DNA of 64,000 bases, from positions 1,798,001 to 1,862,000 of the forward strand of contig JABTUA010000003.1 in assembly GCA_015075635.1 (NCBI GenBank), read 5' to 3'. The notes beneath the pieces were generated by a model. That model did no database searches and had not been told where the DNA came from. It saw only the letters and a list, made by a program, of their open reading frames with translations. The translations under genes were made by a program, and so were the position numbers. Positions within the stretch are counted from its first letter, which is position 1. Every line of letters starts with the position of its first letter. Below are positions 1-64,000 of this stretch, piece after piece. This DNA is from Polyangiaceae bacterium (GTDB lineage Bacteria; Myxococcota_A; Polyangia; Polyangiales; Polyangiaceae).

Positions 1-599
1 TCGTCGCCCTGATTGGTGGTCACCTGCGCGGCGCGCGCGTGCGGCGAGCCCTCCTTGACCTTCGCGGCGCCGATGCTGCCGCCCAGCTTGACCGGCCCGA
101 ACGCGAGCTGGCCGTAGAGGTCCGCCTGCATCGGGAAGTAGCGGAAGTCACCGCCCGAGAGCAGGCCCACCGTGCGCAGGCTGCCGCCGAGCAGCATGAA
201 GTCCGGCGGCTCGAACAGGCCCCACAAGAAGCCCGAGGAGCTGCTCGGGCCGGTCTCCTCGGCGGCCTCCGGCTCGGGCTTCGGCGCGGGCTTCTTCGGC
301 TTGGGCGCGTCGCCCGCGAGGTCCTCGTCGAAGGAGTCGAAGGAGTCGTCCTTGGGCGCGCTGGTCTCGCTCGCCCCCGCGGAGACGCTGTCCTCTCCGT
401 AGCGCATGCGGAGCAGCAGATCGCTCTGCGCGCGCCCGTAGCGGGTGAGTGTCTCGCCTCCGGACGGGTCGGCGTGGCACGTCGTGCAGCCGCCGTAGCC
501 GTGCCGGATCATCCACGCGTACGCGGAAGCGGGACGGCTCCACGAAAAGAGCGCCGCGAAGGTCAGCGCGGCCAGCGCCACGCGCAAGAGAAGTCGCAT
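1..599 (-). CDS. Secreted CxxCH (c-type heme) protein, 3' end outside window
   Basis: The ATG at 599 opens a frame that stays open to the window edge, giving about 199 residues without a stop. Residues 1-26 form a signal peptide ending ASA. A single c-type heme motif CTTCH lies at residues 38-42, followed by HADPSGG and TRYGRA, an arrangement seen in myxobacterial periplasmic or outer-membrane cytochrome-like proteins. Residues 60-105 are an acidic then Lys/Pro-rich linker. After that comes a Gly/aromatic-rich segment that looks like the start of a beta-barrel. It is the last gene of a minus-strand group with 642-2354 and 2351-2887. Role inferred: envelope electron-transfer protein; the C-terminal half is not visible. 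Confidence 0.75.
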   Translation of the reverse strand, partial: MRLLLRVALAALTFAALFSWSRPASAYAWMIRHGYGGCTTCHADPSGGETLTRYGRAQSDLLLRMRYGEDSVSAGASETSAPKDDSFDSFDEDLAGDAPKPKKPAPKPEPEAAEETGPSSSSGFLWGLFEPPDFMLLGGSLRTVGLLSGGDFRYFPMQADLYGQLAFGPVKLGGSIGAAKVKEGSPHARAAQVTTNQGD

Positions 600-641
600 G
601 AGCTCCGGTGTCTTCGCAGAGGCCACGGGTCGCGTCAAATC

Positions 642-2354
642 TCACTCGCCCGAGCCGTCCAGCCGGTACGAGACGCCGCCCCAGCCGCCGTAATACTGGT
701 CGAGCGCGCCGCCGGCGACGTTCGCGTCCCCGGGCTTCGGGTTCATGTCGAACGCGTAGCGGCGGAAGTCGAAGCCGGCCATCACCTCGAGCCCGCTCAC
801 GAGCTCGAAGCCCGCGCGGACTCCGGCGTCGAAGCCGCTGGCGGTGGCGTGCGGGAACCAGGTGCGGGACGCGACCTCCCCGGCGTCGAGCACGAAGCGG
901 TGGCCCAGCTCGGCGCTGATCGACACCCGGGACACGCGCACTCGTCCGTCGATGCCGACGCGCAGGTATTCGTAGCCGGTATTGGGCACCAGGGGGTTCG
1001 TCGGGTCGTCGTCCACGCGGAAGCTGTGCTTGCCGTAGGTGACCTGGACGCCGGCTTCGTGCACGTCGAAGGGCACGCGCCCGCGCAAGCCGGCGTACCA
1101 CTCGGTCATGCTGGTGTCGTAGCTCTCGCCGCTCGAGTCCTCGCTCTTCAGGCCGAAGCCTTGCTCGTAGCCGGCGGCGAGCCCGACGTGCGCGGGGATG
1201 CCGCTGGTGAAGTGAGCGCCCGGGTACCAGCGCAGCCAGAGCATGGCCGCCGGCGCGGCGCCCAGCTTGTACGCGCGCAGGGTGCCGAACAGGTCGTCGG
1301 TGTAGCGGTAGTTGCGCGCGAAGGCGCGCATGCCGAGCCCGACCTCCAACGCCGAGGGCAGCGCCCCCGGGCGGCTCCGGGGCTCGGCGGGCGACTCCGC
1401 CTCTGCTTCGCCGTCTTCTGCCGGCTCGGCGTCGCCTTCGCCGCTGCCCTCCGCGGGAGCTGCGCCGCCGAGCTGTTCCTCCGGCAGGGGAGGTAGCTGA
1501 GCCTCCCCGAGCGGGCCCGCGAGCTTCTTGCCGAGCTCGTTCTGGATGGTGCGATTCAAGCCCTGAAGCCCCGCTCCCTTGAGCGTGGCCTCGGTCATCA
1601 GCTCTCCGTCGCCGCCGTTGTAGAGCTTCACGTCGAGGCTGGCGGCCTGCCCGGTGATCTTCACCTCGCCGCCGACGAACGCAGACGCGCGCAGCACCTC
1701 GGCGGCCGCCGCGAGGTCCTTCGCGCCGGCGTCCTTGGGCGGGAGCTGTCCTTTGGTGTCGCGCTCGGACATCACCTTGACGCCCTTCTGGCGGTTCACG
1801 GCTTTGACCACGTAGCCGCGCACCACGGCGGCCTTCGGACCCGTGAGCCCGAGGACCACCACACGCTTGCTCGAGCCCCCGGGGACCTTGGCGTCCGCCA
1901 GGGAGCCGCCGATCTGTTTCCAGGCTTTCTCGCCGACCCTCTGGGCAAGCTCCGCGGCGCTGGTGGCCCGGAACTGGTGGCTCTCGGCGATGTCGCCGTC
2001 GCTCGTCGCGCGCACGCGCAGCGCCACCGACCAGTCCTTGCCCTGGCCCTTCACCTCCGCGTCCACGATGGCGGCGAGACCCAGGCTGGTGCCGAGCGCG
2101 ACGGCGCCGCGCGGGTCGCCCAGGTTCGCGCCGAGCTTGTCCGCGCTCTTCTTCACGTGCGCGAGGCTCACCACGCGGACCTCCGCGTGGCTCATCAGCG
2201 CCTTGACGATGGCTTCGCGGATCAGCTCGCCGCTCGGGCCCCGAGCGTCGTTCACCACCACGAGCCGTGGGTCCGCTGCCTGCGCGCGCTTCGCGAAGGC
2301 GAAGCACGCGAGCAGCAGCAACAGGAGCGACGCGCGCCGACCGAGGAGCGTCAC
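642..2354 (-). CDS. Exported predicted outer-membrane beta-barrel protein
   Basis: The product is 570 residues from a GTG at 2354 whose bases overlap the TGA of the upstream gene (GTGA), so translation is probably coupled. Residues 1-26 are a strong signal peptide ending AQA. Residues 27-280 are a mixed alpha/beta region rich in short strands (VRVVSLAHV, KRVVVLGLTG) that resembles periplasmic CsgG/LpoB-like folds, though I cannot assign a family. Residues 300-350 are a Gly/Glu/Ala/Pro linker. The C-terminal 220 residues have alternating aromatic strands typical of an outer-membrane barrel. The neighbours are two proteins with heme-like motifs, so a shared envelope complex is possible but unproven. 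Confidence 0.7.
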   Translation of the reverse strand: MTLLGRRASLLLLLLACFAFAKRAQAADPRLVVVNDARGPSGELIREAIVKALMSHAEVRVVSLAHVKKSADKLGANLGDPRGAVALGTSLGLAAIVDAEVKGQGKDWSVALRVRATSDGDIAESHQFRATSAAELAQRVGEKAWKQIGGSLADAKVPGGSSKRVVVLGLTGPKAAVVRGYVVKAVNRQKGVKVMSERDTKGQLPPKDAGAKDLAAAAEVLRASAFVGGEVKITGQAASLDVKLYNGGDGELMTEATLKGAGLQGLNRTIQNELGKKLAGPLGEAQLPPLPEEQLGGAAPAEGSGEGDAEPAEDGEAEAESPAEPRSRPGALPSALEVGLGMRAFARNYRYTDDLFGTLRAYKLGAAPAAMLWLRWYPGAHFTSGIPAHVGLAAGYEQGFGLKSEDSSGESYDTSMTEWYAGLRGRVPFDVHEAGVQVTYGKHSFRVDDDPTNPLVPNTGYEYLRVGIDGRVRVSRVSISAELGHRFVLDAGEVASRTWFPHATASGFDAGVRAGFELVSGLEVMAGFDFRRYAFDMNPKPGDANVAGGALDQYYGGWGGVSYRLDGSGE

Positions 2355-2887
2355 CCGCCGCCTCCAGAGTCGGTCGCTCCGCCGCTGCCCGCGGCGCCGG
2401 CGGAGCCCGCGGCGCCGGAGTCGGTGCCGCTCCCGACCAGGCTGTAGACCCACTGCCTCACGCACTCGATCTCGGAGGCCGTCGCCTTGGTCAGGGTGTC
2501 GGGCATCTGATCGCCGCACTGCGGGCTCTTGCTGGTCAGCTTCTCGATCAAGAAGCTCTGCTCCGGGGTCGCCGGGTCGATGAGCAAGCGCGTCGCGCAG
2601 TCGCCGTCGCTCGAAGCCACGCCGATCAGCCGCGAGGCGGGATTCGCCGACTTCAGGTCGAGCGCTCCGTCCGGGTCGCTGTCGTCGTGGCACAAGTCGA
2701 CGCACTTCTTGGCGAACAGATCCGAGGGCACGTCGTAGCCGGTCGGGCAGGTGGCGCTGCCTCCGCCCATGCCGCCGTCGAGAAATCGCTCGGGATCCTC
2801 CAGCGAGCCCGGCGGGCAGCCTGCGACCCCGGCGCCGAGGACGAGGGAAATTCCAAATGCCAGCCGATAGCTCGCTCGAAACGACAC
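2351..2887 (-). CDS. Lipoprotein with CxxxCH cytochrome-like motif
   Basis: The product is 178 residues from a GTG at 2887. The signal peptide ends in a lipobox with Cys24. The mature part contains CVDLCH at residues 62-67, a C-x3-C-H variant of the c-type heme motif, and CGDQMP (Met128) followed by a helix ending in CVRQWVYSL. This layout matches the short cytochrome-like domains common in myxobacterial and planctomycete lipoproteins, where the Met is a plausible distal ligand. The tail is Gly/Ala/Ser-rich. It is the first gene of the minus-strand group and overlaps the next gene by GTGA. Heme binding is inferred. Only 15 bp separate its start from that of the divergent gene at 2903, so one of the two starts may be misplaced. 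Confidence 0.7.
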   Translation of the reverse strand: MSFRASYRLAFGISLVLGAGVAGCPPGSLEDPERFLDGGMGGGSATCPTGYDVPSDLFAKKCVDLCHDDSDPDGALDLKSANPASRLIGVASSDGDCATRLLIDPATPEQSFLIEKLTSKSPQCGDQMPDTLTKATASEIECVRQWVYSLVGSGTDSGAAGSAGAAGSGGATDSGGGG

Positions 2888-2902
2888 CGAACGGGCATAG
2901 TA

Positions 2903-3394
2903 ATGGCGGAAGGGCACCGAGTGCGCGAAATTGGCACAACCAACCCGAGCTCGAGCGCGCTCGTCCTGCTCGTCGGGCTCGTCGCCTGCGAATCGAGCGC
3001 CCCCGCGCGCCGGCCGCCTCCTTATTACTATCCGCCCCCGGGACCCGGACCAACGGCAGCACCTGGGCCGCCCGCAGGCAACCTGCCGGATCGTCGCCCC
3101 GAGGACATCTCCCGAGGGGTCGAGGCGAGCACGCCGCGCTTCACCGACTGCTACCAAAGGAGCGAGTCGTTCATGCTGGGCAAGAGCGGCACGGTCACCA
3201 TCTTCTTCGACATCGCTCCGGCGGGGCAGGTGACGCGGGCCACCGACGTCGCGCCTCCCGGCATTGCGCTGCCCGGCGCGCCGCTCGCGGATCCGAAGCT
3301 GGCCGAGTGCCTGTCGCAGGGGCTGCTGGCGGTCCGGTTCGATCCGGCGCGGGACTCGACCGCGGCCAGCTGGACCTTCCAGTTCAGCCGCTGA
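2903..3394 (+). CDS. Lipoprotein with AgmX/PglI-like C-terminal domain
   Basis: The product is 163 residues from ATG 2903; a GTG at 2921 (residue 7) would move the start away from the divergent gene and is equally plausible. A signal peptide ends in lipobox LVAC (Cys29), followed by a Pro/Tyr-rich linker. Residues 75-163 resemble the C-terminal domain of AgmX/PglI-type myxobacterial motility and envelope proteins: a helix with TDCYQR, a strand GTVTIFFDI, and a short ending with VRFDPARD and WTFQFSR. The exact role is unknown. Its 3' end overlaps the 3' end of the convergent uridine kinase gene by 11 bp. Confidence 0.65.
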   Translation: MAEGHRVREIGTTNPSSSALVLLVGLVACESSAPARRPPPYYYPPPGPGPTAAPGPPAGNLPDRRPEDISRGVEASTPRFTDCYQRSESFMLGKSGTVTIFFDIAPAGQVTRATDVAPPGIALPGAPLADPKLAECLSQGLLAVRFDPARDSTAASWTFQFSR

Positions 3395-4004
3395 TCACGC
3401 TCTTGAGCTTGCTGACCAGGAGCTCGATGGCGACGCTGTTCTTTCCCCCCTCGGGGACGATCACGTCGGCCCAGCGCTTGCTCGGCTCGACGAACTGAAG
3501 GTGCATGGGGCGCACGGTTCGGTAGTACTGATCGCGCACCGACTGGAAGGTGCGCCCGCGCTGCTCGAGGTCGCGACGGATGCGGCGGAACACGCGGATG
3601 TCGGCGTCGGTGTCCACGAACACCTTGAGATCGAAGCGCTGCCGCAGGCGCTCGTCGGCGAAGACCAGGATGCCCTCCACGGCGATGACGGGAGCGGGCG
3701 CGACCCTGTGCCGCTCTTCCCGGCGGCGGTGCGTGGAGAAGTCGTAGCTCGGAACGTCCACGCTCTCGCCCCGCCGAAGCGCGTCCAGGTGCTCGACCAA
3801 GAGCTCCGTCTCCAGCGAGTCCGGGTGGTCGAAGTTCAGCTCCGAGCGCTCCTCGTAGCTGATGTCGGGACGATCCCTGTAGTAGCTGTCGTGCTCCAGT
3901 AGGGTCGCGGTGCCCTGGGGCAAAGCGGATGCGATGGAGCGGGCGACGGTGGTCTTGCCCGAGCCAGTGCCGCCGGCGACTCCGACGATGTACGGTCGCG
4001 TCAC
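3384..4004 (-). CDS. udk: Uridine kinase
   Basis: Phosphorylates uridine and cytidine with ATP or GTP in pyrimidine salvage; cytosolic. The 206-residue product has the family's normal length. Walker A GGTGSGKTT is at residues 11-19, HDSYYRD at 38-44, the FDHPDS substrate segment at 58-63, the TRPAP-like loop is represented by HRVAPAPVIAVEG, and the lid region has RRIRRDLEQRGR. The start is a GTG at 4004, which puts VTRPYIVGVAGG at the usual N-terminus; upstream in-frame sequence is not homologous. It stands alone between lipoprotein genes, convergent with 2903-3394. Confidence 0.93.
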   Translation of the reverse strand: MTRPYIVGVAGGTGSGKTTVARSIASALPQGTATLLEHDSYYRDRPDISYEERSELNFDHPDSLETELLVEHLDALRRGESVDVPSYDFSTHRRREERHRVAPAPVIAVEGILVFADERLRQRFDLKVFVDTDADIRVFRRIRRDLEQRGRTFQSVRDQYYRTVRPMHLQFVEPSKRWADVIVPEGGKNSVAIELLVSKLKSVISG

Positions 4005-4116
4005 GGCGCTGTTTCTAGACGCGGACGCGGCGCCTGTCTCGTCAAAGCGCTGAGGCTTGCGGTCGGGGGTGTTTCGGCCGTAAAAGCTCCGGCTCGCCCC
4101 GGAGGGGGGCGCACCG

Positions 4117-5850
4117 ATGCGAGCTTTCGTCTCCTCTTTGCTCTGCGCTTGCGGGTCCGTCGCCTGCGCCGCCCCACCACCGGCGGTGGAGGCTCCCCCA
4201 CCCGAGCCAGCCTCGAGCTCGACCGAGCCCCAGAGCGCGGAGTGGCTGTACGCGACGGACGGTGTGCCCGGCGGGCGCAAGGCCGAGTGCCGCGCGCTGG
4301 TGACGAGCCTGGAGAGCGAGGCGAAGTGCACGGGGGCGCTGTGCTCCCACGCCGCGTCCCTCGCCGAGGACTGGCTGCGCGTCTGCAAGAAGCTGACGCC
4401 GGAGCTCTCCGGTGACGTCGAGCGCCGGGTCGAAGAGCTTCGGAAGAAGGCGCGCACGGCGCCGGTGGCCTGCGAGCAAGAGGTCGAGCGCCTACTGAAG
4501 AACGGGTGCGGCAAGCGGGAGGACTGCGCGGGGGACGCGCAGAGCTGGGCCACCCGCTGCGCGGACTTCAGCACGCCGCTGGTGCTGCGCATGCTCGAGG
4601 TCGCGATCGAGCGCGGCGGCGGGGGGCGCTCGCAGCTGGACGCGCGGGCTTGCCCGGCGCTCCTGACGGACGTGCAGAAGGCGGGCGCCTGCACGCAGCA
4701 GTTCGCGTGTCAGGACGGCTTCGCCGCCATCGACACGTACCGCGCGCGCTGCGTCTCGTCCGTGCGCCCCATCTCGCAGACCGCGGCGGTGCTGGAGCTG
4801 GCGGTGCGCTCGGGGGCCTCTGCAAAGGTCGAGCCGCTCGCGTTCGCCGGCGGCTCCAAGCTGGATCCGGCGCTGCTGCCGCTGATCTTCGAGGACGGCA
4901 GCGGAGCAGTGCTCATGACCTGCGGCAAGCGCGCGACCAGCGTGGACGCCTACCTCGAGCTCCGCAAGCCGTGTACCGACGGCGAGCTCGTGCTGGCGCG
5001 GCGCTTCGACGGGCCAGAGGGTCCGCTCCTGCGCGTCGGGCGCCTGCCTCATCTGGGCGACGTGGCGTTTCTCGCCGCCTTCCCCACGCTGCGCGTGGAA
5101 GGTGAGCCCAAGGCGCGTTATCGGGCTGCGCTGCCGGCGTTCCTGTCGTCGGTGGATCTGGCGGCGAAGACCGCTGCCGACTCCAAGCAGAGCACGGAGG
5201 CGCTGCGCATCCTGATCGCGGCGATCGAGGGCAACATCGACGCGGTCCGCAACTCGGCAGATCTGGAGACGGCGCTCCGGGCCAAGGACGACGCCTTGAC
5301 GCCGCTGTTCGCCGCGCTGGGGGAGGCCAAGAAGAAGGCGCTCCACGCCGATCTCTCGTCGACGAAGTTGGTCCCCGCGATGCTTCGCGGAAAGTCGCAT
5401 GAGCTTGCGGACGTCGACGTCGAAGGGCGCGTTCGCCTCGGCGCGGTGACCCAGGCCGCGTCCGTCGAGATGGTTGACTTCCTGCCCAAGGCCGTCGCGG
5501 CGTACCAGGCGGCGCTCGCCGGCCGCTGGAAGCTCGTGGAGAAGAAGAAGCTCGGCAAGCGAGACACCGAGAAGCTCGGCCTCGCGGCGGACGGTGAAGC
5601 CGCGCGCTGCGGACAGGCCATGAAGGGCGTGGACGCCGCCGAGAAGATCCTGATTGCCTGCGCCTTCGGCCTCGAGACCTGCGACGAAGCCAAGGTCGTC
5701 GCGGCGGTGCAGAAGGCCGGCGAGTCGCGGCGCGCGGCCGAGTCGAGCTGGCCCAGGTCGGTGCTCGCCCTGGCCAGCTTGCCGCGCGAACAGCGCGCCG
5801 GAGCGGAGAAGGCCGCCGAGCTCGCCGGCTGTCGCGAGCCTTGGTGGTGA
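4117..5850 (+). CDS. Lipoprotein of unknown function, 577 aa
   Basis: Starts at ATG 4117 with a signal peptide and a Cys-containing lipobox (VACA) near residue 17, then a Pro/Ala/Ser/Glu linker. The rest is Ala-, Lys- and Glu-rich and mostly helical, with about a dozen cysteines between residues 60 and 215 (for example CTGALCSHA, CGKREDCAGD) that could form disulfides in the periplasm. I recognise no family. It lies head-to-head with the uridine kinase gene and ends four bases before the convergent lipoprotein gene 5855-6619. Confidence 0.7.
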   Translation: MRAFVSSLLCACGSVACAAPPPAVEAPPPEPASSSTEPQSAEWLYATDGVPGGRKAECRALVTSLESEAKCTGALCSHAASLAEDWLRVCKKLTPELSGDVERRVEELRKKARTAPVACEQEVERLLKNGCGKREDCAGDAQSWATRCADFSTPLVLRMLEVAIERGGGGRSQLDARACPALLTDVQKAGACTQQFACQDGFAAIDTYRARCVSSVRPISQTAAVLELAVRSGASAKVEPLAFAGGSKLDPALLPLIFEDGSGAVLMTCGKRATSVDAYLELRKPCTDGELVLARRFDGPEGPLLRVGRLPHLGDVAFLAAFPTLRVEGEPKARYRAALPAFLSSVDLAAKTAADSKQSTEALRILIAAIEGNIDAVRNSADLETALRAKDDALTPLFAALGEAKKKALHADLSSTKLVPAMLRGKSHELADVDVEGRVRLGAVTQAASVEMVDFLPKAVAAYQAALAGRWKLVEKKKLGKRDTEKLGLAADGEAARCGQAMKGVDAAEKILIACAFGLETCDEAKVVAAVQKAGESRRAAESSWPRSVLALASLPREQRAGAEKAAELAGCREPWW

Positions 5851-5854
5851 GCGG

Positions 5855-6619
5855 CTACCAGGGCTTGGCCGGGCGGCACAGGCCGCCGTCGCACTTCATG
5901 GTCCCGGTCGGGGCGCAGTCGCCGTCGCCGGTGCAGGTGGCGTGGCAGATCTTCTCGCCCGCGGACGCGCCGTCGGCGCAGGTGAGCCCCGCCTCACACT
6001 CCGGCTCGCCGCCGCTTCCGGCGCACATGTCGCTGCCCGTCCGGCAGGGCATGTAGGCCTTGCCGCAGGTCCCGAGGGACGACGCCTGCCAGCCGAGCGC
6101 GCCGTGGTCGGCGTAGCGGCAGAGCTCGCCCTCCGCCGCCGACCCGAGCGGGACGGTCGCGGCGAGAGTCTCCGGCGTCTGCTCGCCGGGGCAGGGATCG
6201 GTCACGATGTTCACCGGCAGGTCGGCGCCGCCCTTGGCCTTCACCTCGAAGGACCAGTCGTAGATGCAGACGCCGCAGGCCGCGAGCAGACAGCCCGGGT
6301 TTGCCAGCCGGAGCTCGAGGCCGCCGTCGACCTCCTTCGCTTGACCCTTCCACTCGGCACCGCACGCGCCCTCGAAGTTCAAGAGGTCGATCTTCACGGT
6401 GTCGGCGTCCACGCTCTTCCAGCGCACGCACTGGAGCCCCGCGTAGGCCTCTTCTGCGGTGAGCGCGCTGGAATTGCCCTCCTTCTTGCACGCGCTGCCC
6501 TTGAAGCTCACCAAGCTGCCGCCGCTCGACGACGACGAGGAGTCGTCGGAGCCACAAGCAGCGACCAAGCAGAAGCTGAGAGTCAGGGTCAACGCCGACA
6601 GGGTCTTCATGCGGGACAT
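5855..6619 (-). CDS. Cys-rich lipoprotein of unknown function
   Basis: The product is 254 residues from ATG 6619 (MSRMKTLS), chosen because GAGGTG lies a few bases upstream; a second ATG at 6610 would also work. The signal peptide ends in VAAC and is followed by a Ser/Asp tract typical of myxobacterial lipoproteins. The central part has beta-rich sequence with paired cysteines (ACGVC). The C-terminal 70 residues carry closely spaced cysteines (CEAGLTCADG, CHATCTGDGDCAP, CDGGLC), resembling the short Cys-rich modules found at the ends of many myxobacterial surface proteins. Function unknown. Confidence 0.7.
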   Translation of the reverse strand: MSRMKTLSALTLTLSFCLVAACGSDDSSSSSSGGSLVSFKGSACKKEGNSSALTAEEAYAGLQCVRWKSVDADTVKIDLLNFEGACGAEWKGQAKEVDGGLELRLANPGCLLAACGVCIYDWSFEVKAKGGADLPVNIVTDPCPGEQTPETLAATVPLGSAAEGELCRYADHGALGWQASSLGTCGKAYMPCRTGSDMCAGSGGEPECEAGLTCADGASAGEKICHATCTGDGDCAPTGTMKCDGGLCRPAKPW

Positions 6620-6681
6620 CAGGGCACCTCGTCTTTCTTCTAGCACTCGGCTCCGGAACGCTCTCGTGCAAGCATTGCGGG

Positions 6682-8160
6682 TCATTGGGGGAAACAATCG
6701 AAGCGCGCCAGCTGCGCGTGGGCCTGGCCGCCGGCGTTCGCTTGCGCCGTCCATGCCACGAGCAGCGCGCGCGGCTCGGCCAGGGTGATCGCGGCGTAGG
6801 CGGTGCCGGTGGTCAGGCTGGTGGTCGGTAGCTCGAGCTCTTGAAGCTGGTGCCCCGCCTTCGAGAGCTGGCGCAAGCGCAAGCGCGAGTGCCCCACCTG
6901 GTTGGGTGGGAGCGTCTGGTCCACGCGCTCGCCCCAGACGAGCAGCAGACCTTGATCGGAAGCCAGGAGCTCGGCGCCGGCGTCGGGGTGGGCGTCGGTC
7001 TGCCAGCTGCTCGTGAGCACGAGGCCGTCGGGGCTGAAGCCGGCGAGCCTCAGCGTGCTCGGCGGGTCGTCGCCCGGCTTCGCATCCGCCGGCTGCTCTC
7101 GCCAGGCCACCCAGGTCGCGCCGGTGTGCGAGCGCACGAGCGGCGTGCGGGCGCGTTTACCCACCATCCCGCCCACGATCGATGCGGGGACGAGCTTCGC
7201 CGCGGGACCGACGCCGGGCTCGAGGCGCGCGATCTCCACGCGGTTCGCGCACTCCGGTCCGCTGCCCTCGCAGGGCTTTGGGTTAGCGGCCACCAGGTAG
7301 TGTTGACCGTTCCAGGCGATGGTCGCGCCGACGCCGGGATAGGCGCTCGGCGGCGCTACCTCCACGGGCCCTGCCACGACGTTGCCCGCGGTGTCCGTCA
7401 CCGCCGCTCGCGCCGAGACCACGTAGTTGCCGGCGTCGCCGCTGGTGGCGGAGCGCCAGGTGACGCCGTAGCCGAGTCCGCCCCAGCCCATGCCCTTGCC
7501 GAGCGCCGGACCCGCGGCGATGGAGTAGGCGTAGCCGCCGAGCTGCTCGATGAACACCTCGTCGAAGGGCTTCCACGCGCTGGTGTCGAAGCGCCGGAAC
7601 TTCACCCCGGGGATCACGTTCGGGCTGGCTTCGTCCGCGTGGTAGTAGAGCAACGCCAGCTCCGAGCCGCCGCCCGCCGCCGTGATCAGCTGCCCGGGCG
7701 CGTGCGCGTCGATGCCGTAGAGCAGCATGCCGTGCGTCACGCTCACGCCCTCCGGCCACGCAGGTCCGACGCTGAGCTCGGCGACGCGGAGCTCCGGGTG
7801 CCAGAAGTGCTCGTGGATGAGGCCCACGGCGATGCGTCCCGGCACGCCGGGCGCTGCGGCGGCGATGGTCGCCAGCGAGGGCGTGTGCACGCCCTCGCCG
7901 TAGGTGAAGATCACGACGGGCTCGCCGTGCTGCACGTAGACACAGTCCGGCAGGGGCGGGGGCGAGTCGGGACCGGCATCCCCGACCCCGGCGCCGCCGC
8001 CAGCGCTCGAGCCGCCGCTCGAGACAGCCCCGCTGCCTCCGCTGGCCGTGGGGGCTCCACCGGCGGCCTGCTCGCTGCCCAGCATGAGCCCGCTCTTCGA
8101 GCCGCACGCGGCCGCCACGGCAGCCGCCGAGAGCAAGAGCCAGGCACGTCCGGACGTCAC
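6682..8160 (-). CDS. Large lipoprotein, probable beta-propeller-like, unknown function
   Basis: The product is 492 residues from a GTG at 8160, selected because it gives a clean signal peptide with lipobox AAAC. Residues 25-65 are a Gly/Ser/Ala linker. The remaining 420 residues consist of repeated strand-turn units (GGAYSIAAGPALG-like, TWVAWREQP, LLVWGERVD, ALLVAWTAQ), suggesting a propeller built from weak repeats. No catalytic motif was seen. It is divergent from the pseudokinase gene at 8302, with 141 bp between the starts. Confidence 0.7.
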   Translation of the reverse strand: MTSGRAWLLLSAAAVAAACGSKSGLMLGSEQAAGGAPTASGGSGAVSSGGSSAGGGAGVGDAGPDSPPPLPDCVYVQHGEPVVIFTYGEGVHTPSLATIAAAAPGVPGRIAVGLIHEHFWHPELRVAELSVGPAWPEGVSVTHGMLLYGIDAHAPGQLITAAGGGSELALLYYHADEASPNVIPGVKFRRFDTSAWKPFDEVFIEQLGGYAYSIAAGPALGKGMGWGGLGYGVTWRSATSGDAGNYVVSARAAVTDTAGNVVAGPVEVAPPSAYPGVGATIAWNGQHYLVAANPKPCEGSGPECANRVEIARLEPGVGPAAKLVPASIVGGMVGKRARTPLVRSHTGATWVAWREQPADAKPGDDPPSTLRLAGFSPDGLVLTSSWQTDAHPDAGAELLASDQGLLLVWGERVDQTLPPNQVGHSRLRLRQLSKAGHQLQELELPTTSLTTGTAYAAITLAEPRALLVAWTAQANAGGQAHAQLARFDCFPQ

Positions 8161-8301
8161 ACGGCGCCACGTTTGCACTGGCCATGCCAGCGAGCAACGA
8201 GCACGCTTGGAAGGCAGGCGCCGGAGCCCGGACCGACTCTGTTGCCCGGGCTTGTGCCAAGCCAGAGGTTGGCACAGTGTCACCGCACGGCGCTCCACGG
8301 C

Positions 8302-9978
8302 ATGACCCAGGAACCCTACAAGCCGAACGTCGAGCTGGCGCAGGGGCCGCTCGGCACCCTCGCGGTGGCCCAGGGAGCCGAGCGCGCGGTCTTGCTCCGG
8401 ACCGTCCGTCAATCCACCGGTTGGAAGGCGGCGACCCTCGACGCTTGGGCCGCGTCGAGCACCCGAGCCCAGGCGTTGCACCACCCGAGCCTGCTCGCGG
8501 TCATCGACGTGAGTCGCACGGCAGACGCGCTCGTCATCGCCACCGAATACGTCCAAGGCGTCCCTCTCTCCGTGCTGATCGCGCGCGCCCGAGCGAAACA
8601 CCGCGCCATTCCCCCTGAGCTGGCCGAACGCGTGGTGCTGGACCTGGCGAGGTCGGTCGCGAGCACGCAAGAGCTCCTGGCCAAGCAGGGTGACCCGCGC
8701 CCGCTCGGATGGGTGCACCCCGAGAGCGTGCTGGTCACGAGCGGGGATGACGCGTTGATCGCCGACGTCGGTCTGCTCGGGCTCGACGTCGTGGCGGAGC
8801 ACGCCGACCTCCTGACCTTCCGCGCTCCGGAGCTGCTCGACGGACGCGGGGTGACGCCCAACTCTGCGGTTTACTCGCTCGGCCTCTTGCTCTGGGAGCT
8901 GCTCGCCGGCCGCAACGCCCTGGGCGAAGGGACCACGGCGTCGAGCGCCGCGGAGGTGCGGCGCCGCGCGCTGGCCGGTGCCATTCCGCGCCTCGATCTG
9001 GTCGCTCCCAGCGCTCCGGCGCTCCTGGTGGGCATCGCGAGCCAGGCCATCCACCGCGATCCCGCCGAGCGCTTCCCCGACATCGCAGCGTTCGTCGAGA
9101 CGCTCTCCGTGCGGAAGCGCCCAGGGCCCGGCGCGCTCGTCCGCTTCATGAACGAGCTGTGCGGCGATCTGGTCGAGGCCCAGCGTGGCGCTGTGGTGCG
9201 ACCGCAGGCGGCCGCCGCGTCCTGGCGTCCCACGTTTCACCCCGGCGACGAAGCGCCCGAAGTCTCGATCCCGCGCGCTCCGAGGGCCATCGGGCTCGCC
9301 GCGTTCCGCGAGCCGGTCGCGGCACCCGCCGTGGTGATCGCCGACAAGCCGGAGCCTGAGCCGAAGCCCACGCCCGCAGCGGAAGCCCCGCCGATCGAGC
9401 TGCCGCCCGCGCCCCCGGCGCACGCCCCGCAAGCCACGCTGCCGCTCATCTTGGTGAAGAAGGTCTCGACTCCGCCGCCCGCGATCACCGCGCCGATCGC
9501 CGCAGTCGAAGACGACGACGAAGCGCTCCCGCCGGTGCGCTCGAGCCGCCGCGGCGCGTTCATGGTCCTCGTCGCGCTGATCGTGGCAGGAGCTGGCGCG
9601 CTGGCCTACGTCGCCTACCAGAAACAGCAGCAGGGCGAGGTCGCGGAGCCCGCTCTGACGCCGCCGGCGCCGAGCCCGGCGAGCGCCAGCCCTTCGGTGG
9701 CCGCACCCGCCGAGAGCGCCAGCGCGGCACCCAGCGCGAGCAGCGCTCCGCCGGAGCGCGAGTCGAAGGCAGAGCGTCGCGCGCGCGAAGCCCGCGAGGA
9801 GCGCGAAGCCCGCGACGAGAGGCGGAAGCGGCGTGACGCCGGGGCTGCCCCGTCCAGAGACTGGGGCAAGGTGGACGAAGAGGAGCCGGCCAACCCCAAG
9901 AGCGACAACCCTTACGCGGACCCTCCCGCACCGGCGCCAGCGCCGGCACCCGCGGCGAGCTCGAAGTTCGGGTACTGA
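8302..9978 (+). CDS. Membrane-anchored Hanks-type pseudokinase
   Basis: The product is 558 residues from ATG 8302. Residues 15-300 have the outline of a eukaryotic-like Ser/Thr kinase: a C-lobe with SLGLLLWELLAG, RDPAERFPD and an intact RAPE (APE) motif at 174-177. Key residues are missing. There is no glycine loop or VAIK lysine in the N-lobe, the catalytic loop reads WVHPESVLV (137-145) without the HRD aspartate, and DFG is ADVG (154-157). Phosphotransfer is therefore unlikely. A Pro/Ala linker leads to one membrane segment at about 418-440, followed by a Lys/Arg/Glu-rich and Pro/Ala-rich tail outside the cytoplasm. A scaffold or sensor role is inferred. The next gene starts 9 bp after the stop. 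Confidence 0.8.
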   Translation: MTQEPYKPNVELAQGPLGTLAVAQGAERAVLLRTVRQSTGWKAATLDAWAASSTRAQALHHPSLLAVIDVSRTADALVIATEYVQGVPLSVLIARARAKHRAIPPELAERVVLDLARSVASTQELLAKQGDPRPLGWVHPESVLVTSGDDALIADVGLLGLDVVAEHADLLTFRAPELLDGRGVTPNSAVYSLGLLLWELLAGRNALGEGTTASSAAEVRRRALAGAIPRLDLVAPSAPALLVGIASQAIHRDPAERFPDIAAFVETLSVRKRPGPGALVRFMNELCGDLVEAQRGAVVRPQAAAASWRPTFHPGDEAPEVSIPRAPRAIGLAAFREPVAAPAVVIADKPEPEPKPTPAAEAPPIELPPAPPAHAPQATLPLILVKKVSTPPPAITAPIAAVEDDDEALPPVRSSRRGAFMVLVALIVAGAGALAYVAYQKQQQGEVAEPALTPPAPSPASASPSVAAPAESASAAPSASSAPPERESKAERRAREAREEREARDERRKRRDAGAAPSRDWGKVDEEEPANPKSDNPYADPPAPAPAPAPAASSKFGY

Positions 9979-9987
9979 GATTCAGCC

Positions 9988-11130
9988 GTGGGTGGCTGGG
10001 ACGTCATCGTGGTCGGAGTCGGCGGGATGGGCTCCGTCGCCTGTCTCGAGCTCGCTCGCCGGGGCGCGCGGGTGCTCGGCATCGAGCAGCACGCGCTCGG
10101 TCACGCGCTGGGCAGCTCCCACGGCGAGACGCGCCTGTACCGCCGCGCTTACTTCGAAGCTCCGGACTACGTGCCGCTGATGGATCGCGCGCTCGCGCTC
10201 TGGCGCGAGCTCGAGCGAGAGTCCGGCGAGGAGCTGGCCGTCCAGACCGGGCTCGCGCTGTTCGGCCCGCCCCGCGGCGGGCTGCTCGAGCGGGCCGAGG
10301 CCCACGGCGCGGCGCACGGCATCCGCTTCGAGCGGCTCGCTCTCACCGAGGCCGAGCGCCGCTTCCCGGACTTGTCCGCCATGCCGGACGCCGAAGCGAT
10401 GTTCGAGCCGGAGGCGGGCTTCTTGCGCGTCGAGCGTTGCGTGGAGGTAGCGGCGCGTCTGGCGCTCGCGCGCGGCGCGCGCATCGAGTCGAACCTGCGG
10501 GTGACGTCGCTCACGAGCGACGGAGGGGGCGTACGCGTCGAGACGGAGCGCGGCAGCTTCGCGGCGGCGAGCGTGGTGCTCGCTGCCGGCCCCTGGTCGG
10601 CCCCGCTGCTCGGCGGTCTCGGCGCTCGACTGGCGGTGCAGCGCCAAGTGCTGCTCTGGCTCGCGTGCGAGCCCGACGCCTACCGCCTCGACTCGGGGAC
10701 GCCAGCCTTCGGGTTCGACACGCCGGCGGGTTTCTTCTACGGCTTCCCGTCGCTGGAGCCCGGCGCGCTCAAAGTCGCCCGGCACATGCTGGGAGAGCGT
10801 GTCCCGAGCCCGGCGGAGCTCGATCGCGAGCTTCGCCCCGAGGACGCGCGCCCAGTGCAGGAATTCGCCGCCCGACACCTGCCGAAAGCGCACTCCCGCG
10901 TGCTCCGCCATCACGTCTGCATGTACACGATGACGCCCGACGAGCATTTCATCGTCGATCGCCACCCGGAGGAGCCGCGCCTGGTCGTCGCGGCGGGCTT
11001 CAGCGGGCACGGCTTCAAGTTCGCGTCGGCCATCGGGCGCGCCGTCGCGGATCTCGCGCTCGACGGGATGACCCGCGAGCCGATCGGGTTCTTGAGCGCG
11101 CGGCGCTTCGCTCACTTCGGCGCGGTCTGA
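9988..11130 (+). CDS. Monomeric sarcosine oxidase / N-methyl-amino-acid oxidase family flavoprotein
   Basis: Predicted to oxidise an N-methylated or secondary amino acid using covalent FAD and O2. It is 380 residues, the normal size for MSOX/SolA enzymes. The N-terminal FAD motif GVGGMG is at residues 10-15, followed by GSSHGETR, a segment typical of this family. The covalent flavin Cys is recognisable in CMYTMTPDEHF (Cys311), and GFSGHGFKFA near the C-terminus completes the FAD site. The GTG start at 9988 fits the family N-terminus. The substrate (sarcosine, N-methyltryptophan, pipecolate) cannot be told. Its 3' end overlaps the convergent lipoprotein gene by 19 bp. Confidence 0.88.
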   Translation: MGGWDVIVVGVGGMGSVACLELARRGARVLGIEQHALGHALGSSHGETRLYRRAYFEAPDYVPLMDRALALWRELERESGEELAVQTGLALFGPPRGGLLERAEAHGAAHGIRFERLALTEAERRFPDLSAMPDAEAMFEPEAGFLRVERCVEVAARLALARGARIESNLRVTSLTSDGGGVRVETERGSFAAASVVLAAGPWSAPLLGGLGARLAVQRQVLLWLACEPDAYRLDSGTPAFGFDTPAGFFYGFPSLEPGALKVARHMLGERVPSPAELDRELRPEDARPVQEFAARHLPKAHSRVLRHHVCMYTMTPDEHFIVDRHPEEPRLVVAAGFSGHGFKFASAIGRAVADLALDGMTREPIGFLSARRFAHFGAV

Positions 11131-11684
11131 TCGAACTCGTAAGTCGGCGCCGGCGCGCCGTGCGGCCACTTCACCGTCAGCACCCGCTTGCCCCACTGGG
11201 TCCACTCGAAGGTCCAGTCGGCGTCGATGCCGGGCCTCACCCGCGTGACGATGCTGGCCACGCCCTTCTTCATGAAGGGCGGGATGCCACCGGAGTCGTT
11301 GCCGCGAGTGAGCTTCACGGTCTGGATCTGATTCGCCGAATTGTCGCTGGTCCGACAGGACACGCGCAGCCACTCGCGGACGAGCTTGGTCTCGCAGTTC
11401 AGGGGTGTGCTGTGGCGCACGGTGATTTCTCCGACGGCGCCCCACTCCGCGACCGTCGGCGGCTTGGAGGTACCGCTGGTCGGGATGCCGGTCTTGGACT
11501 CGCTGCCGCCCGAGGGCGGGGCGGACTCCGCCGGCGCTGGCGTCGGGGTCGCCTCCGGGGTCGGAGCAGCGGCCGCGGTGACCGTCGGCGGCGGAGGCGC
11601 GATCTCCTCTTTCTTCGCTTCCTGCTTGCACGCCAGGAGCACCACCGTGATCAGCATGCCCGCTCCGATCGTCGTTCGCTTCAT
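11112..11684 (-). CDS. Small lipoprotein, unknown function
   Basis: The product is 190 residues. The start is ATG 11684 (MKRTTIG) rather than ATG 11690, because a GGAGG sequence abuts the upstream ATG directly but lies 6 bases before 11684, the right spacing. The signal peptide ends LLAC, then comes a Pro/Thr/Ala linker of about 60 residues. The C-terminal 110 residues form a compact beta-rich domain with two cysteines (LNCETK, VSCRTS) and several tryptophans. No family recognised. Confidence 0.7.
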   Translation of the reverse strand: MKRTTIGAGMLITVVLLACKQEAKKEEIAPPPPTVTAAAAPTPEATPTPAPAESAPPSGGSESKTGIPTSGTSKPPTVAEWGAVGEITVRHSTPLNCETKLVREWLRVSCRTSDNSANQIQTVKLTRGNDSGGIPPFMKKGVASIVTRVRPGIDADWTFEWTQWGKRVLTVKWPHGAPAPTYEFDQTAPK

Positions 11685-11846
11685 GGCCATCCTCCAGAGA
11701 AGCCCGAGCATGCTCGCGCCGTGCGCTGGGATGCAAGGCGGCTGTCGAACTGGCAATCGCCGGCTGCCGCGCCCGCCAGGCTGGCAGCGTCGCCGCGATT
11801 GTTCGGGCGATTCTCGCTGGAACGGCGCGTGCAAAGTCGCTTGGCC

Positions 11847-12851
11847 ATGACCCAAGCCTTCGCTGGAGCTCTGCTCGGAACCGCCGCCGGTGACGCCCTC
11901 GGCCTGCCGTTCGAGGGGATGACTCGCGCACGCGTGCGGCGCTTCCTGAGACACCGGCCGCTCACTCACCGCATCGGCCTCGTCTCCGACGACACCGAGC
12001 ACGCCTGTCTCGTCGGTCAGGCGTTGCTCGAGGCCGGCGACGACCCGGACCGCTTCGCGCGCGCGCTCGCCTGGCGCCTGCGCTGGTGGCTGGCGGCGCT
12101 GCCCGCCGCAGTCGGCTTCGCCACGCTGCGCGGCATCGCGAAGCTCTGGCTGGGGTTTCATCCCGGGAACAGCGGCGTGCGCTCGGCGGGCAACGGCGCG
12201 GCGATGCGCGCGCCGCTGATCGGCGTGTGGGCCGCGGGCGACGCCGAGCTCAGGCGTGCCTTGGTGCGCGCCTCGACCCGGATCACGCACGTGGATCCGC
12301 GCGCCGAAGAGGGCGCCCAAGTGGTGGCCGCGGGCGCGGCGCTCGCTCTCGGTCCGCCGCGCCCGGCAGAGGAGGTCGTCGAGCTGCTGCTCCATGAGGT
12401 GCGCGACGACGCCCTCGGGCGCGCGCTCGAGGCGGCGGCGACGGATGAGCCCCTCGAGGACTACGCCGAGCGCCTGGGGCAAGGGTGCGGCGTCACCGGC
12501 TTCGTCGGTCACACCGTCCCGATCGCCGTGGCCGCGTGGCTCCGGCATCCGCTCTCGTTTCGCGACGCGATCGAGGACACCGTGCGGCTCGGCGGCGATA
12601 CCGACACCACCGCGGCCATCGTCGGAGCGCTCGTGGGTGCCAACACCGGACCGAGCGGGATCCCCGAGGAGTGGCTCGGCGGGCTCCGCGAGCGGCCGCG
12701 CTCCGTCGAGTGGATGCGCGCGCTCGCCGAGCGCCTGGCTACGCGCGGCCCGCCGCTGCGGCTCTCCTGGCCGCTGATCCCGCTCCGAAACCTGGCGTTC
12801 CTCGTCGTGGTGCTCGGAATGGCGGGGCGGCGGGCGTTGCCGCCGTATTGA
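11847..12851 (+). CDS. ADP-ribosylglycohydrolase (DraG/ARH) family protein
   Basis: Predicted to cleave ADP-ribose from a protein or small molecule using two Mg2+ ions; cytosolic. The 334-residue product keeps the family signatures: GDALGLPFEG near the N-terminus, SDDTEH at residues 47-52 (metal-binding Asp pair, usually DDT), SAGNGAAMR, and the C-terminal GGDTDTTAA motif supplying the other metal-binding acidic residues. A hydrophobic segment close to the C-terminus (LAFLVVVLGMAG) is unusual and might be a membrane or hydrophobic tail. The ATG at 11847 starts the conserved domain. No ART partner is encoded next to it, so the substrate is open. Confidence 0.88.
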   Translation: MTQAFAGALLGTAAGDALGLPFEGMTRARVRRFLRHRPLTHRIGLVSDDTEHACLVGQALLEAGDDPDRFARALAWRLRWWLAALPAAVGFATLRGIAKLWLGFHPGNSGVRSAGNGAAMRAPLIGVWAAGDAELRRALVRASTRITHVDPRAEEGAQVVAAGAALALGPPRPAEEVVELLLHEVRDDALGRALEAAATDEPLEDYAERLGQGCGVTGFVGHTVPIAVAAWLRHPLSFRDAIEDTVRLGGDTDTTAAIVGALVGANTGPSGIPEEWLGGLRERPRSVEWMRALAERLATRGPPLRLSWPLIPLRNLAFLVVVLGMAGRRALPPY

Positions 12852-12870
12852 GTGGTACCCTCCTCCCGCC

Positions 12871-13797
12871 ATGAAGCAACTGCTCTCCTGGTTGGTCCTG
12901 CTGATCGCGGTGGTGGGCTGCGGAGCGGCGAAGAGCGGCGACGCCGCCAGCAGCGGAGGGGCCGCCTATCCCGGGGCGCCGATGGCGGACTCCGTCCAGA
13001 CCGTCAGCGAAGGCGAGATGATGGAGGCGGACGAAGCGCCACCAGCGCCTCCCGAGCCGGGTCCGGCGCCCGAAGGCGCGATGGTGGCGGGGCGTGCCTC
13101 CGCGGGCAGCACCGGCGGTGCACCGCCGCCGGCGCAGGCGCCGATGCCCGCGGCGAAGGCGGCGCCAGCCAGGCAGCCCGATCTCGCAGCGAGGGACAAC
13201 CGCGACAAGGCCGAGAGCCCGAGCGGAGCGCCGGTGGCGAGTGGTGCCCAGAAGGCGGCGGTCGCCTCCCAGATGCTGGTCTACACCGCGGACATCCGGC
13301 TGCGCGTGCAGGAGGTGCCGAAGGCCATCGACGCGGTGGAGAAGCTCGCGAAGGAGATGGGCGGCTACCTGGTCGTGCGCCAGGACAACCGCATCACCGT
13401 GCGCGTGCCCAGCGCCAAGTTCGACGCCTCCCTCGACGAGCTGGTGAAGCTCGGCGAGCTCACGCACCGCAACGTGAGCATCGAGGACGTCACCGATCTC
13501 TACTTCGACATGCAGACCCGCATGAAGAACCTGGAGGTGGTGAAGAAGCGACTGGAAGAGCTGCTGGAGAAGGCCAAGACCGTCGAGGAGTCGCTGGCGG
13601 TGCAGCGCCAGCTCGAGCGCGTGACCATCGAGCTCGAGCGCCTGCGCGGCAAGCTGAAGCTCCTGGCGGAGCTGGTGATGTTCTCGACCATCACCGTGAT
13701 GCTCGAGCCGAAGAGCACCGAGCACATCGACTCGAAGGTGCGGCTGCCGTTCCCGTGGATGGACCGGCTCGGGTTGGGCGAGCTACTCCGGCTGTGA
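12871..13797 (+). CDS. DUF4349-like lipoprotein
   Basis: The product is 308 residues with signal peptide and lipobox VVGC (Cys17). Residues 20-130 are a low-complexity Ala/Pro/Gly linker. Residues 135-300 match the DUF4349 pattern: a strand YTADIRLRV, a helix, GGYLVVRQDN with a second strand pair, then a long coiled coil of about 75 residues (from DMQTRMKNL to KLKLLAELV) and a final strand TITVMLEP. Unlike many DUF4349 proteins there is no C-terminal membrane helix; the lipid anchor would do that job. Its 3' end overlaps the convergent gene by 15 bp. Confidence 0.8.
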   Translation: MKQLLSWLVLLIAVVGCGAAKSGDAASSGGAAYPGAPMADSVQTVSEGEMMEADEAPPAPPEPGPAPEGAMVAGRASAGSTGGAPPPAQAPMPAAKAAPARQPDLAARDNRDKAESPSGAPVASGAQKAAVASQMLVYTADIRLRVQEVPKAIDAVEKLAKEMGGYLVVRQDNRITVRVPSAKFDASLDELVKLGELTHRNVSIEDVTDLYFDMQTRMKNLEVVKKRLEELLEKAKTVEESLAVQRQLERVTIELERLRGKLKLLAELVMFSTITVMLEPKSTEHIDSKVRLPFPWMDRLGLGELLRL

Positions 13798-14355
13798 CGC
13801 GAAGCGCCGGACGTACTCTATCCGGTCGTGACCCCAGAACAGCTCGTCGCCGGCGGCGAAGGTCGGCACCCCGAACACGCCCCGGGCGGCGGCGGCCTCG
13901 GTGCGGGTCTTGAGCTCGGTCTTGGCCCAAGGGTCGTCGAGCGCCTCGGCCACCTGGGCGAGGCCGACCTCCCGAGCCAGCTCGGCGACGACCGCCTTGT
14001 TGGAGACGTCTCGCGCCTCCGCCCAGGCGGCGCGGAACAGCGCGGAGTGGAGCCGGGCGAGGACGCCGTCGCGTTCGGCCAGGAGCGCCGCGCGTAGCGC
14101 GTAGAGGCCGTTGATGGGGAAGACCGGCGGCGGGGTGAAGCGCACGCCCTCGTGCTCCGTGCAGCGCACCAGATCGCGGGCGATGTACTGGAGCTTCGCC
14201 GCCGTGTAGGGCATGCCCTGGGCGAAGGTCTCGAGCCCGCGCAGGTAGACCGGGCAAAACGCGACGTCGATCCCCGAGAGCCTCGCCGGCAGGAGCTCGT
14301 TCGCGAGGTAGGCCCAGGGGCTCGCGTAGTCGAAGTAGAAGAGCACGCGCTGCAT
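13783..14355 (-). CDS. DsbA-fold 2-hydroxychromene-2-carboxylate isomerase-like protein
   Basis: The product is 190 residues, typical of the kappa-class GST / HCCA isomerase family. The N-terminus LFYFDYASPWAYLANE carries the family signature (FDxxSPYAY) with Ser in the place of the thioredoxin-type cysteine. The C-terminal part has the cis-Pro loop GVFGVPTFA and the ending ELFWGHDRIEYV, both diagnostic. Members use glutathione or act as thiol-dependent isomerases in aromatic degradation; the substrate here is unknown and no degradation genes are adjacent. The start ATG 14355 gives the usual N-terminus. Confidence 0.88.
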   Translation of the reverse strand: MQRVLFYFDYASPWAYLANELLPARLSGIDVAFCPVYLRGLETFAQGMPYTAAKLQYIARDLVRCTEHEGVRFTPPPVFPINGLYALRAALLAERDGVLARLHSALFRAAWAEARDVSNKAVVAELAREVGLAQVAEALDDPWAKTELKTRTEAAAARGVFGVPTFAAGDELFWGHDRIEYVRRFASQPE

Positions 14356-14448
14356 GAGCCCTGCTCTAGCGCGGGACGGGCGCCCGCGGCCAACGCTTTG
14401 GCCGCTCGGGTCAGTGCGGTCGGCGGCGGCGCGGGGTACACTGGCCCC

Positions 14449-15192
14449 ATGGTGCGCGGGTCGTTGCTGCTGCTGTTCTGCGTGGTTTGCTCGGTCGGGT
14501 GCGGGGGCACCTCCGACGCGGGCGTGCCCGACGAGGGCAGCGGCGGCACCGCGGCGGGCGGCGTGGCGGGCGTGGCCGGCACGACCTGGGGCAGCGGGGG
14601 CGCGGCTCAGGGTGGCAGCTCGTCCGGCGGCGCCTCCTCCGGCGGTGGCACGACCGGCGTGGGCGGAGGCACCACGAAGCCGTACTACCTGCACTCCGGG
14701 CGCACCTACGATCACGAGAAGGACTACGTGGAATGGGACGGTCAGGTCTCGTTCGTGATGCTGAAGCACAAGGACCAGACCGCGCTGCCGGCGGACGAGG
14801 GCGGCGCGAGCTGCTCCGGTGGCTGCGACGAGCAGGTCACTCGCATCGAGGCGGGGAGCTCGGTTTGGGGGCGCTTCAAGGGTATCACCGGCATCAACGT
14901 TCAGTTGGCCTCGACCAGCGAAGCGGGCGTGGGGCAGGGCGTCTTCAGCGTGTGCAAGACGGATCTGCCGGCGTTCGACCTCGGCGCGGCCTCTACCGGG
15001 CTGCCGGGCTTCAACAACCTGCCGTCGCCAGCGCACGGCGTCGCGGCCAGCGACGACTGCGAGTGGCGGGTGAAGGCCGTGGGCGGCTTCGTGTATTTCC
15101 GCGCCGTCACGGTCACCTCGCCGGCGGGGAGCGGCGGCAGCGGCGGCACCGGCGGCGCTTCGAGCGGCGGCACGGGCGGCGGCCCGTCGTGA
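14449..15192 (+). CDS. Gly-rich-linker lipoprotein, unknown function
   Basis: The product is 247 residues with signal peptide and lipobox VGCG. Residues 22-75 are a Gly/Ser/Thr/Ala linker. The central domain (about 78-225) is beta-rich, has four cysteines (SCSGGC, VCKTD, DDCEW), and ends FVYFRAVTVTSP. A second Gly/Ser tail closes the protein. The domain resembles nothing I can name. It precedes the glycogen synthase gene by 69 bp; no functional link is implied. Confidence 0.65.
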   Translation: MVRGSLLLLFCVVCSVGCGGTSDAGVPDEGSGGTAAGGVAGVAGTTWGSGGAAQGGSSSGGASSGGGTTGVGGGTTKPYYLHSGRTYDHEKDYVEWDGQVSFVMLKHKDQTALPADEGGASCSGGCDEQVTRIEAGSSVWGRFKGITGINVQLASTSEAGVGQGVFSVCKTDLPAFDLGAASTGLPGFNNLPSPAHGVAASDDCEWRVKAVGGFVYFRAVTVTSPAGSGGSGGTGGASSGGTGGGPS

Positions 15193-15261
15193 GCGGTCCG
15201 TGCGCCGGCCCGTCGTGAGCGGCCCGCACGCCGGCTGAATCTGTGGCATCATCCCGCTCCC

Positions 15262-16707
15262 GTGCGGCTCCTCTATATCGCGCCAGAAGTGGCGCCGTTC
15301 GCCAAGACGGGGGGGCTCGCAGACGTGCTTGGCGCGTTGCCGCGGCAGATGCAGCGGCTCGGGCACGACGTGCGCGTCTTCCTGCCGGCCTACGCGCAGA
15401 TCGATCGGAAGAAGTACCGGCTGCGCCCGGTGCTCGGGCCGGTGCAGATCCAGCTCGGCGGCCGGCGCTTCGGCGTCGGCATCGCCAGCGCGCTCCTACC
15501 GGGCAGCGACCTGGAGATCCACTTCGTCCACTCGCCGGAGCTCTTCGCGCGTTCCTCCATCTACACCGCGGACGCCGACGAGCACCTGCGCTTCCTGGTG
15601 CTCTCCTACGGCGCCCTCGAGGCCTGCCGTCGCTTGGGCTTTTCGCCGGACGTCGTTCACTGCCACGACTGGCAGACGGCGCTCGTGCCTTTGGCGCTGA
15701 AGACGTTGTACGCCCGTGATCCCGTGCTCCGGCGCGCGCGCTCGCTGCTCACCATCCACAACCTGCACTACCAGGGCTATTTCCCGGCCAGCGTGCTGCC
15801 GGAGACCGGCCTCGCCCGTGCGGCGCACCTCTTCCACCAGGACTACTTGAAGGAAGGCCGCCTCAACTTCCTCCTGCACGGCGTGCTCTACGCCGACGGC
15901 ATCACGACCGTGAGCCCGAGCTATTCGCGCGAGATCCAGGGCCCCGACCACGGCGCTGGCCTCGACCCGTTCTTGCGCACGCGTGCCTCCACCGTGGTCG
16001 GGATCTTGAACGGCGTGGACTACGAGGAGTGGAGCCCGGAGCACGATCCGTTCATTCCGCACCCTTACGGCGCCACGGATCTCTCCGGCAAGGAGAAGAA
16101 CAAAGCCGTGCTGCTCGGCAAGCTCGGGCTCGAGTACCTGCCCGGAACGCCGGTGGTCGGCGCCGTCAGCCGCATGGTGGGGCAGAAGGGCCTCGACCTG
16201 CTCGCCGGCGTGCTCGGTCGCGCGCTCCGCCGCCACCGCTTCCAGTTCGTGCTGCTCGGCAGCGGCGAGCACCAGCTGGAGGAGATGTACGCCGCGCTCC
16301 AGCGGACGTTCCCGCGCCAGGTCTGCTTCTACCGCGGCTACAGCAACGAGCTGGCGCACCTGATCGAGGCCGGCGCCGACATGTTCGTGATGCCGTCGCG
16401 CTACGAGCCCTGCGGCCTGAACCAGCTCTACAGCCTGCGCTACGGCACCGTGCCCATCGTGCACAAGACCGGAGGGCTCGCCGACACCGTGCAGCTCTTC
16501 AACCCGAAGACGGGTCGCGGCACCGGCTTCCCGTTCGAACAGCACGACGCGCAGGGGCTGACCTGGGCCCTCGAGACGGCGCTGAAGCTCTATCGCGACC
16601 CCTCGGTCTGGCGGAAGATCATGCTAAATGGCATGGCTCAGAACTTCTCCTGGGCCGTGCAGGCCAAGCAGTACGAGCTGCTCTACGAGCGCCTGCTGCG
16701 GAACTGA
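15262..16707 (+). CDS. glgA: Glycogen synthase (ADP-glucose-dependent, GT5)
   Basis: Transfers glucose from ADP-glucose to the growing alpha-1,4-glucan chain. The 481-residue product has the normal length. The N-terminal KTGGLADV motif is at residues 15-22 (Lys15 contacts ADP-glucose). Later come TIHNLHYQG, GITTVSPSY, GAVSRMVGQKG opening the second Rossmann domain, and the C-terminal EPCGLNQLYSLRYG followed by a second KTGGLADTV. The GTG start at 15262 gives VRLLYIAPEV, the standard N-terminus. The ATP-grasp gene at 16721 follows after 13 bp, so cotranscription is likely, although no other glycogen gene is near. Confidence 0.95.
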   Translation: MRLLYIAPEVAPFAKTGGLADVLGALPRQMQRLGHDVRVFLPAYAQIDRKKYRLRPVLGPVQIQLGGRRFGVGIASALLPGSDLEIHFVHSPELFARSSIYTADADEHLRFLVLSYGALEACRRLGFSPDVVHCHDWQTALVPLALKTLYARDPVLRRARSLLTIHNLHYQGYFPASVLPETGLARAAHLFHQDYLKEGRLNFLLHGVLYADGITTVSPSYSREIQGPDHGAGLDPFLRTRASTVVGILNGVDYEEWSPEHDPFIPHPYGATDLSGKEKNKAVLLGKLGLEYLPGTPVVGAVSRMVGQKGLDLLAGVLGRALRRHRFQFVLLGSGEHQLEEMYAALQRTFPRQVCFYRGYSNELAHLIEAGADMFVMPSRYEPCGLNQLYSLRYGTVPIVHKTGGLADTVQLFNPKTGRGTGFPFEQHDAQGLTWALETALKLYRDPSVWRKIMLNGMAQNFSWAVQAKQYELLYERLLRN

Positions 16708-16720
16708 GACAGGAACCCTC

Positions 16721-17947
16721 ATGCACGTCGTCTTCATCGAGCCGCGCTTCCCCGCCAACCAGAAGCTCTTCGTCCGCGCGCTCGCCGAAGTGGGCGCGAA
16801 GGTCACCGCCATCGGCGAAGGCAGCAAAGACTCCCTCGACGACGAGCTCAAGCGCTGGCTCCTGCACTACGAGGAGGTCAAGAACGTCTGCGACGAGGGC
16901 GCCGTGCTCCGCGCCCTGCGCTTCATCCAGGGCCGCGCCCACGTCGATCGGCTGGAGGCCGTGGTGGAGGCCCACATCATGCCGACCGCCAAAGTGAGGG
17001 AGGCCGCCGGGATCCCCGGCACCAGCGTGCGCACGGCCTTCTTGTGCCGCGACAAGCCGGCCATGAAGGAGGTGCTGCGGGAGGGCGGGATCCCCTGCGC
17101 CCAGTCCACCGGCGCGTCCACCGCGGAGGAGGTGCGGGCGTTCGTGGAGCGCGTCGGCTTCCCGGTCATCTTGAAGCCGCGGGACGGCGCCGGCGCCTCC
17201 GGCGCGGTGCGCGCCGACAGCCTGGCCGATCTCGGCAAGGTGCTCGGCTCGTTCGGGCTGGGCCACCCCGGCCGCTCCATCGCGGTGGAGGAGTTCATCG
17301 AGGGCCACGAGGGCTTCTACGACACCATCAGCATCAAGGGCGAGGTGGTGCACGAGTTCGCCACGCACTACTACCCGAACGTGCTCGAGGCCATGCGCAA
17401 GCGCTGGATCTCGCCGCAGTTCGTCGCCACCAACCGCATCGACAGCGCACCCGGCTACGACGAGGTGAAGCTGCTCGGGCGCAAGGTGGTGAAGCTGCTC
17501 GGCATCGAGACCTCGGCGACCCACATGGAGTGGTTCGCCGGCCCCAAGGGCCTGAAGTTCTCCGAGATCGGCTGCCGCCCGCCGGGCGTGCGCGCCTGGG
17601 ATCTCTACAACGTCGGCAACGACATGGACCTGTATCGCGAGTGGGCCATGGCCGTCTGCGCCGGCCGGCCCAGCCAGCGCGCGTCGCGACGGCTCTCCGC
17701 CGGCATCATCGCCCTGCGTCCCAGCCAGGACGGACGCATCAGCGGCTACGACGGGCTCGAGGCCGTCGGCAAGTCGTTCGGGCAGTACATCATCGACGCA
17801 CACACGCCGCCCATCGGTACACCCACCCAGCCGGTCGAGGCGGGCTACATGGCCAACGCCTGGATCCGGATGAAACACGAGAACTACGACGAGCTCCGGC
17901 GCATGCTGGACGTGGTCGGTCAGACCGTGAAAGTGTGGGCCCACTGA
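16721..17947 (+). CDS. ATP-grasp ligase, paralogue A
   Basis: Predicted to join a carboxylate to an amine or thiol via an acyl-phosphate. The product is 408 residues from ATG 16721. A preATP-grasp domain (HVVFIEPRFP) comes first; the conserved DKPAMKEVLREGGIPCA segment at 111-127 precedes the ATP lysine in VILKPRDGAGAS (Lys152). EEFIEG is the hinge, and HMEW (Glu270) with SEIGCRPPG (Glu282) supplies the Mg-binding acids and substrate arginine. It aligns through its whole length with 36788-38005 and 38029-39243. It overlaps the next gene by 13 bp and probably forms an operon with 17935-20015. The acceptor substrate is unknown. Confidence 0.85.
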   Translation: MHVVFIEPRFPANQKLFVRALAEVGAKVTAIGEGSKDSLDDELKRWLLHYEEVKNVCDEGAVLRALRFIQGRAHVDRLEAVVEAHIMPTAKVREAAGIPGTSVRTAFLCRDKPAMKEVLREGGIPCAQSTGASTAEEVRAFVERVGFPVILKPRDGAGASGAVRADSLADLGKVLGSFGLGHPGRSIAVEEFIEGHEGFYDTISIKGEVVHEFATHYYPNVLEAMRKRWISPQFVATNRIDSAPGYDEVKLLGRKVVKLLGIETSATHMEWFAGPKGLKFSEIGCRPPGVRAWDLYNVGNDMDLYREWAMAVCAGRPSQRASRRLSAGIIALRPSQDGRISGYDGLEAVGKSFGQYIIDAHTPPIGTPTQPVEAGYMANAWIRMKHENYDELRRMLDVVGQTVKVWAH

Positions 17948-18876
17948 CGGTACCTGCCGTCGTCCTCCTCGGCCCGCAGCAGCCGCAGCCGGACGTCGGC
18001 GCGGCGCTCTCCGACTTGGGCGTCAAGGGCCAGGTGGCGCTGATCACCGCGGGCTGGCAGGAGCGCGAGCGCGAGGACGCGACGCTGATCGCGACGCTCG
18101 GCGTGAAGGCCGTGAACCTGAAGCTCCACGCGCGCTCGGAGAAGGTCTTCGCGGCGGACAAGGAGCTGTCCCAGGCCGCCAAGGCGCGACAGGCGCGGCT
18201 CAAGGCGGTCAACGACTTCTACCGCATCCGGCTGGACCACGCCTTCGAGGCCGCTCACGCCATCTCGGTGCGCCACGTCGATCCCGAGCTCCTGGCGGAG
18301 GAGCAGCACGAGTCGGTCGAGGCGCTGAAGCAGCTCGACGGCGATCACCTGGAGCGCTGCCAGGCCTCCCACGACCAGTTCGTGCAGAAGTGGGCCCCGA
18401 ACGAGCGACCGGCGGTGGCCAAGCACCGCCACGAGCTCCACGCCATCATCGACGACTCCGAGGCGATCGTGGTGATGGGTGGTCACGTCGTCTCGCTCCT
18501 GAACCGCATGAAGCTGTTCGACGTGGTTGGCCTGACCAAGACCCAGCGCTGGTTCGCCGCGGCCGCCGGCGCCATGGTGCTCACCGAGCGCATCTACCTG
18601 TTCCACGACTTCCCGCCCCACGGCACCGGCATCGCGGAGGTGCTCGACTGGGGCTTCGGCTTGGTGCGCGACCTGGTCGTGCTGCCCGATCCCAGCCACC
18701 GCATCCGCCTGGACGACCGGGCGGGCATCGCGCGCTTCGTGCAGCGCATCGCTCCGGCCAGCTGTCTGGCCATGGATCGCGGCGCCCGCGTCTACGCCGA
18801 GCACGGGCACGTGCGCGGAGGGTTCTGCCATCGCCTGTGCGCCGACGGGCAGGTCGAGGAAGGCTGGACCGGATGA
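17935..18876 (+). CDS. S51 peptidase / cyanophycinase-like protein with altered nucleophile site
   Basis: The product is 313 residues; the GTG at 17935 overlaps the preceding stop and is the best start, although a later start is possible. The fold pattern resembles the dipeptidase E/cyanophycinase (S51, class-I amidotransferase-like) family: an N-terminal strand VVLLGPQQ, ALITAGWQERE, the VVMGGHVVSLLNRM motif around residues 179-192, and the nucleophile-elbow position RWFAAAAGAMVLTERI at about 205-220. In active S51 enzymes the elbow reads SAGA; here it is AAGA, so the catalytic serine appears lost. A long helical insertion occupies 68-165. A binding or regulatory role, or a different chemistry, is possible. 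Coupled by ATGA to the esterase gene. Confidence 0.6.
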   Translation: MGPLTVPAVVLLGPQQPQPDVGAALSDLGVKGQVALITAGWQEREREDATLIATLGVKAVNLKLHARSEKVFAADKELSQAAKARQARLKAVNDFYRIRLDHAFEAAHAISVRHVDPELLAEEQHESVEALKQLDGDHLERCQASHDQFVQKWAPNERPAVAKHRHELHAIIDDSEAIVVMGGHVVSLLNRMKLFDVVGLTKTQRWFAAAAGAMVLTERIYLFHDFPPHGTGIAEVLDWGFGLVRDLVVLPDPSHRIRLDDRAGIARFVQRIAPASCLAMDRGARVYAEHGHVRGGFCHRLCADGQVEEGWTG

Positions 18877-20015
18877 GCCGCAAGAAGGCCATCGAGGAGC
18901 TTCAGGCGGGCCCGCGCACCCCGGAGGACGTCGCCGCCTTCTTCGAAGGACGCAGCTTCCCAATCGTCGAGGGCTCGACCATCACCTTCGTGTACCGCGG
19001 AGACGCGGAGGCCATTCACCTCAAGCACTGGGTGTTCGGCCTGCCGTCGTCGCAGCAGCTCACGCGCATCGAGGGCACCGACGTCTGGTTCCTCACGCTG
19101 GAGCTGCCGCCGGGCTCCCGCGTCGAATACAAGCTCGAGGTCGTGCGCGGTGGGCGCGGCGAGTGGATGGAGGATCGCCTCAACCCGAACCGCGCGCGGG
19201 ATCCCTTCGGCGCGAACTCGGTGGCGCACGGCGAGGGTTACTCCATCCCGAGCTGGATCCACCCCGACAAGGAGTCGAAGCCCGGCAAGATCGACGAGCT
19301 GGTCCTGGACAGCAAGGTGTTCGGCGGCCGACGCAGCGTCGAGATCTACCTGCCGGCCCGCTTCCGTCGCACGCGCCGCTATCCGCTGCTCGTGGTCCAC
19401 GACGGCCACGACTACCTGCGCTACGCGGCCCTGGGCACCATCCTCGACAACCTGACCCACCGCCTCGAGATCCCGGACATGATCGTGGCCATGACCAGCT
19501 CGCCGGATCGCCTGGTCGAATACGCGAACGACGAGCGTCACGCGCGCTTCCTCACCGACGAGCTGGTGCCGCAGCTCGAGCGCGCGCTGCCGGTGGACGC
19601 CCGGCCCCAGGCACGCTGCCTGATGGGCGCGAGCTTCGGTGCCGTGGCGGCGCTCTCGACCGCCTGGCGGCGCCCCGGCTACTTCGGACGCTTGCTGCTC
19701 CAGTCCGGCTCCTTCGCCTTCACCGACATCGGCGACCGCAACCACCGCGGCCCCCTCTTCGATCCGGTGGTCGCCTTCATGAACAAGCTGCGCGCCCGTC
19801 CCGTCGCCATGTCCGAGCGCGTGTTCGTCAGCTGCGGCATGTACGAGTCCTTGATCTACGAGAACCGCTCGCTGGTGCCCATGCTCCAGGGCACCGGCAT
19901 GGACGTGCGCTTCGTCGAGGCCCGCGACGGCCACAACTGGGAGAACTGGCGCGACCGCCTGCGCGAGGGCCTCTCCTGGCTGTTCCCGGGGCCGTTGCTC
20001 TTCGTGTACGAGTAG
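18873..20015 (+). CDS. Enterochelin-esterase-like alpha/beta hydrolase
   Basis: The product is 380 residues from ATG 18873 (ATGA overlap with the upstream stop). Residues 30-110 look like the CBM48/E-set N-terminal domain of Fes-type esterases (STITFVYRGD to LELPPGSRVEYKLEV). Residues 140-380 are an esterase D-type alpha/beta hydrolase: LLVVHDGHDYL oxyanion strand, nucleophile elbow GASFGA with Ser254, and the catalytic His in ARDGHNWENWRD. Esterases of this family hydrolyse esters or lactones of peptide-like compounds. Its position after an ATP-grasp gene suggests it acts on the same metabolite. A second esterase is similarly placed at 27902. Confidence 0.83.
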   Translation: MSRKKAIEELQAGPRTPEDVAAFFEGRSFPIVEGSTITFVYRGDAEAIHLKHWVFGLPSSQQLTRIEGTDVWFLTLELPPGSRVEYKLEVVRGGRGEWMEDRLNPNRARDPFGANSVAHGEGYSIPSWIHPDKESKPGKIDELVLDSKVFGGRRSVEIYLPARFRRTRRYPLLVVHDGHDYLRYAALGTILDNLTHRLEIPDMIVAMTSSPDRLVEYANDERHARFLTDELVPQLERALPVDARPQARCLMGASFGAVAALSTAWRRPGYFGRLLLQSGSFAFTDIGDRNHRGPLFDPVVAFMNKLRARPVAMSERVFVSCGMYESLIYENRSLVPMLQGTGMDVRFVEARDGHNWENWRDRLREGLSWLFPGPLLFVYE

Positions 20016-20069
20016 TCGAATCGCCTCACGGGCTGGCAGCCCCGAAGGCCTCGTGCGACGCTAGGCCTC

Positions 20070-20741
20070 GTGACTCGGCCCGAAGCAGAGACCCCCCCGA
20101 GCTTCGAGGTCGCGCTCGCCGAGCTCCCGCTCTTTCCGTTGCAGCAGGTGGTGCTCTTCCCCGGCGCCAAGCTCCCGCTCCACGTCTTCGAGCCCCGCTA
20201 TCGGAAAATGCTCGCGGACTGCCTCGGGTCGCACCGGACGATGGCCGTGGTCCTGGTGCCCAGCCCGCACCCGGTCGATCGCCACGGGCACCCGCCCATC
20301 GCGCCCGTCGCGGGCGCCGGGTTCGTCGTCGAGCACCAGGCGCTGCCGGACGGCCGCTCGAACATCTTGCTCGTGGGCAAGGCGCGGGTGTCGCTCGAGG
20401 AGCTGCCCTTCGAGGCGCCCTACCGTCGCGCCCGGGCGAAGCTGCTCCACGACGTGCCGACCGAGGTCTCTTCGGCCGACTTCTCGGCCCTGGCGCAGAC
20501 GGCCACGGCGTTCGCCCACGAGGTCAGGAAGCGCGAGCAGCGTTTCTCGTTCCACCTGCCGCCGGCGGCCACGCCCGCAGAGCTCGCCGACGCCTGCGCG
20601 CAGCACTTGGTGATCGACGCCGACGCGCGCCAGCGAGCGCTGGAGACCCTCGACGTGCGCGAGCGCGTTCAACTCGTCACACACGAGCTGGTGTCGCAGA
20701 CCGCCGCTTTGTCCGAGGCGCGCTCGGAGATCTTGAACTGA
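20070..20741 (+). CDS. LON substrate-binding domain protein (no protease)
   Basis: The product is 223 residues, GTG start at 20070. Residues 16-215 correspond to the N-terminal domain of Lon proteases (PUA-like fold plus helices): ELPLFPLQQVVLFPGAKLPLHVFEPRYRKM is split only by normal spacing, followed by strand-rich GAGFVVEHQALPDGRSNILLVGKARV and a helical C-terminus with LVTHELVSQT. There is no AAA+ or Ser-Lys protease part, as in many stand-alone LON-domain proteins whose function is unknown. It begins 54 bp after the esterase gene and may be in the same transcript. Confidence 0.85.
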   Translation: MTRPEAETPPSFEVALAELPLFPLQQVVLFPGAKLPLHVFEPRYRKMLADCLGSHRTMAVVLVPSPHPVDRHGHPPIAPVAGAGFVVEHQALPDGRSNILLVGKARVSLEELPFEAPYRRARAKLLHDVPTEVSSADFSALAQTATAFAHEVRKREQRFSFHLPPAATPAELADACAQHLVIDADARQRALETLDVRERVQLVTHELVSQTAALSEARSEILN

Positions 20742-20793
20742 GCGAAGGGGCGACCGCGGTGCAGGCCTCCGCGATCGAGGATAGAGTCCCCTC

Positions 20794-21765
20794 ATGACGA
20801 CACCGTCCGCCGAGCTCGACCGGGTCGTGCGCCTCGTTCGCGCGAAGCCCGGCACGCCCGCCGCCGAGCACCTCGACCCGCTCACGGGTGGCGATCCCGC
20901 CGCCGTCCTCGACGCGCTCGTGGCGCTGAACGACGTCGCCGCCGCCGCGGGGGACGGCGAGCTGTATCACGCGGTGCTCTTCGCGTTCTTCGCGTTCGAC
21001 GACGATCGCGCGTGGGCCTCCCCGAGGGCCTGGCTCGACGCCTGGCGCGCCGCGGGCGCGCCGGACAACCCCGGGAGCCCGCTTCGTCAAGGCGTCGAGG
21101 CGATGTTTCGGACGGGGCCCGCTGCGCGAGCTCTCGCGACGCTCGGACCGCACGTCGCCGACTTCCGAGACGGGAAGGGCCCGCGTCCGATCGCGGCCCG
21201 CGCGCTCGAGGAGGCGTATCTCTTCGCGCGACGCGGCGGGGCGCTCGATCCCGGATGGTTCGAGCTCGCGAGCTCCATGCTCGATGCTCACCCGGACCTC
21301 GCGCTGTCGCTCCGGCACATCGTCGCGCTCACCGATCACCCGCGGCGGCTCGACTTCCTGCTCGAGCGCGTCGAGCGAGGCGATGCGTGGCCTGGCGCCT
21401 ACGAGGGCCTCGGTCGCATCGCGGACGAGCGCGCCGAGGAGGTCGTCCTGAGGGTGCTCGCCGAGGGTGCGGACGCCGACGCGCTCGAGGCGGCGCGTGG
21501 GCTCGCCCAGCGCGGCGCGAAGTCGCGCGCGCCGCTGGTGGTCGAGGCGGTGTGCCGGGTCATTCCGAACGCCGGTAAGGTCCGCGTCAACCTGAACCAG
21601 CTCCGCGACGCGCTCTTGCCCCTCGCCACGCCCGAGGACGCGCCGAAGCTCCGCGCGGCGGCGAAGCTCGCGCGCAAGGCCGAGGGCTTCGTCAGCGCGA
21701 AGGAGCGAACGGAATTCGCGCGCGACGTCGACGGGCTCGCGAAGCTGATCGCGGAGCGCGGGTGA
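20794..21765 (+). CDS. Conserved hypothetical helical (HEAT-like) protein
   Basis: The product is 323 residues from ATG 20794, with no signal peptide. The sequence is almost entirely helical, with repeated helix pairs of about 35 residues (for example RRLDFLLERVERGDAWPGAYEGLGRI, AEEVVLRVLAEGADADALEAARGL, shown in part). This suggests a HEAT-like solenoid for protein binding. Codon use is strongly biased to GC at third positions, so it is a real gene. It is the first of three closely spaced cytosolic genes (next starts after 7 bp). No function assigned. Confidence 0.6.
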   Translation: MTTPSAELDRVVRLVRAKPGTPAAEHLDPLTGGDPAAVLDALVALNDVAAAAGDGELYHAVLFAFFAFDDDRAWASPRAWLDAWRAAGAPDNPGSPLRQGVEAMFRTGPAARALATLGPHVADFRDGKGPRPIAARALEEAYLFARRGGALDPGWFELASSMLDAHPDLALSLRHIVALTDHPRRLDFLLERVERGDAWPGAYEGLGRIADERAEEVVLRVLAEGADADALEAARGLAQRGAKSRAPLVVEAVCRVIPNAGKVRVNLNQLRDALLPLATPEDAPKLRAAAKLARKAEGFVSAKERTEFARDVDGLAKLIAERG

Positions 21766-21772
21766 CCGGCGC

Positions 21773-22279
21773 GTGGCGGTGGTCGACCACGCCGCAGCGG
21801 CCCGCAGGTTGGCGGAGGCCCTCGACACGGCCTTTGGAGGGGCGCGCACCTGGCACGTCACGCGAGGCGCGCTCGACACCGTGATCGCGCTCGAGCAGGG
21901 CGCGCACCGTCGCCCGTTGGCCTACGTGCGCGACGCCGGAGGTCAGCTCGAAGTGTTGACCCCCGGCAGCTCCGACGGGCCCCGACGCTTCGTGCTCGAC
22001 GACGACGTCGCCGAAGTCGTCGTCGCCGTCGTCGCAGCAGCGGCGACGCTCACGCTGTGGGATCTCGTGCCCGGGCGACGCTTCCGCCTGCTCACGCCGT
22101 TTCGCGGCCTCTCCGCCGGCGAGGAGCTCGCGCTGGTGTCGATCGAGGAGGTGAAGCCTTCGGGGCGCGACCTGTACCGCTTCGTCCGCAGCGCGGGCTC
22201 CCTCGATCTGTATTGCGATCGTCCGGAAGACGCCGCAGTGCTCGACTGCATCGACGAGCTCCTCGTGCCGATCGACTGA
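21773..22279 (+). CDS. Hypothetical protein, 168 aa
   Basis: GTG start at 21773, seven bases after the previous stop. No signal peptide. An N-terminal helical part with ARRLAEALDTAF, a middle beta region (RPLAYVRDAGGQLEVL), a hydrophobic Ala/Val stretch at residues 82-94, and a C-terminal part beginning DLVPGRRFRLLTPFRGL, which looks like a small beta-barrel, ending in an acidic helix DAAVLDCIDEL. I do not recognise the family. The stop overlaps the next start by one base (TGATG). Confidence 0.55.
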   Translation: MAVVDHAAAARRLAEALDTAFGGARTWHVTRGALDTVIALEQGAHRRPLAYVRDAGGQLEVLTPGSSDGPRRFVLDDDVAEVVVAVVAAAATLTLWDLVPGRRFRLLTPFRGLSAGEELALVSIEEVKPSGRDLYRFVRSAGSLDLYCDRPEDAAVLDCIDELLVPID

Positions 22280-22425
22280 TGGCCGCGCCGGGCCCGGAGG
22301 GCGAAGACTTGGAGCGCGAGGCGTGGAGCCTGTTCGAGAACCGAGCCGAGCTCGAGGAGCAGATGACAGCCGAGGTGAGGGCACGCCTGTATGAGGCGCA
22401 CGGCGTCTTGGTCAAGCCGGCCTGA
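22279..22425 (+). CDS. Small hypothetical protein, 48 aa
   Basis: ATG 22279 overlaps the stop of the previous gene (TGATG), which supports translation by re-initiation. The 48-residue product is acidic and helical (LEREAWSLFENRAELEEQM), ending near HGVLVKPA. It has no homologue I can name. It is convergent with 22433-23401, with 7 bp between the stops. Confidence 0.45.
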   Translation: MAAPGPEGEDLEREAWSLFENRAELEEQMTAEVRARLYEAHGVLVKPA

Positions 22426-22432
22426 CGCCGCC

Positions 22433-23401
22433 TCACTCCACCGTGACGCTCCGCTGCGCCACGCTCTGGTTCCCCGCCTGATCCGTGGCCGTGACGACCA
22501 GCGGGTGCGCTCCGGGCAGGAGCTCGGCGGTGTTCACGCTCAGCACCTGCTTGCCGCCGCCGAGGCTGCCGAGCGGGGTGCCACCGAGCGAGACGTCGAC
22601 CCACACCGGGCCGCCGCCCGCGTCGCTCGACTCGATGATGATCGTCGCCACTCCAGCGAGCGCCGCGCCTTCGGCGGGTGAGACGATGGACACCAGGGGC
22701 GCGGTGGCGTCGATGTCCAGCGTGAACGACTCGGTCTTGGTGTTGCCGGCGGCGTCCGTCGCGACGAGCTTGGCCGCTCCCTTCTGCGCCGGTAGGCCCG
22801 CCATCGGGAACTTCACCAGGGAGTAGTCCCAGGTCTTGCCCAGCGTCTCGGGCCAGCCGGGCTCGAATACGTGGCTGAGCACCTGGCCACCGACCTCGAG
22901 GCGCACCTGCCCGAGGATCCAGGCGTCGCCGACCCAGAGCTCGAGCTCACCTTGGCTCGACACGACGGTCTGGCCCAGGACGATCTTCGGCGGCGTGAGG
23001 TCCACGAGCACGTTCGAGACGGTACGCGTCGACGACTTCCCGGTGGCGTCCCAGAGCATCACCGTGAGCACGCCGTAGCCCTCGCCCAGCTCTGGGCCGC
23101 CGATCTCCAGCGTGGCGAGCGAGCCCGACACGCTGCGCATCACCGGCTTCTGGAAGCTCACGTGAACCGAGGAGAGGTCGCCGTCGATGTCGGAGACCTT
23201 CACCGTCACCACGCCGCTCGGGCCGACGGGCGGGAATTTCGGGACCTGGATGTCGCCGATTACCGGTACGTGCTGCGGGTTCGCGGGAGGTGTCTGGGCG
23301 GGCTGCCAGGGCTCCCCTCGGTAGCTGACGTCCATCTCGAAGCAGCTCGCGGAACCCAGCGACAGCGCGGCGAGCACGGCGACGGTGGCCGGGCGGCTCA
23401 T
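22433..23401 (-). CDS. Lipoprotein with Ig-like / Big domains
   Basis: The product is 322 residues from ATG 23401, which overlaps the upstream stop (ATGA). The lipobox ends at Cys20 (SASC). The mature part contains at least three beta-sandwich units with hallmarks of bacterial Ig-like domains: VTVKVSDIDGDLSSV, KLVATDAAGNTKTESF with IDATAP, and PLVVTATDQAGNQSV at the C-terminus. Such domains usually hold surface proteins together or bind ligands. It is translationally coupled to the 731-residue lipoprotein upstream, so the two probably act together at the cell surface. Confidence 0.78.
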   Translation of the reverse strand: MSRPATVAVLAALSLGSASCFEMDVSYRGEPWQPAQTPPANPQHVPVIGDIQVPKFPPVGPSGVVTVKVSDIDGDLSSVHVSFQKPVMRSVSGSLATLEIGGPELGEGYGVLTVMLWDATGKSSTRTVSNVLVDLTPPKIVLGQTVVSSQGELELWVGDAWILGQVRLEVGGQVLSHVFEPGWPETLGKTWDYSLVKFPMAGLPAQKGAAKLVATDAAGNTKTESFTLDIDATAPLVSIVSPAEGAALAGVATIIIESSDAGGGPVWVDVSLGGTPLGSLGGGKQVLSVNTAELLPGAHPLVVTATDQAGNQSVAQRSVTVE

Positions 23402-25593
23402 GGCGCGGCCCCCAGGGCGTGGACGCCGAGCAGCTTCGGCGGCAGCTCCGCCGTGGAGTAGATCAGGATCCCGCGGTCGGCGTCGCCCACGTAGAGGCGC
23501 GTGCCGTCGGCGGCGACGGAGGTCGCGACTCCGGTGAACGACTCGGTGTGGAGCAAGACCGCCGACGTCTTGGTGAGCGAGACCGTCAAAAGCGCGCTCT
23601 GGTAGACGCCGCGATCGGCCGTGACCACGAAGAGCGCGTCGCCGTGCGCCACCGCGTCCACGTAGGTGCCCGCCGGCAGCGCGAGCTTGGGCTCGTCGGC
23701 GGTGCCGGTGTGCAGAGTCAGCCCCGCGCGGGCACCGAGCGAGGCGATCTCCACCACGCCGTGCGCGGAGTCCGCGAGCAAGCGTCGCGGTAGGCCTTCG
23801 CGCCACAGGTTGGCGTCGAAGATCTCCGCGGCACCGAACACGCCGTTCGGCGGCAGATCCTCGGCCTTGCCGGCGGGGCCGATGCGCAGCGCGCGCTCCC
23901 ACTCGGGCGCTGCCAGGAACACGCCGTCGCCCTTGGCGACGACCGCCGGCGGCAGCTCCGCGGGCCGGGGCGCCGGCAGAGTTGTCTCGACGCCCGCGGG
24001 ATCGACGAAGCGCACTCCCTGCGGCAGAGCGATCACGACGTCGGAGTCGCGGGCGGACAGGCCGTGGGCGAAGAGCTTCGCGGCCACGAATTTCGGGGCG
24101 GCGAGCTCGACCCGGAGCTCCGTCTCGGTGGAGAAGGCCCAGCGCCCGTCCGCGAGCATGACGGCGGAGATGCCGTCCTTCACCTTCTCGGGCTCGCTCT
24201 CCAGCGCGAGCTGCCCGCTCGGGCTCGCGCTGAACACGCCGCCGCCTTCGCCGACCGCGATCACCCGCCCGCCGCCCGCGGCCAGATCGACGACCAGCCG
24301 CGGCTCGTCGTAGCGCCCGAGCTGGAGCAGATCGCTGCTCGCGCGCACGTCCACGGCGCGGGTGCCGATGCGCCGCGCGTCGCCGAACGCGTACACGACG
24401 TCGCCCGCCGGGAGCGTCTGCACGGGATCCTTCGAGGGCGGAGGCGGCGTCCAGAGATCGTGCCAGGGCAGAAGCTGCCACGGCGGCTTGGTGCTGCACG
24501 CATCGTCTCCGCTCGGCGTCGCCGGCATCACTGGCCAGAGCCACTTCGCGCAGGTGGGCGCGGTCGCGACGTCGAGGGCGCGCACGCCCCACTCGCCGGC
24601 TGCGGCGAACAGCCGATTGCCCTGCACTCGCACGCCGCTGACGTAGAAGGAGAGATCGAACGGCTCGGTGCACTCGCCCCGGAGCTCGGGGGCCGCCGGC
24701 TTCGAGACGTCCAGCTCGACCACGCCGTGGCGGCCCGCCGCGACGAACGCCGTGTCGCCCAGGAGCGCGACGTCGCGAGCCGGTGCGGTCAGGATCTCGG
24801 CCTCGTCGTAGGCGTCGAGCCAGCTCTGGCCGACGAGCTCGCCGGTTTGGAGGTGAACCACGGCGAAGGTGTCGCAGGCCGCCACGAACGCCTGCGAGGT
24901 CCGGGTCGCTACGCCCACCGCGAAGCCCGGCGTCGGCACCACGGTTAGCAGTTTCGGCGCCCCCGCGGGGACCGCCAACGTCGGCGCGAGATCGATCACG
25001 GCCAGGCCGGCCTTGCCCATTGCCACGACCGCGCGGTCACCTTCGATGAACACGTCGAGCGCCGGCCCCGGCAAGGGCAAGGCGGCGAACGGCGCCGGCA
25101 CGCCGGGGAGCTTGGGCTCGAGCATCACCAGGCCCGCCTCGCCGCTCGCGATGACCAGCCTCCCGCCGTGGTTCGCGATGGCGACCGGGTGGCCGAGCCC
25201 CGCCACGACACCCAGCCGCTTGGGCTCGACTTGCTTCACGTCGAGCACCCAGAGCCGGGTCGCGTCCACCACGTAGAGCGTGTCGTCGATCAGGGTGCCG
25301 TCGCGGAACATCGGCGAGCGGAGCGCGTCGAGGTAGCCCGGGTCGTCGGTGTCCGCGCACATCTCGTCCACCAGCACCCACGCGAGCGTGCTGCGCCCGC
25401 AGTCGCCGGTCACCTCGATGCCCTTCCACTTGCTGCCCGTCGGTGCGGGCGTCGTCGGCGGCGAGGTCGGCACCCCCGGATCGGGCGGGCCACTTCCTCC
25501 GCCCATGTCGGCGCTCCCGCAGCCGCCCATCACCACGAAACCCACAGCCGCGCACACCTTCGCGCGCGCGCCCCAAGCGTGAGATCGAGCCAT
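23398..25593 (-). CDS. LVIVD-type beta-propeller lipoprotein
   Basis: The product is 731 residues, ATG 25593, signal peptide with lipobox MGGC. After a Gly/Pro/Thr linker the protein is built from repeated units such as DTLYVVDATRLWVLDV, GRLVIASGEAGLVML, DTAFVAAGRHGVVELDVSKPAAP and TRLYVGDADRGILIYS, which match LVIVD repeats of myxobacterial surface propellers. The repeats run to the C-terminus, giving one or two propellers. No enzyme motif. It is the first gene of a two-gene operon with the Ig-like lipoprotein 22433-23401. Confidence 0.8.
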   Translation of the reverse strand: MARSHAWGARAKVCAAVGFVVMGGCGSADMGGGSGPPDPGVPTSPPTTPAPTGSKWKGIEVTGDCGRSTLAWVLVDEMCADTDDPGYLDALRSPMFRDGTLIDDTLYVVDATRLWVLDVKQVEPKRLGVVAGLGHPVAIANHGGRLVIASGEAGLVMLEPKLPGVPAPFAALPLPGPALDVFIEGDRAVVAMGKAGLAVIDLAPTLAVPAGAPKLLTVVPTPGFAVGVATRTSQAFVAACDTFAVVHLQTGELVGQSWLDAYDEAEILTAPARDVALLGDTAFVAAGRHGVVELDVSKPAAPELRGECTEPFDLSFYVSGVRVQGNRLFAAAGEWGVRALDVATAPTCAKWLWPVMPATPSGDDACSTKPPWQLLPWHDLWTPPPPSKDPVQTLPAGDVVYAFGDARRIGTRAVDVRASSDLLQLGRYDEPRLVVDLAAGGGRVIAVGEGGGVFSASPSGQLALESEPEKVKDGISAVMLADGRWAFSTETELRVELAAPKFVAAKLFAHGLSARDSDVVIALPQGVRFVDPAGVETTLPAPRPAELPPAVVAKGDGVFLAAPEWERALRIGPAGKAEDLPPNGVFGAAEIFDANLWREGLPRRLLADSAHGVVEIASLGARAGLTLHTGTADEPKLALPAGTYVDAVAHGDALFVVTADRGVYQSALLTVSLTKTSAVLLHTESFTGVATSVAADGTRLYVGDADRGILIYSTAELPPKLLGVHALGAAP

Positions 25594-25775
25594 GATCCCT
25601 CCGTGCGCTCCCGCTGGCGCAGATGAAGAAAGCCCGAAGCGTCGCCAGCAATTCGCGTGCCTCGATCTCGCGCACGAGGCAGGTCACCGAGATCTGAAGC
25701 GATTGCGATCCCGGCACGTCGAACCATGTCCCCCGCGGCGTGACATCGCTGTCAGGGGCGGTAGAGTCCGACTGC

Positions 25776-26015
25776 GTGCGCGACACCAACCCGAAGGCTG
25801 AGGCCCGCTACTACGAGCTGCTCCGGCAGAGGTCCGCGGCCGAGCGGCTCGAGATGGCCTCGGCGCTCACGAACGCGGCCCGCGAGCTCGCGCTTGCCGG
25901 GATCCGCGAGCGCTCCCCGAACCTGACGGAACGGCAGCTTCGGGCCAAGCTCGCCGAGCGTCTGTACGGCCGAGAGGTGGCCACTCGGCTGTTCGGTGGC
26001 GAGAGCGGACGGTGA
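25776..26015 (+). CDS. Small helical protein paired with nucleotidyltransferase
   Basis: The product is 79 residues from a GTG at 25776. It is helical: a YYELLRQRSAAERLEMASAL helix (residues 11-30), then RERSPNLTERQLRAKLAERLYG. Small proteins of this pattern precede nucleotidyltransferase-fold genes in several myxobacterial and cyanobacterial genomes as I recall them, and could be an antitoxin or partner. Its stop overlaps the start of the next gene (GTGA), so the two are coupled. Function not established. Confidence 0.6.
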   Translation: MRDTNPKAEARYYELLRQRSAAERLEMASALTNAARELALAGIRERSPNLTERQLRAKLAERLYGREVATRLFGGESGR

Positions 26016-26596
26016 GCGCGACGCCTCACGATGATGCCATCTCGGTGGCGCTCCGCGTCGCTGCCGCGGTGGAGGCGGCGGGCGGCACCTACTTCGTCGG
26101 CGGAAGTTTGGCGAGCTCGCTGGACGGTGAACCGCGCTCCACGAACGAGATCGACTTCGTCATCGACCTTCCCGTCGGGAGAGTGGCGGCGCTGGCCGCC
26201 GCACTTGGACCTGACTTCGAGGTCGACGAAGCGATGCTGCGAGATGCCCTGCTGCACGGCACATGCGCCAGTGTCTTCTATCTGCCGTGGGTGCTGAAGG
26301 TGGATTTCTTCGGGAACGCTCATGGGGACTTCGACGAGTCGGAGTTTTCGCGTCGCCGGCGGGTCGAAGTACGCAGCGGCGCGAGCCTCTACGTGAAGAG
26401 CCCCGAAGACACGGTGCTGCGCAAGCTCGCCTGGTACCAGGCCGGTGGCGAGGTCTCCGAGCGCCAGTGGCGGGACGTTCAGGGCGTCCTCCGCGCGCAC
26501 GCCGACGACCTCGACCAGAGCTACCTGGACGCGTGGTCGCGACGCCTGGGGGTCGAAGACCTGCTCGCGAAAGCCCGGCGCGAGGCTCTGGGCTGA
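26012..26596 (+). CDS. Nucleotidyltransferase-fold protein
   Basis: The product is 194 residues from a GTG at 26012. Residues 22-55 contain the polymerase-beta-like nucleotidyltransferase signature: TYFVGGSLASSLDG (Gly-Gly-Ser) followed by NEIDFVIDLP, where Asp48 and Asp52 are candidate metal ligands. A further acidic residue may be Asp98 in KVDFF. The C-terminal half is helical with VLRKLAWYQAGGEVSERQWRD, as in AbiEii/MNT-type proteins. With its small overlapping partner it may be a toxin-antitoxin-like or RNA-modifying pair; this is inference. Confidence 0.68.
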   Translation: MSATPHDDAISVALRVAAAVEAAGGTYFVGGSLASSLDGEPRSTNEIDFVIDLPVGRVAALAAALGPDFEVDEAMLRDALLHGTCASVFYLPWVLKVDFFGNAHGDFDESEFSRRRRVEVRSGASLYVKSPEDTVLRKLAWYQAGGEVSERQWRDVQGVLRAHADDLDQSYLDAWSRRLGVEDLLAKARREALG

Positions 26597-26654
26597 ATCC
26601 GCCGCGTTTTCCCGTGGCGCCGCGCCGGTTTTGGGCATAGGGAGGGGCCCGCCC

Positions 26655-27905
26655 ATGGCCCAAGTCACCCGCAACATCGGCCTCTCTCTCGGCGCCGACA
26701 TCTGCTGGCCCATCTGTTACGAGGAGATCGTCAAGAAGCTCGACTTGGCCATCGACTGGCAGGGCGACACGGTGGGGGTCGCGGTCGATCGCGTGACCAT
26801 CGAGCCCTACGACCTCCGCCAGCCGTGCCGCTACGACGTCGTGCTCGATCGGCTGACGCACTGGTATTACACGAGCCGCGAGTGGATCAAGAAGGCCATC
26901 CTCATGGACGGCCTGTACGTGCTCAACAACCCCTGGGCCGTGCAGTCCATGGAGAAGCAGACGACGTACTGCGCCATGATGCACCTGGGCATGCCCATCC
27001 CCGACACGTGGATGGTCCCGCCGAAGAGCTACGAGCCGCTGCCCGACCTGAAGCCGACCTTGCAGAGCTACGCCAAGCTCTTCGACTTGGGCAAGGTCGG
27101 CCAAGCGCTCGGCTACCCCATGTTCATGAAGCCGTACGACGGCGGCGGCTGGAAGAGCGTGAGCCGCATCCCGGACGAGGCCACGCTGCGCGCCCGCTAC
27201 GAGGAGAGCGGCAAGCTGGTGATGCACCTCCAGAAGGCCGTCGAGCCCTTCGACCGCTTCGTGCGCTGCGTGGGGCTCGGACCTCAGACCCGCATCGTGC
27301 GTTACGACCCGAGCGTGCCGCTGCACGATCGCTACACGATGGACCCGGAGTCGAAGTTCCTGTCGGCGGAGGACGCGAGCATCCTCCGGGACATCACCCT
27401 GACCATCAACGCGTTCTTCGGCTGGGACTTCAACTCGTGCGAGTCGCTCAGCAAAGAGGGCGTCTGGTACCCCATCGACTTCGCGAACCCGTGCCCGGAC
27501 TCGCAGGTGACCAGCCTGCACTACCACTTCCCCTGGCTGGTCAAATCGAAGATCCGCTGGAGCGTGTTCTGCGCGGTGACCAAGCGGCCGTTCCGCATGA
27601 ACCTCGACTGGGCGCCGTTCTACGCCATCGCCGCCGAAGCGGACATGCCCTACCGGGACAAGCTCCGCGCCTACGCGCGCATCGCCTCCGAGCGCTTCGA
27701 GACCGCGCGCTTCGAGGAGTTCTGCGCCAAGCACCTGTCGCACCTGGACGCCGTGGCCTGGGAGTTCTTCGGCACGCCCGCCGCCAAGGAGGCGTTCCGC
27801 AAGAAGACCGCGGCGCTCTACCCCGCCCACGAGGTCGAGCAGTTCACGGAGCTGTTCTGGCAGCGCGTGCAGAAGTGGCGCCAGGACGAGGAGGCGGCGA
27901 AGTGA
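26655..27905 (+). CDS. ATP-grasp ligase, RimK-like (distinct from paralogues A-C)
   Basis: The product is 416 residues from ATG 26655, preceded by GGAGGGG. The N-terminal domain (from GLSLGADICWP) contains a large aromatic insertion. The ATP lysine lies in PMFMKPYDGGGW (Lys159); VRYDPSVPLHDRY and a C-terminal GWDFNSCESLS with PIDFANPCPDS supply the acidic metal-binding and substrate-binding region, as in RimK/glutathione-synthetase-type ligases. It overlaps the esterase gene by GTGA. It probably forms an amide bond to a small metabolite; the substrates are unknown. It is not closely similar to the three other ATP-grasp proteins of the window. Confidence 0.8.
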   Translation: MAQVTRNIGLSLGADICWPICYEEIVKKLDLAIDWQGDTVGVAVDRVTIEPYDLRQPCRYDVVLDRLTHWYYTSREWIKKAILMDGLYVLNNPWAVQSMEKQTTYCAMMHLGMPIPDTWMVPPKSYEPLPDLKPTLQSYAKLFDLGKVGQALGYPMFMKPYDGGGWKSVSRIPDEATLRARYEESGKLVMHLQKAVEPFDRFVRCVGLGPQTRIVRYDPSVPLHDRYTMDPESKFLSAEDASILRDITLTINAFFGWDFNSCESLSKEGVWYPIDFANPCPDSQVTSLHYHFPWLVKSKIRWSVFCAVTKRPFRMNLDWAPFYAIAAEADMPYRDKLRAYARIASERFETARFEEFCAKHLSHLDAVAWEFFGTPAAKEAFRKKTAALYPAHEVEQFTELFWQRVQKWRQDEEAAK

Positions 27906-28639
27906 AGGCCGTCGAACGCTGGCGCTCGCCCTGTGTGGAGCGCGAGGTCACCCTGGCGCGCTGGGGCACCTTCGGTCAGCCCGTGCTGCTCTTCCCGACC
28001 GCCGGCGGCGACGCCGAAGAGATCGAGCGCTTCCACATGATCGACGTGCTCCGGCCGTTGATCGACGCGGGCAAGATCAAGATCTACTCCTGCGACAGCG
28101 TGGCGGGTCAGGCGCTGCTCGGTCGCGAGGGCTCGGCCCGCCACCAGATGTGGCTCCAGAACCAGTTCCACTACTACATCAAGACGGAGGTCGTGCCGGC
28201 CATCCGCAAGGACTGCAAGAGCCCGGAGATCGAGGTCTGGGCCGCCGGCGCCTCCATCGGCGCGCTGCACTCGGTGGCGATGGTGTGCCGCTTCCCGCAC
28301 CTGTTCACCCGCGCCATCGCCATGAGCGGCACCTACGACATCCGCCGCTTCTACGACGCCCGCCCCGACGAGTTCACGGACGAGTTCTGGGTCTCGTCGC
28401 CCATCCACTTCGTGCCCACGCTGGCCGGCCGGCACCTGGACGTGCTCCGGACCCGCTTCATCCTGATGCCGTCGGGCGAGGGCAAGGCGGAGGACATCGG
28501 CGAGTCCTGGGCCATGGCCAGCACTCTGGGCCGCATGGGCATCCCGAACCGCGTGGATCCCTGGGGCAGGGACTGGCACCACGACTGGGTGACTTGGCGC
28601 AAGATGATGCCGCAGTATCTTGGCGAGTGGACGAAGTGA
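27902..28639 (+). CDS. Esterase-like alpha/beta hydrolase
   Basis: The product is 245 residues; GTG 27902 overlaps the ATP-grasp stop (GTGA). An LLFPTAGGD strand provides the oxyanion region, the nucleophile elbow is GASIGA with Ser118, and a C-terminal histidine cluster RDWHHDWVTW likely contains the catalytic His. It belongs to the esterase D/putative esterase clan but is shorter than the Fes-like enzyme at 18873 and lacks the E-set domain. Translational coupling suggests it acts on the product of the RimK-like ligase, by releasing, cyclising or hydrolysing it. Confidence 0.82.
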   Translation: MKAVERWRSPCVEREVTLARWGTFGQPVLLFPTAGGDAEEIERFHMIDVLRPLIDAGKIKIYSCDSVAGQALLGREGSARHQMWLQNQFHYYIKTEVVPAIRKDCKSPEIEVWAAGASIGALHSVAMVCRFPHLFTRAIAMSGTYDIRRFYDARPDEFTDEFWVSSPIHFVPTLAGRHLDVLRTRFILMPSGEGKAEDIGESWAMASTLGRMGIPNRVDPWGRDWHHDWVTWRKMMPQYLGEWTK

Positions 28640-28652
28640 GGCGGGGCAGGGG

Positions 28653-30647
28653 ATGAGCAGCACGACGCGACCCCACAAAGACGTGGCCGAGAGCGACGCG
28701 CAGAAGCGCCGCGAGTTCATGCACGCCATCCTGGCGGATCTGCGCGCGCTCGAGCGCATGCTGAAGGAGGGCCTGTTCGAGTCCGGCGTGCGCCGCATCG
28801 GCGCCGAGCAGGAGATGTTCCTGATCGACCAGACCTGGGCACCGGCGCCCGGCGCGCTGGAGATCCTGAAGCGCCTGAACGACGAGCACTTCACCACCGA
28901 GCTCGGCATGTTCCAGCTCGAGGCCAACTGCGATCCGCAGCCACTGGGAGGCGACGGCCTGTCGCGCATGGAGAAGCAGCTCGACGAGCTGATGGAGAAG
29001 GCGCGCAAGGCCGCCGACGAGGTCGCGATGCAGCCGGTCTTGATGGGCATCTTGCCGACCATGCGCAAGAGCGACCTCGGCATGCACAACATGGTGCCGA
29101 GCCCGCGTTACCTGGCCCTCAGCAAGGTGATGCACGACCTGCGCGACGGAAAGTTCGAGTTCTCCATCAAGGGGCTCGACGAGCTGATCATCGAGCACGA
29201 CTCGGTGATGGTCGAGGCGTGCAACTCGAGCTTCCAGGTCCACTTCCAGGTGGACGCGGACGAGTTCGCGCGGGTCTACAACGTGGCGCAGCTGCTGGCG
29301 GGGCCGATGATGGCCGTGTCCGCCAACTCGCCGCTCTTCCTCGGGCGCCGGCTCTGGGCCGAGACGCGCATCGCGCTCTTCCGCCAGGCGGTGGACACCC
29401 GCAGCCACACCTCCCACTTGCGCGAGAGCGAGGCCCGCGTCAGCTTCGGCACGCGCTGGGTCAAACAGAGCATCGTCGAGATCTTCCAGGAGGACATCGC
29501 CCGCTTCCGCGCGCTGGTCGGCACGGATCTGGACGAAGATCCGATGGCCGTCCTCGACCGCGGTGAGGTGCCGCTGCTCAAGGCGCTGCGCTTGCACAAC
29601 GGCACCATCTACCGCTGGACCCGGCCTTGCTACGGCATCGCGGGCGGCAAGGCGCACTTGCGCATCGAGAATCGCATCATGCCGGCGGGCCCCAGCGTGG
29701 TGGACGAGGTCGCGAACGGCGCGCTCTGGTTCGGCCTGATGGCGGAGCTCGCCGCGCGGGGGCTCGAGGTGCACAAGCGCCTGGAGTTCGACCTGGCCGG
29801 CGCGAACTTCTACACCGCCGCTCGCGAGGGCCTCGGCGCCAGCTTCAACTGGCTGGGTGGCAAGGACGTCGCGGCCGTCCCGCTCATCCTCGACAAGCTC
29901 CTGCCCGTGGCGGAGGCCGGGCTCCGGCGCCACCACGTGGACGAGAAGGACATCAAGCGCTACCTGGGCGTCATCGACGCCCGCGTCCGCACCACCCGCA
30001 CCGGCGCGCGCTGGCAGCTCTCGTCCTGGAACGCCCTGAAAGACAAGGGAACTCCCGGAGAAAAGGCCAACGCCCTGGTCGCGGCGACGGTCAAGCGGCA
30101 GCTCACGCGCCGGCCGGTGGCGGAGTGGGAGCGCGCCCGGCTCGACGAAGCCGCCGCTTCGCTTCACAACTACCTCAAGGTGGACCAGTACATGACCACC
30201 GATCTGTTCACGGTGCACGCGGACGATCCGGTGGAGATGGTGGTCATCTTGATGGACTGGGAGCGGCTCCGGCACATTCCGGTCGAGGACAAGGATCACA
30301 GGCTGCTCGGCCTGGTGAGCTATCGTTCGCTGATGAAGTTCCTGGCCGGCGGCGGCTCGACCAAGGACACCCCGGTCTCGAAGATCATGCGCCGCGACGT
30401 GAAGACGGTGACGCCGGAGACGGACACACTGGAGGCGCTTCGGGTGATGCAGCGCTTCCGCATCGGCTGCGTGCCGGTGGTGCAGGGCGATCGCCTGGTC
30501 GGTATCGTCAACACCGAGGATTTCATGCCCATCGCCCACAAGCTCATCGAGCAGAAGTTGGGCATCGGACCCGTACGCGAGCCGGAGCTCAAGAGCTTCG
30601 TGGACGTCAGCAGCCTGCTCGCCCCCACCCAGGAGGACGACCTGTGA
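28653..30647 (+). CDS. GCS2-type carboxylate-amine ligase fused to two CBS domains
   Basis: The product is 664 residues from ATG 28653. Residues 45-480 form a glutamate-cysteine-ligase-like (GCS2/YbdK) catalytic domain: RIGAEQEMFLID at 48-59 with the metal-binding glutamates, FQLEANCDPQPL, an active-site region SVMVEACNSSFQVHFQV, and HLRIENRIMPAGPS near the end. Residues 511-632 are two CBS domains (YMTTDLFTVHADDPVEM and IMRRDVKTVTPETDTLEA) that probably bind an adenine nucleotide and control activity. The enzyme would form an amide with glutamate or a similar acid using ATP. The downstream AstE-like gene overlaps by GTGA. The natural substrate is unknown. Confidence 0.85.
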   Translation: MSSTTRPHKDVAESDAQKRREFMHAILADLRALERMLKEGLFESGVRRIGAEQEMFLIDQTWAPAPGALEILKRLNDEHFTTELGMFQLEANCDPQPLGGDGLSRMEKQLDELMEKARKAADEVAMQPVLMGILPTMRKSDLGMHNMVPSPRYLALSKVMHDLRDGKFEFSIKGLDELIIEHDSVMVEACNSSFQVHFQVDADEFARVYNVAQLLAGPMMAVSANSPLFLGRRLWAETRIALFRQAVDTRSHTSHLRESEARVSFGTRWVKQSIVEIFQEDIARFRALVGTDLDEDPMAVLDRGEVPLLKALRLHNGTIYRWTRPCYGIAGGKAHLRIENRIMPAGPSVVDEVANGALWFGLMAELAARGLEVHKRLEFDLAGANFYTAAREGLGASFNWLGGKDVAAVPLILDKLLPVAEAGLRRHHVDEKDIKRYLGVIDARVRTTRTGARWQLSSWNALKDKGTPGEKANALVAATVKRQLTRRPVAEWERARLDEAAASLHNYLKVDQYMTTDLFTVHADDPVEMVVILMDWERLRHIPVEDKDHRLLGLVSYRSLMKFLAGGGSTKDTPVSKIMRRDVKTVTPETDTLEALRVMQRFRIGCVPVVQGDRLVGIVNTEDFMPIAHKLIEQKLGIGPVREPELKSFVDVSSLLAPTQEDDL

Positions 30648-31564
30648 CCCCGCGACAGATCAACCGCATCGCCGGCAGCGAGCCCGGTCCCACGCTGATC
30701 ATCATCGGTGGCCTGCACGGCAACGAGCCCGCGGGCATGGAAGCCGCGCGCATCGTGCTCTCGCGCCTGCGCCACGACAAGACGCCGCTCCGGGGCGAAG
30801 TCGTCGCGCTGGCCGGGAACCTGCGTGCGCTGGTGGCGCGGCGCCGCTATCTGGATCGCGATCTCAACCGCCAGTGGACCGAGGAGCGCGTGGCCGAGGC
30901 CCGTCGCGCCGTGGCAGGCGCCGGCGTGGACGGCGTCGAGGCGGAGCTGCACGAGACGGTGGAGCTCGCGGACGCCATCGACGCCATCATCGCCCGCGCC
31001 CGCGGGCCGGTGTTCGTGCTCGATCTGCACACCACCTCTTCGGAGGGCACGCCCTTCGGGGTGGTGGGTCCGACGCCGGAGCACCGGGCGTTCGCGGCGC
31101 ACTTCGCGCTGCCCTGCATGGTCGGCCTCGAGGGCCAGCTCCCTGGAGTCTTGACCAGCTACATGGGTCGTCGCGGCTGCGTGACCTTCGCGGTGGAGGG
31201 CGGCCAGCACGACAGCGCCAAGGCGCGCGATCACCTGGTCTCGGCGGTCATCGTCGCGCTGGTGGCGAGCGGCGTGTTCGCCCGCGCGGACATGCCCGAC
31301 TACGACGCCTCGAACGCAGTGCTGGAGAACGCCCGCGGCCAGCTGCCGAAGCTGATCGAGGTGCTCTCCCGCCATGCGGTGGCGCCGGATCACGACTTCC
31401 GGATGGAGCCGGGGTTTTCCACCATCCACCCGACCCTGGCGGGCACGCTGATCGCGCGGGACCGCCAGGGCGAGATCCGCGCGCCGAACGACTGCATCGT
31501 GCTCCTGCCGCTCTATCAGGCGCAGGGAGCGGACGGCTTCTTCGTGGGCCGCGCGCTGGACTAG
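30644..31564 (+). CDS. AstE/aspartoacylase-family zinc amidohydrolase
   Basis: The product is 306 residues; GTG 30644 overlaps the GCS2-CBS stop. Zinc ligands are His25 and Glu28 in GGLHGNEP and His129 in DLHTT; the DLNR motif at 73-76 and the catalytic glutamate Glu185 in AVEGGQHD are present. The family removes an acyl group from an amino acid amide (N-succinylglutamate, N-acetylaspartate). Here the neighbour makes amides, so this enzyme may trim or reverse that ligation. No other arginine-degradation gene is nearby, so classical AstE activity is unlikely. Confidence 0.85.
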   Translation: MTPRQINRIAGSEPGPTLIIIGGLHGNEPAGMEAARIVLSRLRHDKTPLRGEVVALAGNLRALVARRRYLDRDLNRQWTEERVAEARRAVAGAGVDGVEAELHETVELADAIDAIIARARGPVFVLDLHTTSSEGTPFGVVGPTPEHRAFAAHFALPCMVGLEGQLPGVLTSYMGRRGCVTFAVEGGQHDSAKARDHLVSAVIVALVASGVFARADMPDYDASNAVLENARGQLPKLIEVLSRHAVAPDHDFRMEPGFSTIHPTLAGTLIARDRQGEIRAPNDCIVLLPLYQAQGADGFFVGRALD

Positions 31565-31568
31565 CAGC

Positions 31569-32708
31569 ATGCGGGGGTGGCTCCTGGTCGCTGCGCTCGG
31601 CGCGGGCTGCGCGGGCACTGAGCCGCCGCCCGAGCCCAAGGCGGCGCCGGCCAAGGTCGAGATCCCAGCGGCAACCGACAAGAGCGAGCCGTCGCCGCCG
31701 CTCGTCGACGAGGTGCCGGTGCTCCCGGAGGTGCGCGAGCCGGCGGACGTCGCTTGTCGCATCGTCGAGCCGGGCTGGAGCTACCCCACGCTGCGCCTGA
31801 AGGACGGCGGCGCGGTGTTCGCCAAGATAACGAGCGCCCCGACGAGCCTCGCCTTCGCTTCGGGAGAGCCCCGGGCAGCGATCGCGGTGTTCGACGACAA
31901 GAACGTGCTCTTGCGGGGTGTGGTCGCGCACAAGGACATCCGCATCTACACGCGAGCGGCGACCGCGCTGCGCGGGTTTCTGATCCCGAAGCGGCACACG
32001 GTGCTCGACTGGATCGGGGGCGGCGGCGGCAAGCTCCGGGTGGGCGTGGACGCGAAGGACGATCTGGTGCCGCCCACGCTGGTGGACGAAGAGCTCGGCT
32101 GCGACAAGCTCGGCCTGAACGTGCAGGATTTCGAGGCGAGAGATCAGGTGACCAAGCAGGCAAAGCTCCCGGAGCGGGAGATCGCCCGCGAGGGCGCCGA
32201 GCTCGCCCAAACTCGCGGCGGTGACGCGGTGGCTCGGCTCCGAGACGGGGTCCGAGTCGAGCTCGTGCAAGCTCAAGGCAAGCACTCTAAGATCCTCCGC
32301 GACGACTCCCGGTACGTCTGGTTCGGCTGGGTCGCGTCCGCCGACCTCCGCCCGCCACAGCTCGGCGCGGGGTACGGCACCGGTCACGGTCGCCTCGGCG
32401 GCCGGTACGTCAGCAAGCGCGGCGGTCGCAAGTGCGCGCGCGACCTCACGCTGATCGCGGAGGTGGGCAGCGAGCGCGCGGTAGTCGGCGTGTTGCGTCA
32501 GGGCGCGCCGTTCCTGGCCGAGAGCCTGCCCAAGGAGCAGCCCGAGAGCGCCGGTCCGCCCCCGCGCTCGAAGCGCCGGGAGCTCAGCTTCGTGCCCATT
32601 TCGCTGCCCCTGACCCGCTGGCTCGAGCCGGTGGAGGGGGCGCGCGTGCTGGTCCTCGAGGAGGAATTCAAGCAGTGCGATCCCCCGCCCGCGCCGCCGG
32701 CTCCCTGA
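31569..32708 (+). CDS. Lipoprotein of unknown function, 379 aa
   Basis: Begins at ATG 31569, four bases after the previous stop. Short signal peptide with lipobox GAGC at residue 14, then an Ala/Pro/Glu/Lys linker to about residue 60. The rest alternates short strands and loops (AIAVFDDKNVLLRGVVAHKD, TAWLRGF-like segments, DSRYVWFGWVASADLRPPQ), which resembles SH3-like folds but without a clear family. A Pro/Ala C-terminus ends the protein. Its closeness to the amidohydrolase gene may reflect cotranscription only. Confidence 0.65.
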   Translation: MRGWLLVAALGAGCAGTEPPPEPKAAPAKVEIPAATDKSEPSPPLVDEVPVLPEVREPADVACRIVEPGWSYPTLRLKDGGAVFAKITSAPTSLAFASGEPRAAIAVFDDKNVLLRGVVAHKDIRIYTRAATALRGFLIPKRHTVLDWIGGGGGKLRVGVDAKDDLVPPTLVDEELGCDKLGLNVQDFEARDQVTKQAKLPEREIAREGAELAQTRGGDAVARLRDGVRVELVQAQGKHSKILRDDSRYVWFGWVASADLRPPQLGAGYGTGHGRLGGRYVSKRGGRKCARDLTLIAEVGSERAVVGVLRQGAPFLAESLPKEQPESAGPPPRSKRRELSFVPISLPLTRWLEPVEGARVLVLEEEFKQCDPPPAPPAP

Positions 32709-32723
32709 GTAGACTGGGGGTGC

Positions 32724-34391
32724 ATGTCGCGGCGCATCGGGGCGGTGGTGGCCATCGTGGTCGTGCTGGTGGCGATCGGCATCGGCGCCTTCGTCTTCAT
32801 GGGCAAGCGCGCAGCGCGCGCCGCCAGCGTCGCCGCCGCGTCGCTTTCCCACTGCCTGCTCGGCGGCCCGCTCGCTGCCGGCGAAGATCCGGAGCTCCGC
32901 TTGCACCGCATCGCGCTCGGTGGTCCGCCCGCGGACTGGCCCAAGCGCTGCGAGCGCTACGCGACGGAGCTCGCCGACGCGCTCGACCGCGCCGGCAGGA
33001 AGAGCGACGCCGCCGACGTTCGCTCGCGCTGGAGCAACGGCTTCGAGCTCACGCGCATCGAGCTCGAGCCGGAGTCGTTCGTCATCCCCGCGCTCGACCC
33101 GAGCGTGGAGCCCGCGCCCGACGTGCCTGCCGCGCCGCCGCCCGCGAGCGCGCCCGACGATGGCGCGGCGCTCCTCGCGGAGAAGACCGCGCTCGCGGGC
33201 TCGACTAGCGATCCGGTGCCGGGAGCCGGGCTCAACGTGGTCTTGGGCAAGAGCCGCCTCTGCCGCTTCGCCAAGGACCTGGACACCGCCAGCTGCGCGC
33301 CGCTCGGGAAGAACGCGCCGACCGGAGCGCAGGGCTTCTTGCTCTGGCCGCCGGGGGAGGTCGGCGGCTCGGTCTGGGTCACCGACCACCTGCTCCCGGA
33401 CAACCGCGTGCAGCGCTTCTTCCGCGCCGACACCGGCACGCTGTTCGACGCGCGTAAGCCCGATCGCGCCGTGTACGCCCACGCCTACGGCGAAGATCGC
33501 TTCGTCACCCTCGGCCCGTCGGACGAGCCCGCGGGAGGCTGGAAGCTCATGTCGTGGACCGGTGCCAAGCACGGCGAGCCGAAGGAGCTCGATCTCTCGT
33601 TCAAGCGCCTCGGCCTGTTCTCCGACCGTTTGCTCTGGATCGCGCGCGCCGACGACGATCTCGATCACCTGATGTCGGCGACGCTGACTCCGGAGCCCCT
33701 CGCGCTGGGCAAGCCGGTCGATCACGGCGCGCTCGAGGTCACGCCGGACGCCATCGAGGGCTGCCGCACCAAGGACTCGCTGGCGGTGGTGCTCTCTCGC
33801 GGCTCGGATGCGCGGGTCATGTTCTTCGCGGCCGAGGGCGTCTCCCCCCAGCACCGAGCCAAGCTCCGCGCGGACGCCCAGGCCGGCGCCCGGGTGCTCG
33901 CCTGCGGCAGCGACGACGTCACGCTGACCCGCGTCGTGTCCGTGGCGCGACGGCGCACGGACCGCGACGCGACTGGCTACTTGGTGCAGCACGCGCGCTG
34001 CACCAAGGCGGGTTGCGATGCCACGGAGGTCGAGCTGGACGCGATGCTCGGCAGCGCAACCGACGTGCTGCGCCCGACGGGCACGCGCACCGGCGACGTG
34101 GTGGCCGCGGGTCTGGGCGGCAAGCTGCTGGTGGTCTGGCGCTCCGCCACCCGCGGCGTGCGCGCGCGCCTGGCCGAGCCTCAGGCGCTCACGAGCGCGC
34201 CCGACATCCTTCTCTTCGACGACGGGGTCACCGCTGGTCGCCGGGTGGTCGCCGGCAGCGTCTTCGCCATGAGCCTATTTCCCCGGTACGAGGCCGCCGC
34301 GCTGCTCTTGGAGCTGACGGCCGAGCGCGGCGTCGTCGGCCTGCGCGTCGGCGCCGACGGAAAAGTGCAGGTCATCGCGCCGAAGGGCTGA
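32724..34391 (+). CDS. Membrane-anchored protein of unknown function, 555 aa
   Basis: Starts at ATG 32724 with an N-terminal membrane helix (AVVAIVVVLVAIGIGAFVFM at residues 7-26) that is probably an uncleaved anchor, leaving the rest periplasmic. The outside region has a Pro/Ala stretch at 130-150 and then about 400 residues of repeated strand units (FLLWPPGEVGGSVWVTDHL, LLWIARADDDLDHL, GGKLLVVWRSATRGV), suggesting a propeller similar in kind to 6682-8160. No catalytic signature was seen. Confidence 0.65.
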   Translation: MSRRIGAVVAIVVVLVAIGIGAFVFMGKRAARAASVAAASLSHCLLGGPLAAGEDPELRLHRIALGGPPADWPKRCERYATELADALDRAGRKSDAADVRSRWSNGFELTRIELEPESFVIPALDPSVEPAPDVPAAPPPASAPDDGAALLAEKTALAGSTSDPVPGAGLNVVLGKSRLCRFAKDLDTASCAPLGKNAPTGAQGFLLWPPGEVGGSVWVTDHLLPDNRVQRFFRADTGTLFDARKPDRAVYAHAYGEDRFVTLGPSDEPAGGWKLMSWTGAKHGEPKELDLSFKRLGLFSDRLLWIARADDDLDHLMSATLTPEPLALGKPVDHGALEVTPDAIEGCRTKDSLAVVLSRGSDARVMFFAAEGVSPQHRAKLRADAQAGARVLACGSDDVTLTRVVSVARRRTDRDATGYLVQHARCTKAGCDATEVELDAMLGSATDVLRPTGTRTGDVVAAGLGGKLLVVWRSATRGVRARLAEPQALTSAPDILLFDDGVTAGRRVVAGSVFAMSLFPRYEAAALLLELTAERGVVGLRVGADGKVQVIAPKG

Positions 34392-34411
34392 TATTTTCCG
34401 AGCTTGACCAG

Positions 34412-34747
34412 GTGACCGGGTCGAACACATTCGAGTGGCTGTGCGCCGAGCTGGAGGTGCGCACCGCTCTGTCGAAGCTCGAGGCTCGCGGTACGGTGCG
34501 CCTGGTGCTCAAGGACGTCGGTCTCGACCCGGCCACCGTCAGCCCGCACCAGATGCACGTCGTGCTCTTGCGCCTGCTGGCCCCCGCGCTCGCGAAGCGA
34601 AAGGTGGAGGACGCAGACGCCCTCTGCAAGGCGCTGGCCGAGGAGGTCGAGGCCATCGGCCAGCACCACACCGAGCCCGACGAGGACACGGCCTACGCCG
34701 TGTTCGATCGGCTCGAGTCCGACACCACGCGGAGGGGGCGCAAGTGA
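34412..34747 (+). CDS. Hypothetical small cytosolic protein, 111 aa
   Basis: The frame is open well upstream, so the start is uncertain: GTG 34412 (VTGSNTFEWLC) is preferred, TTG 34404 is possible. The product is helical and charged (LKDVGLDPATVSPHQMHVVL, AKRKVEDADALCKALAEEVE). Its stop overlaps the GTG of the membrane protein gene (GTGA), which supports real translation. Family unknown. Confidence 0.5.
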   Translation: MTGSNTFEWLCAELEVRTALSKLEARGTVRLVLKDVGLDPATVSPHQMHVVLLRLLAPALAKRKVEDADALCKALAEEVEAIGQHHTEPDEDTAYAVFDRLESDTTRRGRK

Positions 34748-35505
34748 GCCTGCTCAGCGTCGGTGGCGTCGTGCTCTTCATGCTCACCTCTCTGGTGATC
34801 GGCAGCCGCGTCCTCGCGCTCTGGTGGCGGCGCAAGAACCTGCCGGAGCTGCTCCTGGCCATCGCCCTCCTGTGCGTCGGCTTCATCGCCTACGCCGTGG
34901 GCACCGCGGGCAAGCTCCTGGTCGAGGGCACGCAGGAACAGCGGCAGGTCTTCACCTTGGTCGGCCTGAGCATCGAGTGCGTCGGTCACGGCGCCTTGGT
35001 CGCCTTCTCGTGGCGGGTGTTTCATCCGCGCGACACCTGGGCCGGCGCCCTGGCGGGCACCCTCGCGGCGCTCATCGGCGTGGCGCTCTCGGGCGAGGTG
35101 CTCTCCGGCGAATACCTGCGCTACTCCGACATGCGCCCCATTTCCGGGCCCTGGTTGCTCTTCGGCCTGGCCGCGCGGGGCGCGGCGCCCACCTGGATGG
35201 CCTTCGAGTGCTTCCGCTTTCACCACAAGCTCAGGCTGCGGGCGAAGATCGGCCTGGCGGAGCCGCTGGTGGTGAACCGCGTGCTGCTCTGGGGCATCGC
35301 CATCGGCTGCTCGGCGCTCGGTTTCGGCATGAGCATCGTGCACCGCCTGGTCTACGGCACGGGCTTGCGTGCACACGTTTGGGCGCTGACTACGGTGTCG
35401 GCGCTGGCCACGGTGTCGGCCCTCTGCCTGGGCCTGGCCTTCTTCCCGCCCAAGGCGTACCGTCGCTGGTTGGAGGAGCGCCCGGGCCCCGCGCCGCGGG
35501 CGTGA
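34744..35505 (+). CDS. Integral membrane protein with about seven helices
   Basis: The product is 253 residues; GTG 34744 overlaps the preceding stop (GTGA). Hydrophobic segments at about residues 2-24, 36-58, 70-90, 98-120, 135-160, 180-203 and 215-238 suggest seven membrane helices. The arrangement (N-terminus outside, basic loop RFHHKLRLRAKIGLAE between helices 5 and 6) resembles orphan 7TM sensor-like proteins, but no signalling domain follows. Function unknown. Confidence 0.65.
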   Translation: MSLLSVGGVVLFMLTSLVIGSRVLALWWRRKNLPELLLAIALLCVGFIAYAVGTAGKLLVEGTQEQRQVFTLVGLSIECVGHGALVAFSWRVFHPRDTWAGALAGTLAALIGVALSGEVLSGEYLRYSDMRPISGPWLLFGLAARGAAPTWMAFECFRFHHKLRLRAKIGLAEPLVVNRVLLWGIAIGCSALGFGMSIVHRLVYGTGLRAHVWALTTVSALATVSALCLGLAFFPPKAYRRWLEERPGPAPRA

Positions 35506-35512
35506 GGAGAAC

Positions 35513-36067
35513 ATGCCGCGCTCGCTCGTCGCTGCCCTGTTCGTCGCCGCCGCGTGCTCGCCCGCGCCCGAGCCAAAGGCTTCGTCGGCAGAGCCGGCGC
35601 CGAAAGCGAAGCCCGAGCCGGCGGCGAGCAGCACGCCCAGCGAGCCGGACGACCCCGAGACGGCCGACGCGTCCGCTCCCGACGCCGAGGCAGCCGCGGA
35701 GCCCGTCTACAAAGAGCCCCCGCCGGTGGTCGTGCGGCGTCACCACGTCTTCACGAAGCTCGAGGCGCGCGCCGGCAAGCGCGTCACGCTGACCTCGCTC
35801 TTGACCACCGCCAGCGACGACCACCCGGATCTCGAGGTCGGCACCGAGGCGACGTTGCAGCACAAGCCCAAGGGCAAGACGGAGTGGGCGGATCTCGGTC
35901 AGGTGAGGGTCGTCTCGCTGAAGACCAAGACCGGGCGCTTCGGCACCGGCGAGCAGGCCATCGCGGTCGAGCTCCAGAGCGAGGTGGCAGGCAGTCCGAA
36001 GGGCGCCTACGTCCGCGGCGCTCAGCTCCGGCTCCAGGTGGATCGTCCCGAGCAGCCAGCAAAGTAG
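35513..36067 (+). CDS. Small lipoprotein, unknown function
   Basis: The product is 184 residues from ATG 35513, seven bases after the upstream stop. Signal peptide with lipobox AAAC (Cys15), a long Ala/Pro/Glu/Lys linker to residue 68, and a compact C-terminal beta-rich domain (KRVTLTSLLTTASDDHPDL, EQAIAVELQSEVAG). No family recognised. It is the last of a run of plus-strand genes beginning at 31569. Confidence 0.62.
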   Translation: MPRSLVAALFVAAACSPAPEPKASSAEPAPKAKPEPAASSTPSEPDDPETADASAPDAEAAAEPVYKEPPPVVVRRHHVFTKLEARAGKRVTLTSLLTTASDDHPDLEVGTEATLQHKPKGKTEWADLGQVRVVSLKTKTGRFGTGEQAIAVELQSEVAGSPKGAYVRGAQLRLQVDRPEQPAK

Positions 36068-36184
36068 CCGGATCTCCTGGACTTGCGCCGACGGGTCGTA
36101 TTTGGTTGACGATGTAGGATAACAGGAGCAAAGGTGCGCTGGTGTCGTGCTGAGTACCACTCAGACCTACCCAGGGAGCTCCCC

Positions 36185-36787
36185 ATGCTGAAGCGTACCG
36201 CCTTCGCTCTGATCCTGCCGTCGATCGTGCTTGGGGGCTGCGCGAGCCACGATCCCGGTGACGGCTCCGAGCCCGGGACGGCGAACGAAGATCGCAAGCC
36301 GCTCGGCAAGGCCGACTCGAGCGGGTCCTGCGAGGCGGACGGGCAGAGCTACTGCGGCGGGAAGTCCGCCGGGAGCTGCTGGTGTGACGAGGGCTGCGCG
36401 AAGTACGGCGACTGCTGCGCCGACGTCGGGAGCGCCTGCGCGCTGTCGAGCGGACCGAGCATCAGCTTCGCCTCGGACTGGTCCGAGACGGTGAACGGCG
36501 AGCTGACCAAAGGCGCCGAGGTGACCATCGCGTACGATCCGGAGCGGCTGACCAAGTGTCGCGGCACCCAGGGCGGCTACCAGCAGTGGGCCATCACCGC
36601 GCAGTATCGCGTGGACGGCGGACCCATCGAGAACGTGGTGGTGGCGGGCAACGGCGCTTCAGCCGAGCCGCGCATCACGCTGTCTCACCGCGGCGACCTG
36701 GAGCTCTGGTTCCAGAACACGAACCGCTGGGGCTGCGTCGCCTACGACTCGAATTTGGGCGCAAACTACCACTTCGACGTCAACTGA
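36185..36787 (+). CDS. Lipoprotein with somatomedin-B-like domain
   Basis: The product is 200 residues from ATG 36185; GGAG eight bases upstream supports this start over ATG 36134. Lipobox LGGC (Cys19). A KPLGKADSSGSC segment, of a type common in myxobacterial secreted proteins, is followed by eight cysteines at about residues 49-83 in the order of a somatomedin-B knot (CxCDxxC and YGDCCAD are recognisable). The C-terminal 115 residues form a beta-sandwich beginning SFASDWSETV, similar to the DUF6209 type. It ends one base before the convergent ATP-grasp gene. Confidence 0.75.
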   Translation: MLKRTAFALILPSIVLGGCASHDPGDGSEPGTANEDRKPLGKADSSGSCEADGQSYCGGKSAGSCWCDEGCAKYGDCCADVGSACALSSGPSISFASDWSETVNGELTKGAEVTIAYDPERLTKCRGTQGGYQQWAITAQYRVDGGPIENVVVAGNGASAEPRITLSHRGDLELWFQNTNRWGCVAYDSNLGANYHFDVN

Positions 36788-38005
36788 TCACTCTGCCCAG
36801 AGCGTGACCTCCGTGGCCGCGGCCGCGGCCATCCGGTAGGTCGTGTCCCAGTCTGGGTGGCGCAGCATGATGTGCCCGTCCGAGATCAGCGTGTGCTTCC
36901 AGTTCCGGCGCGGCGTGCCGGGCCGGAGCAGGCGCTCCTCGACCACGTGCTCGCCGTACTTGCGCATGAACTCCACCAGGCCCTCGATTCGGGTGATCCG
37001 GCCGCGCCCCTTGGCTCGCTTGAAGATGATCGCGGCGTTGTACTTGCGCTGCGTGGGCGCCTCGAACTTGCCCCAGCACACCGCCCGGGCCCACTCCCGG
37101 AACAGATCGATGTCGCAGGTGTAGTTCATTTGATCGACCAGGCAGGCTCCGCCCGGGCGGCAGCCGATCTCGCCGAAGACCACCTCGCCGTCGGGCTTAC
37201 GGAACCACTCCATGTGCGTGAAACCGTCGCCCATGCCCAGCGCGCCCAGCACCTGCTTCCCCAGCGCCACGCCGGCGGCGAGCTTCGGCTGATCCATTTC
37301 GCGCACCGTGATGATGACCGGGCTCACCCACTCCTCGCTGCGCGCGATGAGCGGCGGCGGCAGGTATTGCGCCACGTTCATGAACACTGGCTTGCCGCCG
37401 ATGCACACCGTGTCGAAAGTGAACTCCTCGCCGGTGATGAACTCCTCGCAGCTCGCGACTTGGACGTGCTGCATCAGGCCCAGCGCGCTCTCGAGCTCGG
37501 CGTCGCTCGTGACCTTGTAGGTGTCCGCGCTGCCGGCGCCGGAGATCGGCTTCAAGATCAGCGGGTAGCCGATGCGCTCCGCGGCGGCGCGCACCTCGCT
37601 CACGGTGCGCACGCGCTCGGAGTGTGGGGTCCGGAGCCCGGCGCGCCGCACGCGCTCCTTCATCAGCTGCTTGTCGCGAAACCCCTCGACCGTGTCCACG
37701 CTCATTCCCGGCAGGCCGAAGCGCTCGCGCAGCTTCGCCGCCGTGAGCACCATGACCTCCCAGTTGGCCAGCACGCGATCGACCTCTCGGCCGCGCATCC
37801 AAGACGTCACCCGCGCCACCACGTCGTCGTCGTCCAGGATGCGCGGCACCTCCAGGTAGTCCGTCAGGTGACGCTTCAACGAGGCGGGCAGGGCCGAGCG
37901 CGGCGTGTCGCCGACGCCGTAGACCTCCGCGCCGACCTCGGCGAGCCCCCGCGTGTACTGCTGCATCTCGGGCGGGTACGCGGGAGCGAGGAAGACGACC
38001 TTCAT
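36788..38005 (-). CDS. ATP-grasp ligase, paralogue B
   Basis: The product is 405 residues from ATG 38005. It aligns over its full length with the ATP-grasp proteins at 16721 and 38029: MKVVFLAPAYPPE opening strand, FRDKQLMKERVRRAG at 109-123, ATP lysine in LILKPISGAGSA (Lys152), hinge CEEFITGEEF, HMEW with Glu266, and FGEIGCRPGG with Glu279. The product probably ligates a carboxylate to an amine. It is divergent from paralogue C with only 23 bp between start codons, so the promoters must overlap and the two are probably co-regulated. Confidence 0.85.
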   Translation of the reverse strand: MKVVFLAPAYPPEMQQYTRGLAEVGAEVYGVGDTPRSALPASLKRHLTDYLEVPRILDDDDVVARVTSWMRGREVDRVLANWEVMVLTAAKLRERFGLPGMSVDTVEGFRDKQLMKERVRRAGLRTPHSERVRTVSEVRAAAERIGYPLILKPISGAGSADTYKVTSDAELESALGLMQHVQVASCEEFITGEEFTFDTVCIGGKPVFMNVAQYLPPPLIARSEEWVSPVIITVREMDQPKLAAGVALGKQVLGALGMGDGFTHMEWFRKPDGEVVFGEIGCRPGGACLVDQMNYTCDIDLFREWARAVCWGKFEAPTQRKYNAAIIFKRAKGRGRITRIEGLVEFMRKYGEHVVEERLLRPGTPRRNWKHTLISDGHIMLRHPDWDTTYRMAAAAATEVTLWAE

Positions 38006-38028
38006 GGGGGGATGGTACAAGGCAATCC

Positions 38029-39243
38029 ATGCGAAATGTGGCGTTCGTCGCGCCGTTTCCCCTGGAGACCACCCTGCGCTTCGCCCGCGCCGCGGCGCGC
38101 CTCGAAGGCGTGCGGCTGCTCGGCATCGGCCAGGAGCTGCCGTCCGGCAAGGACGGCGCATTGTTTGCGGACAAGGTCCAGGTCGCCGATGGGCTCGACA
38201 CGCGCCAGCTCGTCGAGGCCGCGCGCCTGCTCGAGCGCCGCCACGGCAAGCTGCACCGCGTGCTCGGCATCCTGGAGCCGCTCCAGGTGCAGCTCGGCGA
38301 GGTGCGCCGCGCCCTGGGTATCCCCGGCACCGATCCGGAGACCGCCGACCTGTTCCGCGACAAGGCGCGCATGAAGGACGAGCTCCGCCGTCACGGCCTG
38401 CCCTGCGCGCGTCACGCGCTGATCCAGAGCTGGGCCGACGCCGAGGCGTTCGTCGCCGAGGTCGGCTTGCCCGTCGTGCTCAAGCCCCCGGCGGGTATGG
38501 GCTGCAAGGCCACCTGGCGCGTGCGCACGGCCGACGAGCTGCGCGCCGCGCTCGCTGCCATCCACGCTTCGCCCGAGCGCCCCGCGCTGGCGGAGGAGCT
38601 GCTCAGCGGTCGCGAGCACAGCTACGAGACCATCACCGTCGGCGGGCGGGTGCGCTTCGAGTCGATCTCCCGCTACTACCCAACGCCCCTCGAGGTGATG
38701 GAGACGCCCTGGATCCAGTGGGTGGTGGTGCTGCCGCGGGTGATCGACGGCCCCGAGCTCGCCGACGCCCGCGCGCTCGGCGTGCGCGCCATCGAGGCGC
38801 TGGGCCTCGACACCGGTTTCACGCACATGGAGTGGTTCCGCAAGGCCGACGGCTCGCTGGCCATCGGCGAGATCGCCGCGCGCCCCCCCGGCGCGCACAT
38901 CGTGCTGGCCAACAGCTACGCCCACGACGCGGACATGTACCGCGCCTGGGCCCGGGCGGTGGTGGACGACGCCTTCGACGGCCCCTACGACCGCCGCTAC
39001 GCCGTCGGCATCGCCTACCTGCGCGGCGTCGGCCGCGGCCGAGTGGTGCGGGTCACCGGCGTCGATCGCGCCAACGCCGCCGTCGGCAAGCTGGTGGTCG
39101 AGAGCCGCCTGCCGAGCCCGGGCACCCCACGCTCCGACAGCTACGAGGGCGACGGCTACGTCATCGTCCGCGACCCCGACACGGAGGTGGTGAAGGCAGC
39201 GATGAAGACGGTGATCGAGACCATCCAGGTGCAGTACGCCTGA
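38029..39243 (+). CDS. ATP-grasp ligase, paralogue C
   Basis: The product is 404 residues from ATG 38029. It has the same architecture as 16721-17947 and 36788-38005: NVAFVAPFPLE N-terminal strand, FRDKARMKDELRRHG, ATP lysine in VLKPPAGMGCK (Lys152), EELLSGREHSYE hinge, HMEW with Glu268, and IGEIAARPPG with Glu281. In the last motif the usual Gly-Cys-Arg is Ala-Ala-Arg, so acceptor choice may differ. It is divergent from paralogue B and followed by a gene-free stretch with a tandem repeat. Confidence 0.85.
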   Translation: MRNVAFVAPFPLETTLRFARAAARLEGVRLLGIGQELPSGKDGALFADKVQVADGLDTRQLVEAARLLERRHGKLHRVLGILEPLQVQLGEVRRALGIPGTDPETADLFRDKARMKDELRRHGLPCARHALIQSWADAEAFVAEVGLPVVLKPPAGMGCKATWRVRTADELRAALAAIHASPERPALAEELLSGREHSYETITVGGRVRFESISRYYPTPLEVMETPWIQWVVVLPRVIDGPELADARALGVRAIEALGLDTGFTHMEWFRKADGSLAIGEIAARPPGAHIVLANSYAHDADMYRAWARAVVDDAFDGPYDRRYAVGIAYLRGVGRGRVVRVTGVDRANAAVGKLVVESRLPSPGTPRSDSYEGDGYVIVRDPDTEVVKAAMKTVIETIQVQYA

Positions 39244-39370
39244 TGCCGTGCGCGCGCCCGCGCGCGCCGAGCGTCCGGGTACAGCGTGCGGTTGCCGGGG
39301 TTGCGGCTGAACCTCGGCGTGCGGTTGGGCCCGCAGCCCGGGCGTGCGGGGGGCCCGGCGCGAGCGAAGT

Positions 39371-39550
39371 GTGCGGTTGAGCGTGCGGTTCGGCGTGCGG
39401 TTGAGCGTGCGGTTGAGCGTGCGGTTGAGCGTGCGGTTGAGCGTGCGGTTGGGCGTGCGGTTGAGCGTGCGGTTGAGCGTGCGGTTGGGCGTGCGGTTGA
39501 GCGTGCGGTTGAGCGTGCGGTTGAGCGTGCGGTTGAGCGTGCGGTTCGGC
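39371..39550. repeat. 15-copy 12-bp tandem repeat in a 403-bp gene-free stretch
   Basis: Fifteen head-to-tail copies of GTGCGGTTGAGC (12 bp) run without interruption. Variants differ only at positions 9-10 (GA, GG or CG). Degenerate copies extend left to about 39282. The gene-free stretch 39244-39646 otherwise holds nothing recognisable. Although 12 bp keeps frame and would code VRLS repeats on the plus strand, no start, signal or family supports a gene there. Confidence 0.95.
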
Positions 39551-39646
39551 GCGCGGGGGACCCCTCTCATGGGTCTAGGAGAGGACCTCGCTGGTGCCGC
39601 GTCGAAGACGGCCGGGCCGTGGGCGCCGCGGCCCAGCTCACGCGCA

Positions 39647-40474
39647 TCACTCACACAGATCGAACTCGTCGATGCTGGTCTCGAGCCGGAAGCTCGACCC
39701 CGACGTGTGTCGCTCCGCGAAGAACAGGTGGAACGAGTACACCTGCCCGACCACGATGCCGAGCTCGGCGGCCTTCGCGTCCAGTGACACGGTCTGGCTC
39801 GTGGTGCCGTGCACGCCGCCCAGGTCGATGGCGAGCCGGCGGTTGATGAACACCCAGAGGTCGTCGTCGCCGGTGAAGGTGAACAGCTCGCCGCCCAGGT
39901 AGCGGAACTGACTCTTCACCTCGAAGGTGAAGTGGAAATTGTGCGGGTTGCCCTCGTTGCCGAAGAGCTGCCCGTCGATGGGGAAGAACGTGCCGTCGGC
40001 GTAGGAGAGCTCTTTGCCCGACTGAGTCAGGGCCAGGGTGAGGCTCGTCGAGAGGTTCACCCCCGGCACGTCGCGGTACCATTGATCGAACGCAGCCTTC
40101 CCGTGGGTCGTTTGTGTGAGCCCGGCGTACACCGGCTTGTCGTCGGCTCCGAGCAGCGGCTCCACGATGCCCGGATCGTCACCGAGGGCACTCTCCATGT
40201 CCGGGTGCGTCGAGCGGAAGTCGCGCACCACTCCCGTGAGCACGGGCGCCTTCGGTCGCGGCGCGGTGCAGCCCTGCCAGTAGCCGTTCACGCACACCTC
40301 GACGCCCTGCCCGCACACCGAGAAGCACGCGCGCTCCGCCCCGGCGTCGCCACACGGGTCGAGGCTCGTGGCGGTGAGCCCGGTCCTGGAGCCACACCCG
40401 AGCCCCGGGATCAGTAGCAGCAGAGCAACACCTCGGTGGTGTATCGACGACACTCGCGGGCCTCGGACCATCAT
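39647..40474 (-). CDS. Fibro-slime domain lipoprotein
   Basis: The product is 275 residues from ATG 40474 (ATG 40471 is equivalent). Signal peptide with lipobox LGCG at about residue 27. A small Cys cluster (CGDAGAERACFSVCGQGVEVC) lies at 41-61. Residues 79-275 match the fibro-slime domain, a PA14-like module found in Fibrobacter and myxobacteria: VVRDFRSTHPDME, FHFTFEVKSQFRY, FTFTGDDDLWVFINRRLAIDLGG (in part), and SFHLFFAERHTSGSSF. These proteins are surface or slime-associated and may bind carbohydrate. Divergent from 40557-42266. Confidence 0.85.
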   Translation of the reverse strand: MMVRGPRVSSIHHRGVALLLLIPGLGCGSRTGLTATSLDPCGDAGAERACFSVCGQGVEVCVNGYWQGCTAPRPKAPVLTGVVRDFRSTHPDMESALGDDPGIVEPLLGADDKPVYAGLTQTTHGKAAFDQWYRDVPGVNLSTSLTLALTQSGKELSYADGTFFPIDGQLFGNEGNPHNFHFTFEVKSQFRYLGGELFTFTGDDDLWVFINRRLAIDLGGVHGTTSQTVSLDAKAAELGIVVGQVYSFHLFFAERHTSGSSFRLETSIDEFDLCE

Positions 40475-40556
40475 GCGCGTGGCCCTTGCAGGAGTCGAGC
40501 CAGGCGGCGTCGCGACGGCCCTCGCGCGCCCGCAGCGTTCGTGGGAGGTTCGGTCC

Positions 40557-42266
40557 GTGCCCTCCCGTCAGATCCACTCCGCCTTCCTGCTGGTGGCTGC
40601 GCTCGCCCTCGCGGGCTGCGGCGATGGGGAGGAGGCGCCGCCGGAGCAGGCCTTCGGTTGCAGGACGCTGGGTGCCAAGACGGTGGCTTGCGGCAGCCAG
40701 GGCTACGCCTGGCGGGGTCTCGCGCCGGGTCCCGCGGAGCCGCTCTTCGACGCCGAGCTCGAGGCGCACGCCACGCGGCTCGAGCGGCAGTTCCACGGCC
40801 TGAACGCCCACGGCACGCAGGTGACGGCAGATTTGACGATAGCGACCACACGAACCGAGGAGCGAGAGCTGATCGCGGACTTCGTGGCGAGCGACTCCTG
40901 GGACTTCGAGGCCTTCGCCGGCCGCTCGGTGCCCAGCGTGATCGACGGCTTCGGCAAGACCGCTGGGATGTACGCGGGCGCGGGCATCGCGGCGGACGCC
41001 TTCCGCTACGCCACGCTGCGGGACCAAGGAGCGGACTGTGCCGAGGTCGAGCAGGCGCGGAAGTTCCTGGAAGCGGATCTGGACGTGCTGCACCTGGTAA
41101 CCGCCATCACGGGCATCCCCGGCGGCGTGGCCCGGGGCTTCGCGCAGAAGGACCTGCCGGGGGCGGGTCAGGAGCCGACCACGCCGCTCTTCGACGCGAG
41201 CGGCGCGCCGCTGCCCGCCGAGAAGAACAACGGCACCTGGCGCGACGACAACTCCGGCGGCTCGTACCCGAACGTCATCTGGGAGGACTCCTGTAGTCGG
41301 GACATGTTCTCCGGTTGGGTGCTCGGCTACGCGTCGGCCTGGGAGGCCATCGCGAACGATCCGGCTTTCGCGGAGGAGAAGAAGCAGCGCCTCCAGGCCG
41401 ACGCGCGGGCCATCGGGCACTCGCTGATGCAGGTGGGCGCCGAAGGCTACGACTTGGAGATCAAGGATCCCGACGGGCGCCGCACCTACCACGGGATCCT
41501 GAACGAGAGCTCCATCGACCGCGCCTACCTGGATGGCGTCCAGAATGGCTTCAACGGCATGCTGGCGCTCGGCATCGTGGCGGCGCTCGCCTACGTCTCC
41601 GAAGACCCGGCGCTGAACGCCTACCTGAAGAAGTCCCTGATCGCCGAGCGCGGGCTGCACCTCATGGCCCGGGACAGCATGATCGGCGTCGATCTCGGGG
41701 TGAAGTCGAACTACTCGTCCTACAACATGGCGTTCCTCGGCGGCTGGCTCGCCGTCCGCTACCTGTGCGACGAAGCGGCGCGCTCCGTGGCCCGCGAGGC
41801 CGTACAGGTCGCCCTGTACGACCGCCCCGGCCAGACGCGCCAGCCGCTCGAGCAGAAGCAGAGCTACTTCGACCTCACCTACGTGGCGGCCCGCTCGGGC
41901 AGCAGCGCCTTCGCGCCGCCGAGCGCAGACGTCGACGAGCCCGCCCTCGCCCGCGCGCTCGAGACCCTCTCGGAGTTCGAGCCACCGCCCTACTACGCTC
42001 CGGTGCGCCTCAACTGCGACGCCGCCGAGATCGCGTCGGGACAGTGCGTGGCCGAAGACGGCACGGCGCTCGAGCTCCTGGGCTACGTGGGTCGCGGGGA
42101 CGAGCTGGTCGCCGCCGCGCCGCTGCCCATGCGGACCCGCCCGTCGAGCAACTACCACTGGCGCAGCAACCCCTACGCCGTGGACTCACCCTCGGACGGC
42201 TCGGCGCTGCTCTCCGGAGCGGACTTCCGAGTGGCGTACTGGATGGCGCGCTTCATGCGGCGTTGA
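40557..42266 (+). CDS. Lipoprotein of unknown function, 569 aa
   Basis: The GTG at 40557 is chosen because GGGAGG lies about nine bases upstream and it places a lipobox (ALAGC) right after the hydrophobic core. The mature protein is mostly helical, with repeated helix pairs (NGFNGMLALGIVAALAY, SYNMAFLGGWLAVRYLC) suggesting an alpha/alpha barrel such as those of some glycosidases or lyases. No catalytic pair can be assigned with certainty. It ends 81 bp before the HNH gene on the other strand. Confidence 0.65.
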   Translation: MPSRQIHSAFLLVAALALAGCGDGEEAPPEQAFGCRTLGAKTVACGSQGYAWRGLAPGPAEPLFDAELEAHATRLERQFHGLNAHGTQVTADLTIATTRTEERELIADFVASDSWDFEAFAGRSVPSVIDGFGKTAGMYAGAGIAADAFRYATLRDQGADCAEVEQARKFLEADLDVLHLVTAITGIPGGVARGFAQKDLPGAGQEPTTPLFDASGAPLPAEKNNGTWRDDNSGGSYPNVIWEDSCSRDMFSGWVLGYASAWEAIANDPAFAEEKKQRLQADARAIGHSLMQVGAEGYDLEIKDPDGRRTYHGILNESSIDRAYLDGVQNGFNGMLALGIVAALAYVSEDPALNAYLKKSLIAERGLHLMARDSMIGVDLGVKSNYSSYNMAFLGGWLAVRYLCDEAARSVAREAVQVALYDRPGQTRQPLEQKQSYFDLTYVAARSGSSAFAPPSADVDEPALARALETLSEFEPPPYYAPVRLNCDAAEIASGQCVAEDGTALELLGYVGRGDELVAAAPLPMRTRPSSNYHWRSNPYAVDSPSDGSALLSGADFRVAYWMARFMRR

Positions 42267-42347
42267 GGCTTCACGGCCCGAGGCGCCGGCCTCGAGAGTG
42301 GCAGCCGTGTGCGAGAGAACATGTCGGTCGCGCCGACGCCCGTCCGC

Positions 42348-43445
42348 TCAGGCGAGGGCCTCCGGCAAGGCCGCCAGGGCGGAGCTCAGCTGCCCGCGAT
42401 CGAGCAGCACGAACTGCTTTTCGAGGTGCCAGAGGCGCACGTCGTCGGGCAGGCGACGGTAGACGCCGCGCACCACGCTGGCCGTGCGCTGCGGGTCGTG
42501 GGGCCAGCGGGCGAGGGCAGCGATCTCGGCCAGCCCGCCTGCGTGGCGCCCAGCGCGCTCGACCCAAGCCGCCACGTGGCCCGCGTCCGCCAAAAAGTCG
42601 CTCTTGTGGCGGTTGCAAGCGTCGTGCGCCACGACCAGGTTCGCGATGCCGTCGTCGGGATGTCGCGCCCAGGGCAGGAAGTGATCGACCTGGGGTTGGG
42701 CTCGGATCGTGCCGGCGCAATAGAAGCACCTCCCGTCTTGCAGCTCGAGCAGCGGCGAGCAGACGGGACGGAGCGCGGTCCGGTCGACGCCGAACAGAAA
42801 CTTCTCGAGCGCTGACTCCGGCAAGTGATTGAGGTGAGTGACGTGTGTGATCCAGTGACGGTGAACCAGCGGGCGAAGCACGCCCGCCAGATCGACGAGA
42901 CTCCGCGACGCGCCCGGGCGGAACAAGATGCGGTTGTCGAACTCGCTCGAGTTGAAGGCCCGCCGCTTGATCTGGTCGTCCCACGCGAGCTCGTAGATGA
43001 ACGGGTCGAGCTCACGCCCCACGCGCTGGAGCTTCGGCAGCGGCATCTCGACCAGCTTCCACTCCACGTCCCGCACCAGCTCCTCGAACCGGTCCGGGTC
43101 GTGGAGCCGGGCCCGGAAGAGCGTGGCGCTCGGATCGGGAGCGTGCCGCTCGCGGAAGCGGGTGATGAGCGTCAGGATCTCCGCCTGGCCACCGCGATTC
43201 TGGAGCGGGATGCGGTCCCCCAGCGGCTCGAACTTCTGGGTCTGGTGCCAGTACAGCTCGACGACCTTCTGCGCCAGCTGCGCCGTGGTCAGCATGGACG
43301 GCGGCGACCCGTCGCGTTCGCTCTTCTCGAAGCACAGGTCCATCAGCCCGAGCAGCACGGCGTATTTGTAGGTGGCGGTGAACCCGCCCTGGTCGAGCAG
43401 GACGATGACCTTCTCCGCGAAGCGAATGACGTCCGGCGTCGCCAC
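42348..43445 (-). CDS. HNH endonuclease
   Basis: The product is 365 residues from a GTG at 43445. The C-terminal third is an HNH domain of the zinc-bearing type: CFYC at 240-243, the catalytic VDH at 253-255, a middle loop ending NLVVAHDACNRHKSD where Asn278 and the nearby histidine complete the motif. The N-terminal 220 residues are helical with GGFTATYKYAVLLGLMDL and do not match a family I know. It is the third gene of the helicase/HIT/HNH operon, starting two bases after the HIT stop. Likely cuts DNA as part of a defence or repair module. Confidence 0.82.
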   Translation of the reverse strand: MATPDVIRFAEKVIVLLDQGGFTATYKYAVLLGLMDLCFEKSERDGSPPSMLTTAQLAQKVVELYWHQTQKFEPLGDRIPLQNRGGQAEILTLITRFRERHAPDPSATLFRARLHDPDRFEELVRDVEWKLVEMPLPKLQRVGRELDPFIYELAWDDQIKRRAFNSSEFDNRILFRPGASRSLVDLAGVLRPLVHRHWITHVTHLNHLPESALEKFLFGVDRTALRPVCSPLLELQDGRCFYCAGTIRAQPQVDHFLPWARHPDDGIANLVVAHDACNRHKSDFLADAGHVAAWVERAGRHAGGLAEIAALARWPHDPQRTASVVRGVYRRLPDDVRLWHLEKQFVLLDRGQLSSALAALPEALA

Positions 43446-43447
43446 CC

Positions 43448-43843
43448 TCAGTACCTTTGCTTGTCGGGGATGACGCCTCGCACGCCGCCCCGAGGATCCG
43501 CCATGTCCCCGCGGAACCGCGGGATCACGTGGACGTGCAGGTGCATCACGGTCTGTCCGGCTGCCTCGCCGGCGTTGAAGCCGACGTTGTACCCGTCGGG
43601 TCGAAGCTCGCGGTCCAGGTCGCGCTTGACCACCTCGACCGCTCGCCAGATTTCGGCCTGCTCCTCCGCGGAAGCATCGAAGTACGTGACCGCGTGCCGG
43701 CGCGGGATGATCAGCGTGTGCCCGTTGCTGACCGGGAAGCGATCGCGGAAGGCGACGACCCGCTCCGACTCGTAGACGAGCGGAGTACCGGCGAGGGAGC
43801 AGAAGGGGCAGGGCACCGCGGGCGAGTCTCGCAAAGCGCTCAC
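43448..43843 (-). CDS. HIT family nucleotide hydrolase/transferase
   Basis: The product is 131 residues from a GTG at 43843, overlapping the helicase stop (GTGA). A CPFC pair at residues 12-15 begins the domain; PVSNGHTLIIPRRH follows. The histidine triad HLHVHVIPR is at residues 101-109 with the nucleophile His103, and GYNVGFNAGEAAGQT precedes it. HIT proteins hydrolyse nucleoside phosphoramidates, dinucleoside polyphosphates or 5'-adenylated DNA. Its place between a helicase and a nuclease suggests action on nucleotides or DNA ends in that module. Confidence 0.9.
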   Translation of the reverse strand: MSALRDSPAVPCPFCSLAGTPLVYESERVVAFRDRFPVSNGHTLIIPRRHAVTYFDASAEEQAEIWRAVEVVKRDLDRELRPDGYNVGFNAGEAAGQTVMHLHVHVIPRFRGDMADPRGGVRGVIPDKQRY

Positions 43844-46800
43844 CCCGACGCCAGCGTCGCGAAGCGCTCGAAGAGGCCCGCGGGCAGGGGATGCTCGAGA
43901 CGCCAGGTGATCGCGATGGGACGGTCACCCGCGTGCTCCACGTAGGACACGGGGCCGACGAAGGCGTAGGGCGCCTTCGGATCCGTGCGCACGAAGAGGT
44001 AGAAAGACCAGCCGTTGTCGGGGCTCTCCAAGTAGCGGCGCCCGGACTCCGCCGAGACGCTGGCGATGCCCTGAGTTTCCCAGTGGAAGAGCTCGCGGCT
44101 GATGGCGTAGTCGCGGTAGCGCGTGGTCGGGCTGAAGTCGCGACCGGACTTGTCGAGCGTCACGAAGAGCAGCTCGCGGCGCTCTTCGGGCAGCTTCAAG
44201 ATGCCACCCTGTGGCGTGCGGCCTTTCTCCCCCGGGCTCACGTACCCGACGGCGGCGAGGATTTCGCGCCGGCGGTAGTGACGGTGGAGCGCCAAGGTCC
44301 AAGCGGGAACGGGGAAGACGTCGTTCGCGGTGGGGACGCGATCGGAGAGCACCTCGGCGAGCTGGACGAGCTCGTCGCGCACCGCCGCGCTCCGCGTGAT
44401 GTACTCCGTCAGCGCTTCCGCGGTGCGCAACACGCCGCGGTGGTGGAGCTGGAACTCGGTCATGAGCAGGCGGCGCCGGTCCGCGGACGTCAGCGGGTCG
44501 TTCGCGCCGTGGGTCAACGCCTGGGTCAGCGAGCGAAGTCGCGTGGGCTCGTCGATGTGGACGAGCCAGCCTAGTCGACGGCTCAGGTCTTCCACTTGGT
44601 CGTCGCGCTCGGCGCTGAGCCCCGCGAGGCGACACAGCGTCGCGAAGCCGCCGGCCTCGTACACCTCTTCGATCTCGCGCCCCGTCGCTTCGAGCAGCTC
44701 GCCGAGGGTCGGCTTCCGCTTCCACTCCGCGGCGAGCTCGGCCAGGTCGCGGGCCAGGTGCTTCGCGCCACTCGCGGCGGCGACCAGGTCCAGCACCTGT
44801 TCGCGCGCCACGCGATCGAGCTGGAGCACGCATCCGCTTGGCAGGTACGGAAACCCTTCGGCCACGGCTCGCCGAATCGCCGCGCGGGGCAAGCCCGCCA
44901 AGCTCGCCAAGAGCGCGTCGTAACGGAACTCGGCGCGATGGCGCCCGACGAAGTCGAGCACCAGACAGCTCTCCTTGCCGCTGTGATGGCGGAGGCCGCG
45001 GCCGAGCTGCTGGAGGAAAAGCGGCACGCTGGCGGTCGGGCGCAAGAGCAGCAGCGTGTCCGCGAAGGGCAGATCCACGCCCTCGTTGTAGAGATCGCAC
45101 GTGCAGAGCACGTTGACCTCCCGCTCCCGGAGCCGTCGTGGCGCGTCGTCGCGCACTTCGTCGGAGCTCTTTCCGTGCACGGCCAGGGCCGGGAGCCCGC
45201 GCGCTGTCAGGCGCTGGGCCACGAACTCGGCGTGCTCGATCGAGACGCAGAACGCGAGCGCGCGAACGCGGCGGACGTCGGACACTCGCTTGTCGAGCTG
45301 CGACAAGATTAGGTCGAGACGCGCCTCGTTGCCGGTGTAGAGCTTTGACAGCGCCGCCAAGTCGTAGCCCGACCGGCTCCAGCGCAGGTGGCGCAAGTCG
45401 GTGTTGTCGGACACGCCGTAGTACTCGAACGGCACGAGCAGCTGGCGGTCGAGCGCTTGGCGCAGTCGGAGCTCCGCCGCGACGTGCCCGTCGAAGTCCG
45501 GCAAGAGGCTCTTGCCGTCCATGCGCTCGGGCGTGGCTGTCAGCCCGAGCAAGATCTCCGGCCTGAGCGCCGGCACGAGCGCCTGGTACGAGTCGGCGGG
45601 CGTGTGATGGCACTCGTCCACCACGACGTAGCGGAAGTGGTCGGCACCGAAGCGCCCGAGCAGGTCTCGCGACACCGCGCTCTGCACCGAAGCGAACACG
45701 TGCTCCCAGCGCGACGGCTCGTGGCCGTCAACGAACAGCTCGCCGAACGCCCCGTCTTTGAGCGCGTTCCGGAACGTCGCGCGCGCCTGCTCGAGCAGCT
45801 CGCGCCGGTGGGCCAGCACCAAGAGGCGGGGCGCGACGCCCAGCCGCTCCGCCTGCCGGCGGTAGTCGAAGGCGGCGATCACGGTCTTGCCCGTGCCAGT
45901 CGCCGCGACGAGCAAGTTGCGCCAGCGCGAGTGGAGGCGCCGCTCGGCCTCGAGCCGGTCCAAGATCTCCTCCTGGAACGGCAGCGCGCGCAGGTCGAAG
46001 AGCACGCGCGTGGCCTCGTCGTCGCTGACGCGCTCCCGCCCGAGCGCCTCGCGCAACCGCCGCCGGTGCCCCTCGTCCGCCGGGTCGAAGTTCTCGAGCT
46101 CGGAGTCGTTCCAGAGGCTCTCGAACGTGCCCGCGAACTTGTCCACGACGTGGCCGAGATCGGCGGCGCAGACCTTCACCATCCACTCTTGTCCGCTGCC
46201 GAGCGCGGTGGCGGTCAGGTTCGCCGAGCCGATGTACGCGGTATGGAGCCCCGTCGCTCGTCGGAACAGCCAGGCCTTCGCGTGCAGCCGCGTCCGCCGC
46301 GTGTCGAACGAGATCTTCACTTTGGCGCCCGGCAGCCGAGCGAGCCACTCCACGGCTTCGACCTCGGTCGTGCCGCTGAACACGCTGGTCAGGAGCCGGA
46401 GCCGCCCACCTCGGCGCGCGAGCTCCTCGAGCGGATCCCGCACCGCCCTGACGCCGCCGACCGTCACGAAGGCGATGAGCGCGTCGACCTCGTCCGACGA
46501 CGCGATCTCGCGCGCCAACTCTCGCCCCAAGCTCGGCTCCGCCGGCCCGCGCGTGAGCAGCGTGCTCGAGGCCAGCGGCGTGCTCGGCCGAGCCGGCCGG
46601 GCGGTCCGGTACAACCCGATCAGCTGTCGGCCCGGCGGCTGCACCGTGTCCTCGGCGCTCGAACGCGCGAGCGCAGGCACGAGCTCGAGCAGCCGGCTCA
46701 GCACCGCATTCGCAACCTCGACCTGCCGCGCCGGGCGCTCGTCCGCCGGGATGGCACCGAGCGCGCGCTCCACCTCTCGCCCCACGTGCCGGGCCAGCGC

Positions 46801-46929
46801 CACGTGAGCGTCGGCCCGGTCGAGCTCACGGAGGTCGCGCGAGATCGCCGGCTCGAGCCCGTCCAGGCTCTCCTCCAGCGCCCGAGTCACCACGTGCTCG
46901 TAGAGACCCTCCGGAAGCGCGCGCGGCAC
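43840..46929 (-). CDS. PLD-nuclease / SF2 helicase / DUF3427 protein
   Basis: The product is 1029 residues, GTG 46929. Residues 130-270 form a phospholipase-D-type nuclease domain with HAKAW (His216, Lys218) and GSANLT. Residues 320-700 are an SF2 helicase: Walker A GTGKT at 345-349, DECHH (Walker B) at 438-442, LGLTATPERMDG, and the QLGRGLRH arginine-finger motif. The C-terminal 300 residues match DUF3427, found on such helicases, with KSGRDFSPTTRYRDYAIS and NGWSFYLFVR. Expected to unwind and cut nucleic acid. Translation is coupled to the HIT and HNH genes. Confidence 0.88.
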   Translation of the reverse strand: MPRALPEGLYEHVVTRALEESLDGLEPAISRDLRELDRADAHVALARHVGREVERALGAIPADERPARQVEVANAVLSRLLELVPALARSSAEDTVQPPGRQLIGLYRTARPARPSTPLASSTLLTRGPAEPSLGRELAREIASSDEVDALIAFVTVGGVRAVRDPLEELARRGGRLRLLTSVFSGTTEVEAVEWLARLPGAKVKISFDTRRTRLHAKAWLFRRATGLHTAYIGSANLTATALGSGQEWMVKVCAADLGHVVDKFAGTFESLWNDSELENFDPADEGHRRRLREALGRERVSDDEATRVLFDLRALPFQEEILDRLEAERRLHSRWRNLLVAATGTGKTVIAAFDYRRQAERLGVAPRLLVLAHRRELLEQARATFRNALKDGAFGELFVDGHEPSRWEHVFASVQSAVSRDLLGRFGADHFRYVVVDECHHTPADSYQALVPALRPEILLGLTATPERMDGKSLLPDFDGHVAAELRLRQALDRQLLVPFEYYGVSDNTDLRHLRWSRSGYDLAALSKLYTGNEARLDLILSQLDKRVSDVRRVRALAFCVSIEHAEFVAQRLTARGLPALAVHGKSSDEVRDDAPRRLREREVNVLCTCDLYNEGVDLPFADTLLLLRPTASVPLFLQQLGRGLRHHSGKESCLVLDFVGRHRAEFRYDALLASLAGLPRAAIRRAVAEGFPYLPSGCVLQLDRVAREQVLDLVAAASGAKHLARDLAELAAEWKRKPTLGELLEATGREIEEVYEAGGFATLCRLAGLSAERDDQVEDLSRRLGWLVHIDEPTRLRSLTQALTHGANDPLTSADRRRLLMTEFQLHHRGVLRTAEALTEYITRSAAVRDELVQLAEVLSDRVPTANDVFPVPAWTLALHRHYRRREILAAVGYVSPGEKGRTPQGGILKLPEERRELLFVTLDKSGRDFSPTTRYRDYAISRELFHWETQGIASVSAESGRRYLESPDNGWSFYLFVRTDPKAPYAFVGPVSYVEHAGDRPIAITWRLEHPLPAGLFERFATLASG

Positions 46930-47367
46930 GAGAACACGATACTCGGCGACGATTGCCGAGTCAGCTGCCCATCCAGCGCTGGCGGTCGCGCGGCGAGTCG
47001 CCCAGCGAGCCGAGCCGCGCTAGCCGCGCGGATGACGCCCGCTCCGGGCTTGCTGAGCTCGCTCGAGAGTGACCTCGCCGACCTTCGAGCCGTGGTCGAG
47101 GATGACCCGCAGCGACGCATCGACTTGCTGGAGCCCGCCGGTCTCTAGGCGCACGCCGCGGCGAGGAACGAGGCAGCGCGGGACAGAGAATGTCACACGT
47201 CACAGGTTGGCAGCGCGGGCCCTGCGACCGTTCGTGACGCACGAGCGGCTCGGACCCGATGCCGTCGGTGCCAACGAGGAGGGCGTTCGACAGCTCCCGA
47301 CACGCGGCGCTCGGGGAGCGCGGTGGTCCGAGGGGGGACCAATGCGGCAGCCATGGTTCGTGCTGGA
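46930..47367. other. Gene-poor stretch between helicase operon and VapBC pair
   Basis: Holds the dyad described above and, on the plus strand at 47032-47148, a short frame of 38 codons with good codon bias (PGLLSSLESDLADLRAVV) that might be a tiny protein or a gene fragment. The rest (47149-47367) shows no feature I can support. Confidence 0.4.
46941..46961 (-). promoter_or_regulatory. Dyad upstream of the helicase gene
   Basis: A perfect 7-bp inverted repeat, ACTCGGC and GCCGAGT, is separated by 7 bases and centred 22 bases before the helicase GTG. It could be a repressor operator or a leader hairpin over the ribosome-entry region, where no clear Shine-Dalgarno sequence is visible. Function not shown. 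Confidence 0.35.
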
Positions 47368-47754
47368 CTAGGCCCTCTCGACGATCACGCCGTGGGAGTG
47401 AGCTGCGAGCGCACGAAGGTCTCTGACGTCGGACGTCAGGACGACCCCGTCTGGCTCGGCCGACGCGACGACGAGCGCGTCGACCGCCGAGCCTCGGCGC
47501 GCGGCGAAGCGCAACGCAGCCGCCCGACGCGCGAGGACCTCGGAGACGCGCTCCTCGACGTTGCACGTCCGGAGCAGGCGGTTCACGTTGGCGTCGCGAC
47601 CGGAGTGGCCGGTCAGGCATTCGATGAGCACTGGGCCTGGCACGAGCGGAGGCCAAAGCTCCTCGCGACGGAGAGCCGCCAGCAGGGCGCTCGTCCGTTG
47701 TGAGCGCTCGGCCAGGCGGCTCAGGCCGCCCGAATCCAAGACGAAGATCGGCAT
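47368..47754 (-). CDS. PIN-domain toxin, VapC-like
   Basis: The product is 128 residues, normal for VapC RNases. The acidic residues expected for the PIN active site are visible: Asp7 in FVLDSGGLS, a glutamate in PVLIECLTG, Asp in AVDALVVASA and Asp in VVLTSDVRDL. PIN toxins cut tRNA or mRNA at specific sites. The start at 47754 follows the antitoxin stop (47763) by 8 bases. The first residues MPIFVLD fit the family. Confidence 0.85.
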   Translation of the reverse strand: MPIFVLDSGGLSRLAERSQRTSALLAALRREELWPPLVPGPVLIECLTGHSGRDANVNRLLRTCNVEERVSEVLARRAAALRFAARRGSAVDALVVASAEPDGVVLTSDVRDLRALAAHSHGVIVERA

Positions 47755-47762
47755 GGCAGGCG

Positions 47763-48017
47763 TCAGCTCGCGCGCCGCGCCGTGCGACGAGGACGGGTCA
47801 TCCGGTGGACGATCGCGTCGGCGCGCGCCTTGTCTGCGCGGGCCGGCTTGCCGACCTCCTGCTCCAGCTCTCCGAGGTACTCGTCGAGCAGAGCGATCTG
47901 CTGCCGCCGACGTAGCTCGGAGCGCACGGCCTCCTGGAGGAGCTCGGACGGCGAGAGGCCGGTGCGTTTGACCTCGCGATGAAGGTCGTCGGGCAGGTAG
48001 ACCTGAATGCGCGGCAT
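47763..48017 (-). CDS. Ribbon-helix-helix antitoxin, VapB-like
   Basis: The product is 84 residues from ATG 48017 (MPRIQVYLPDDLH); an earlier frame start at 48053 would add residues not seen in the family. The N-terminal 45 residues form a ribbon-helix-helix DNA-binding fold (strand RIQVYLP, helix DLHREVKRTG, SPSELLQEAV), followed by a charged toxin-binding tail. It precedes the PIN toxin gene and should repress the pair's promoter as usual for this class. Confidence 0.82.
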   Translation of the reverse strand: MPRIQVYLPDDLHREVKRTGLSPSELLQEAVRSELRRRQQIALLDEYLGELEQEVGKPARADKARADAIVHRMTRPRRTARRAS

Positions 48018-48022
48018 ACGCC

Positions 48023-48028
48023 TATTGT
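48023..48028 (-). promoter_or_regulatory. Candidate -10 element of the VapBC promoter
   Basis: On the minus strand TACAAT lies 5 bases before the antitoxin ATG, so the transcript would be nearly leaderless. It overlaps the palindrome TGTACA, a possible antitoxin operator. The -35 match (TGGCGA) is weak and lies over the truncated excisionase junction. Confidence 0.3.
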
Positions 48029-48055
48029 ACACACACGCGTCACGCCTCGCCATGG

Positions 48056-48235
48056 CCTGTTCTCACTGTCGAAGAGGTCGCCGACCTCATGCGCGTAGAC
48101 CGCGAGACCGCCTACGCCGCGATCGCCGACGGGGGCGTCCCGGGCGTTCGGCGACTGGGGCGATGCATTCGCGTTTCGCCCGACGTGTTCGTTCGCTGGC
48201 TCGAGGAAGGCGACACGAAGGCGCGGGCCCGATGA
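48056..48235 (+). pseudogene. 5'-truncated excisionase-like (helix-turn-helix) gene
   Basis: The frame from 48056 to the TGA at 48233 codes 59 residues beginning PVLTVEEVADLM and continuing through TAYAAIADGGVPGVRR to RVSPDVFVRWLEEG, a MerR/excisionase-type winged helix. It is clearly paralogous to the gene at 63873, whose product starts with 12 extra residues before PVLTVEEVADLM. Here the expected start and leader are absent: the homology begins abruptly next to the VapB promoter, and no good start codon lies in frame before an internal ATG at Met12. Probably non-functional. Confidence 0.7.
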
Positions 48236-48308
48236 GCGTCCGGCGTAGGAAGTGGGTCGATCGTCAAGGCGTCTCGCACGAGGCATGGGCGATTGACGTT
48301 CAGGTCGT
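48232..48308 (+). pseudogene. Integrase N-terminal fragment
   Basis: ATG 48232 overlaps the excisionase stop (ATGA), the normal xis-int arrangement. The first 26 residues, starting MSVRRRKWVDRQGV and including HEAWAIDVQVV, match the N-terminus of phage-type tyrosine integrases (basic patch, Trp, Gly, EAW then xVDV). At about 48308 the match stops, where the reverse-strand ParE fragment begins. All catalytic parts are missing, so it is a remnant. Confidence 0.65.
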
Positions 48309-48397
48309 TCGTCGCCCAGCCCCTCGCGTCGTTCGTCGTACCAGGCTGCCGCGTCGTCGAGCTCGTCCTCGGCTTCAGCGAGGAGAACGAGCTTCAC
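48308..48397 (-). pseudogene. ParE toxin N-terminal fragment
   Basis: The minus-strand frame from ATG 48397 codes MKLVLLAEAEDELDDAAAWY and ends in EGLGDE, typical of the first 30 residues of ParE/RelE toxins. The next residues (RPERQSPMPR) do not fit the family because the DNA past 48308 is the integrase fragment read backwards. The ATG lies within the partner gene (stop at 48375), the standard antitoxin-toxin overlap. The toxin is therefore broken. Confidence 0.7.
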
Positions 48398-48635
48398 GGC
48401 GGGCTTTCAGGCGAGCGGTGATGCGTTCTCGCGCATCTTCCCAGTCCACGAGCCTCGCGCTTCCGTCGGCGACGGCCTGAGCGCGACGATCGAGCTCGGC
48501 GACCCAAGCCGCGGCGGCGTCGGGGTCGGCCTCCTCGTGTAGGCTCTCGAGCAGAACCCGAGCCAGATCGGCCCGAGCATCCGCCGGCAGGGCCAGGGCT
48601 TCAGCGCGCAGTTTGTCCGCGTTCACGGGAGTCAT
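48375..48635 (-). CDS. Antitoxin, addiction-module (ParD-partner-like) family
   Basis: The product is 86 residues from ATG 48635 (MTPVNADKLRAEALAL). It has the pattern of putative addiction-module antitoxins found upstream of ParE: ALPADARADLARVLLESL, DPDAAAAWVAELDRRA, then a Glu/Arg-rich tail with WEDARERI. Its gene is intact while the toxin gene behind it is truncated, leaving it an orphan antitoxin. Confidence 0.75.
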   Translation of the reverse strand: MTPVNADKLRAEALALPADARADLARVLLESLHEEADPDAAAAWVAELDRRAQAVADGSARLVDWEDARERITARLKARREARSPR

Positions 48636-48772
48636 CATAGCGCCAAACATGGTCTTGGCACGACGTCTGGGTCCGCCCAGACCCGGATCCCCGGCACGGC
48701 GGTTGGCCAAGGGGGCAGCGCAACATGGAGCCGGTCGATGCGCTGATCACGCATCAACCAAGCTCCCTGTCC

Positions 48773-48808
<36 letters not shown>

Positions 48809-48960
48809 ATCATGGGGAGGCGGTCGTGATGCTAGTTCAGCATCAACTCGGCTCGATTCGCGTTTGGCTGGACCCGTTTGGTTCCACGGAGATCCCGGAA
48901 ATGGCGCGAGGTCGCGGGACATGGGCGTGACATGACTTCGGCGTTCGTTGTCGGCGCAAT

Positions 48961-49434
48961 TCAGGTCTTGCCCGCCTGGGGGAACTCGCTGGACGCCGCG
49001 ATGTCTGCCTGCCCATGACTGATGTTCCAGCGCAGCCCCGATTTGTACTTCGCAGAGTGGTGAGGGGAGAAACCGTCCCTGCAGTCGGCGAGGAGGTCAA
49101 CCTGAACCACCTGCCTGCCGTGGGCGATGAATTCGAGGAGCTGCGTCTTGCCCGGGACCAAGCTGCCCTCGTTCAGGACGACGAGCCGGACGGGAACACC
49201 ATCGTTGTTTGCGACGCGACGACGGGGCGCCGAGTCGGGTAGTGCGCGGTCGAGCTTTCCCCCCCCAGGCAGGACGGCTTCCTGGCTGCGGCCAGCCCTC
49301 CAGGCAAGCCGTACGGGAGCGCGGCCTTGGAGTGGTGTCGACCAGTCATGTTCCGGGGCTGAGCTTTTCGCCTCGGCAGGAACTGCGCGGGGCAGGGTGC
49401 CCGGCCCGCGTGCCCACGGCCTGACCAAGGTCAA
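48961..49434 (-). CDS. Hypothetical protein, possibly a gene fragment
   Basis: The minus-strand frame from ATG 49434 is 157 codons with strong GC3 bias, most clearly in its last 80 codons (VRLVVLNEGSLVPGKTQLL, VVQVDLLADCRDGFSPHH, SAKYKSGLRWNIS). The C-terminal half looks like a real conserved protein; the N-terminal half (Arg/Pro-rich) is less convincing and the true start could be later. No family recognised. Its position just inside the putative att site suggests cargo or debris. Confidence 0.45.
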   Translation of the reverse strand: MTLVRPWARGPGTLPRAVPAEAKSSAPEHDWSTPLQGRAPVRLAWRAGRSQEAVLPGGGKLDRALPDSAPRRRVANNDGVPVRLVVLNEGSLVPGKTQLLEFIAHGRQVVQVDLLADCRDGFSPHHSAKYKSGLRWNISHGQADIAASSEFPQAGKT

Positions 49435-49482
49435 CGCACAGTAGGGCGACCCGCGGTAGGATGCCGAGCTCAGGGAGGAGTC

Positions 49483-51114
49483 ATGGCGAGACAGATTCTC
49501 ACGGCCGCAGCGGTTGCCGTGGGCGGCGCGCGCGCGGCGGCTCTTGCCTTCGCCACCCTGGCGCTTGCGTGTGGGGGTGTGGCACCCGCGTCGGACTTGG
49601 CCAAGCCGCCGGAGTACAAGCCTGCTGGGGAGGCGAAGTGCAAGGTCACGAAGAGCCAGGGCAAGCCACTCGTCGTGGAGTGGCCGTCCGGCGACCGGGC
49701 TGAGCTCGAGGCGCGCACACGGGATGGCGTTGTGGTGGTTCGATATTCAGGCTGCGAGTTGCGGATCCTCCCGGAGTGTTCGGCAAAGGGCGCGTACGCG
49801 TACATGCCGGTCACGCCCAAGTCGGACCTCGTGACCATTCGCGACGAAGACGAGCTGTACGCGAACATCCCGGTTGGCGCGGCGGGCTTGGAGGGCACGC
49901 TCAAGAAGACCGGCCAGCTCAACGTGTCCACCACGACCGTTGGGCGTTACGTGGCGTATCCTTCTGCTGCCTACCGCGACGAACTCCGGGGTGCTTGCGC
50001 TGGGGCCACCCACATCATCTCCGGATTCACCGTGGGTGCATTCGAGTTCTTCGCTGGCGCCGACGCTTCGGTGGCTGGCGGCGCCTCGGTTCTCGGTGCC
50101 GGTGTGGGTGCGTCGAGCAAGGCTCAGAGGAGCACCCTCTCGTCAGATGGCGACGCCCGGGCGTGTCGCGGTGCTCCCTCGGGTCCCAACGCTCCACCCA
50201 CGGACTGTGGGGCACTCATCCGACTGGAAACCGCTGAAATCCTCACGCCCGGCCAGACGCGGGCGACTCACAGCAGCAAGTCGCGCATCGGGACCTGGGT
50301 GGCTGCGGGGAAGATGTGCAATGGGATTGGAGTGCAGACCCAGGGGCTGCGGCAAACCCTGGTCGTGAGCGAAACCGAGATCACCGCGACCATGAGCACC
50401 AAAGACTGCACTGTGACCAACGCGCACGTCCCCATCCGGGGCGACGACGCGCTGGTGGGGGCTGGGAAGATCAGCTGTGCGCCGCACCCGTGCACGATCT
50501 CGTACAAGGTCAGCGCTAACGACGGGTCGTCCTTCGATTTCAGCAAGGTCTGCCCGGACGAGTTGCCGATCGTGATGCCGGTCATGCTCGGTGGTGGGGG
50601 AGACCTGCTCTTCCTAACCACGGGAGACGCGAAGATCGCCTGCCTCGAGACTTTCGTTCGGCAGGGCGCGGCCCCCGAGATCCCTGCCACGGCTGGTTCG
50701 GAAGACGACGCCCCCGCCAGACGAGAACCGAAGGCGGCGCCCCGGGAACGGCGGGCGCCCGCGATTCCGCGGAGCGCAGGCCAATCGCATGCGGCGAGCT
50801 ACGTGCTTGGTGGCATCGGAGTCACAGGATTGACGGTGGGTCTCTTGACGGGCGGGATGGCGCTCGGCAAGAAGAATACAGTGGACAGCGAATGCGACGC
50901 GGCCAGCCGTACCTGCACGCCGGAGGGCCTCGACGCAGCGAAGTCGGGGCGAACCTTGAGCACCGTTAGCAACGTGAGTTTCGGGGTTGGGATCATCGCG
51001 TTGGGCGCCGCGATCTACTTGATGCTCGATTCTGATGAGGCTCCCAACGCGGCGGTCCTGCGCGGTCCTGGACCGCAGGGGCCCGCTGCCGTGTTCAACG
51101 GGGTCCGGTGGTGA
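49483..51114 (+). CDS. Envelope lipoprotein with C-terminal membrane segments, 543 aa
   Basis: ATG 49483 is preceded by GGGAGGAG, a good Shine-Dalgarno. An N-terminal signal segment ends near LALACGG (lipobox). The central part is beta-rich with several Cys. Near the C-terminus are two hydrophobic Gly-rich helices (YVLGGIGVTGLTVGLLTGG and FGVGIIALGAAIYLML) around a DSECDAASRTCTPEG segment, the same layout as in the PEGA protein at 57407-58459. This tail is common in myxobacterial envelope proteins. Function unknown. Coupled by GTGA to the next gene. Confidence 0.7.
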   Translation: MARQILTAAAVAVGGARAAALAFATLALACGGVAPASDLAKPPEYKPAGEAKCKVTKSQGKPLVVEWPSGDRAELEARTRDGVVVVRYSGCELRILPECSAKGAYAYMPVTPKSDLVTIRDEDELYANIPVGAAGLEGTLKKTGQLNVSTTTVGRYVAYPSAAYRDELRGACAGATHIISGFTVGAFEFFAGADASVAGGASVLGAGVGASSKAQRSTLSSDGDARACRGAPSGPNAPPTDCGALIRLETAEILTPGQTRATHSSKSRIGTWVAAGKMCNGIGVQTQGLRQTLVVSETEITATMSTKDCTVTNAHVPIRGDDALVGAGKISCAPHPCTISYKVSANDGSSFDFSKVCPDELPIVMPVMLGGGGDLLFLTTGDAKIACLETFVRQGAAPEIPATAGSEDDAPARREPKAAPRERRAPAIPRSAGQSHAASYVLGGIGVTGLTVGLLTGGMALGKKNTVDSECDAASRTCTPEGLDAAKSGRTLSTVSNVSFGVGIIALGAAIYLMLDSDEAPNAAVLRGPGPQGPAAVFNGVRW

Positions 51115-52301
51115 CCAGGGTCCGAAGCGAACTTTTCGGTGTCGCGTCCGCGGCTCTTTGGATCGCAGCGTGTGCCGATATCCTCGGCGCCGACTTTGGA
51201 GATTATGGGCCTGCGACCTCCGGTGGCGGCATTGGCGGGGCTGACGCATCCAGTGGCGGTGGCGTGGGCGGCATCGGAGGCGCGGGCGGCGCATCCGGCG
51301 CGAGTGGCGGGACCAATCCTGGCGGCGGCAGCGGCGGGGCAGGAGGGAGTGGGGGTGGCGGCGGGACGAGCCTCGGCGGCAGTGGTGGCGCGATCGGCGG
51401 CACCGGCGGCGCGATCGGCGGCAGTGGTGGCGCGACCGGCGGCACCGGCGGCGCGACCGGCGGCACCGGCGGCGCGACCGGCGGCAGTGGTGGCGCGACC
51501 GGCGGCACCGGCGGTGCTGATGCCAGCGACGGCGCCGGCGACGTGAACACTGACAGTGGAACGGACGTGAGCACGGACGCACCTGACGCGACGGTCGGTT
51601 GCCCCACGCTGCCCGGGCCAGTGCTGCGGCAGGTTCCCGCTCCCGGTGGGGGTTCCTATTGTATCGACAGCACCGAGGTCTCGAAGACGCATTATGCCGC
51701 CTTTCTCGCGACGAACCCGACCACGGCAAACCAACCGGCGCACTGCGCGTGGAACGTGTCGTTGCTTCCGACGAAGGAATGGCCGGCTGCGACGGGCACC
51801 GGCGACCGCCCTGCGGTTTGGCTGGACTGGTGCGATGCGCGTGCTTACTGCGCGGCCGTCGGGAAACGATTGTGCGGCAAGATCGGTGGGGGGAGCACGG
51901 ACTTCGGCTCGTGGAACGTTGCCGCGCATAGCCAGTGGTTCAATGCGTGTTCGTCAGCTGCGACAGTCGGCTCCCCGCTCGCGTATCCGTACGGGAATAG
52001 CTACCTTCCGACTGCGTGCAACGGCAACGACAACGGCGCATCGTTCGACATGCTCGATGTGGGCAGCCAACCGGGTTGCCAGTCGGCCCAGAGCGGGTTC
52101 TCCGGCGTGTTCGATCTCAGTGGCAACGCATTCGAATGGGAGGACGCTTGCAGTGGTGCCAACGGGCCGGCAGACAAGTGTCGACTCCGGGGCGGCGGCA
52201 CGAACGAGAGCGCCTTGGGGTTGCGCTGCGACTACGACCTCGGGATCTTTGCTCGAGACTTCACAAACGACTTGGTTGGGTTTCGATGCTGCTACCCGTG
52301 A
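51111..52301 (+). CDS. FGE/SUMF1-domain lipoprotein with Gly-rich linker
   Basis: The product is 396 residues; GTG 51111 overlaps the preceding stop (a GTG three bases earlier is possible). Lipobox IAAC, then about 140 residues of Gly/Ala/Thr linker including seven 21-bp repeats. Residues 175-396 are a formylglycine-generating-enzyme-type (C-type-lectin-like) domain: YCIDSTEVSKTHYAAFL, GKRLCGKIGGGS, FDLSGNAFEWEDAC, and LVGFRCCYP. Lipoproteins of this kind are numerous in myxobacteria and probably bind ligands rather than modify sulfatases. Confidence 0.83.
   Translation: MTRVRSELFGVASAALWIAACADILGADFGDYGPATSGGGIGGADASSGGGVGGIGGAGGASGASGGTNPGGGSGGAGGSGGGGGTSLGGSGGAIGGTGGAIGGSGGATGGTGGATGGTGGATGGSGGATGGTGGADASDGAGDVNTDSGTDVSTDAPDATVGCPTLPGPVLRQVPAPGGGSYCIDSTEVSKTHYAAFLATNPTTANQPAHCAWNVSLLPTKEWPAATGTGDRPAVWLDWCDARAYCAAVGKRLCGKIGGGSTDFGSWNVAAHSQWFNACSSAATVGSPLAYPYGNSYLPTACNGNDNGASFDMLDVGSQPGCQSAQSGFSGVFDLSGNAFEWEDACSGANGPADKCRLRGGGTNESALGLRCDYDLGIFARDFTNDLVGFRCCYP
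51375..51521 (+). repeat. Seven 21-bp coding tandem repeats
   Basis: Seven in-frame units of 21 bp encode the heptapeptide Gly-Gly-Ser/Thr-Gly-Gly-Ala-Ile/Thr (last unit ends Asp) inside the linker of the FGE-domain lipoprotein. Ser and Thr units alternate irregularly. Such a tract is likely to change copy number by slippage, altering linker length. Confidence 0.9.
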
Positions 52302-52316
52302 AGGGAGCCGCCAGGG

Positions 52317-53351
52317 TCAGGAATTCAGCAGCCTCCGGAACGCCGGGACGTAGGACGGAAGAACCAGCGGAACGCGATCGTAGAGTGTCTGCACCACGCT
52401 TGAGAATCCAGGAAAGAGCGTCGATGCCGTAACGCCATGCTCGTCGAGAAGCTGGAGTAGCTCCGGTGCTCGTCCTATCGGCAGGCAGATCTTCACGAGC
52501 CCTGGGCTGTAGTCGCGCACATCACGGAGGAGCGGGTCGCTCGCAGTCTGATGCGCTTGCGCGATGGCTTCATCCAGTGCTGGTGGCGTATATCGCATCG
52601 CGGACGATGGCCCGGTATAACGGTCGATCGTGAAGACCCCCGACTGCGCATGCACGCGCGGATTTGATGCGCTTGGCGTCTGGATCAGAGCGAAGCGCTT
52701 GGAGAAGCCGAAGAGGCGCGCATAGAACGGTTTGTTGAGGCACCAGACGGCGAGGTGAGTCGGCGGCGCAGACGGGCGAGCGCGAGTCGTCGTCGTAGAG
52801 GCACGGCCGTCGCGAGGACCGGTATTCGCTGCCTCGGTGATGGCGTCGTGCGCCGCGAAGTACGCTGCCGAGAGGGGGTTGCGGCTCCAGTCGAGCAGGC
52901 GTGTGGGAAGGCCGAAATGTTGGGCCAGTGCGAACGCTTCGAGGAGGTGATCCGGGGGCCACCACTCGCCGTCTTCGACGCTCCGGTCCATGGGTTTCCA
53001 GAGCGCCTCGTCCGCGCCGTCCAGGTCGCGGATGGCGTTTGACGTCCCCGGCACATGCAGGCCGACACGGTTCGCTTCGGAGACGAAGTCCCGTATCGCA
53101 AGTACCTCGAGACGCAGGGTGTCGCTGCGCGTGCGCGTTCGCCAAGCGTCGAATTCATCGTGGTGCGGCAGTGCTTTTCGGAAAATACTTGGAAGCAGCT
53201 CCCACCGCGCGTCGCCGTGGCCGCGGAAGTACCACGATCGTGGAGAGCTTTTCCCTTTCTTGTACCACCGCGCAGTGCCCGGCATGAGCGTGCGCAAGAA
53301 CTCGACGGGGCGCTCGAAGTGATATTCCCCGATCGGCTGCGGCTTGGCCAT
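52317..53351 (-). CDS. FRG domain protein
   Basis: The product is 344 residues from ATG 53351. The FRG signature is clear: SWYFRGHGDARWELLPSIF at residues 39-57 (Phe-Arg-Gly at 42-44), and AQHFGLPTRLLDWSRNPLSA around residue 150, followed by AVWCLNK. FRG proteins often occur in prophages and defence islands and are thought to act as effectors; enzymatic activity is not established. It is divergent from the DUF2075 ATPase gene with 236 bp between starts, and the pair may be one module. Confidence 0.85.
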   Translation of the reverse strand: MAKPQPIGEYHFERPVEFLRTLMPGTARWYKKGKSSPRSWYFRGHGDARWELLPSIFRKALPHHDEFDAWRTRTRSDTLRLEVLAIRDFVSEANRVGLHVPGTSNAIRDLDGADEALWKPMDRSVEDGEWWPPDHLLEAFALAQHFGLPTRLLDWSRNPLSAAYFAAHDAITEAANTGPRDGRASTTTTRARPSAPPTHLAVWCLNKPFYARLFGFSKRFALIQTPSASNPRVHAQSGVFTIDRYTGPSSAMRYTPPALDEAIAQAHQTASDPLLRDVRDYSPGLVKICLPIGRAPELLQLLDEHGVTASTLFPGFSSVVQTLYDRVPLVLPSYVPAFRRLLNS

Positions 53352-53587
53352 GCGCACACGGTAGTCCACCTGCTGCTCAACGCCATTCGCTGCGGCTCCG
53401 GAGCTGTGCCCGTGGCATGCTGCCCGCGGCTCAAGGCGAACCGGAGTTCGGGAAACGCTTGATGGATACCTGCGCGGCGACCGAAACAAGCCGCGTCAGA
53501 TCGAGTTCATACGGGCGCCCCACGGGTGCGGGTAGGCGGCTCGGCATCGGGCTCTACGCCTGCCTCCGATCCTGGCATGATGCCCAG

Positions 53588-55588
53588 GTGTCGGACCCGC
53601 TCAGCATCGGATTGGCGTCGCGCGCGTGGTACCATGACACACTCGACCGCTTCCGTGCGACGCTCCCCGATGCGATCCTCGGTCGCCTCGTTGCGAACAG
53701 CGCATTTGCTGTGCTGGAGAACCAGCGCGACGCGTGGCGCGCTGAGATCGCGTTTCTCCAAGACAGCCTGGCCGGTCTGAGCGGATCGCTCTTCCTCGAA
53801 TTCAGCATCCCTCGCATGGGTAGGAGGATCGACGCCGTCCTGCTGATCGGCCCCGTCGTCTTCGTCGTCGAGTTCAAAGTAGGCGCGACGAACTTCGACG
53901 CTGCGGCGATTGATCAAGTGTGGGACTACGCGCTCGATCTCAAGAACTTCCATGGTGCGAGCCACCCACTTCCGATCGTACCGATCCTGGTCGCGACCGA
54001 GGCGTCAACCGTCTCGGTTCCGCCGCCGCGAACCGACGCCGACGGCGTCTACCGGCCAATCGCCGTCGACCGCTCCGCATTCCGCGCCGCGATCGATCTC
54101 GTGTTCGAGGGTTCGAGCGGTGAGCCCGTCGACGCGCAGCAGTGGCTCGCCGCTCCCTACCTCCCGACTCCGACGATCGTCGAGGCTGCGCGCGCACTAT
54201 ACGCGCAGCATTCAGTCGAAGCGATCGCCCGGCACGACGCCGGTGCGGAGAACCTGCGAGTCACCTCGCAGCACATTGAGGAACTGATTGCCGAAGCCAA
54301 AAGAGCGAAGCGCAAGGTCGTTTGCTTCGTCACCGGCGTCCCCGGCGCGGGGAAGACCCTGGTCGGCCTCAACGTCGCTACACGTCGCCGCGACGCAGAC
54401 GCGGCCGCGCCAGCCGTCTATCTATCAGGCAATGGCCCCCTCGTTGCCGTCCTCCGCGCGGCGCTTACCCGTGACGAGATCGCGCGCCAGAAGGCCCTCG
54501 GCAACCAGGTGCGGAGAGGCAAAGTCGGGGAAAGCGTGAAGGCATTCATCCAGAACGTGCACCATTTCCGCGACGAAGCGATCATCGATAGCGGCCCACC
54601 CGCCGAACACGTCGCCATCTTCGACGAGGCCCAGCGCGCTTGGACGCTCAAGCAAACGGCTTACTTCATGCGCCGCAAGAAGAACCTGCCGGACTTCTCG
54701 CAGTCCGAGCCCGAGTTTCTGGTTTCGTACATGGACCGCCATGCCGACTGGTCGGTTGTCGTCTGCCTCGTCGGCGGTGGGCAGGAGATCAACATCGGTG
54801 AGGCGGGCATAGATTCGTGGCTTCAGGCTATTCAGTCCAAGTTTCCCGGCTGGCGAATGCACATTTCCTCGCGACTGACGGACGCCGAGTACGCCGCCGG
54901 TCATGCTCTCGACACCGTGCGGAGTCGGCCGGACACGTTCTTCGACGATTGCCTACACCTTTCGGTCTCGATGCGCTCCTTTCGCGCCGAAAACGTCTCT
55001 GCGTTTGTGAAGGCGCTGCTCGACCGCGACGTGCGGACCGCGGCAGCGACGTATGAACAGTTCGCCGACCGCTACCCGATCGCCATCACCCGCGACATCG
55101 AGGCTGCGAAGGCGTGGGTTCGGCGCCGTGCGCGCGGCTCTGAGCGATACGGCCTGGTCGCATCGTCAAAAGCGATGAGGCTGAAGCCGCACGCGATTGA
55201 CGTGCGCGTGGATGTTGACCCGGTGCACTGGTTTCTGAACGACAAGGACGACACGCGCTCAAGCTACTATCTCGAGGATGCGGCCACGGAATTCCAGGTG
55301 CAAGGACTGGAACTGGACTGGAGTTGCGTGACGTGGGACGCAGACCTCCGATTTCATGATGACCGCTGGGGCTTCCATGACTTTCGCGGAAGCAAGTGGA
55401 CGAACGTGAAGCATGCCGACAACCAGCGCTACTTGCTGAACGCTTACCGTGTCCTCCTCACCCGCGCACGCCAGGGCATGGTGATCTTTGTTCCTCCCGG
55501 CAACACCGCCGACCATACCCGCCCGCGCGAGTACTATGATGCGACGTTCGGGTATCTCGCCAAGGTAGGGTTGCCGACCGTGGCGTGA
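53588..55588 (+). CDS. PD-(D/E)XK nuclease-like plus DUF2075 (Schlafen-like helicase) protein
   Basis: The product is 666 residues from a GTG at 53588 (VSDPLSIGLASRAWY). Residues 60-100 contain a PD-(D/E)XK-type motif: RRIDAVLLIG (Asp82) and VFVVEFKVG (Glu95, Lys97). From residue 240 on lies a DUF2075 P-loop ATPase as in Schlafen group 3: Walker A GVPGAGKT near 250-257, Walker B VAIFDEAQRAW, and a C-terminal LLTRARQGMVIF. A nuclease-ATPase of this kind fits anti-phage defence. Codon use is less GC3-extreme than in neighbouring genes, suggesting transfer. Confidence 0.83.
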   Translation: MSDPLSIGLASRAWYHDTLDRFRATLPDAILGRLVANSAFAVLENQRDAWRAEIAFLQDSLAGLSGSLFLEFSIPRMGRRIDAVLLIGPVVFVVEFKVGATNFDAAAIDQVWDYALDLKNFHGASHPLPIVPILVATEASTVSVPPPRTDADGVYRPIAVDRSAFRAAIDLVFEGSSGEPVDAQQWLAAPYLPTPTIVEAARALYAQHSVEAIARHDAGAENLRVTSQHIEELIAEAKRAKRKVVCFVTGVPGAGKTLVGLNVATRRRDADAAAPAVYLSGNGPLVAVLRAALTRDEIARQKALGNQVRRGKVGESVKAFIQNVHHFRDEAIIDSGPPAEHVAIFDEAQRAWTLKQTAYFMRRKKNLPDFSQSEPEFLVSYMDRHADWSVVVCLVGGGQEINIGEAGIDSWLQAIQSKFPGWRMHISSRLTDAEYAAGHALDTVRSRPDTFFDDCLHLSVSMRSFRAENVSAFVKALLDRDVRTAAATYEQFADRYPIAITRDIEAAKAWVRRRARGSERYGLVASSKAMRLKPHAIDVRVDVDPVHWFLNDKDDTRSSYYLEDAATEFQVQGLELDWSCVTWDADLRFHDDRWGFHDFRGSKWTNVKHADNQRYLLNAYRVLLTRARQGMVIFVPPGNTADHTRPREYYDATFGYLAKVGLPTVA

Positions 55589-55705
55589 CGGGATTTTAGC
55601 TCCGGGCCGCGACACGCTCGCCCACGTGGCGCCGGCCGAGTAGGAGCGCACCAAACGCACCATGTGCACTCGTTGCAGACGTGGCTCGCTCGGCATCCAG
55701 CGGAT

Positions 55706-57394
55706 TCACTTCTGCTCGTATTCTTTGGCGCTCGCGCCGTCGCTGCCCGCGGGCGCAGGGTTCGCGCCGACTCCGCCGACCGACCCACCCGCGCTCTTCA
55801 CGCCCGCGGTGCCTGCCGTGAGTGTGACCGTGCCGACCTTCGTCGGAGCGGTTCCATTCCAGACGAGCGCGTAGCTCGCGCCACCGGTTCCACCAGAGCC
55901 GGACCCGCCGTCGCCGCCAGTGCCCCCAGATGCGCCATCTCCTCCCTTGCCGACGCCGGTGGTGTTTGGCCCGCCAGTTGCTCCAGCCCCTCCGTTGCCA
56001 CCGCCACCACCATTTCCCCCCTTGCCGCCGTCGCCGGCCTTCTGCGAAACCAACTCGACGTTGTCGAGCGTGGCGGAGCTCTGCCACACGAGGATCGCCA
56101 CGCTCGCCCCGCCTCCTCCGCCACCGGTCGCCTTCTTGCCCCCGCAACCGCCCATGCCGCCTGCTCCGCCCGAGGCGCCGATACATGTGGGAAGACCAGT
56201 AGCCGCGCTCGCTCCGCCTCCACCGCCGCCCTGGCCCGGGAAGCCGTCGCCGGTGCCGTCGCCGCCGCTTGCTGGCGTGAAGCCGGCAGCGACAAAAGTA
56301 CCGGCCGCGGGGGCCGCGGCGCCGGGCGATGCGGAATTCCCATTCGAACCCGGCTGGCCGGGGCTGCCGTTGGCCGGCGGGATACCTGACCCAGCGCCCT
56401 TGTTGTCCACGCCGGCGGGCGTGACGTTGTTGAGCGGCGTGCCCGGCGTCCCGTTGCCGCCCGCGGCAGTCTTCTTCGCATCGCCGCCGGCGCCTCCAAG
56501 AGACCCGCAAGCGCTCGCTGCTGGCCATGCGCCGCCCACCTGCGTTGCCGGTGCACTCGTGCATGTCGCCGCCGTGCCTTGCTGCGCAGAGCCAGGCGCG
56601 GCACCCGGAGCGCCGTTCGCCCCGTCTGTGCCTGGAGCGCCGTTCGCGCCTTTTCCAGCTGTGGCCTTCACGCGGCGCAGGGCGACGTTCGTGCTCGAGG
56701 CCACGAAGACCCCGAAGCTCGAGGCACCTGCTCCGCTCGCGTCTGCGGCGGTGATCTCGAGATCCTCCACTGTGAGGCTAGTCGCCACCGAGTTGATGCG
56801 CACTGCGGTGCTCGCGCCTACGAGCTTGGCCTTCGCCGTGGTCGAATAGGTCCACGCAGTACAGTCGAATCCCCCGTACAGCCCGGAGCCGTTCAGGGCG
56901 GAGAGATCGAGTGTCGTGGTGTCGGAGTACCCGGTGCCGTCGTCGCACGCATACACGCGCTTCTTTGCGCCGGCGGCGGCGCCGATGGCCTTGCTCAGGG
57001 TCTTGTAGGGCTTCGTCTTGGTGCCATCTCCCGTTGTGTCGTCGCCCTTGGGCGAGACGAAGACTCCGTACTGATCGTCGATGACGCAGGCCTCTTCGCT
57101 CGGGCTCTTCGTGGTGTCGCAGGTTCCCGAGTCGCCACCGGTGCCACCGGTGCCGCCCGTTCCACCTGTTCCCGAAGTCCCGCTGGTCCCGCCCGTTCCA
57201 CCACCGCCACCGACTCCGCCCGTCGCCCCGCTTCCGCCAGTTCCGCCCCCGCCGCCGGTGCCCGCGCTGCCGCCGGTGTACGCGCCGCACGAGTCCGTGT
57301 CCTCGCACGAGCTCGACCCACATCCGGTGACGAGCGACCCGATGGCGACAGAGCTGCTCAACGCAGCGAGGCCCACGACGAAGAAGCTACGCAT
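55706..57394 (-). CDS. Gly-rich surface lipoprotein (DUF1565-like)
   Basis: The product is 562 residues from ATG 57394. Lipobox VTGC, then about 70 residues of Gly/Thr/Ser linker. A central part with GVFVSPKGDDTTGDGTKTKP, the opening of DUF1565-type right-handed beta-helix domains, followed by short beta-helix rungs (GLYGGFDCTAW, VEDLEITAADAS). The second half is collagen-like or PE-PGRS-like low complexity (GANGAPGTDGANGAPG and Gly runs) with a few strands between. Likely a surface adhesin or matrix protein. Confidence 0.75.
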   Translation of the reverse strand: MRSFFVVGLAALSSSVAIGSLVTGCGSSSCEDTDSCGAYTGGSAGTGGGGGTGGSGATGGVGGGGGTGGTSGTSGTGGTGGTGGTGGDSGTCDTTKSPSEEACVIDDQYGVFVSPKGDDTTGDGTKTKPYKTLSKAIGAAAGAKKRVYACDDGTGYSDTTTLDLSALNGSGLYGGFDCTAWTYSTTAKAKLVGASTAVRINSVATSLTVEDLEITAADASGAGASSFGVFVASSTNVALRRVKATAGKGANGAPGTDGANGAPGAAPGSAQQGTAATCTSAPATQVGGAWPAASACGSLGGAGGDAKKTAAGGNGTPGTPLNNVTPAGVDNKGAGSGIPPANGSPGQPGSNGNSASPGAAAPAAGTFVAAGFTPASGGDGTGDGFPGQGGGGGGASAATGLPTCIGASGGAGGMGGCGGKKATGGGGGGASVAILVWQSSATLDNVELVSQKAGDGGKGGNGGGGGNGGAGATGGPNTTGVGKGGDGASGGTGGDGGSGSGGTGGASYALVWNGTAPTKVGTVTLTAGTAGVKSAGGSVGGVGANPAPAGSDGASAKEYEQK

Positions 57395-57406
57395 CTCGAA
57401 TTCCCC

Positions 57407-58459
57407 TTAGAATCTTCCCTGAAGATGAAGCGACGTGCCGCGCGCGGTGACGCTCGGGACGATCATGGTGCCGCTGGACGAATCGGAAGAGCGCGGCCAG
57501 AGCAAAAACGTGAGCACTCCCCCCGCGGCCGCGACGCCGAAGCCCACGTAGCCGAAGGTCCGAAACTGCTTCGCGTCGTCGGAGAGCGAGGTGACTTCGG
57601 CGCACTTTTCCGCGGCGATGGTTCCGGGCCCGCACTTGTTCGTTCCCGGGATCTCGTCGAGGAGAGCGTCCTTGTCGCTCTCCTTGCCGGAGGCAGCGAC
57701 GAGGAACCCAATTCCGGCGCCGAGGCCGACGATGCCCGCACCCAGCGCGATGTACGCGGGGACGGCGCTCTGCGGCTTTCCGCCGGTATCCGCCGCGGCA
57801 CCCGTTGGGCCGGACTTCGAGCCGTTGCCGCCCGGCGGGGGAGTACTCGCAGGGCGAGCTGTGCCCGCCGGTCCCGCTGCAGCGTTCGCCTCGAGAGCGA
57901 CGCGCACTGTCTTGCTTTCGCCTTTGGCCACCGTGAACGATCCGACATAGGTTTCGTGGCCGGCCTTCGTAACCCGGATCTTGCGCTCACCGGCCTCGAC
58001 GAACGTGTCGTCGGCGATCGGCGACGTTCCGATCGTGGTTCCGTCGATCACCACCGACGCGCCGGCGGGCTGCACGTCCAGGCGCACCGTGGCGATCTCC
58101 TTCTTCGCCTTCTCGAAGCCTTCCGTCAGCCGCGCCTTCTGGTCCTGGGTCGTTCCCGCGAGCAAGTGCCGAAGCGCGAAGTCGAAGTGCTCGGCGGCGT
58201 CGCGATACTTGTTCAACGCGAGCTCGCAGGCGGCGAGGTTCGCGGCGATGTCGGGGCTCCGGTGGAGGGTCCACGCTTGCGTGTACAGGTCTCGCGCCTG
58301 GTCGAGCTTGCCACTCCCGTGCAGAGCCTTGGCCTTCTTGAAGAGCTCCGCCGCGCGGTCGAGCTCGACCGCGGTCGGCTTCGCCGGCTCCGCGTGCGTT
58401 ACCGACGGTGCGGCGAGGGTCAGCGCCACGACGAGCGCGAGTCTAGTAGATCGGGCCAT
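57407..58459 (-). CDS. TPR and PEGA domain envelope protein
   Basis: The product is 350 residues from ATG 58459. Signal peptide ending THA. Residues 30-115 are TPR-like helices (ELFKKAKALHGSGKLDQARD, HRSPDIAANLAACELAL). A PEGA domain at about 127-193 (VQPAGASVVIDGTTIGTSP, RKIRVTKAGHETYVGSF). After a Pro/Gly linker come two hydrophobic helices (near 233-255 and 307-327) around a Cys-bearing loop. It follows two Ser/Thr kinase genes in the same direction, a common myxobacterial arrangement linking kinases to envelope proteins. It overlaps the preceding gene by 17 bp. Confidence 0.82.
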   Translation of the reverse strand: MARSTRLALVVALTLAAPSVTHAEPAKPTAVELDRAAELFKKAKALHGSGKLDQARDLYTQAWTLHRSPDIAANLAACELALNKYRDAAEHFDFALRHLLAGTTQDQKARLTEGFEKAKKEIATVRLDVQPAGASVVIDGTTIGTSPIADDTFVEAGERKIRVTKAGHETYVGSFTVAKGESKTVRVALEANAAAGPAGTARPASTPPPGGNGSKSGPTGAAADTGGKPQSAVPAYIALGAGIVGLGAGIGFLVAASGKESDKDALLDEIPGTNKCGPGTIAAEKCAEVTSLSDDAKQFRTFGYVGFGVAAAGGVLTFLLWPRSSDSSSGTMIVPSVTARGTSLHLQGRF

Positions 58460-59111
58460 GCGCGCTGCTCGGTGGGGCTGAAGTGGAGGGCGCCGTAGCC
58501 GAGCTCGGCGGGCCTGCGGTGATCGGCTTCTTGATGGGGCGCGTGAGCTCCGCCGATGCCGGAGGTGAGGGGGCGCTCGACGGTGCGGCGAGCGCGGGCT
58601 GCGATTCGGTGACCGCTGGCGTCGCAGTTGCCGGCGGCACTTCGGGTGGTTGTGACGTTGCCGTCGCGGGTGGGTTGACAGCCGCCGCGATCGGCGCGGG
58701 CGTACGAAGCAGGCGCCAGCCGGCGAACAACGCGAGCGCAACGAGGGCAATGAGCGCGAGGGGCAACCAGCGCGTCGAGCTCGATGTTGGATGTGCTGCC
58801 TCGTGTTCCGCGGGGCCTTCGAGCGTTGCGCCGCCTTCGGTGGCCTTCGGCTCGGGCGGACTGGGCGCTGCCGGGGTCCCGGGAGCTCGACCGAATTGCC
58901 GGAACCACCCCGACGGTGGGCGGCGCCAGAGCTGGGGCGGAACCGTGAACTCCTCTTGCCGGAGTCTGCGTTCCTCCTCCGGCGTCGGCGGGGAAGCGGA
59001 GTCCGGATCCATCGGATCACCGACGCCACGAAGCGTGTCGCGGCGCTCGGCCGGGGCGACGTCGATGGGCACGCCGGGCGGGAGCCGCGGCTCTTTCGAG
59101 TCCGCGCTCAT
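58443..59111 (-). CDS. Single-pass membrane protein with Pro-rich regions
   Basis: The product is 222 residues from ATG 59111. Residues 1-110 are polar, cytosolic and Pro/Glu-rich (PPGVPIDVAPAERRDTL, EEERRLRQEEFTV). One membrane helix at about 114-132 (LPLALIALVALALFAGW), then a Thr/Pro/Ala/Ser-rich tail outside. Short basic and Thr-rich cytosolic stretches could be substrates for the neighbouring kinases. The gene lies between the kinases and the PEGA protein, overlapping the latter by 17 bp. Confidence 0.65.
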   Translation of the reverse strand: MSADSKEPRLPPGVPIDVAPAERRDTLRGVGDPMDPDSASPPTPEEERRLRQEEFTVPPQLWRRPPSGWFRQFGRAPGTPAAPSPPEPKATEGGATLEGPAEHEAAHPTSSSTRWLPLALIALVALALFAGWRLLRTPAPIAAAVNPPATATSQPPEVPPATATPAVTESQPALAAPSSAPSPPASAELTRPIKKPITAGPPSSATAPSTSAPPSSAHGPIY

Positions 59112-59284
59112 GAGGCCACCGCCAGAGGAACGCACCACGACCCGCACGGGCGGTGATTCGTACCGTCCATGGAGCATTCGGCCAAGTCCTGGGAGGGCTC
59201 CGAGCTCGGCGCCGGCAGGCAGCATTGACCGGCCATATCGGCAATGCGGTGAACGAGTTGCGGGGATTTTTCGAGCAACATCGG

Positions 59285-61366
59285 TCAGAGTCCCGATCCA
59301 GGGAGTTTTTGGGCGCCGGGGTCGCTGCGTCGGGCGGGCTTCGGTGCTGCGGGCGACGGGCCGGATGTCGTGGGCTCGGTGCGGGGCGGCGGGGACGCGG
59401 GGACCGCCGGGACCGCGGGCGGCACGGATGGGGAGGCGACCGGAGCGGGCGGAGCCGGTTCCTCGGGTGCGGCGCTGGCGGACGGCGCCGCGGGTTGCGG
59501 AGGGGAGGGGGCCGCGGTGGCCGGTGCGGTCGCTGTCGATGCTTGCGCTGGCGTCCGCGCTCGTAGAGCAACGCCGATGGCCAAGACCAGGCTGGCGGAG
59601 ACAGCGGCGATCGCGATCACCAAACCCATTCGCACCGGCGGCGCGGGAGGCGCGGCGGCGACGGGCGGCGACGGTCGCGGCGTGGTGATCCCAGATGGCG
59701 TCGGCGTTTGCGCCATCCGCGGCGATGCAGGGATTGCCAGCGGCGGTGCGGGCACTGGAGGAGCGGGTGGCGGCTCCGAGTCCTGGAGTGACGCAGCGCT
59801 CAGCACGAATGCTGCGAGCTCCGAACGCGCGAGCTCCGAGTCTTCGGGTGCACCGAGCAAAAGAGCGAGGAGCGCTCCGCGCGGTGCGGGGTGCATGGCG
59901 ACGGGCGTGCGCCCGAACGCCACCAAGATCGACAGGGCGAAGCTCTGCACGTCGGCATCGGCCGCGCCGAGCTTGAACAGCGCGGTCTCCGCCGCATCCG
60001 AACGATTGCGCGGGTCGAGCAGGAGCGCTGCGCCGAGCGCGACGTCGGTGTGCGAAGGGGCGGATTTGGCGCGTGCTCGCTGCGCGAGCAATGACCGCAG
60101 GCGCTCGATGAGGCGGACGCGGGACTCGGCTTGCTCGGTGCCGATGCGAGCGACTGCGGCGCGGAGCGGCGCTCGGGAGCGATCGTCGCACTCGGCCGAG
60201 GCTAGCGAAAGGTCGCGACAAATCGTCGGATCACCTGGCGCGGCTGCGACGGCGCGAAGTCCCTGCTCCACGTCGGTGGCCTCCGGAGACGCGCCGGCGA
60301 AGCGGACTGCTCCGCACATCAAGGCCGCATCGATGCCCGCGGGTTTGCGCGCGGGCGCAGGCCTGGGTTGGGCTGGAGCGCTGAACGGGACGGCGGTCTC
60401 TTCGGTGGTGGTCGCGGACGATTCCGGCTCGAGCGCGGGTGCACGCTTGGGCCGCTCGATCTTCCCTGCCGCGCGACATCGAGCGAGCGCGGACTGGAGC
60501 TCCGCGGCGAGCTCACGCATCGTTTGTTGCCGGTGCCGCGGGTCCTTGGCCAGGGCGCGTATCACCAGGCGGTCGATGTTGGCTGGCAGACCTGGCACGT
60601 GCTCCGAGAGCGGTGTTGGCGGCGCGTAGATTTGGCGCATCCCGAGCTCGATCGCGTCGGGCAGGTCGAGCGGACCGGGCCCTTCGCTCCAGCAATGCCG
60701 TCCCGCGATCATCTCGTAGAGGATGTGCCCGAGGGCATAGATGTCGGCGCGGGCGTCGGTGCGCTCGGCCTTCAGCCGCTCGGGCGGCATGTAGGCCTGA
60801 GTCCCGATCAGGCGGAAGCGGTCCGTGGTTTTGAGCGCGCCCGAGCGGCGCAGCTTGTTCGTGATCTTGCTCGTACCGAAGTCGAGCACCTTGATGGTGT
60901 CGTCTTTCAGCACGAACACGTTCTCGGGCTTGAGGTCGCGGTGGATGACCTCTTGTTCGTGCGCGGACGCGACGCCTTCGGCGACCTGAATGCCGAAGCG
61001 CAGGGCGCGTTCGACGTCGATGACCACTCCCTTGTTCAGGAGCTCTCGCAGAGACGAACCCTGGAGGAGCTCCATCGTGAACCAGACCACGCCGTCGGCG
61101 ACGCCGCCGTCGGTGATCTGCACGATGTTGGGATGGCGCATCTCCGCGAGCGTTCGCGCCTCGGCTTGCATGCGCTCGGGGTGGTCGCCGGCGCGATTGT
61201 GCAGCGCCTTGAGCGCGACCTTGAGGCCCGTGAAGCTGTGCTCCGCCTCGTAGACGACGCCGACCCCGCCCGCGCTGAGCCGCCGGATGATGCGGTATCG
61301 CCCCTCGACGGTCTGGCCCGCCACGAACGGGTCGTCGCCGCTGTCGATTTCCCTCCGGGTCCCCAT
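59285..61366 (-). CDS. Hanks-type Ser/Thr protein kinase with membrane anchor
   Basis: The product is 693 residues from ATG 61366. Kinase domain 23-290 with all key residues: glycine loop SAGGVGVVYEA, Lys53 in VALK, HRDLKPENV (142-150), DFG at 162-164, GTQAYMPPE, and RHRQQTM. Residues 330-540 are Ala-rich helical segments of unknown fold. A membrane helix (MGLVIAIAAVSASLVLAIGVAL at about 590-611) is followed by a Pro/Ala-rich tail. Predicted active kinase. It sits downstream of a second kinase gene in the same direction, separated by a hairpin. Confidence 0.9.
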   Translation of the reverse strand: MGTRREIDSGDDPFVAGQTVEGRYRIIRRLSAGGVGVVYEAEHSFTGLKVALKALHNRAGDHPERMQAEARTLAEMRHPNIVQITDGGVADGVVWFTMELLQGSSLRELLNKGVVIDVERALRFGIQVAEGVASAHEQEVIHRDLKPENVFVLKDDTIKVLDFGTSKITNKLRRSGALKTTDRFRLIGTQAYMPPERLKAERTDARADIYALGHILYEMIAGRHCWSEGPGPLDLPDAIELGMRQIYAPPTPLSEHVPGLPANIDRLVIRALAKDPRHRQQTMRELAAELQSALARCRAAGKIERPKRAPALEPESSATTTEETAVPFSAPAQPRPAPARKPAGIDAALMCGAVRFAGASPEATDVEQGLRAVAAAPGDPTICRDLSLASAECDDRSRAPLRAAVARIGTEQAESRVRLIERLRSLLAQRARAKSAPSHTDVALGAALLLDPRNRSDAAETALFKLGAADADVQSFALSILVAFGRTPVAMHPAPRGALLALLLGAPEDSELARSELAAFVLSAASLQDSEPPPAPPVPAPPLAIPASPRMAQTPTPSGITTPRPSPPVAAAPPAPPVRMGLVIAIAAVSASLVLAIGVALRARTPAQASTATAPATAAPSPPQPAAPSASAAPEEPAPPAPVASPSVPPAVPAVPASPPPRTEPTTSGPSPAAPKPARRSDPGAQKLPGSGL

Positions 61367-61384
61367 GGCTCGCTCGGGCTCCTG

Positions 61385-61439
61385 AGAATACTCCCCGCGT
61401 GGGCGCGGACAATCACCGCGTCAGCGAGGGGAGTATTCT
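61385..61439 (-). other. Inverted repeat between the two kinase genes
   Basis: A perfect 12-bp inverted repeat, AGAATACTCCCC and GGGGAGTATTCT, encloses 31 bases that themselves contain a smaller GC-rich pairing. The stop codon of the upstream kinase gene lies in the loop region, and the hairpin ends about 18 bases before the ATG of the next. No T-run follows, so it may moderate translation or mRNA decay rather than terminate transcription. Confidence 0.55.
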
Positions 61440-62744
61440 TGCGGTGAGCGCAGCGCCCGCGATGCTCGCGGCGAGCACTGCCGCGAGCGCGGCGAACGAG
61501 CGGACGTCTACGACCCACATGCCGAGCGCCGAAACCGCGACGGCGACCAGCGCCGCGCCGACGTAAGCGACGGTGGGGTTGTCGCGCCTGGCCGCGATCG
61601 GCGTGGCGGGTGCGGGCGGTGCCTGCGCGGGGGCCTGTGCGGTACGAGTGGGCAGGCCGGCACCGTCGTGCGGGGCGGACTCCTTGTGCTCGATGACCTC
61701 GGTGCGTGTGGGCACGCGACGCGTTGGAGCCGTCGTGCTCTCGGCGTGGAGGCGCTGTTCGAGGTTCGCGTCTGGCGAAGTGTGGTCGGGATCGACTGAG
61801 GTCTGTTTGGGTGGGTTGCTGGGAGTGGTCTCGAGCCAACCGATGGGCGCAGTGAGCCGGCCGGCGATCCTCTCGAGCGCGGCGGAGAACTCGGCGGCAG
61901 TCTGGAAGCGGTCGGCTGGGTTCTTGCGGATCGCCTGGAGAATGGCCGCGTCCAGATCGTGAGGGAGCGACTGGCGCGACACGTCGGAGGGCGCTGGCGG
62001 ATCGTCGCCCAGATGCGCGATGAAGAAGTCCTCTTGCTTTCGCACGTCGTCGAACGGGCCCCGCCCGCACACGAGCGTGAAGAGCACGAGGCCGGCGGCA
62101 TAGATGTCGGCCCGGTGATCGATGCCCTTGCCCATCACCTGCTCGGGGCTCACGTAGCGCGGCGTGCCCACGATGGCGCCGTCGGCCGTCGGTAGCGACG
62201 GCGGCGCGGGAGCGCGGGCGTTGCGGCCGGACAGGACTTTCGCGATGCCGAAGTCGAGGAGCTTCGCCACTCGCTGGCCGGACGCGGTCTGGTGCAGGAA
62301 GACGTTGTCGAGCTTGATGTCCCGGTGGACCAGGCCGAGCTCGTGGGCGGCGGCGAGCCCGGCCAGGATCTGCCGGACTACGTCGATGGCCTCGTTCACC
62401 GGGAAGGCGCCGCGGCTCCGGAACTCCTCCCCGAGCGTCCGTCCGTCGAGCTGTTCCATCACGTAGAACGGGCGGCCGTCCGCCGTCCGCGCGAAGTCGG
62501 TGACGCTCACGATGTTCGGGTGGGAGAGCGCCGCGAGCGCCTGCGCTTCGACGCGCATTCGATCGGCGATGGCCGTGTCGTGGGCGAGCTCGGCGCGCAG
62601 CACCTTCGCGACCATGAGCCGGCCGACGATCTCGTGCTCGACCTCGTAGACCTCCCCCATCCCGCCGGCCCCGAGCTGGCGCAGCGCGCGATACTGGGTC
62701 CCTCGAAAAGGGTCCGCGGTACTCGGACCGTGAGCTTGCGCCAT
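61413..62744 (-). CDS. Hanks-type Ser/Thr protein kinase
   Basis: The product is 443 residues; ATG 62744 (MAQAHGPS) is preferred over a GTG at 62753. Kinase domain 17-285 is complete: glycine loop GAGGMGEVYE, Lys47 in MVAK, HRDIKLDNV at 140-148, DFG at 164-166, GTPRYVSPEQ, and PADRFQTAAEF. A linker rich in Thr/Pro/Arg leads to two hydrophobic segments near the C-terminus (VGAALVAVAVSALGMWVV and ALAAVLAASIAGAAL). Likely active. First gene of the kinase/PEGA operon. Confidence 0.9.
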   Translation of the reverse strand: MAQAHGPSTADPFRGTQYRALRQLGAGGMGEVYEVEHEIVGRLMVAKVLRAELAHDTAIADRMRVEAQALAALSHPNIVSVTDFARTADGRPFYVMEQLDGRTLGEEFRSRGAFPVNEAIDVVRQILAGLAAAHELGLVHRDIKLDNVFLHQTASGQRVAKLLDFGIAKVLSGRNARAPAPPSLPTADGAIVGTPRYVSPEQVMGKGIDHRADIYAAGLVLFTLVCGRGPFDDVRKQEDFFIAHLGDDPPAPSDVSRQSLPHDLDAAILQAIRKNPADRFQTAAEFSAALERIAGRLTAPIGWLETTPSNPPKQTSVDPDHTSPDANLEQRLHAESTTAPTRRVPTRTEVIEHKESAPHDGAGLPTRTAQAPAQAPPAPATPIAARRDNPTVAYVGAALVAVAVSALGMWVVDVRSFAALAAVLAASIAGAALTARILPSLTR

Positions 62745-62835
62745 TCGCCTCACAGCCTATCCGACCTCGGCCAGGGTGTTCACCTTAGCCGGGTGCATCG
62801 CAGTGAGCCGCGGATGCGGCTCCGGAAGTGCACGC

Positions 62836-63384
62836 ATGAGCACCCATCGGCTCGCCGCCGCGCTGGTTGATGAAATTCTTGCGAGCCTGCGCAACTCCTT
62901 CAGTCTTGTGCCCGATGCCTGGAGTGCCATGACGAGCGAGATCACGGGGGGCCGGGCGAAGCGCTACGCCCTTTTCTGGTGCACCACACCCGATGGTGAC
63001 GAGGACTGGTTCGTGGTGGCACCCTCCGCTCGCGCCGCGCGTGCCTTCCACGAGAGAGCGGAGGGATACGACCGGGGAAGCGCAGCGGCGGAGCGAGTCG
63101 TCGCGCTGCCGCCGGCGTTGGTCGAGGCTGGCGGGTGGTCCGATCCAGAAACGGGCGAGCGGTCGTCCGGCGCGGGCTGGCCCAGCGACGCCGTGCTCAG
63201 GGCTTGCGGAGGGGAAGTAGCGCCGCTGGAAGATGACGAGCTACGCGGCGCCCTCGGCGTCGTCTGCAAGCTTGTGCGGTTCGGCGCTCGGGTCTTTCGG
63301 CCCGGAGACATCGTCTCGAACCGCGAGCGCCGGAGTGCCGGGGCACGGCGTCCGCGTCTCGGCGTGTTTCGAGGCGGTGGTTGA
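62836..63384 (+). CDS. Hypothetical protein, 182 aa
   Basis: ATG 62836 with GGAAG about ten bases upstream. No signal peptide. N-terminal helix, then a strand-rich part (RYALFWCTTPDGDEDWFVVA), and a central AAERVVALPPALVEAGGW segment. Arg-rich C-terminus. It is divergent from the kinase gene at 62744 and convergent with the repressor gene. I recognise no family; it could be element cargo. Confidence 0.55.
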   Translation: MSTHRLAAALVDEILASLRNSFSLVPDAWSAMTSEITGGRAKRYALFWCTTPDGDEDWFVVAPSARAARAFHERAEGYDRGSAAAERVVALPPALVEAGGWSDPETGERSSGAGWPSDAVLRACGGEVAPLEDDELRGALGVVCKLVRFGARVFRPGDIVSNRERRSAGARRPRLGVFRGGG

Positions 63385-63410
63385 TCCAAGGCGGGACCGA
63401 GAAGGCAGAT

Positions 63411-63520
63411 GCCTGTGGATGTGCCGCGGCTGGGGACGAGCCGTCGCTGGGCGGCGCGGTGCGGCTCGCTCGCCCCCAGCCGCTTGGACAAGCCTTCGGC
63501 TTGCCCACACACCCACAGGC
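63411..63520. repeat. 110-bp nested inverted repeat (large stem-loop)
   Basis: The arms pair in three blocks: 63411-63423 with 63508-63520 (12 of 13), 63426-63435 with 63474-63483 (10 of 10), and 63437-63443 with 63462-63468 (7 of 7). The right arm also holds a small hairpin CAAGCC-TTC-GGCTTG at 63489-63503. It lies between the ends of two convergent genes, so it may be a bidirectional terminator, a structured RNA or a small palindromic mobile element. Confidence 0.7.
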
Positions 63521-63546
63521 CCGACGACGACGACGGATGAACTCGA

Positions 63547-63798
63547 TCAATCCCCTTCGGACTGGCGCTTCACCCATTCGCCTGCGGGAATGGCGCCGCG
63601 CGTGATGCGCTCGATCTCTACCGCGAGATCTAGGCTGGGTTTGCGAGCGCCGCGGCACAGCATGTCGAGGTAGTTGCGGTTGACGCCGAGCTTCGTGGCG
63701 AAGGCTTCGCGTGTCGTGCCGGCCGCGTCGATCCAGCGTGAGAGCTTCGTCTCACGTTTCCGCGGCCTGCCGCGGGAGCGCTTTGCGGGTGCAGGCAC
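63547..63798 (-). CDS. Cro/CI-type helix-turn-helix repressor
   Basis: The product is 83 residues from a GTG at 63798. A basic N-terminus (KRSRGRPRKRETK) precedes an XRE-type helix-turn-helix: TTREAFATKLGVNRNYLDML, then GARKPSLDLAVEIERIT and GAIPAGEWV, typical of phage and integrative-element regulators. It is divergent from the excisionase gene at 63873, with 74 bp between starts, and probably controls it. Confidence 0.82.
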   Translation of the reverse strand: MPAPAKRSRGRPRKRETKLSRWIDAAGTTREAFATKLGVNRNYLDMLCRGARKPSLDLAVEIERITRGAIPAGEWVKRQSEGD

Positions 63799-63836
63799 GC
63801 GCTCAGTTTTCGTGGTCGAAGACGAGCAGTCAACGC

Positions 63837-63865
63837 TTGCGTTTAAAGTCTAACAGATTTATATT
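63837..63865 (+). promoter_or_regulatory. Candidate sigma70-type promoter of the excisionase gene
   Basis: TTGCGT and TATATT are spaced 17 bases, the best sigma70-like match in an AT-rich pocket (63841-63865) that contrasts with the GC-rich surroundings. The start codon at 63873 is so close that the mRNA would be almost leaderless. The divergent repressor may bind here. Confidence 0.4.
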
Positions 63866-63872
63866 ACCGGCT

Positions 63873-64000
63873 ATGGATGTCGGTCCCGCTTTTGATGCTC
63901 TGCCCCCCGTTCTCACCGTCGAAGAAGTCGCCGACCTCATGCGGGTCGACCGGAAGACGGCGTACGCCGCGATCGCCGATGGCGGAGTCCCCGGTGTCCG
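63873..64000 (+). CDS. Excisionase-like helix-turn-helix protein, 3' end outside window
   Basis: ATG 63873 opens a frame to the window edge (42 codons). The product starts MDVGPAFDALPPVLTVEEV and continues DLMRVDRKTAYAAIADGG, a MerR/excisionase-type DNA-binding domain. It is paralogous to the truncated copy at 48056 (the nucleotide sequences differ mostly at third positions). An integrase gene is expected directly downstream, as in the left copy where the two overlap. Confidence 0.8.
   Translation, partial: MDVGPAFDALPPVLTVEEVADLMRVDRKTAYAAIADGGVPGV

Follow-up and report, generated by a model that had tools for sequence, protein, structure and literature searches.

A SauUSI-like restriction gene coupled to a HIT-HNH gene pair in a Polyangiaceae bacterium: a candidate modification-dependent restriction module

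Introduction

SauUSI, a type IV restriction enzyme of S. aureus (7clg), combines a PLD nuclease, an SF2 ATPase, a helical coupler and an SRA domain on a single chain, and SauUSI-like enzymes are usually regarded as single-gene type IV systems. Proteins of the HIT superfamily hydrolyse dinucleotide polyphosphates, and aprataxin chemistry is established within the same superfamily. A HIT protein, ThsC, is found inside the defence operon of Thoeris type II, where it has been hypothesised to destroy the signal and so switch the system off (PMC8565338). In the SBD-HNH enzymes ScoMcrA, SprMcrA and EcoWI, which are phosphorothioate-dependent, an N-terminal DNA-reading domain is followed by a C-terminal zinc-motif HNH, and the sulfur cavity involves His116, Arg/Lys117 and Pro165 (PMC6224610). 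Here we analyse a locus of a Polyangiaceae bacterium, lying in a window of 64,000 nucleotides (the whole stretch of DNA that was studied), at which a SauUSI-like gene is coupled to genes for a HIT protein and an HNH nuclease.

Results

Three coupled genes

An earlier note on this DNA had described an overlapping set of nuclease-helicase, HIT and HNH genes, and all three open reading frames were indeed found, on the minus strand:

43840-46929, minus strand: HEL gene, 1029 aa; PLD nuclease, SF2 helicase, coupler and DUF3427/SRA-like region
43448-43843, minus strand: HIT gene, 131 aa; histidine-triad nucleotidyl hydrolase
42348-43445, minus strand: HNH gene, 365 aa; nuclease that accompanies HIT in several phyla

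The TGA stop of HEL is overlapped by the GTG start of HIT (GTGA, a four-base translational overlap), and 2 bp separate the HIT stop from the GTG start of HNH; the three are real, intact and coupled genes. The family assignments of the note were borne out by Pfam matches to PLDc_2, ResIII, Helicase_C and DUF3427 in HEL, each above its cut-off, to HIT (E 1.6e-27) and to HNH_4 (E 9e-9).

HEL is a SauUSI-like enzyme

Reading HEL as a nuclease-helicase was correct as far as it went, but the earlier reader missed its place among the described type IV restriction enzymes. HEL is matched by the PADLOC model mREase_IV PDLC03659 (E 4.8e-211), and its profile aligns with SauUSI (7clg_A) at 477 bits over HEL residues 123-1002, comprising the nuclease, helicase, coupler and SRA domains; the alignment is unbroken up to SauUSI residue 919, taking in the coupler and the SRA-like domain. 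Two regions are of particular relevance:

46276..46284, minus strand: PLD catalytic HAK (H216, K218), aligned with SauUSI H119/K121
43861..44298, minus strand: DUF3427/SRA-like target recognition region, residues 878-1023 (Pfam E 4e-19)

H216 and K218 are invariant among 12 aligned relatives, as are the SF2 motifs GTGKT 345-349 (Walker A), D438-E-x-H441 (DExH), TAT 464-466 (SAT) and Q640..R647 (motif VI). In the SRA-like region, D940 and W950, predicted to read the flipped base and corresponding to D858 and W868 of the proposed 5mC pocket of SauUSI, are invariant in HEL relatives. HEL differs from SauUSI in having about 100 additional N-terminal residues, in the replacement of the pocket Tyr831 by Ile and of the closing Glu (E126) of the H(X)K(X)4E motif by Arg, and in the attachment of HIT and HNH genes. 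Judged by these alignments, HEL is a SauUSI-like type IV restriction enzyme and probably shreds DNA containing modified cytosines.

The closest HELs (L085-L089), at 53-62% identity in tblastn and 54-63% in the genome search, have neither HIT nor HNH nearby, and scanning viral contigs for HEL returned one distant helicase and nothing else. At three other loci (L137, L146 and L150) a NUDIX gene adjoins the SauUSI-like gene, which leads to the idea of 5-methyl-dCTP removal, the substrate range of E. coli NudG being the background to it.

HIT has an intact active site and resembles Fhit/Ap4A-type proteins

43529..43543, minus strand: HIT active site HLHVH (H101, H103, H105), from the alignment of relatives

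H101 and H103 are both kept in 74/74 aligned relatives; the latter, which the earlier note had singled out, is the middle His of HLHVH. The catalytic triad is intact. Among solved HIT proteins, those of the Fhit/Ap4A type match the HIT of the window much more closely (E down to 8e-23) than does aprataxin, to which it gives distant sequence matches (E about 2e-4) and whose zinc finger it does not contain. The PADLOC ThsC model also matches it (E 2e-13). Like ThsC, the window HIT is encoded among putative defence genes, but its partners are DNA nucleases, and no TIR or SIR2 domain was detected by Pfam among the neighbouring window genes scanned, so ThsA/ThsB are absent beside it.

HNH combines a Cas9-type nuclease domain with a domain that may resemble an SBD

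42585..42752, minus strand: HNH catalytic domain, with CxxC and H255, N269, N278 and K281 as invariant columns
42780..43445, minus strand: N-terminal domain, about residues 1-222, possibly SBD-like (AlphaFold2 pLDDT 87.9)

The catalytic domain aligns with Cas9 HNH domains in VIA-align at a Z of about 6, and HNH is an intact nuclease of the Cas9 HNH type. For the N-terminal domain there is no Pfam family, PDB sequence searches gave no match beyond chance and Foldseek gave no significant match. The top row of VIA-align was 5zmo_A, the SBD of ScoMcrA (Z 6.2, rmsd 3.8, 141 residues aligned to a target of length 158), with the next row at Z 5.5, and hhalign against real SBDs gave a weak match with the core motif in register (P 0.03; controls 0.22-0.69). 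The domain may therefore resemble the ScoMcrA SBD, for which the structural Z score and the weak profile match are suggestive only. HNH shares with the SBD-HNH enzymes the order of its domains, a zinc motif in the C-terminal HNH and a KxxxLL core, but there is no significant sequence match between them. By sequence motif register, the positions of the sulfur cavity are occupied by Tyr26, Lys27 and, at 148, P, R or D, and the pocket His is replaced by Tyr in nearly all members of the HNH family. Because the cavity residues differ in this way, HNH was not placed among the phosphorothioate-dependent SBD-HNH enzymes.

The conserved unit is the HIT-HNH pair

The HNH family comprised 47 non-redundant chromosomal loci, in addition to plasmid and viral-contig loci. 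HIT adjoins HNH in 26 of the 47, three of them convergently arranged, and the pair is also present, in reversed order, on Bacteroidota plasmids; about 18 HNH loci lack HIT as well as any other partner that could be identified. In 377 Myxococcota genomes, 19 of 71 HIT genes adjoin HNH. HIT and HNH distances are correlated (r 0.48; 0/5000 permutations). None of the other genomes examined has HEL, HIT and HNH in exactly this order, and strict operon conservation of the trio was rejected. Conserved linkage, which had been set beforehand as a test, therefore failed for the three-gene operon and held for pairwise links: it is the pair HIT+HNH, not the trio, that is conserved. HEL and HNH co-occur in 10 sample genomes and are adjacent in three, the window included; HEL lies near HNH in G000, G111, G159, L015 and L018, and in L110, a gammaproteobacterial plasmid. 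A gene for a PLD-only protein precedes HIT-HNH in L004 and L015 and HNH in L018; in L102 and L104 such a gene adjoins HEL.

Phage records yielded zero HNH matches. Viral contigs contain two HNH relatives, each with a methyltransferase upstream, and the HIT-HNH cassette is thus uncommon in phages. A class I SAM methyltransferase was considered as a candidate DNA modification enzyme; inspection by eye showed no DNA-methyltransferase motif.

HIT proteins of the window's subfamily also occur fused with a sister group of PLD-helicases, as a single reading frame in nearly all of the loci read, and 33 of the 71 Myxococcota HIT genes sit in frames at least 530 aa long. These fusions share the HIT subfamily, the PLD and the SF2 helicase with the window locus; unlike it, they form one polypeptide, usually have an S24-like domain, and are without a DUF3427 match (seven scanned) and without an HNH gene. 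In the HIT tree, which requires a minimum of four changes of partner label, the nearest relative of the window HIT is a fused HIT (69% identical).

No name was located for the fusions, and neither they nor HIT+HNH are described in the open-licence full-text literature searched. The 2023 copy of PADLOC lists no system with HIT, HNH and a PLD-helicase, its matches being mREase_IV, ThsC and generic HNH models only. The statement of the earlier note that no named system has this trio agrees with both searches, and the HIT-HNH pair, which recurs beside defence genes across several bacterial phyla, seems to be undescribed as a unit.

The trio lies in an ssrA-linked variable region

47368..48053, minus strand: PIN-like/RHH-like (VapBC-like) pair, sub-threshold (Pfam PIN E 0.0047, RHH E 0.0027)
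48375..48710, minus strand: Unstab_antitox (ParD-type) antitoxin, the second antitoxin (Pfam PF09720 E 1e-12)
48774..48804, minus strand: 31-bp copy of the tmRNA (ssrA) 3' end, an att-like direct repeat; intact ssrA 17.8 kb to the right
53417..55588, plus strand: SLFN-g3 (DUF2075) helicase (Pfam E 2.8e-82)

The neighbouring VapBC pair proposed earlier is plausible but weak, both matches being under the Pfam cut-offs. From reading the sequence, the toxin downstream of the Unstab_antitox gene is apparently truncated. Element remnants, also proposed, are represented by the ssrA copy. The distance from a conserved ATP-grasp gene to ssrA is 27.4 kb here versus 4.8 and 10.4 kb in two genomes of the same genus, both of which lack the trio in that region. 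The trio is thus located in an ssrA-linked variable chromosomal region; placing it inside the ssrA-flanked 17.8-kb island was rejected, as it lies just outside the repeat, though within the larger variable region. The SLFN-g3 helicase recurs elsewhere beside HIT-HNH or HNH (L055, L005 and L018), and HNH relatives adjoin BREX, type I-Fv CRISPR, McrBC and type I RM genes. Together with the SauUSI-like HEL, these surroundings support the earlier impression of a defence module.

Discussion

We consider it reasonably probable that the locus is a modification-dependent restriction module in which HEL acts together with the downstream HIT-HNH cassette, and such a module would be expected to protect against phages or plasmids. 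The SRA-like C-terminal domain of HEL would recognise modified cytosine, most likely of the 5mC/5hmC type, as in SauUSI; its SF2 motor would move along the DNA, and the PLD nuclease would then cut both strands, like SauUSI. Downstream, HEL is joined by the two-gene HIT-HNH cassette, which travels independently, HNH being a second DNA nuclease whose N-terminal domain would read DNA. HIT would serve the DNA-cutting enzyme, most likely by clearing nucleotide products, adducts or abnormal nucleotides arising from DNA breakage, and it fills the place taken by NUDIX, MazG or a small methyltransferase beside related enzymes.

Defence genes cluster, and adjacency alone is no proof of joint action. It is conceivable, if rather doubtful, that a stand-alone type IV HEL and a separate HIT-HNH system are simply neighbours, the stop/start overlap being an accident of recent insertion: no other genome examined has the exact trio, HIT-HNH is missing beside close relatives of HEL, and elsewhere it adjoins many unrelated defence genes. 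Arguing for joint action are the fusion of the same HIT subfamily to PLD-helicases, the recurrence of HEL-HNH adjacency, in other orders, in Myxococcota and Gammaproteobacteria, and the four-base overlap itself. That the locus serves host DNA repair or stress tolerance rather than defence is very improbable; the HEL motor is similar to RadD (E 1e-33) and HIT could process damaged ends, but HEL matches SauUSI over its full length, SRA domain included, neither of the two same-genus genomes carries the trio at the corresponding position, and the distribution is patchy, with neighbours such as BREX and CRISPR.

Two other roles for HIT deserve consideration. An aprataxin-like HIT would strip AMP off 5' DNA ends, undoing adenylation by ligase, so that PLD or HNH breaks in invading DNA stay unsealed; its fusion to or coupling with DNA-cutting enzymes, the distant aprataxin matches and the known chemistry of the superfamily speak for this role, which is nevertheless unlikely given the far nearer Fhit/Ap4A-type relatives and the missing zinc finger. 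Even less likely is that HIT degrades a signalling nucleotide or alarmone and thereby switches off the nucleases, much as has been hypothesised for ThsC. The ThsC match and the activity of HIT proteins on dinucleotide polyphosphates agree with such a switch, but the genes examined yielded neither a nucleotide synthase nor a sensor domain, and fusion to the effector itself would be unusual for a degrader of a diffusible signal.

Returning to the restriction module, we tentatively suggest that HIT+HNH (or a small methyltransferase with HNH in Gammaproteobacteria) and the HIT-PLD-helicase fusions might form one undescribed defence class. A DNA-cutting effector of that class would depend obligatorily on a nucleotide-processing enzyme that can be exchanged, and the window would hold two such effectors, HNH and a SauUSI-like shredder, served by a single HIT. 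The fusion of HIT to PLD-helicases suggests that HIT belongs to SauUSI-like enzymes; should this be so, restriction by such enzymes includes a step of nucleotide processing, and the substrate of HIT would reveal what becomes of DNA ends or nucleotides once the DNA has been shredded. The HIT/HNH pair may also serve as a marker for defence loci that are missed by present catalogues.

Structure and genomic setting of the trio

The earlier note had claimed three coupled genes, and all three frames were found intact in the window, as described, with these Pfam domains:

43840-46929, minus strand: HEL, 1029 aa, PLD nuclease, helicase and DUF3427
43448-43843, minus strand: HIT, 131 aa, histidine-triad protein (HIT)
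42348-43445, minus strand: HNH, 365 aa, nuclease (HNH_4)

A GTGA is common to the end of HEL (TGA, 43842-43840) and the start of HIT (GTG, 43843-43841); HIT ends at 43448, and the start of HNH follows at 43445. Genes in this and other G+C-rich DNA were called by frame and similarity.

The 3' end of ssrA (tmRNA) is present as a 31-bp repeat at 48774-48804 and, in the same genome, at G000:C3:1864606-1864636, bounding about 17.8 kb. The distance from the ATP-grasp gene in the left flank to ssrA is 27.4 kb here versus 4.8 and 10.4 kb in two same-genus genomes, and in neither of them does the interval contain the trio. The trio therefore occupies an integration hotspot and lies just beyond the 17.8-kb stretch between the two ssrA ends. 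The ssrA side is itself a variable hotspot within the genus, and the ssrA-flanked stretch holds genes for an FRG-domain protein and an SLFN-g3 helicase in opposite orientations (52317-55588).

HEL resembles the restriction enzyme SauUSI

Residues 112-1023 of HEL are matched by the PADLOC model mREase_IV for type IV methyl-directed restriction enzymes (E 4.8e-211). When a profile built from 12 HEL relatives was searched against solved structures, SauUSI of S. aureus (PDB 7clg) scored 477 bits, far above every other solved helicase, with profile positions 123-1002 aligned to SauUSI 30-919. Through this alignment we mapped the key SauUSI residues, namely the nuclease residues H119/K121 and a proposed 5-methylcytosine pocket including D858 and W868 (PMC7913695). 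They correspond to HEL H216/K218 and to D940 and W950, all invariant in HEL relatives, whereas SauUSI E126 and Y831 are not kept in HEL. HEL is thus SauUSI-like in all domains; its target base we infer.

HIT recurs beside HNH and is fused elsewhere to PLD-helicases

A scan of one-genome-per-species contigs gave 17 HNH loci; 377 Myxococcota genomes, searched with a profile, yielded about 35 long matches, and loci were read with 9-10 kb fetched per flank. HIT adjoins HNH in 26 of the 47 non-redundant chromosomal loci, mostly as HIT then HNH at <=60 bp, and convergently in three. The order is HIT-HNH on plasmids of Aromatoleum and Polaromonas, and HNH-HIT, with a distant HNH relative, on those of Hymenobacter and Persicobacter. 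HNH has a HEL gene nearby in the window, in two sampled genomes (G111, 1.0 kb; G159, 29 bp) and at loci L015, L018 and L110; both occur in 10 of the 377 genomes, a sample of one phylum. Many loci stop at contig edges, and locus counts vary with the scans used. A myxobacterial-type HIT-HNH locus (L003) is also found in a GTDB record titled Klebsiella pneumoniae MAG, a label that may reflect mis-binning or misnaming.

By sequence comparison, HIT is an Fhit/Ap4A-hydrolase-type protein, with H101 and H103 kept in 74/74 relatives. The 377 genomes contain 71 HIT genes. Of these, 33 belong to frames of 530 aa or longer, 17 are within 200 bp of HNH and two more within 5 kb, and one has HEL within 5 kb; among the other 18, some are directly followed by a broken PLD-helicase. 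PLD-helicases of a sister group (943-1553 aa) begin with the HIT domain in the same frame. In these fusions Pfam finds HIT, PLD and helicase domains, PLD being under the cut-off in some, and most also have an S24-like domain. Fused and HNH-linked copies are intermixed in the HIT tree, where the well-supported branches require no fewer than four changes; the nearest partner of the window HIT is a fused copy (L135, 69% identical), a weak grouping. HIT and HNH distances are correlated (Mantel r 0.48, 0/5000 permutations), a result that either co-inheritance or shared species history could explain.

Single-chain HIT-PLD-helicases, often with the S24-like domain, are frequent in Myxococcota (L117-L135, L101:10536-15002), and we found no description of them in the open-licence literature. 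In three genomes a SauUSI-like HEL is convergent to one (L101, L123, L156).

The HNH protein

The HNH catalytic columns (H255, N269, N278, K281, C240) are invariant in the family alignment, and the AlphaFold2 model is confident (pLDDT 89), its C-terminal part matching Cas9 HNH domains. The N-terminal domain, modelled alone, gave the ScoMcrA sulfur-binding domain (SBD) as the top VIA-align row (Z 6.2, rmsd 3.8, 141 aligned), a Z at which a common arrangement could be the cause. When its profile was compared with same-phylum SBD-HNH proteins, the core motif TYKYAVLL fell in register with APHKPVMLL, at P 0.03 but with a very low probability, against P 0.22-0.69 for controls. Sulfur recognition requires a set of pocket residues (PMC6224610), and these are not conserved in the HNH family. 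The domain is possibly SBD-like, and we do not class it as an SBD.

Other partners of the three families

Outside the chromosomal set, ten further HNH loci (eight gammaproteobacterial plasmids, two viral contigs) encode a small class I methyltransferase near HNH, in most cases directly upstream. These methyltransferase-HNH loci (L105, L106, L109-L116) adjoin BREX, type I-Fv CRISPR, or McrBC and type I RM genes. On another Pseudoalteromonas plasmid, a methyltransferase of this family precedes a PLD-helicase gene by 1 bp (L147:3874-7428). HIT-HNH pairs also adjoin an SBD-HNH enzyme (locus L073; SBDHga1 8h0l match, E 2e-8), other HNH_2 nucleases, PLD-only proteins, and SLFN-g3 helicases with or without MazG; a DndB-like gene occurs in two loci without HIT. 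A NUDIX nucleotide hydrolase precedes SauUSI-like genes in lactobacilli and Hymenobacter; at L137, L146 and L150 a NUDIX (deoxy)nucleoside triphosphate pyrophosphohydrolase is directly upstream, followed at L146 by MazG and an SLFN-g3-like helicase. A PLD-only protein (~310 aa) stands beside SauUSI-like HEL without HIT or HNH at L102:10556-11410 and L104:3880-4707, and in genome G158 HEL shares its strand with an SBD-HNH-like gene some 450 bp away (L095:4037-4849).

Interpretation

Neither the trio nor the cassette was found as a described system in PADLOC (2023 copy) or the open-licence literature. HIT might deadenylate DNA ends or remove a signal; because of the positional analogy with NUDIX and MazG, we favour a role in which it would clean up nucleotides or nucleotide adducts. 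The most economical account of the trio is a type IV restriction enzyme joined by a mobile HIT-HNH cassette, in a lineage in which HIT and PLD-helicases would already act together elsewhere as a single polypeptide.
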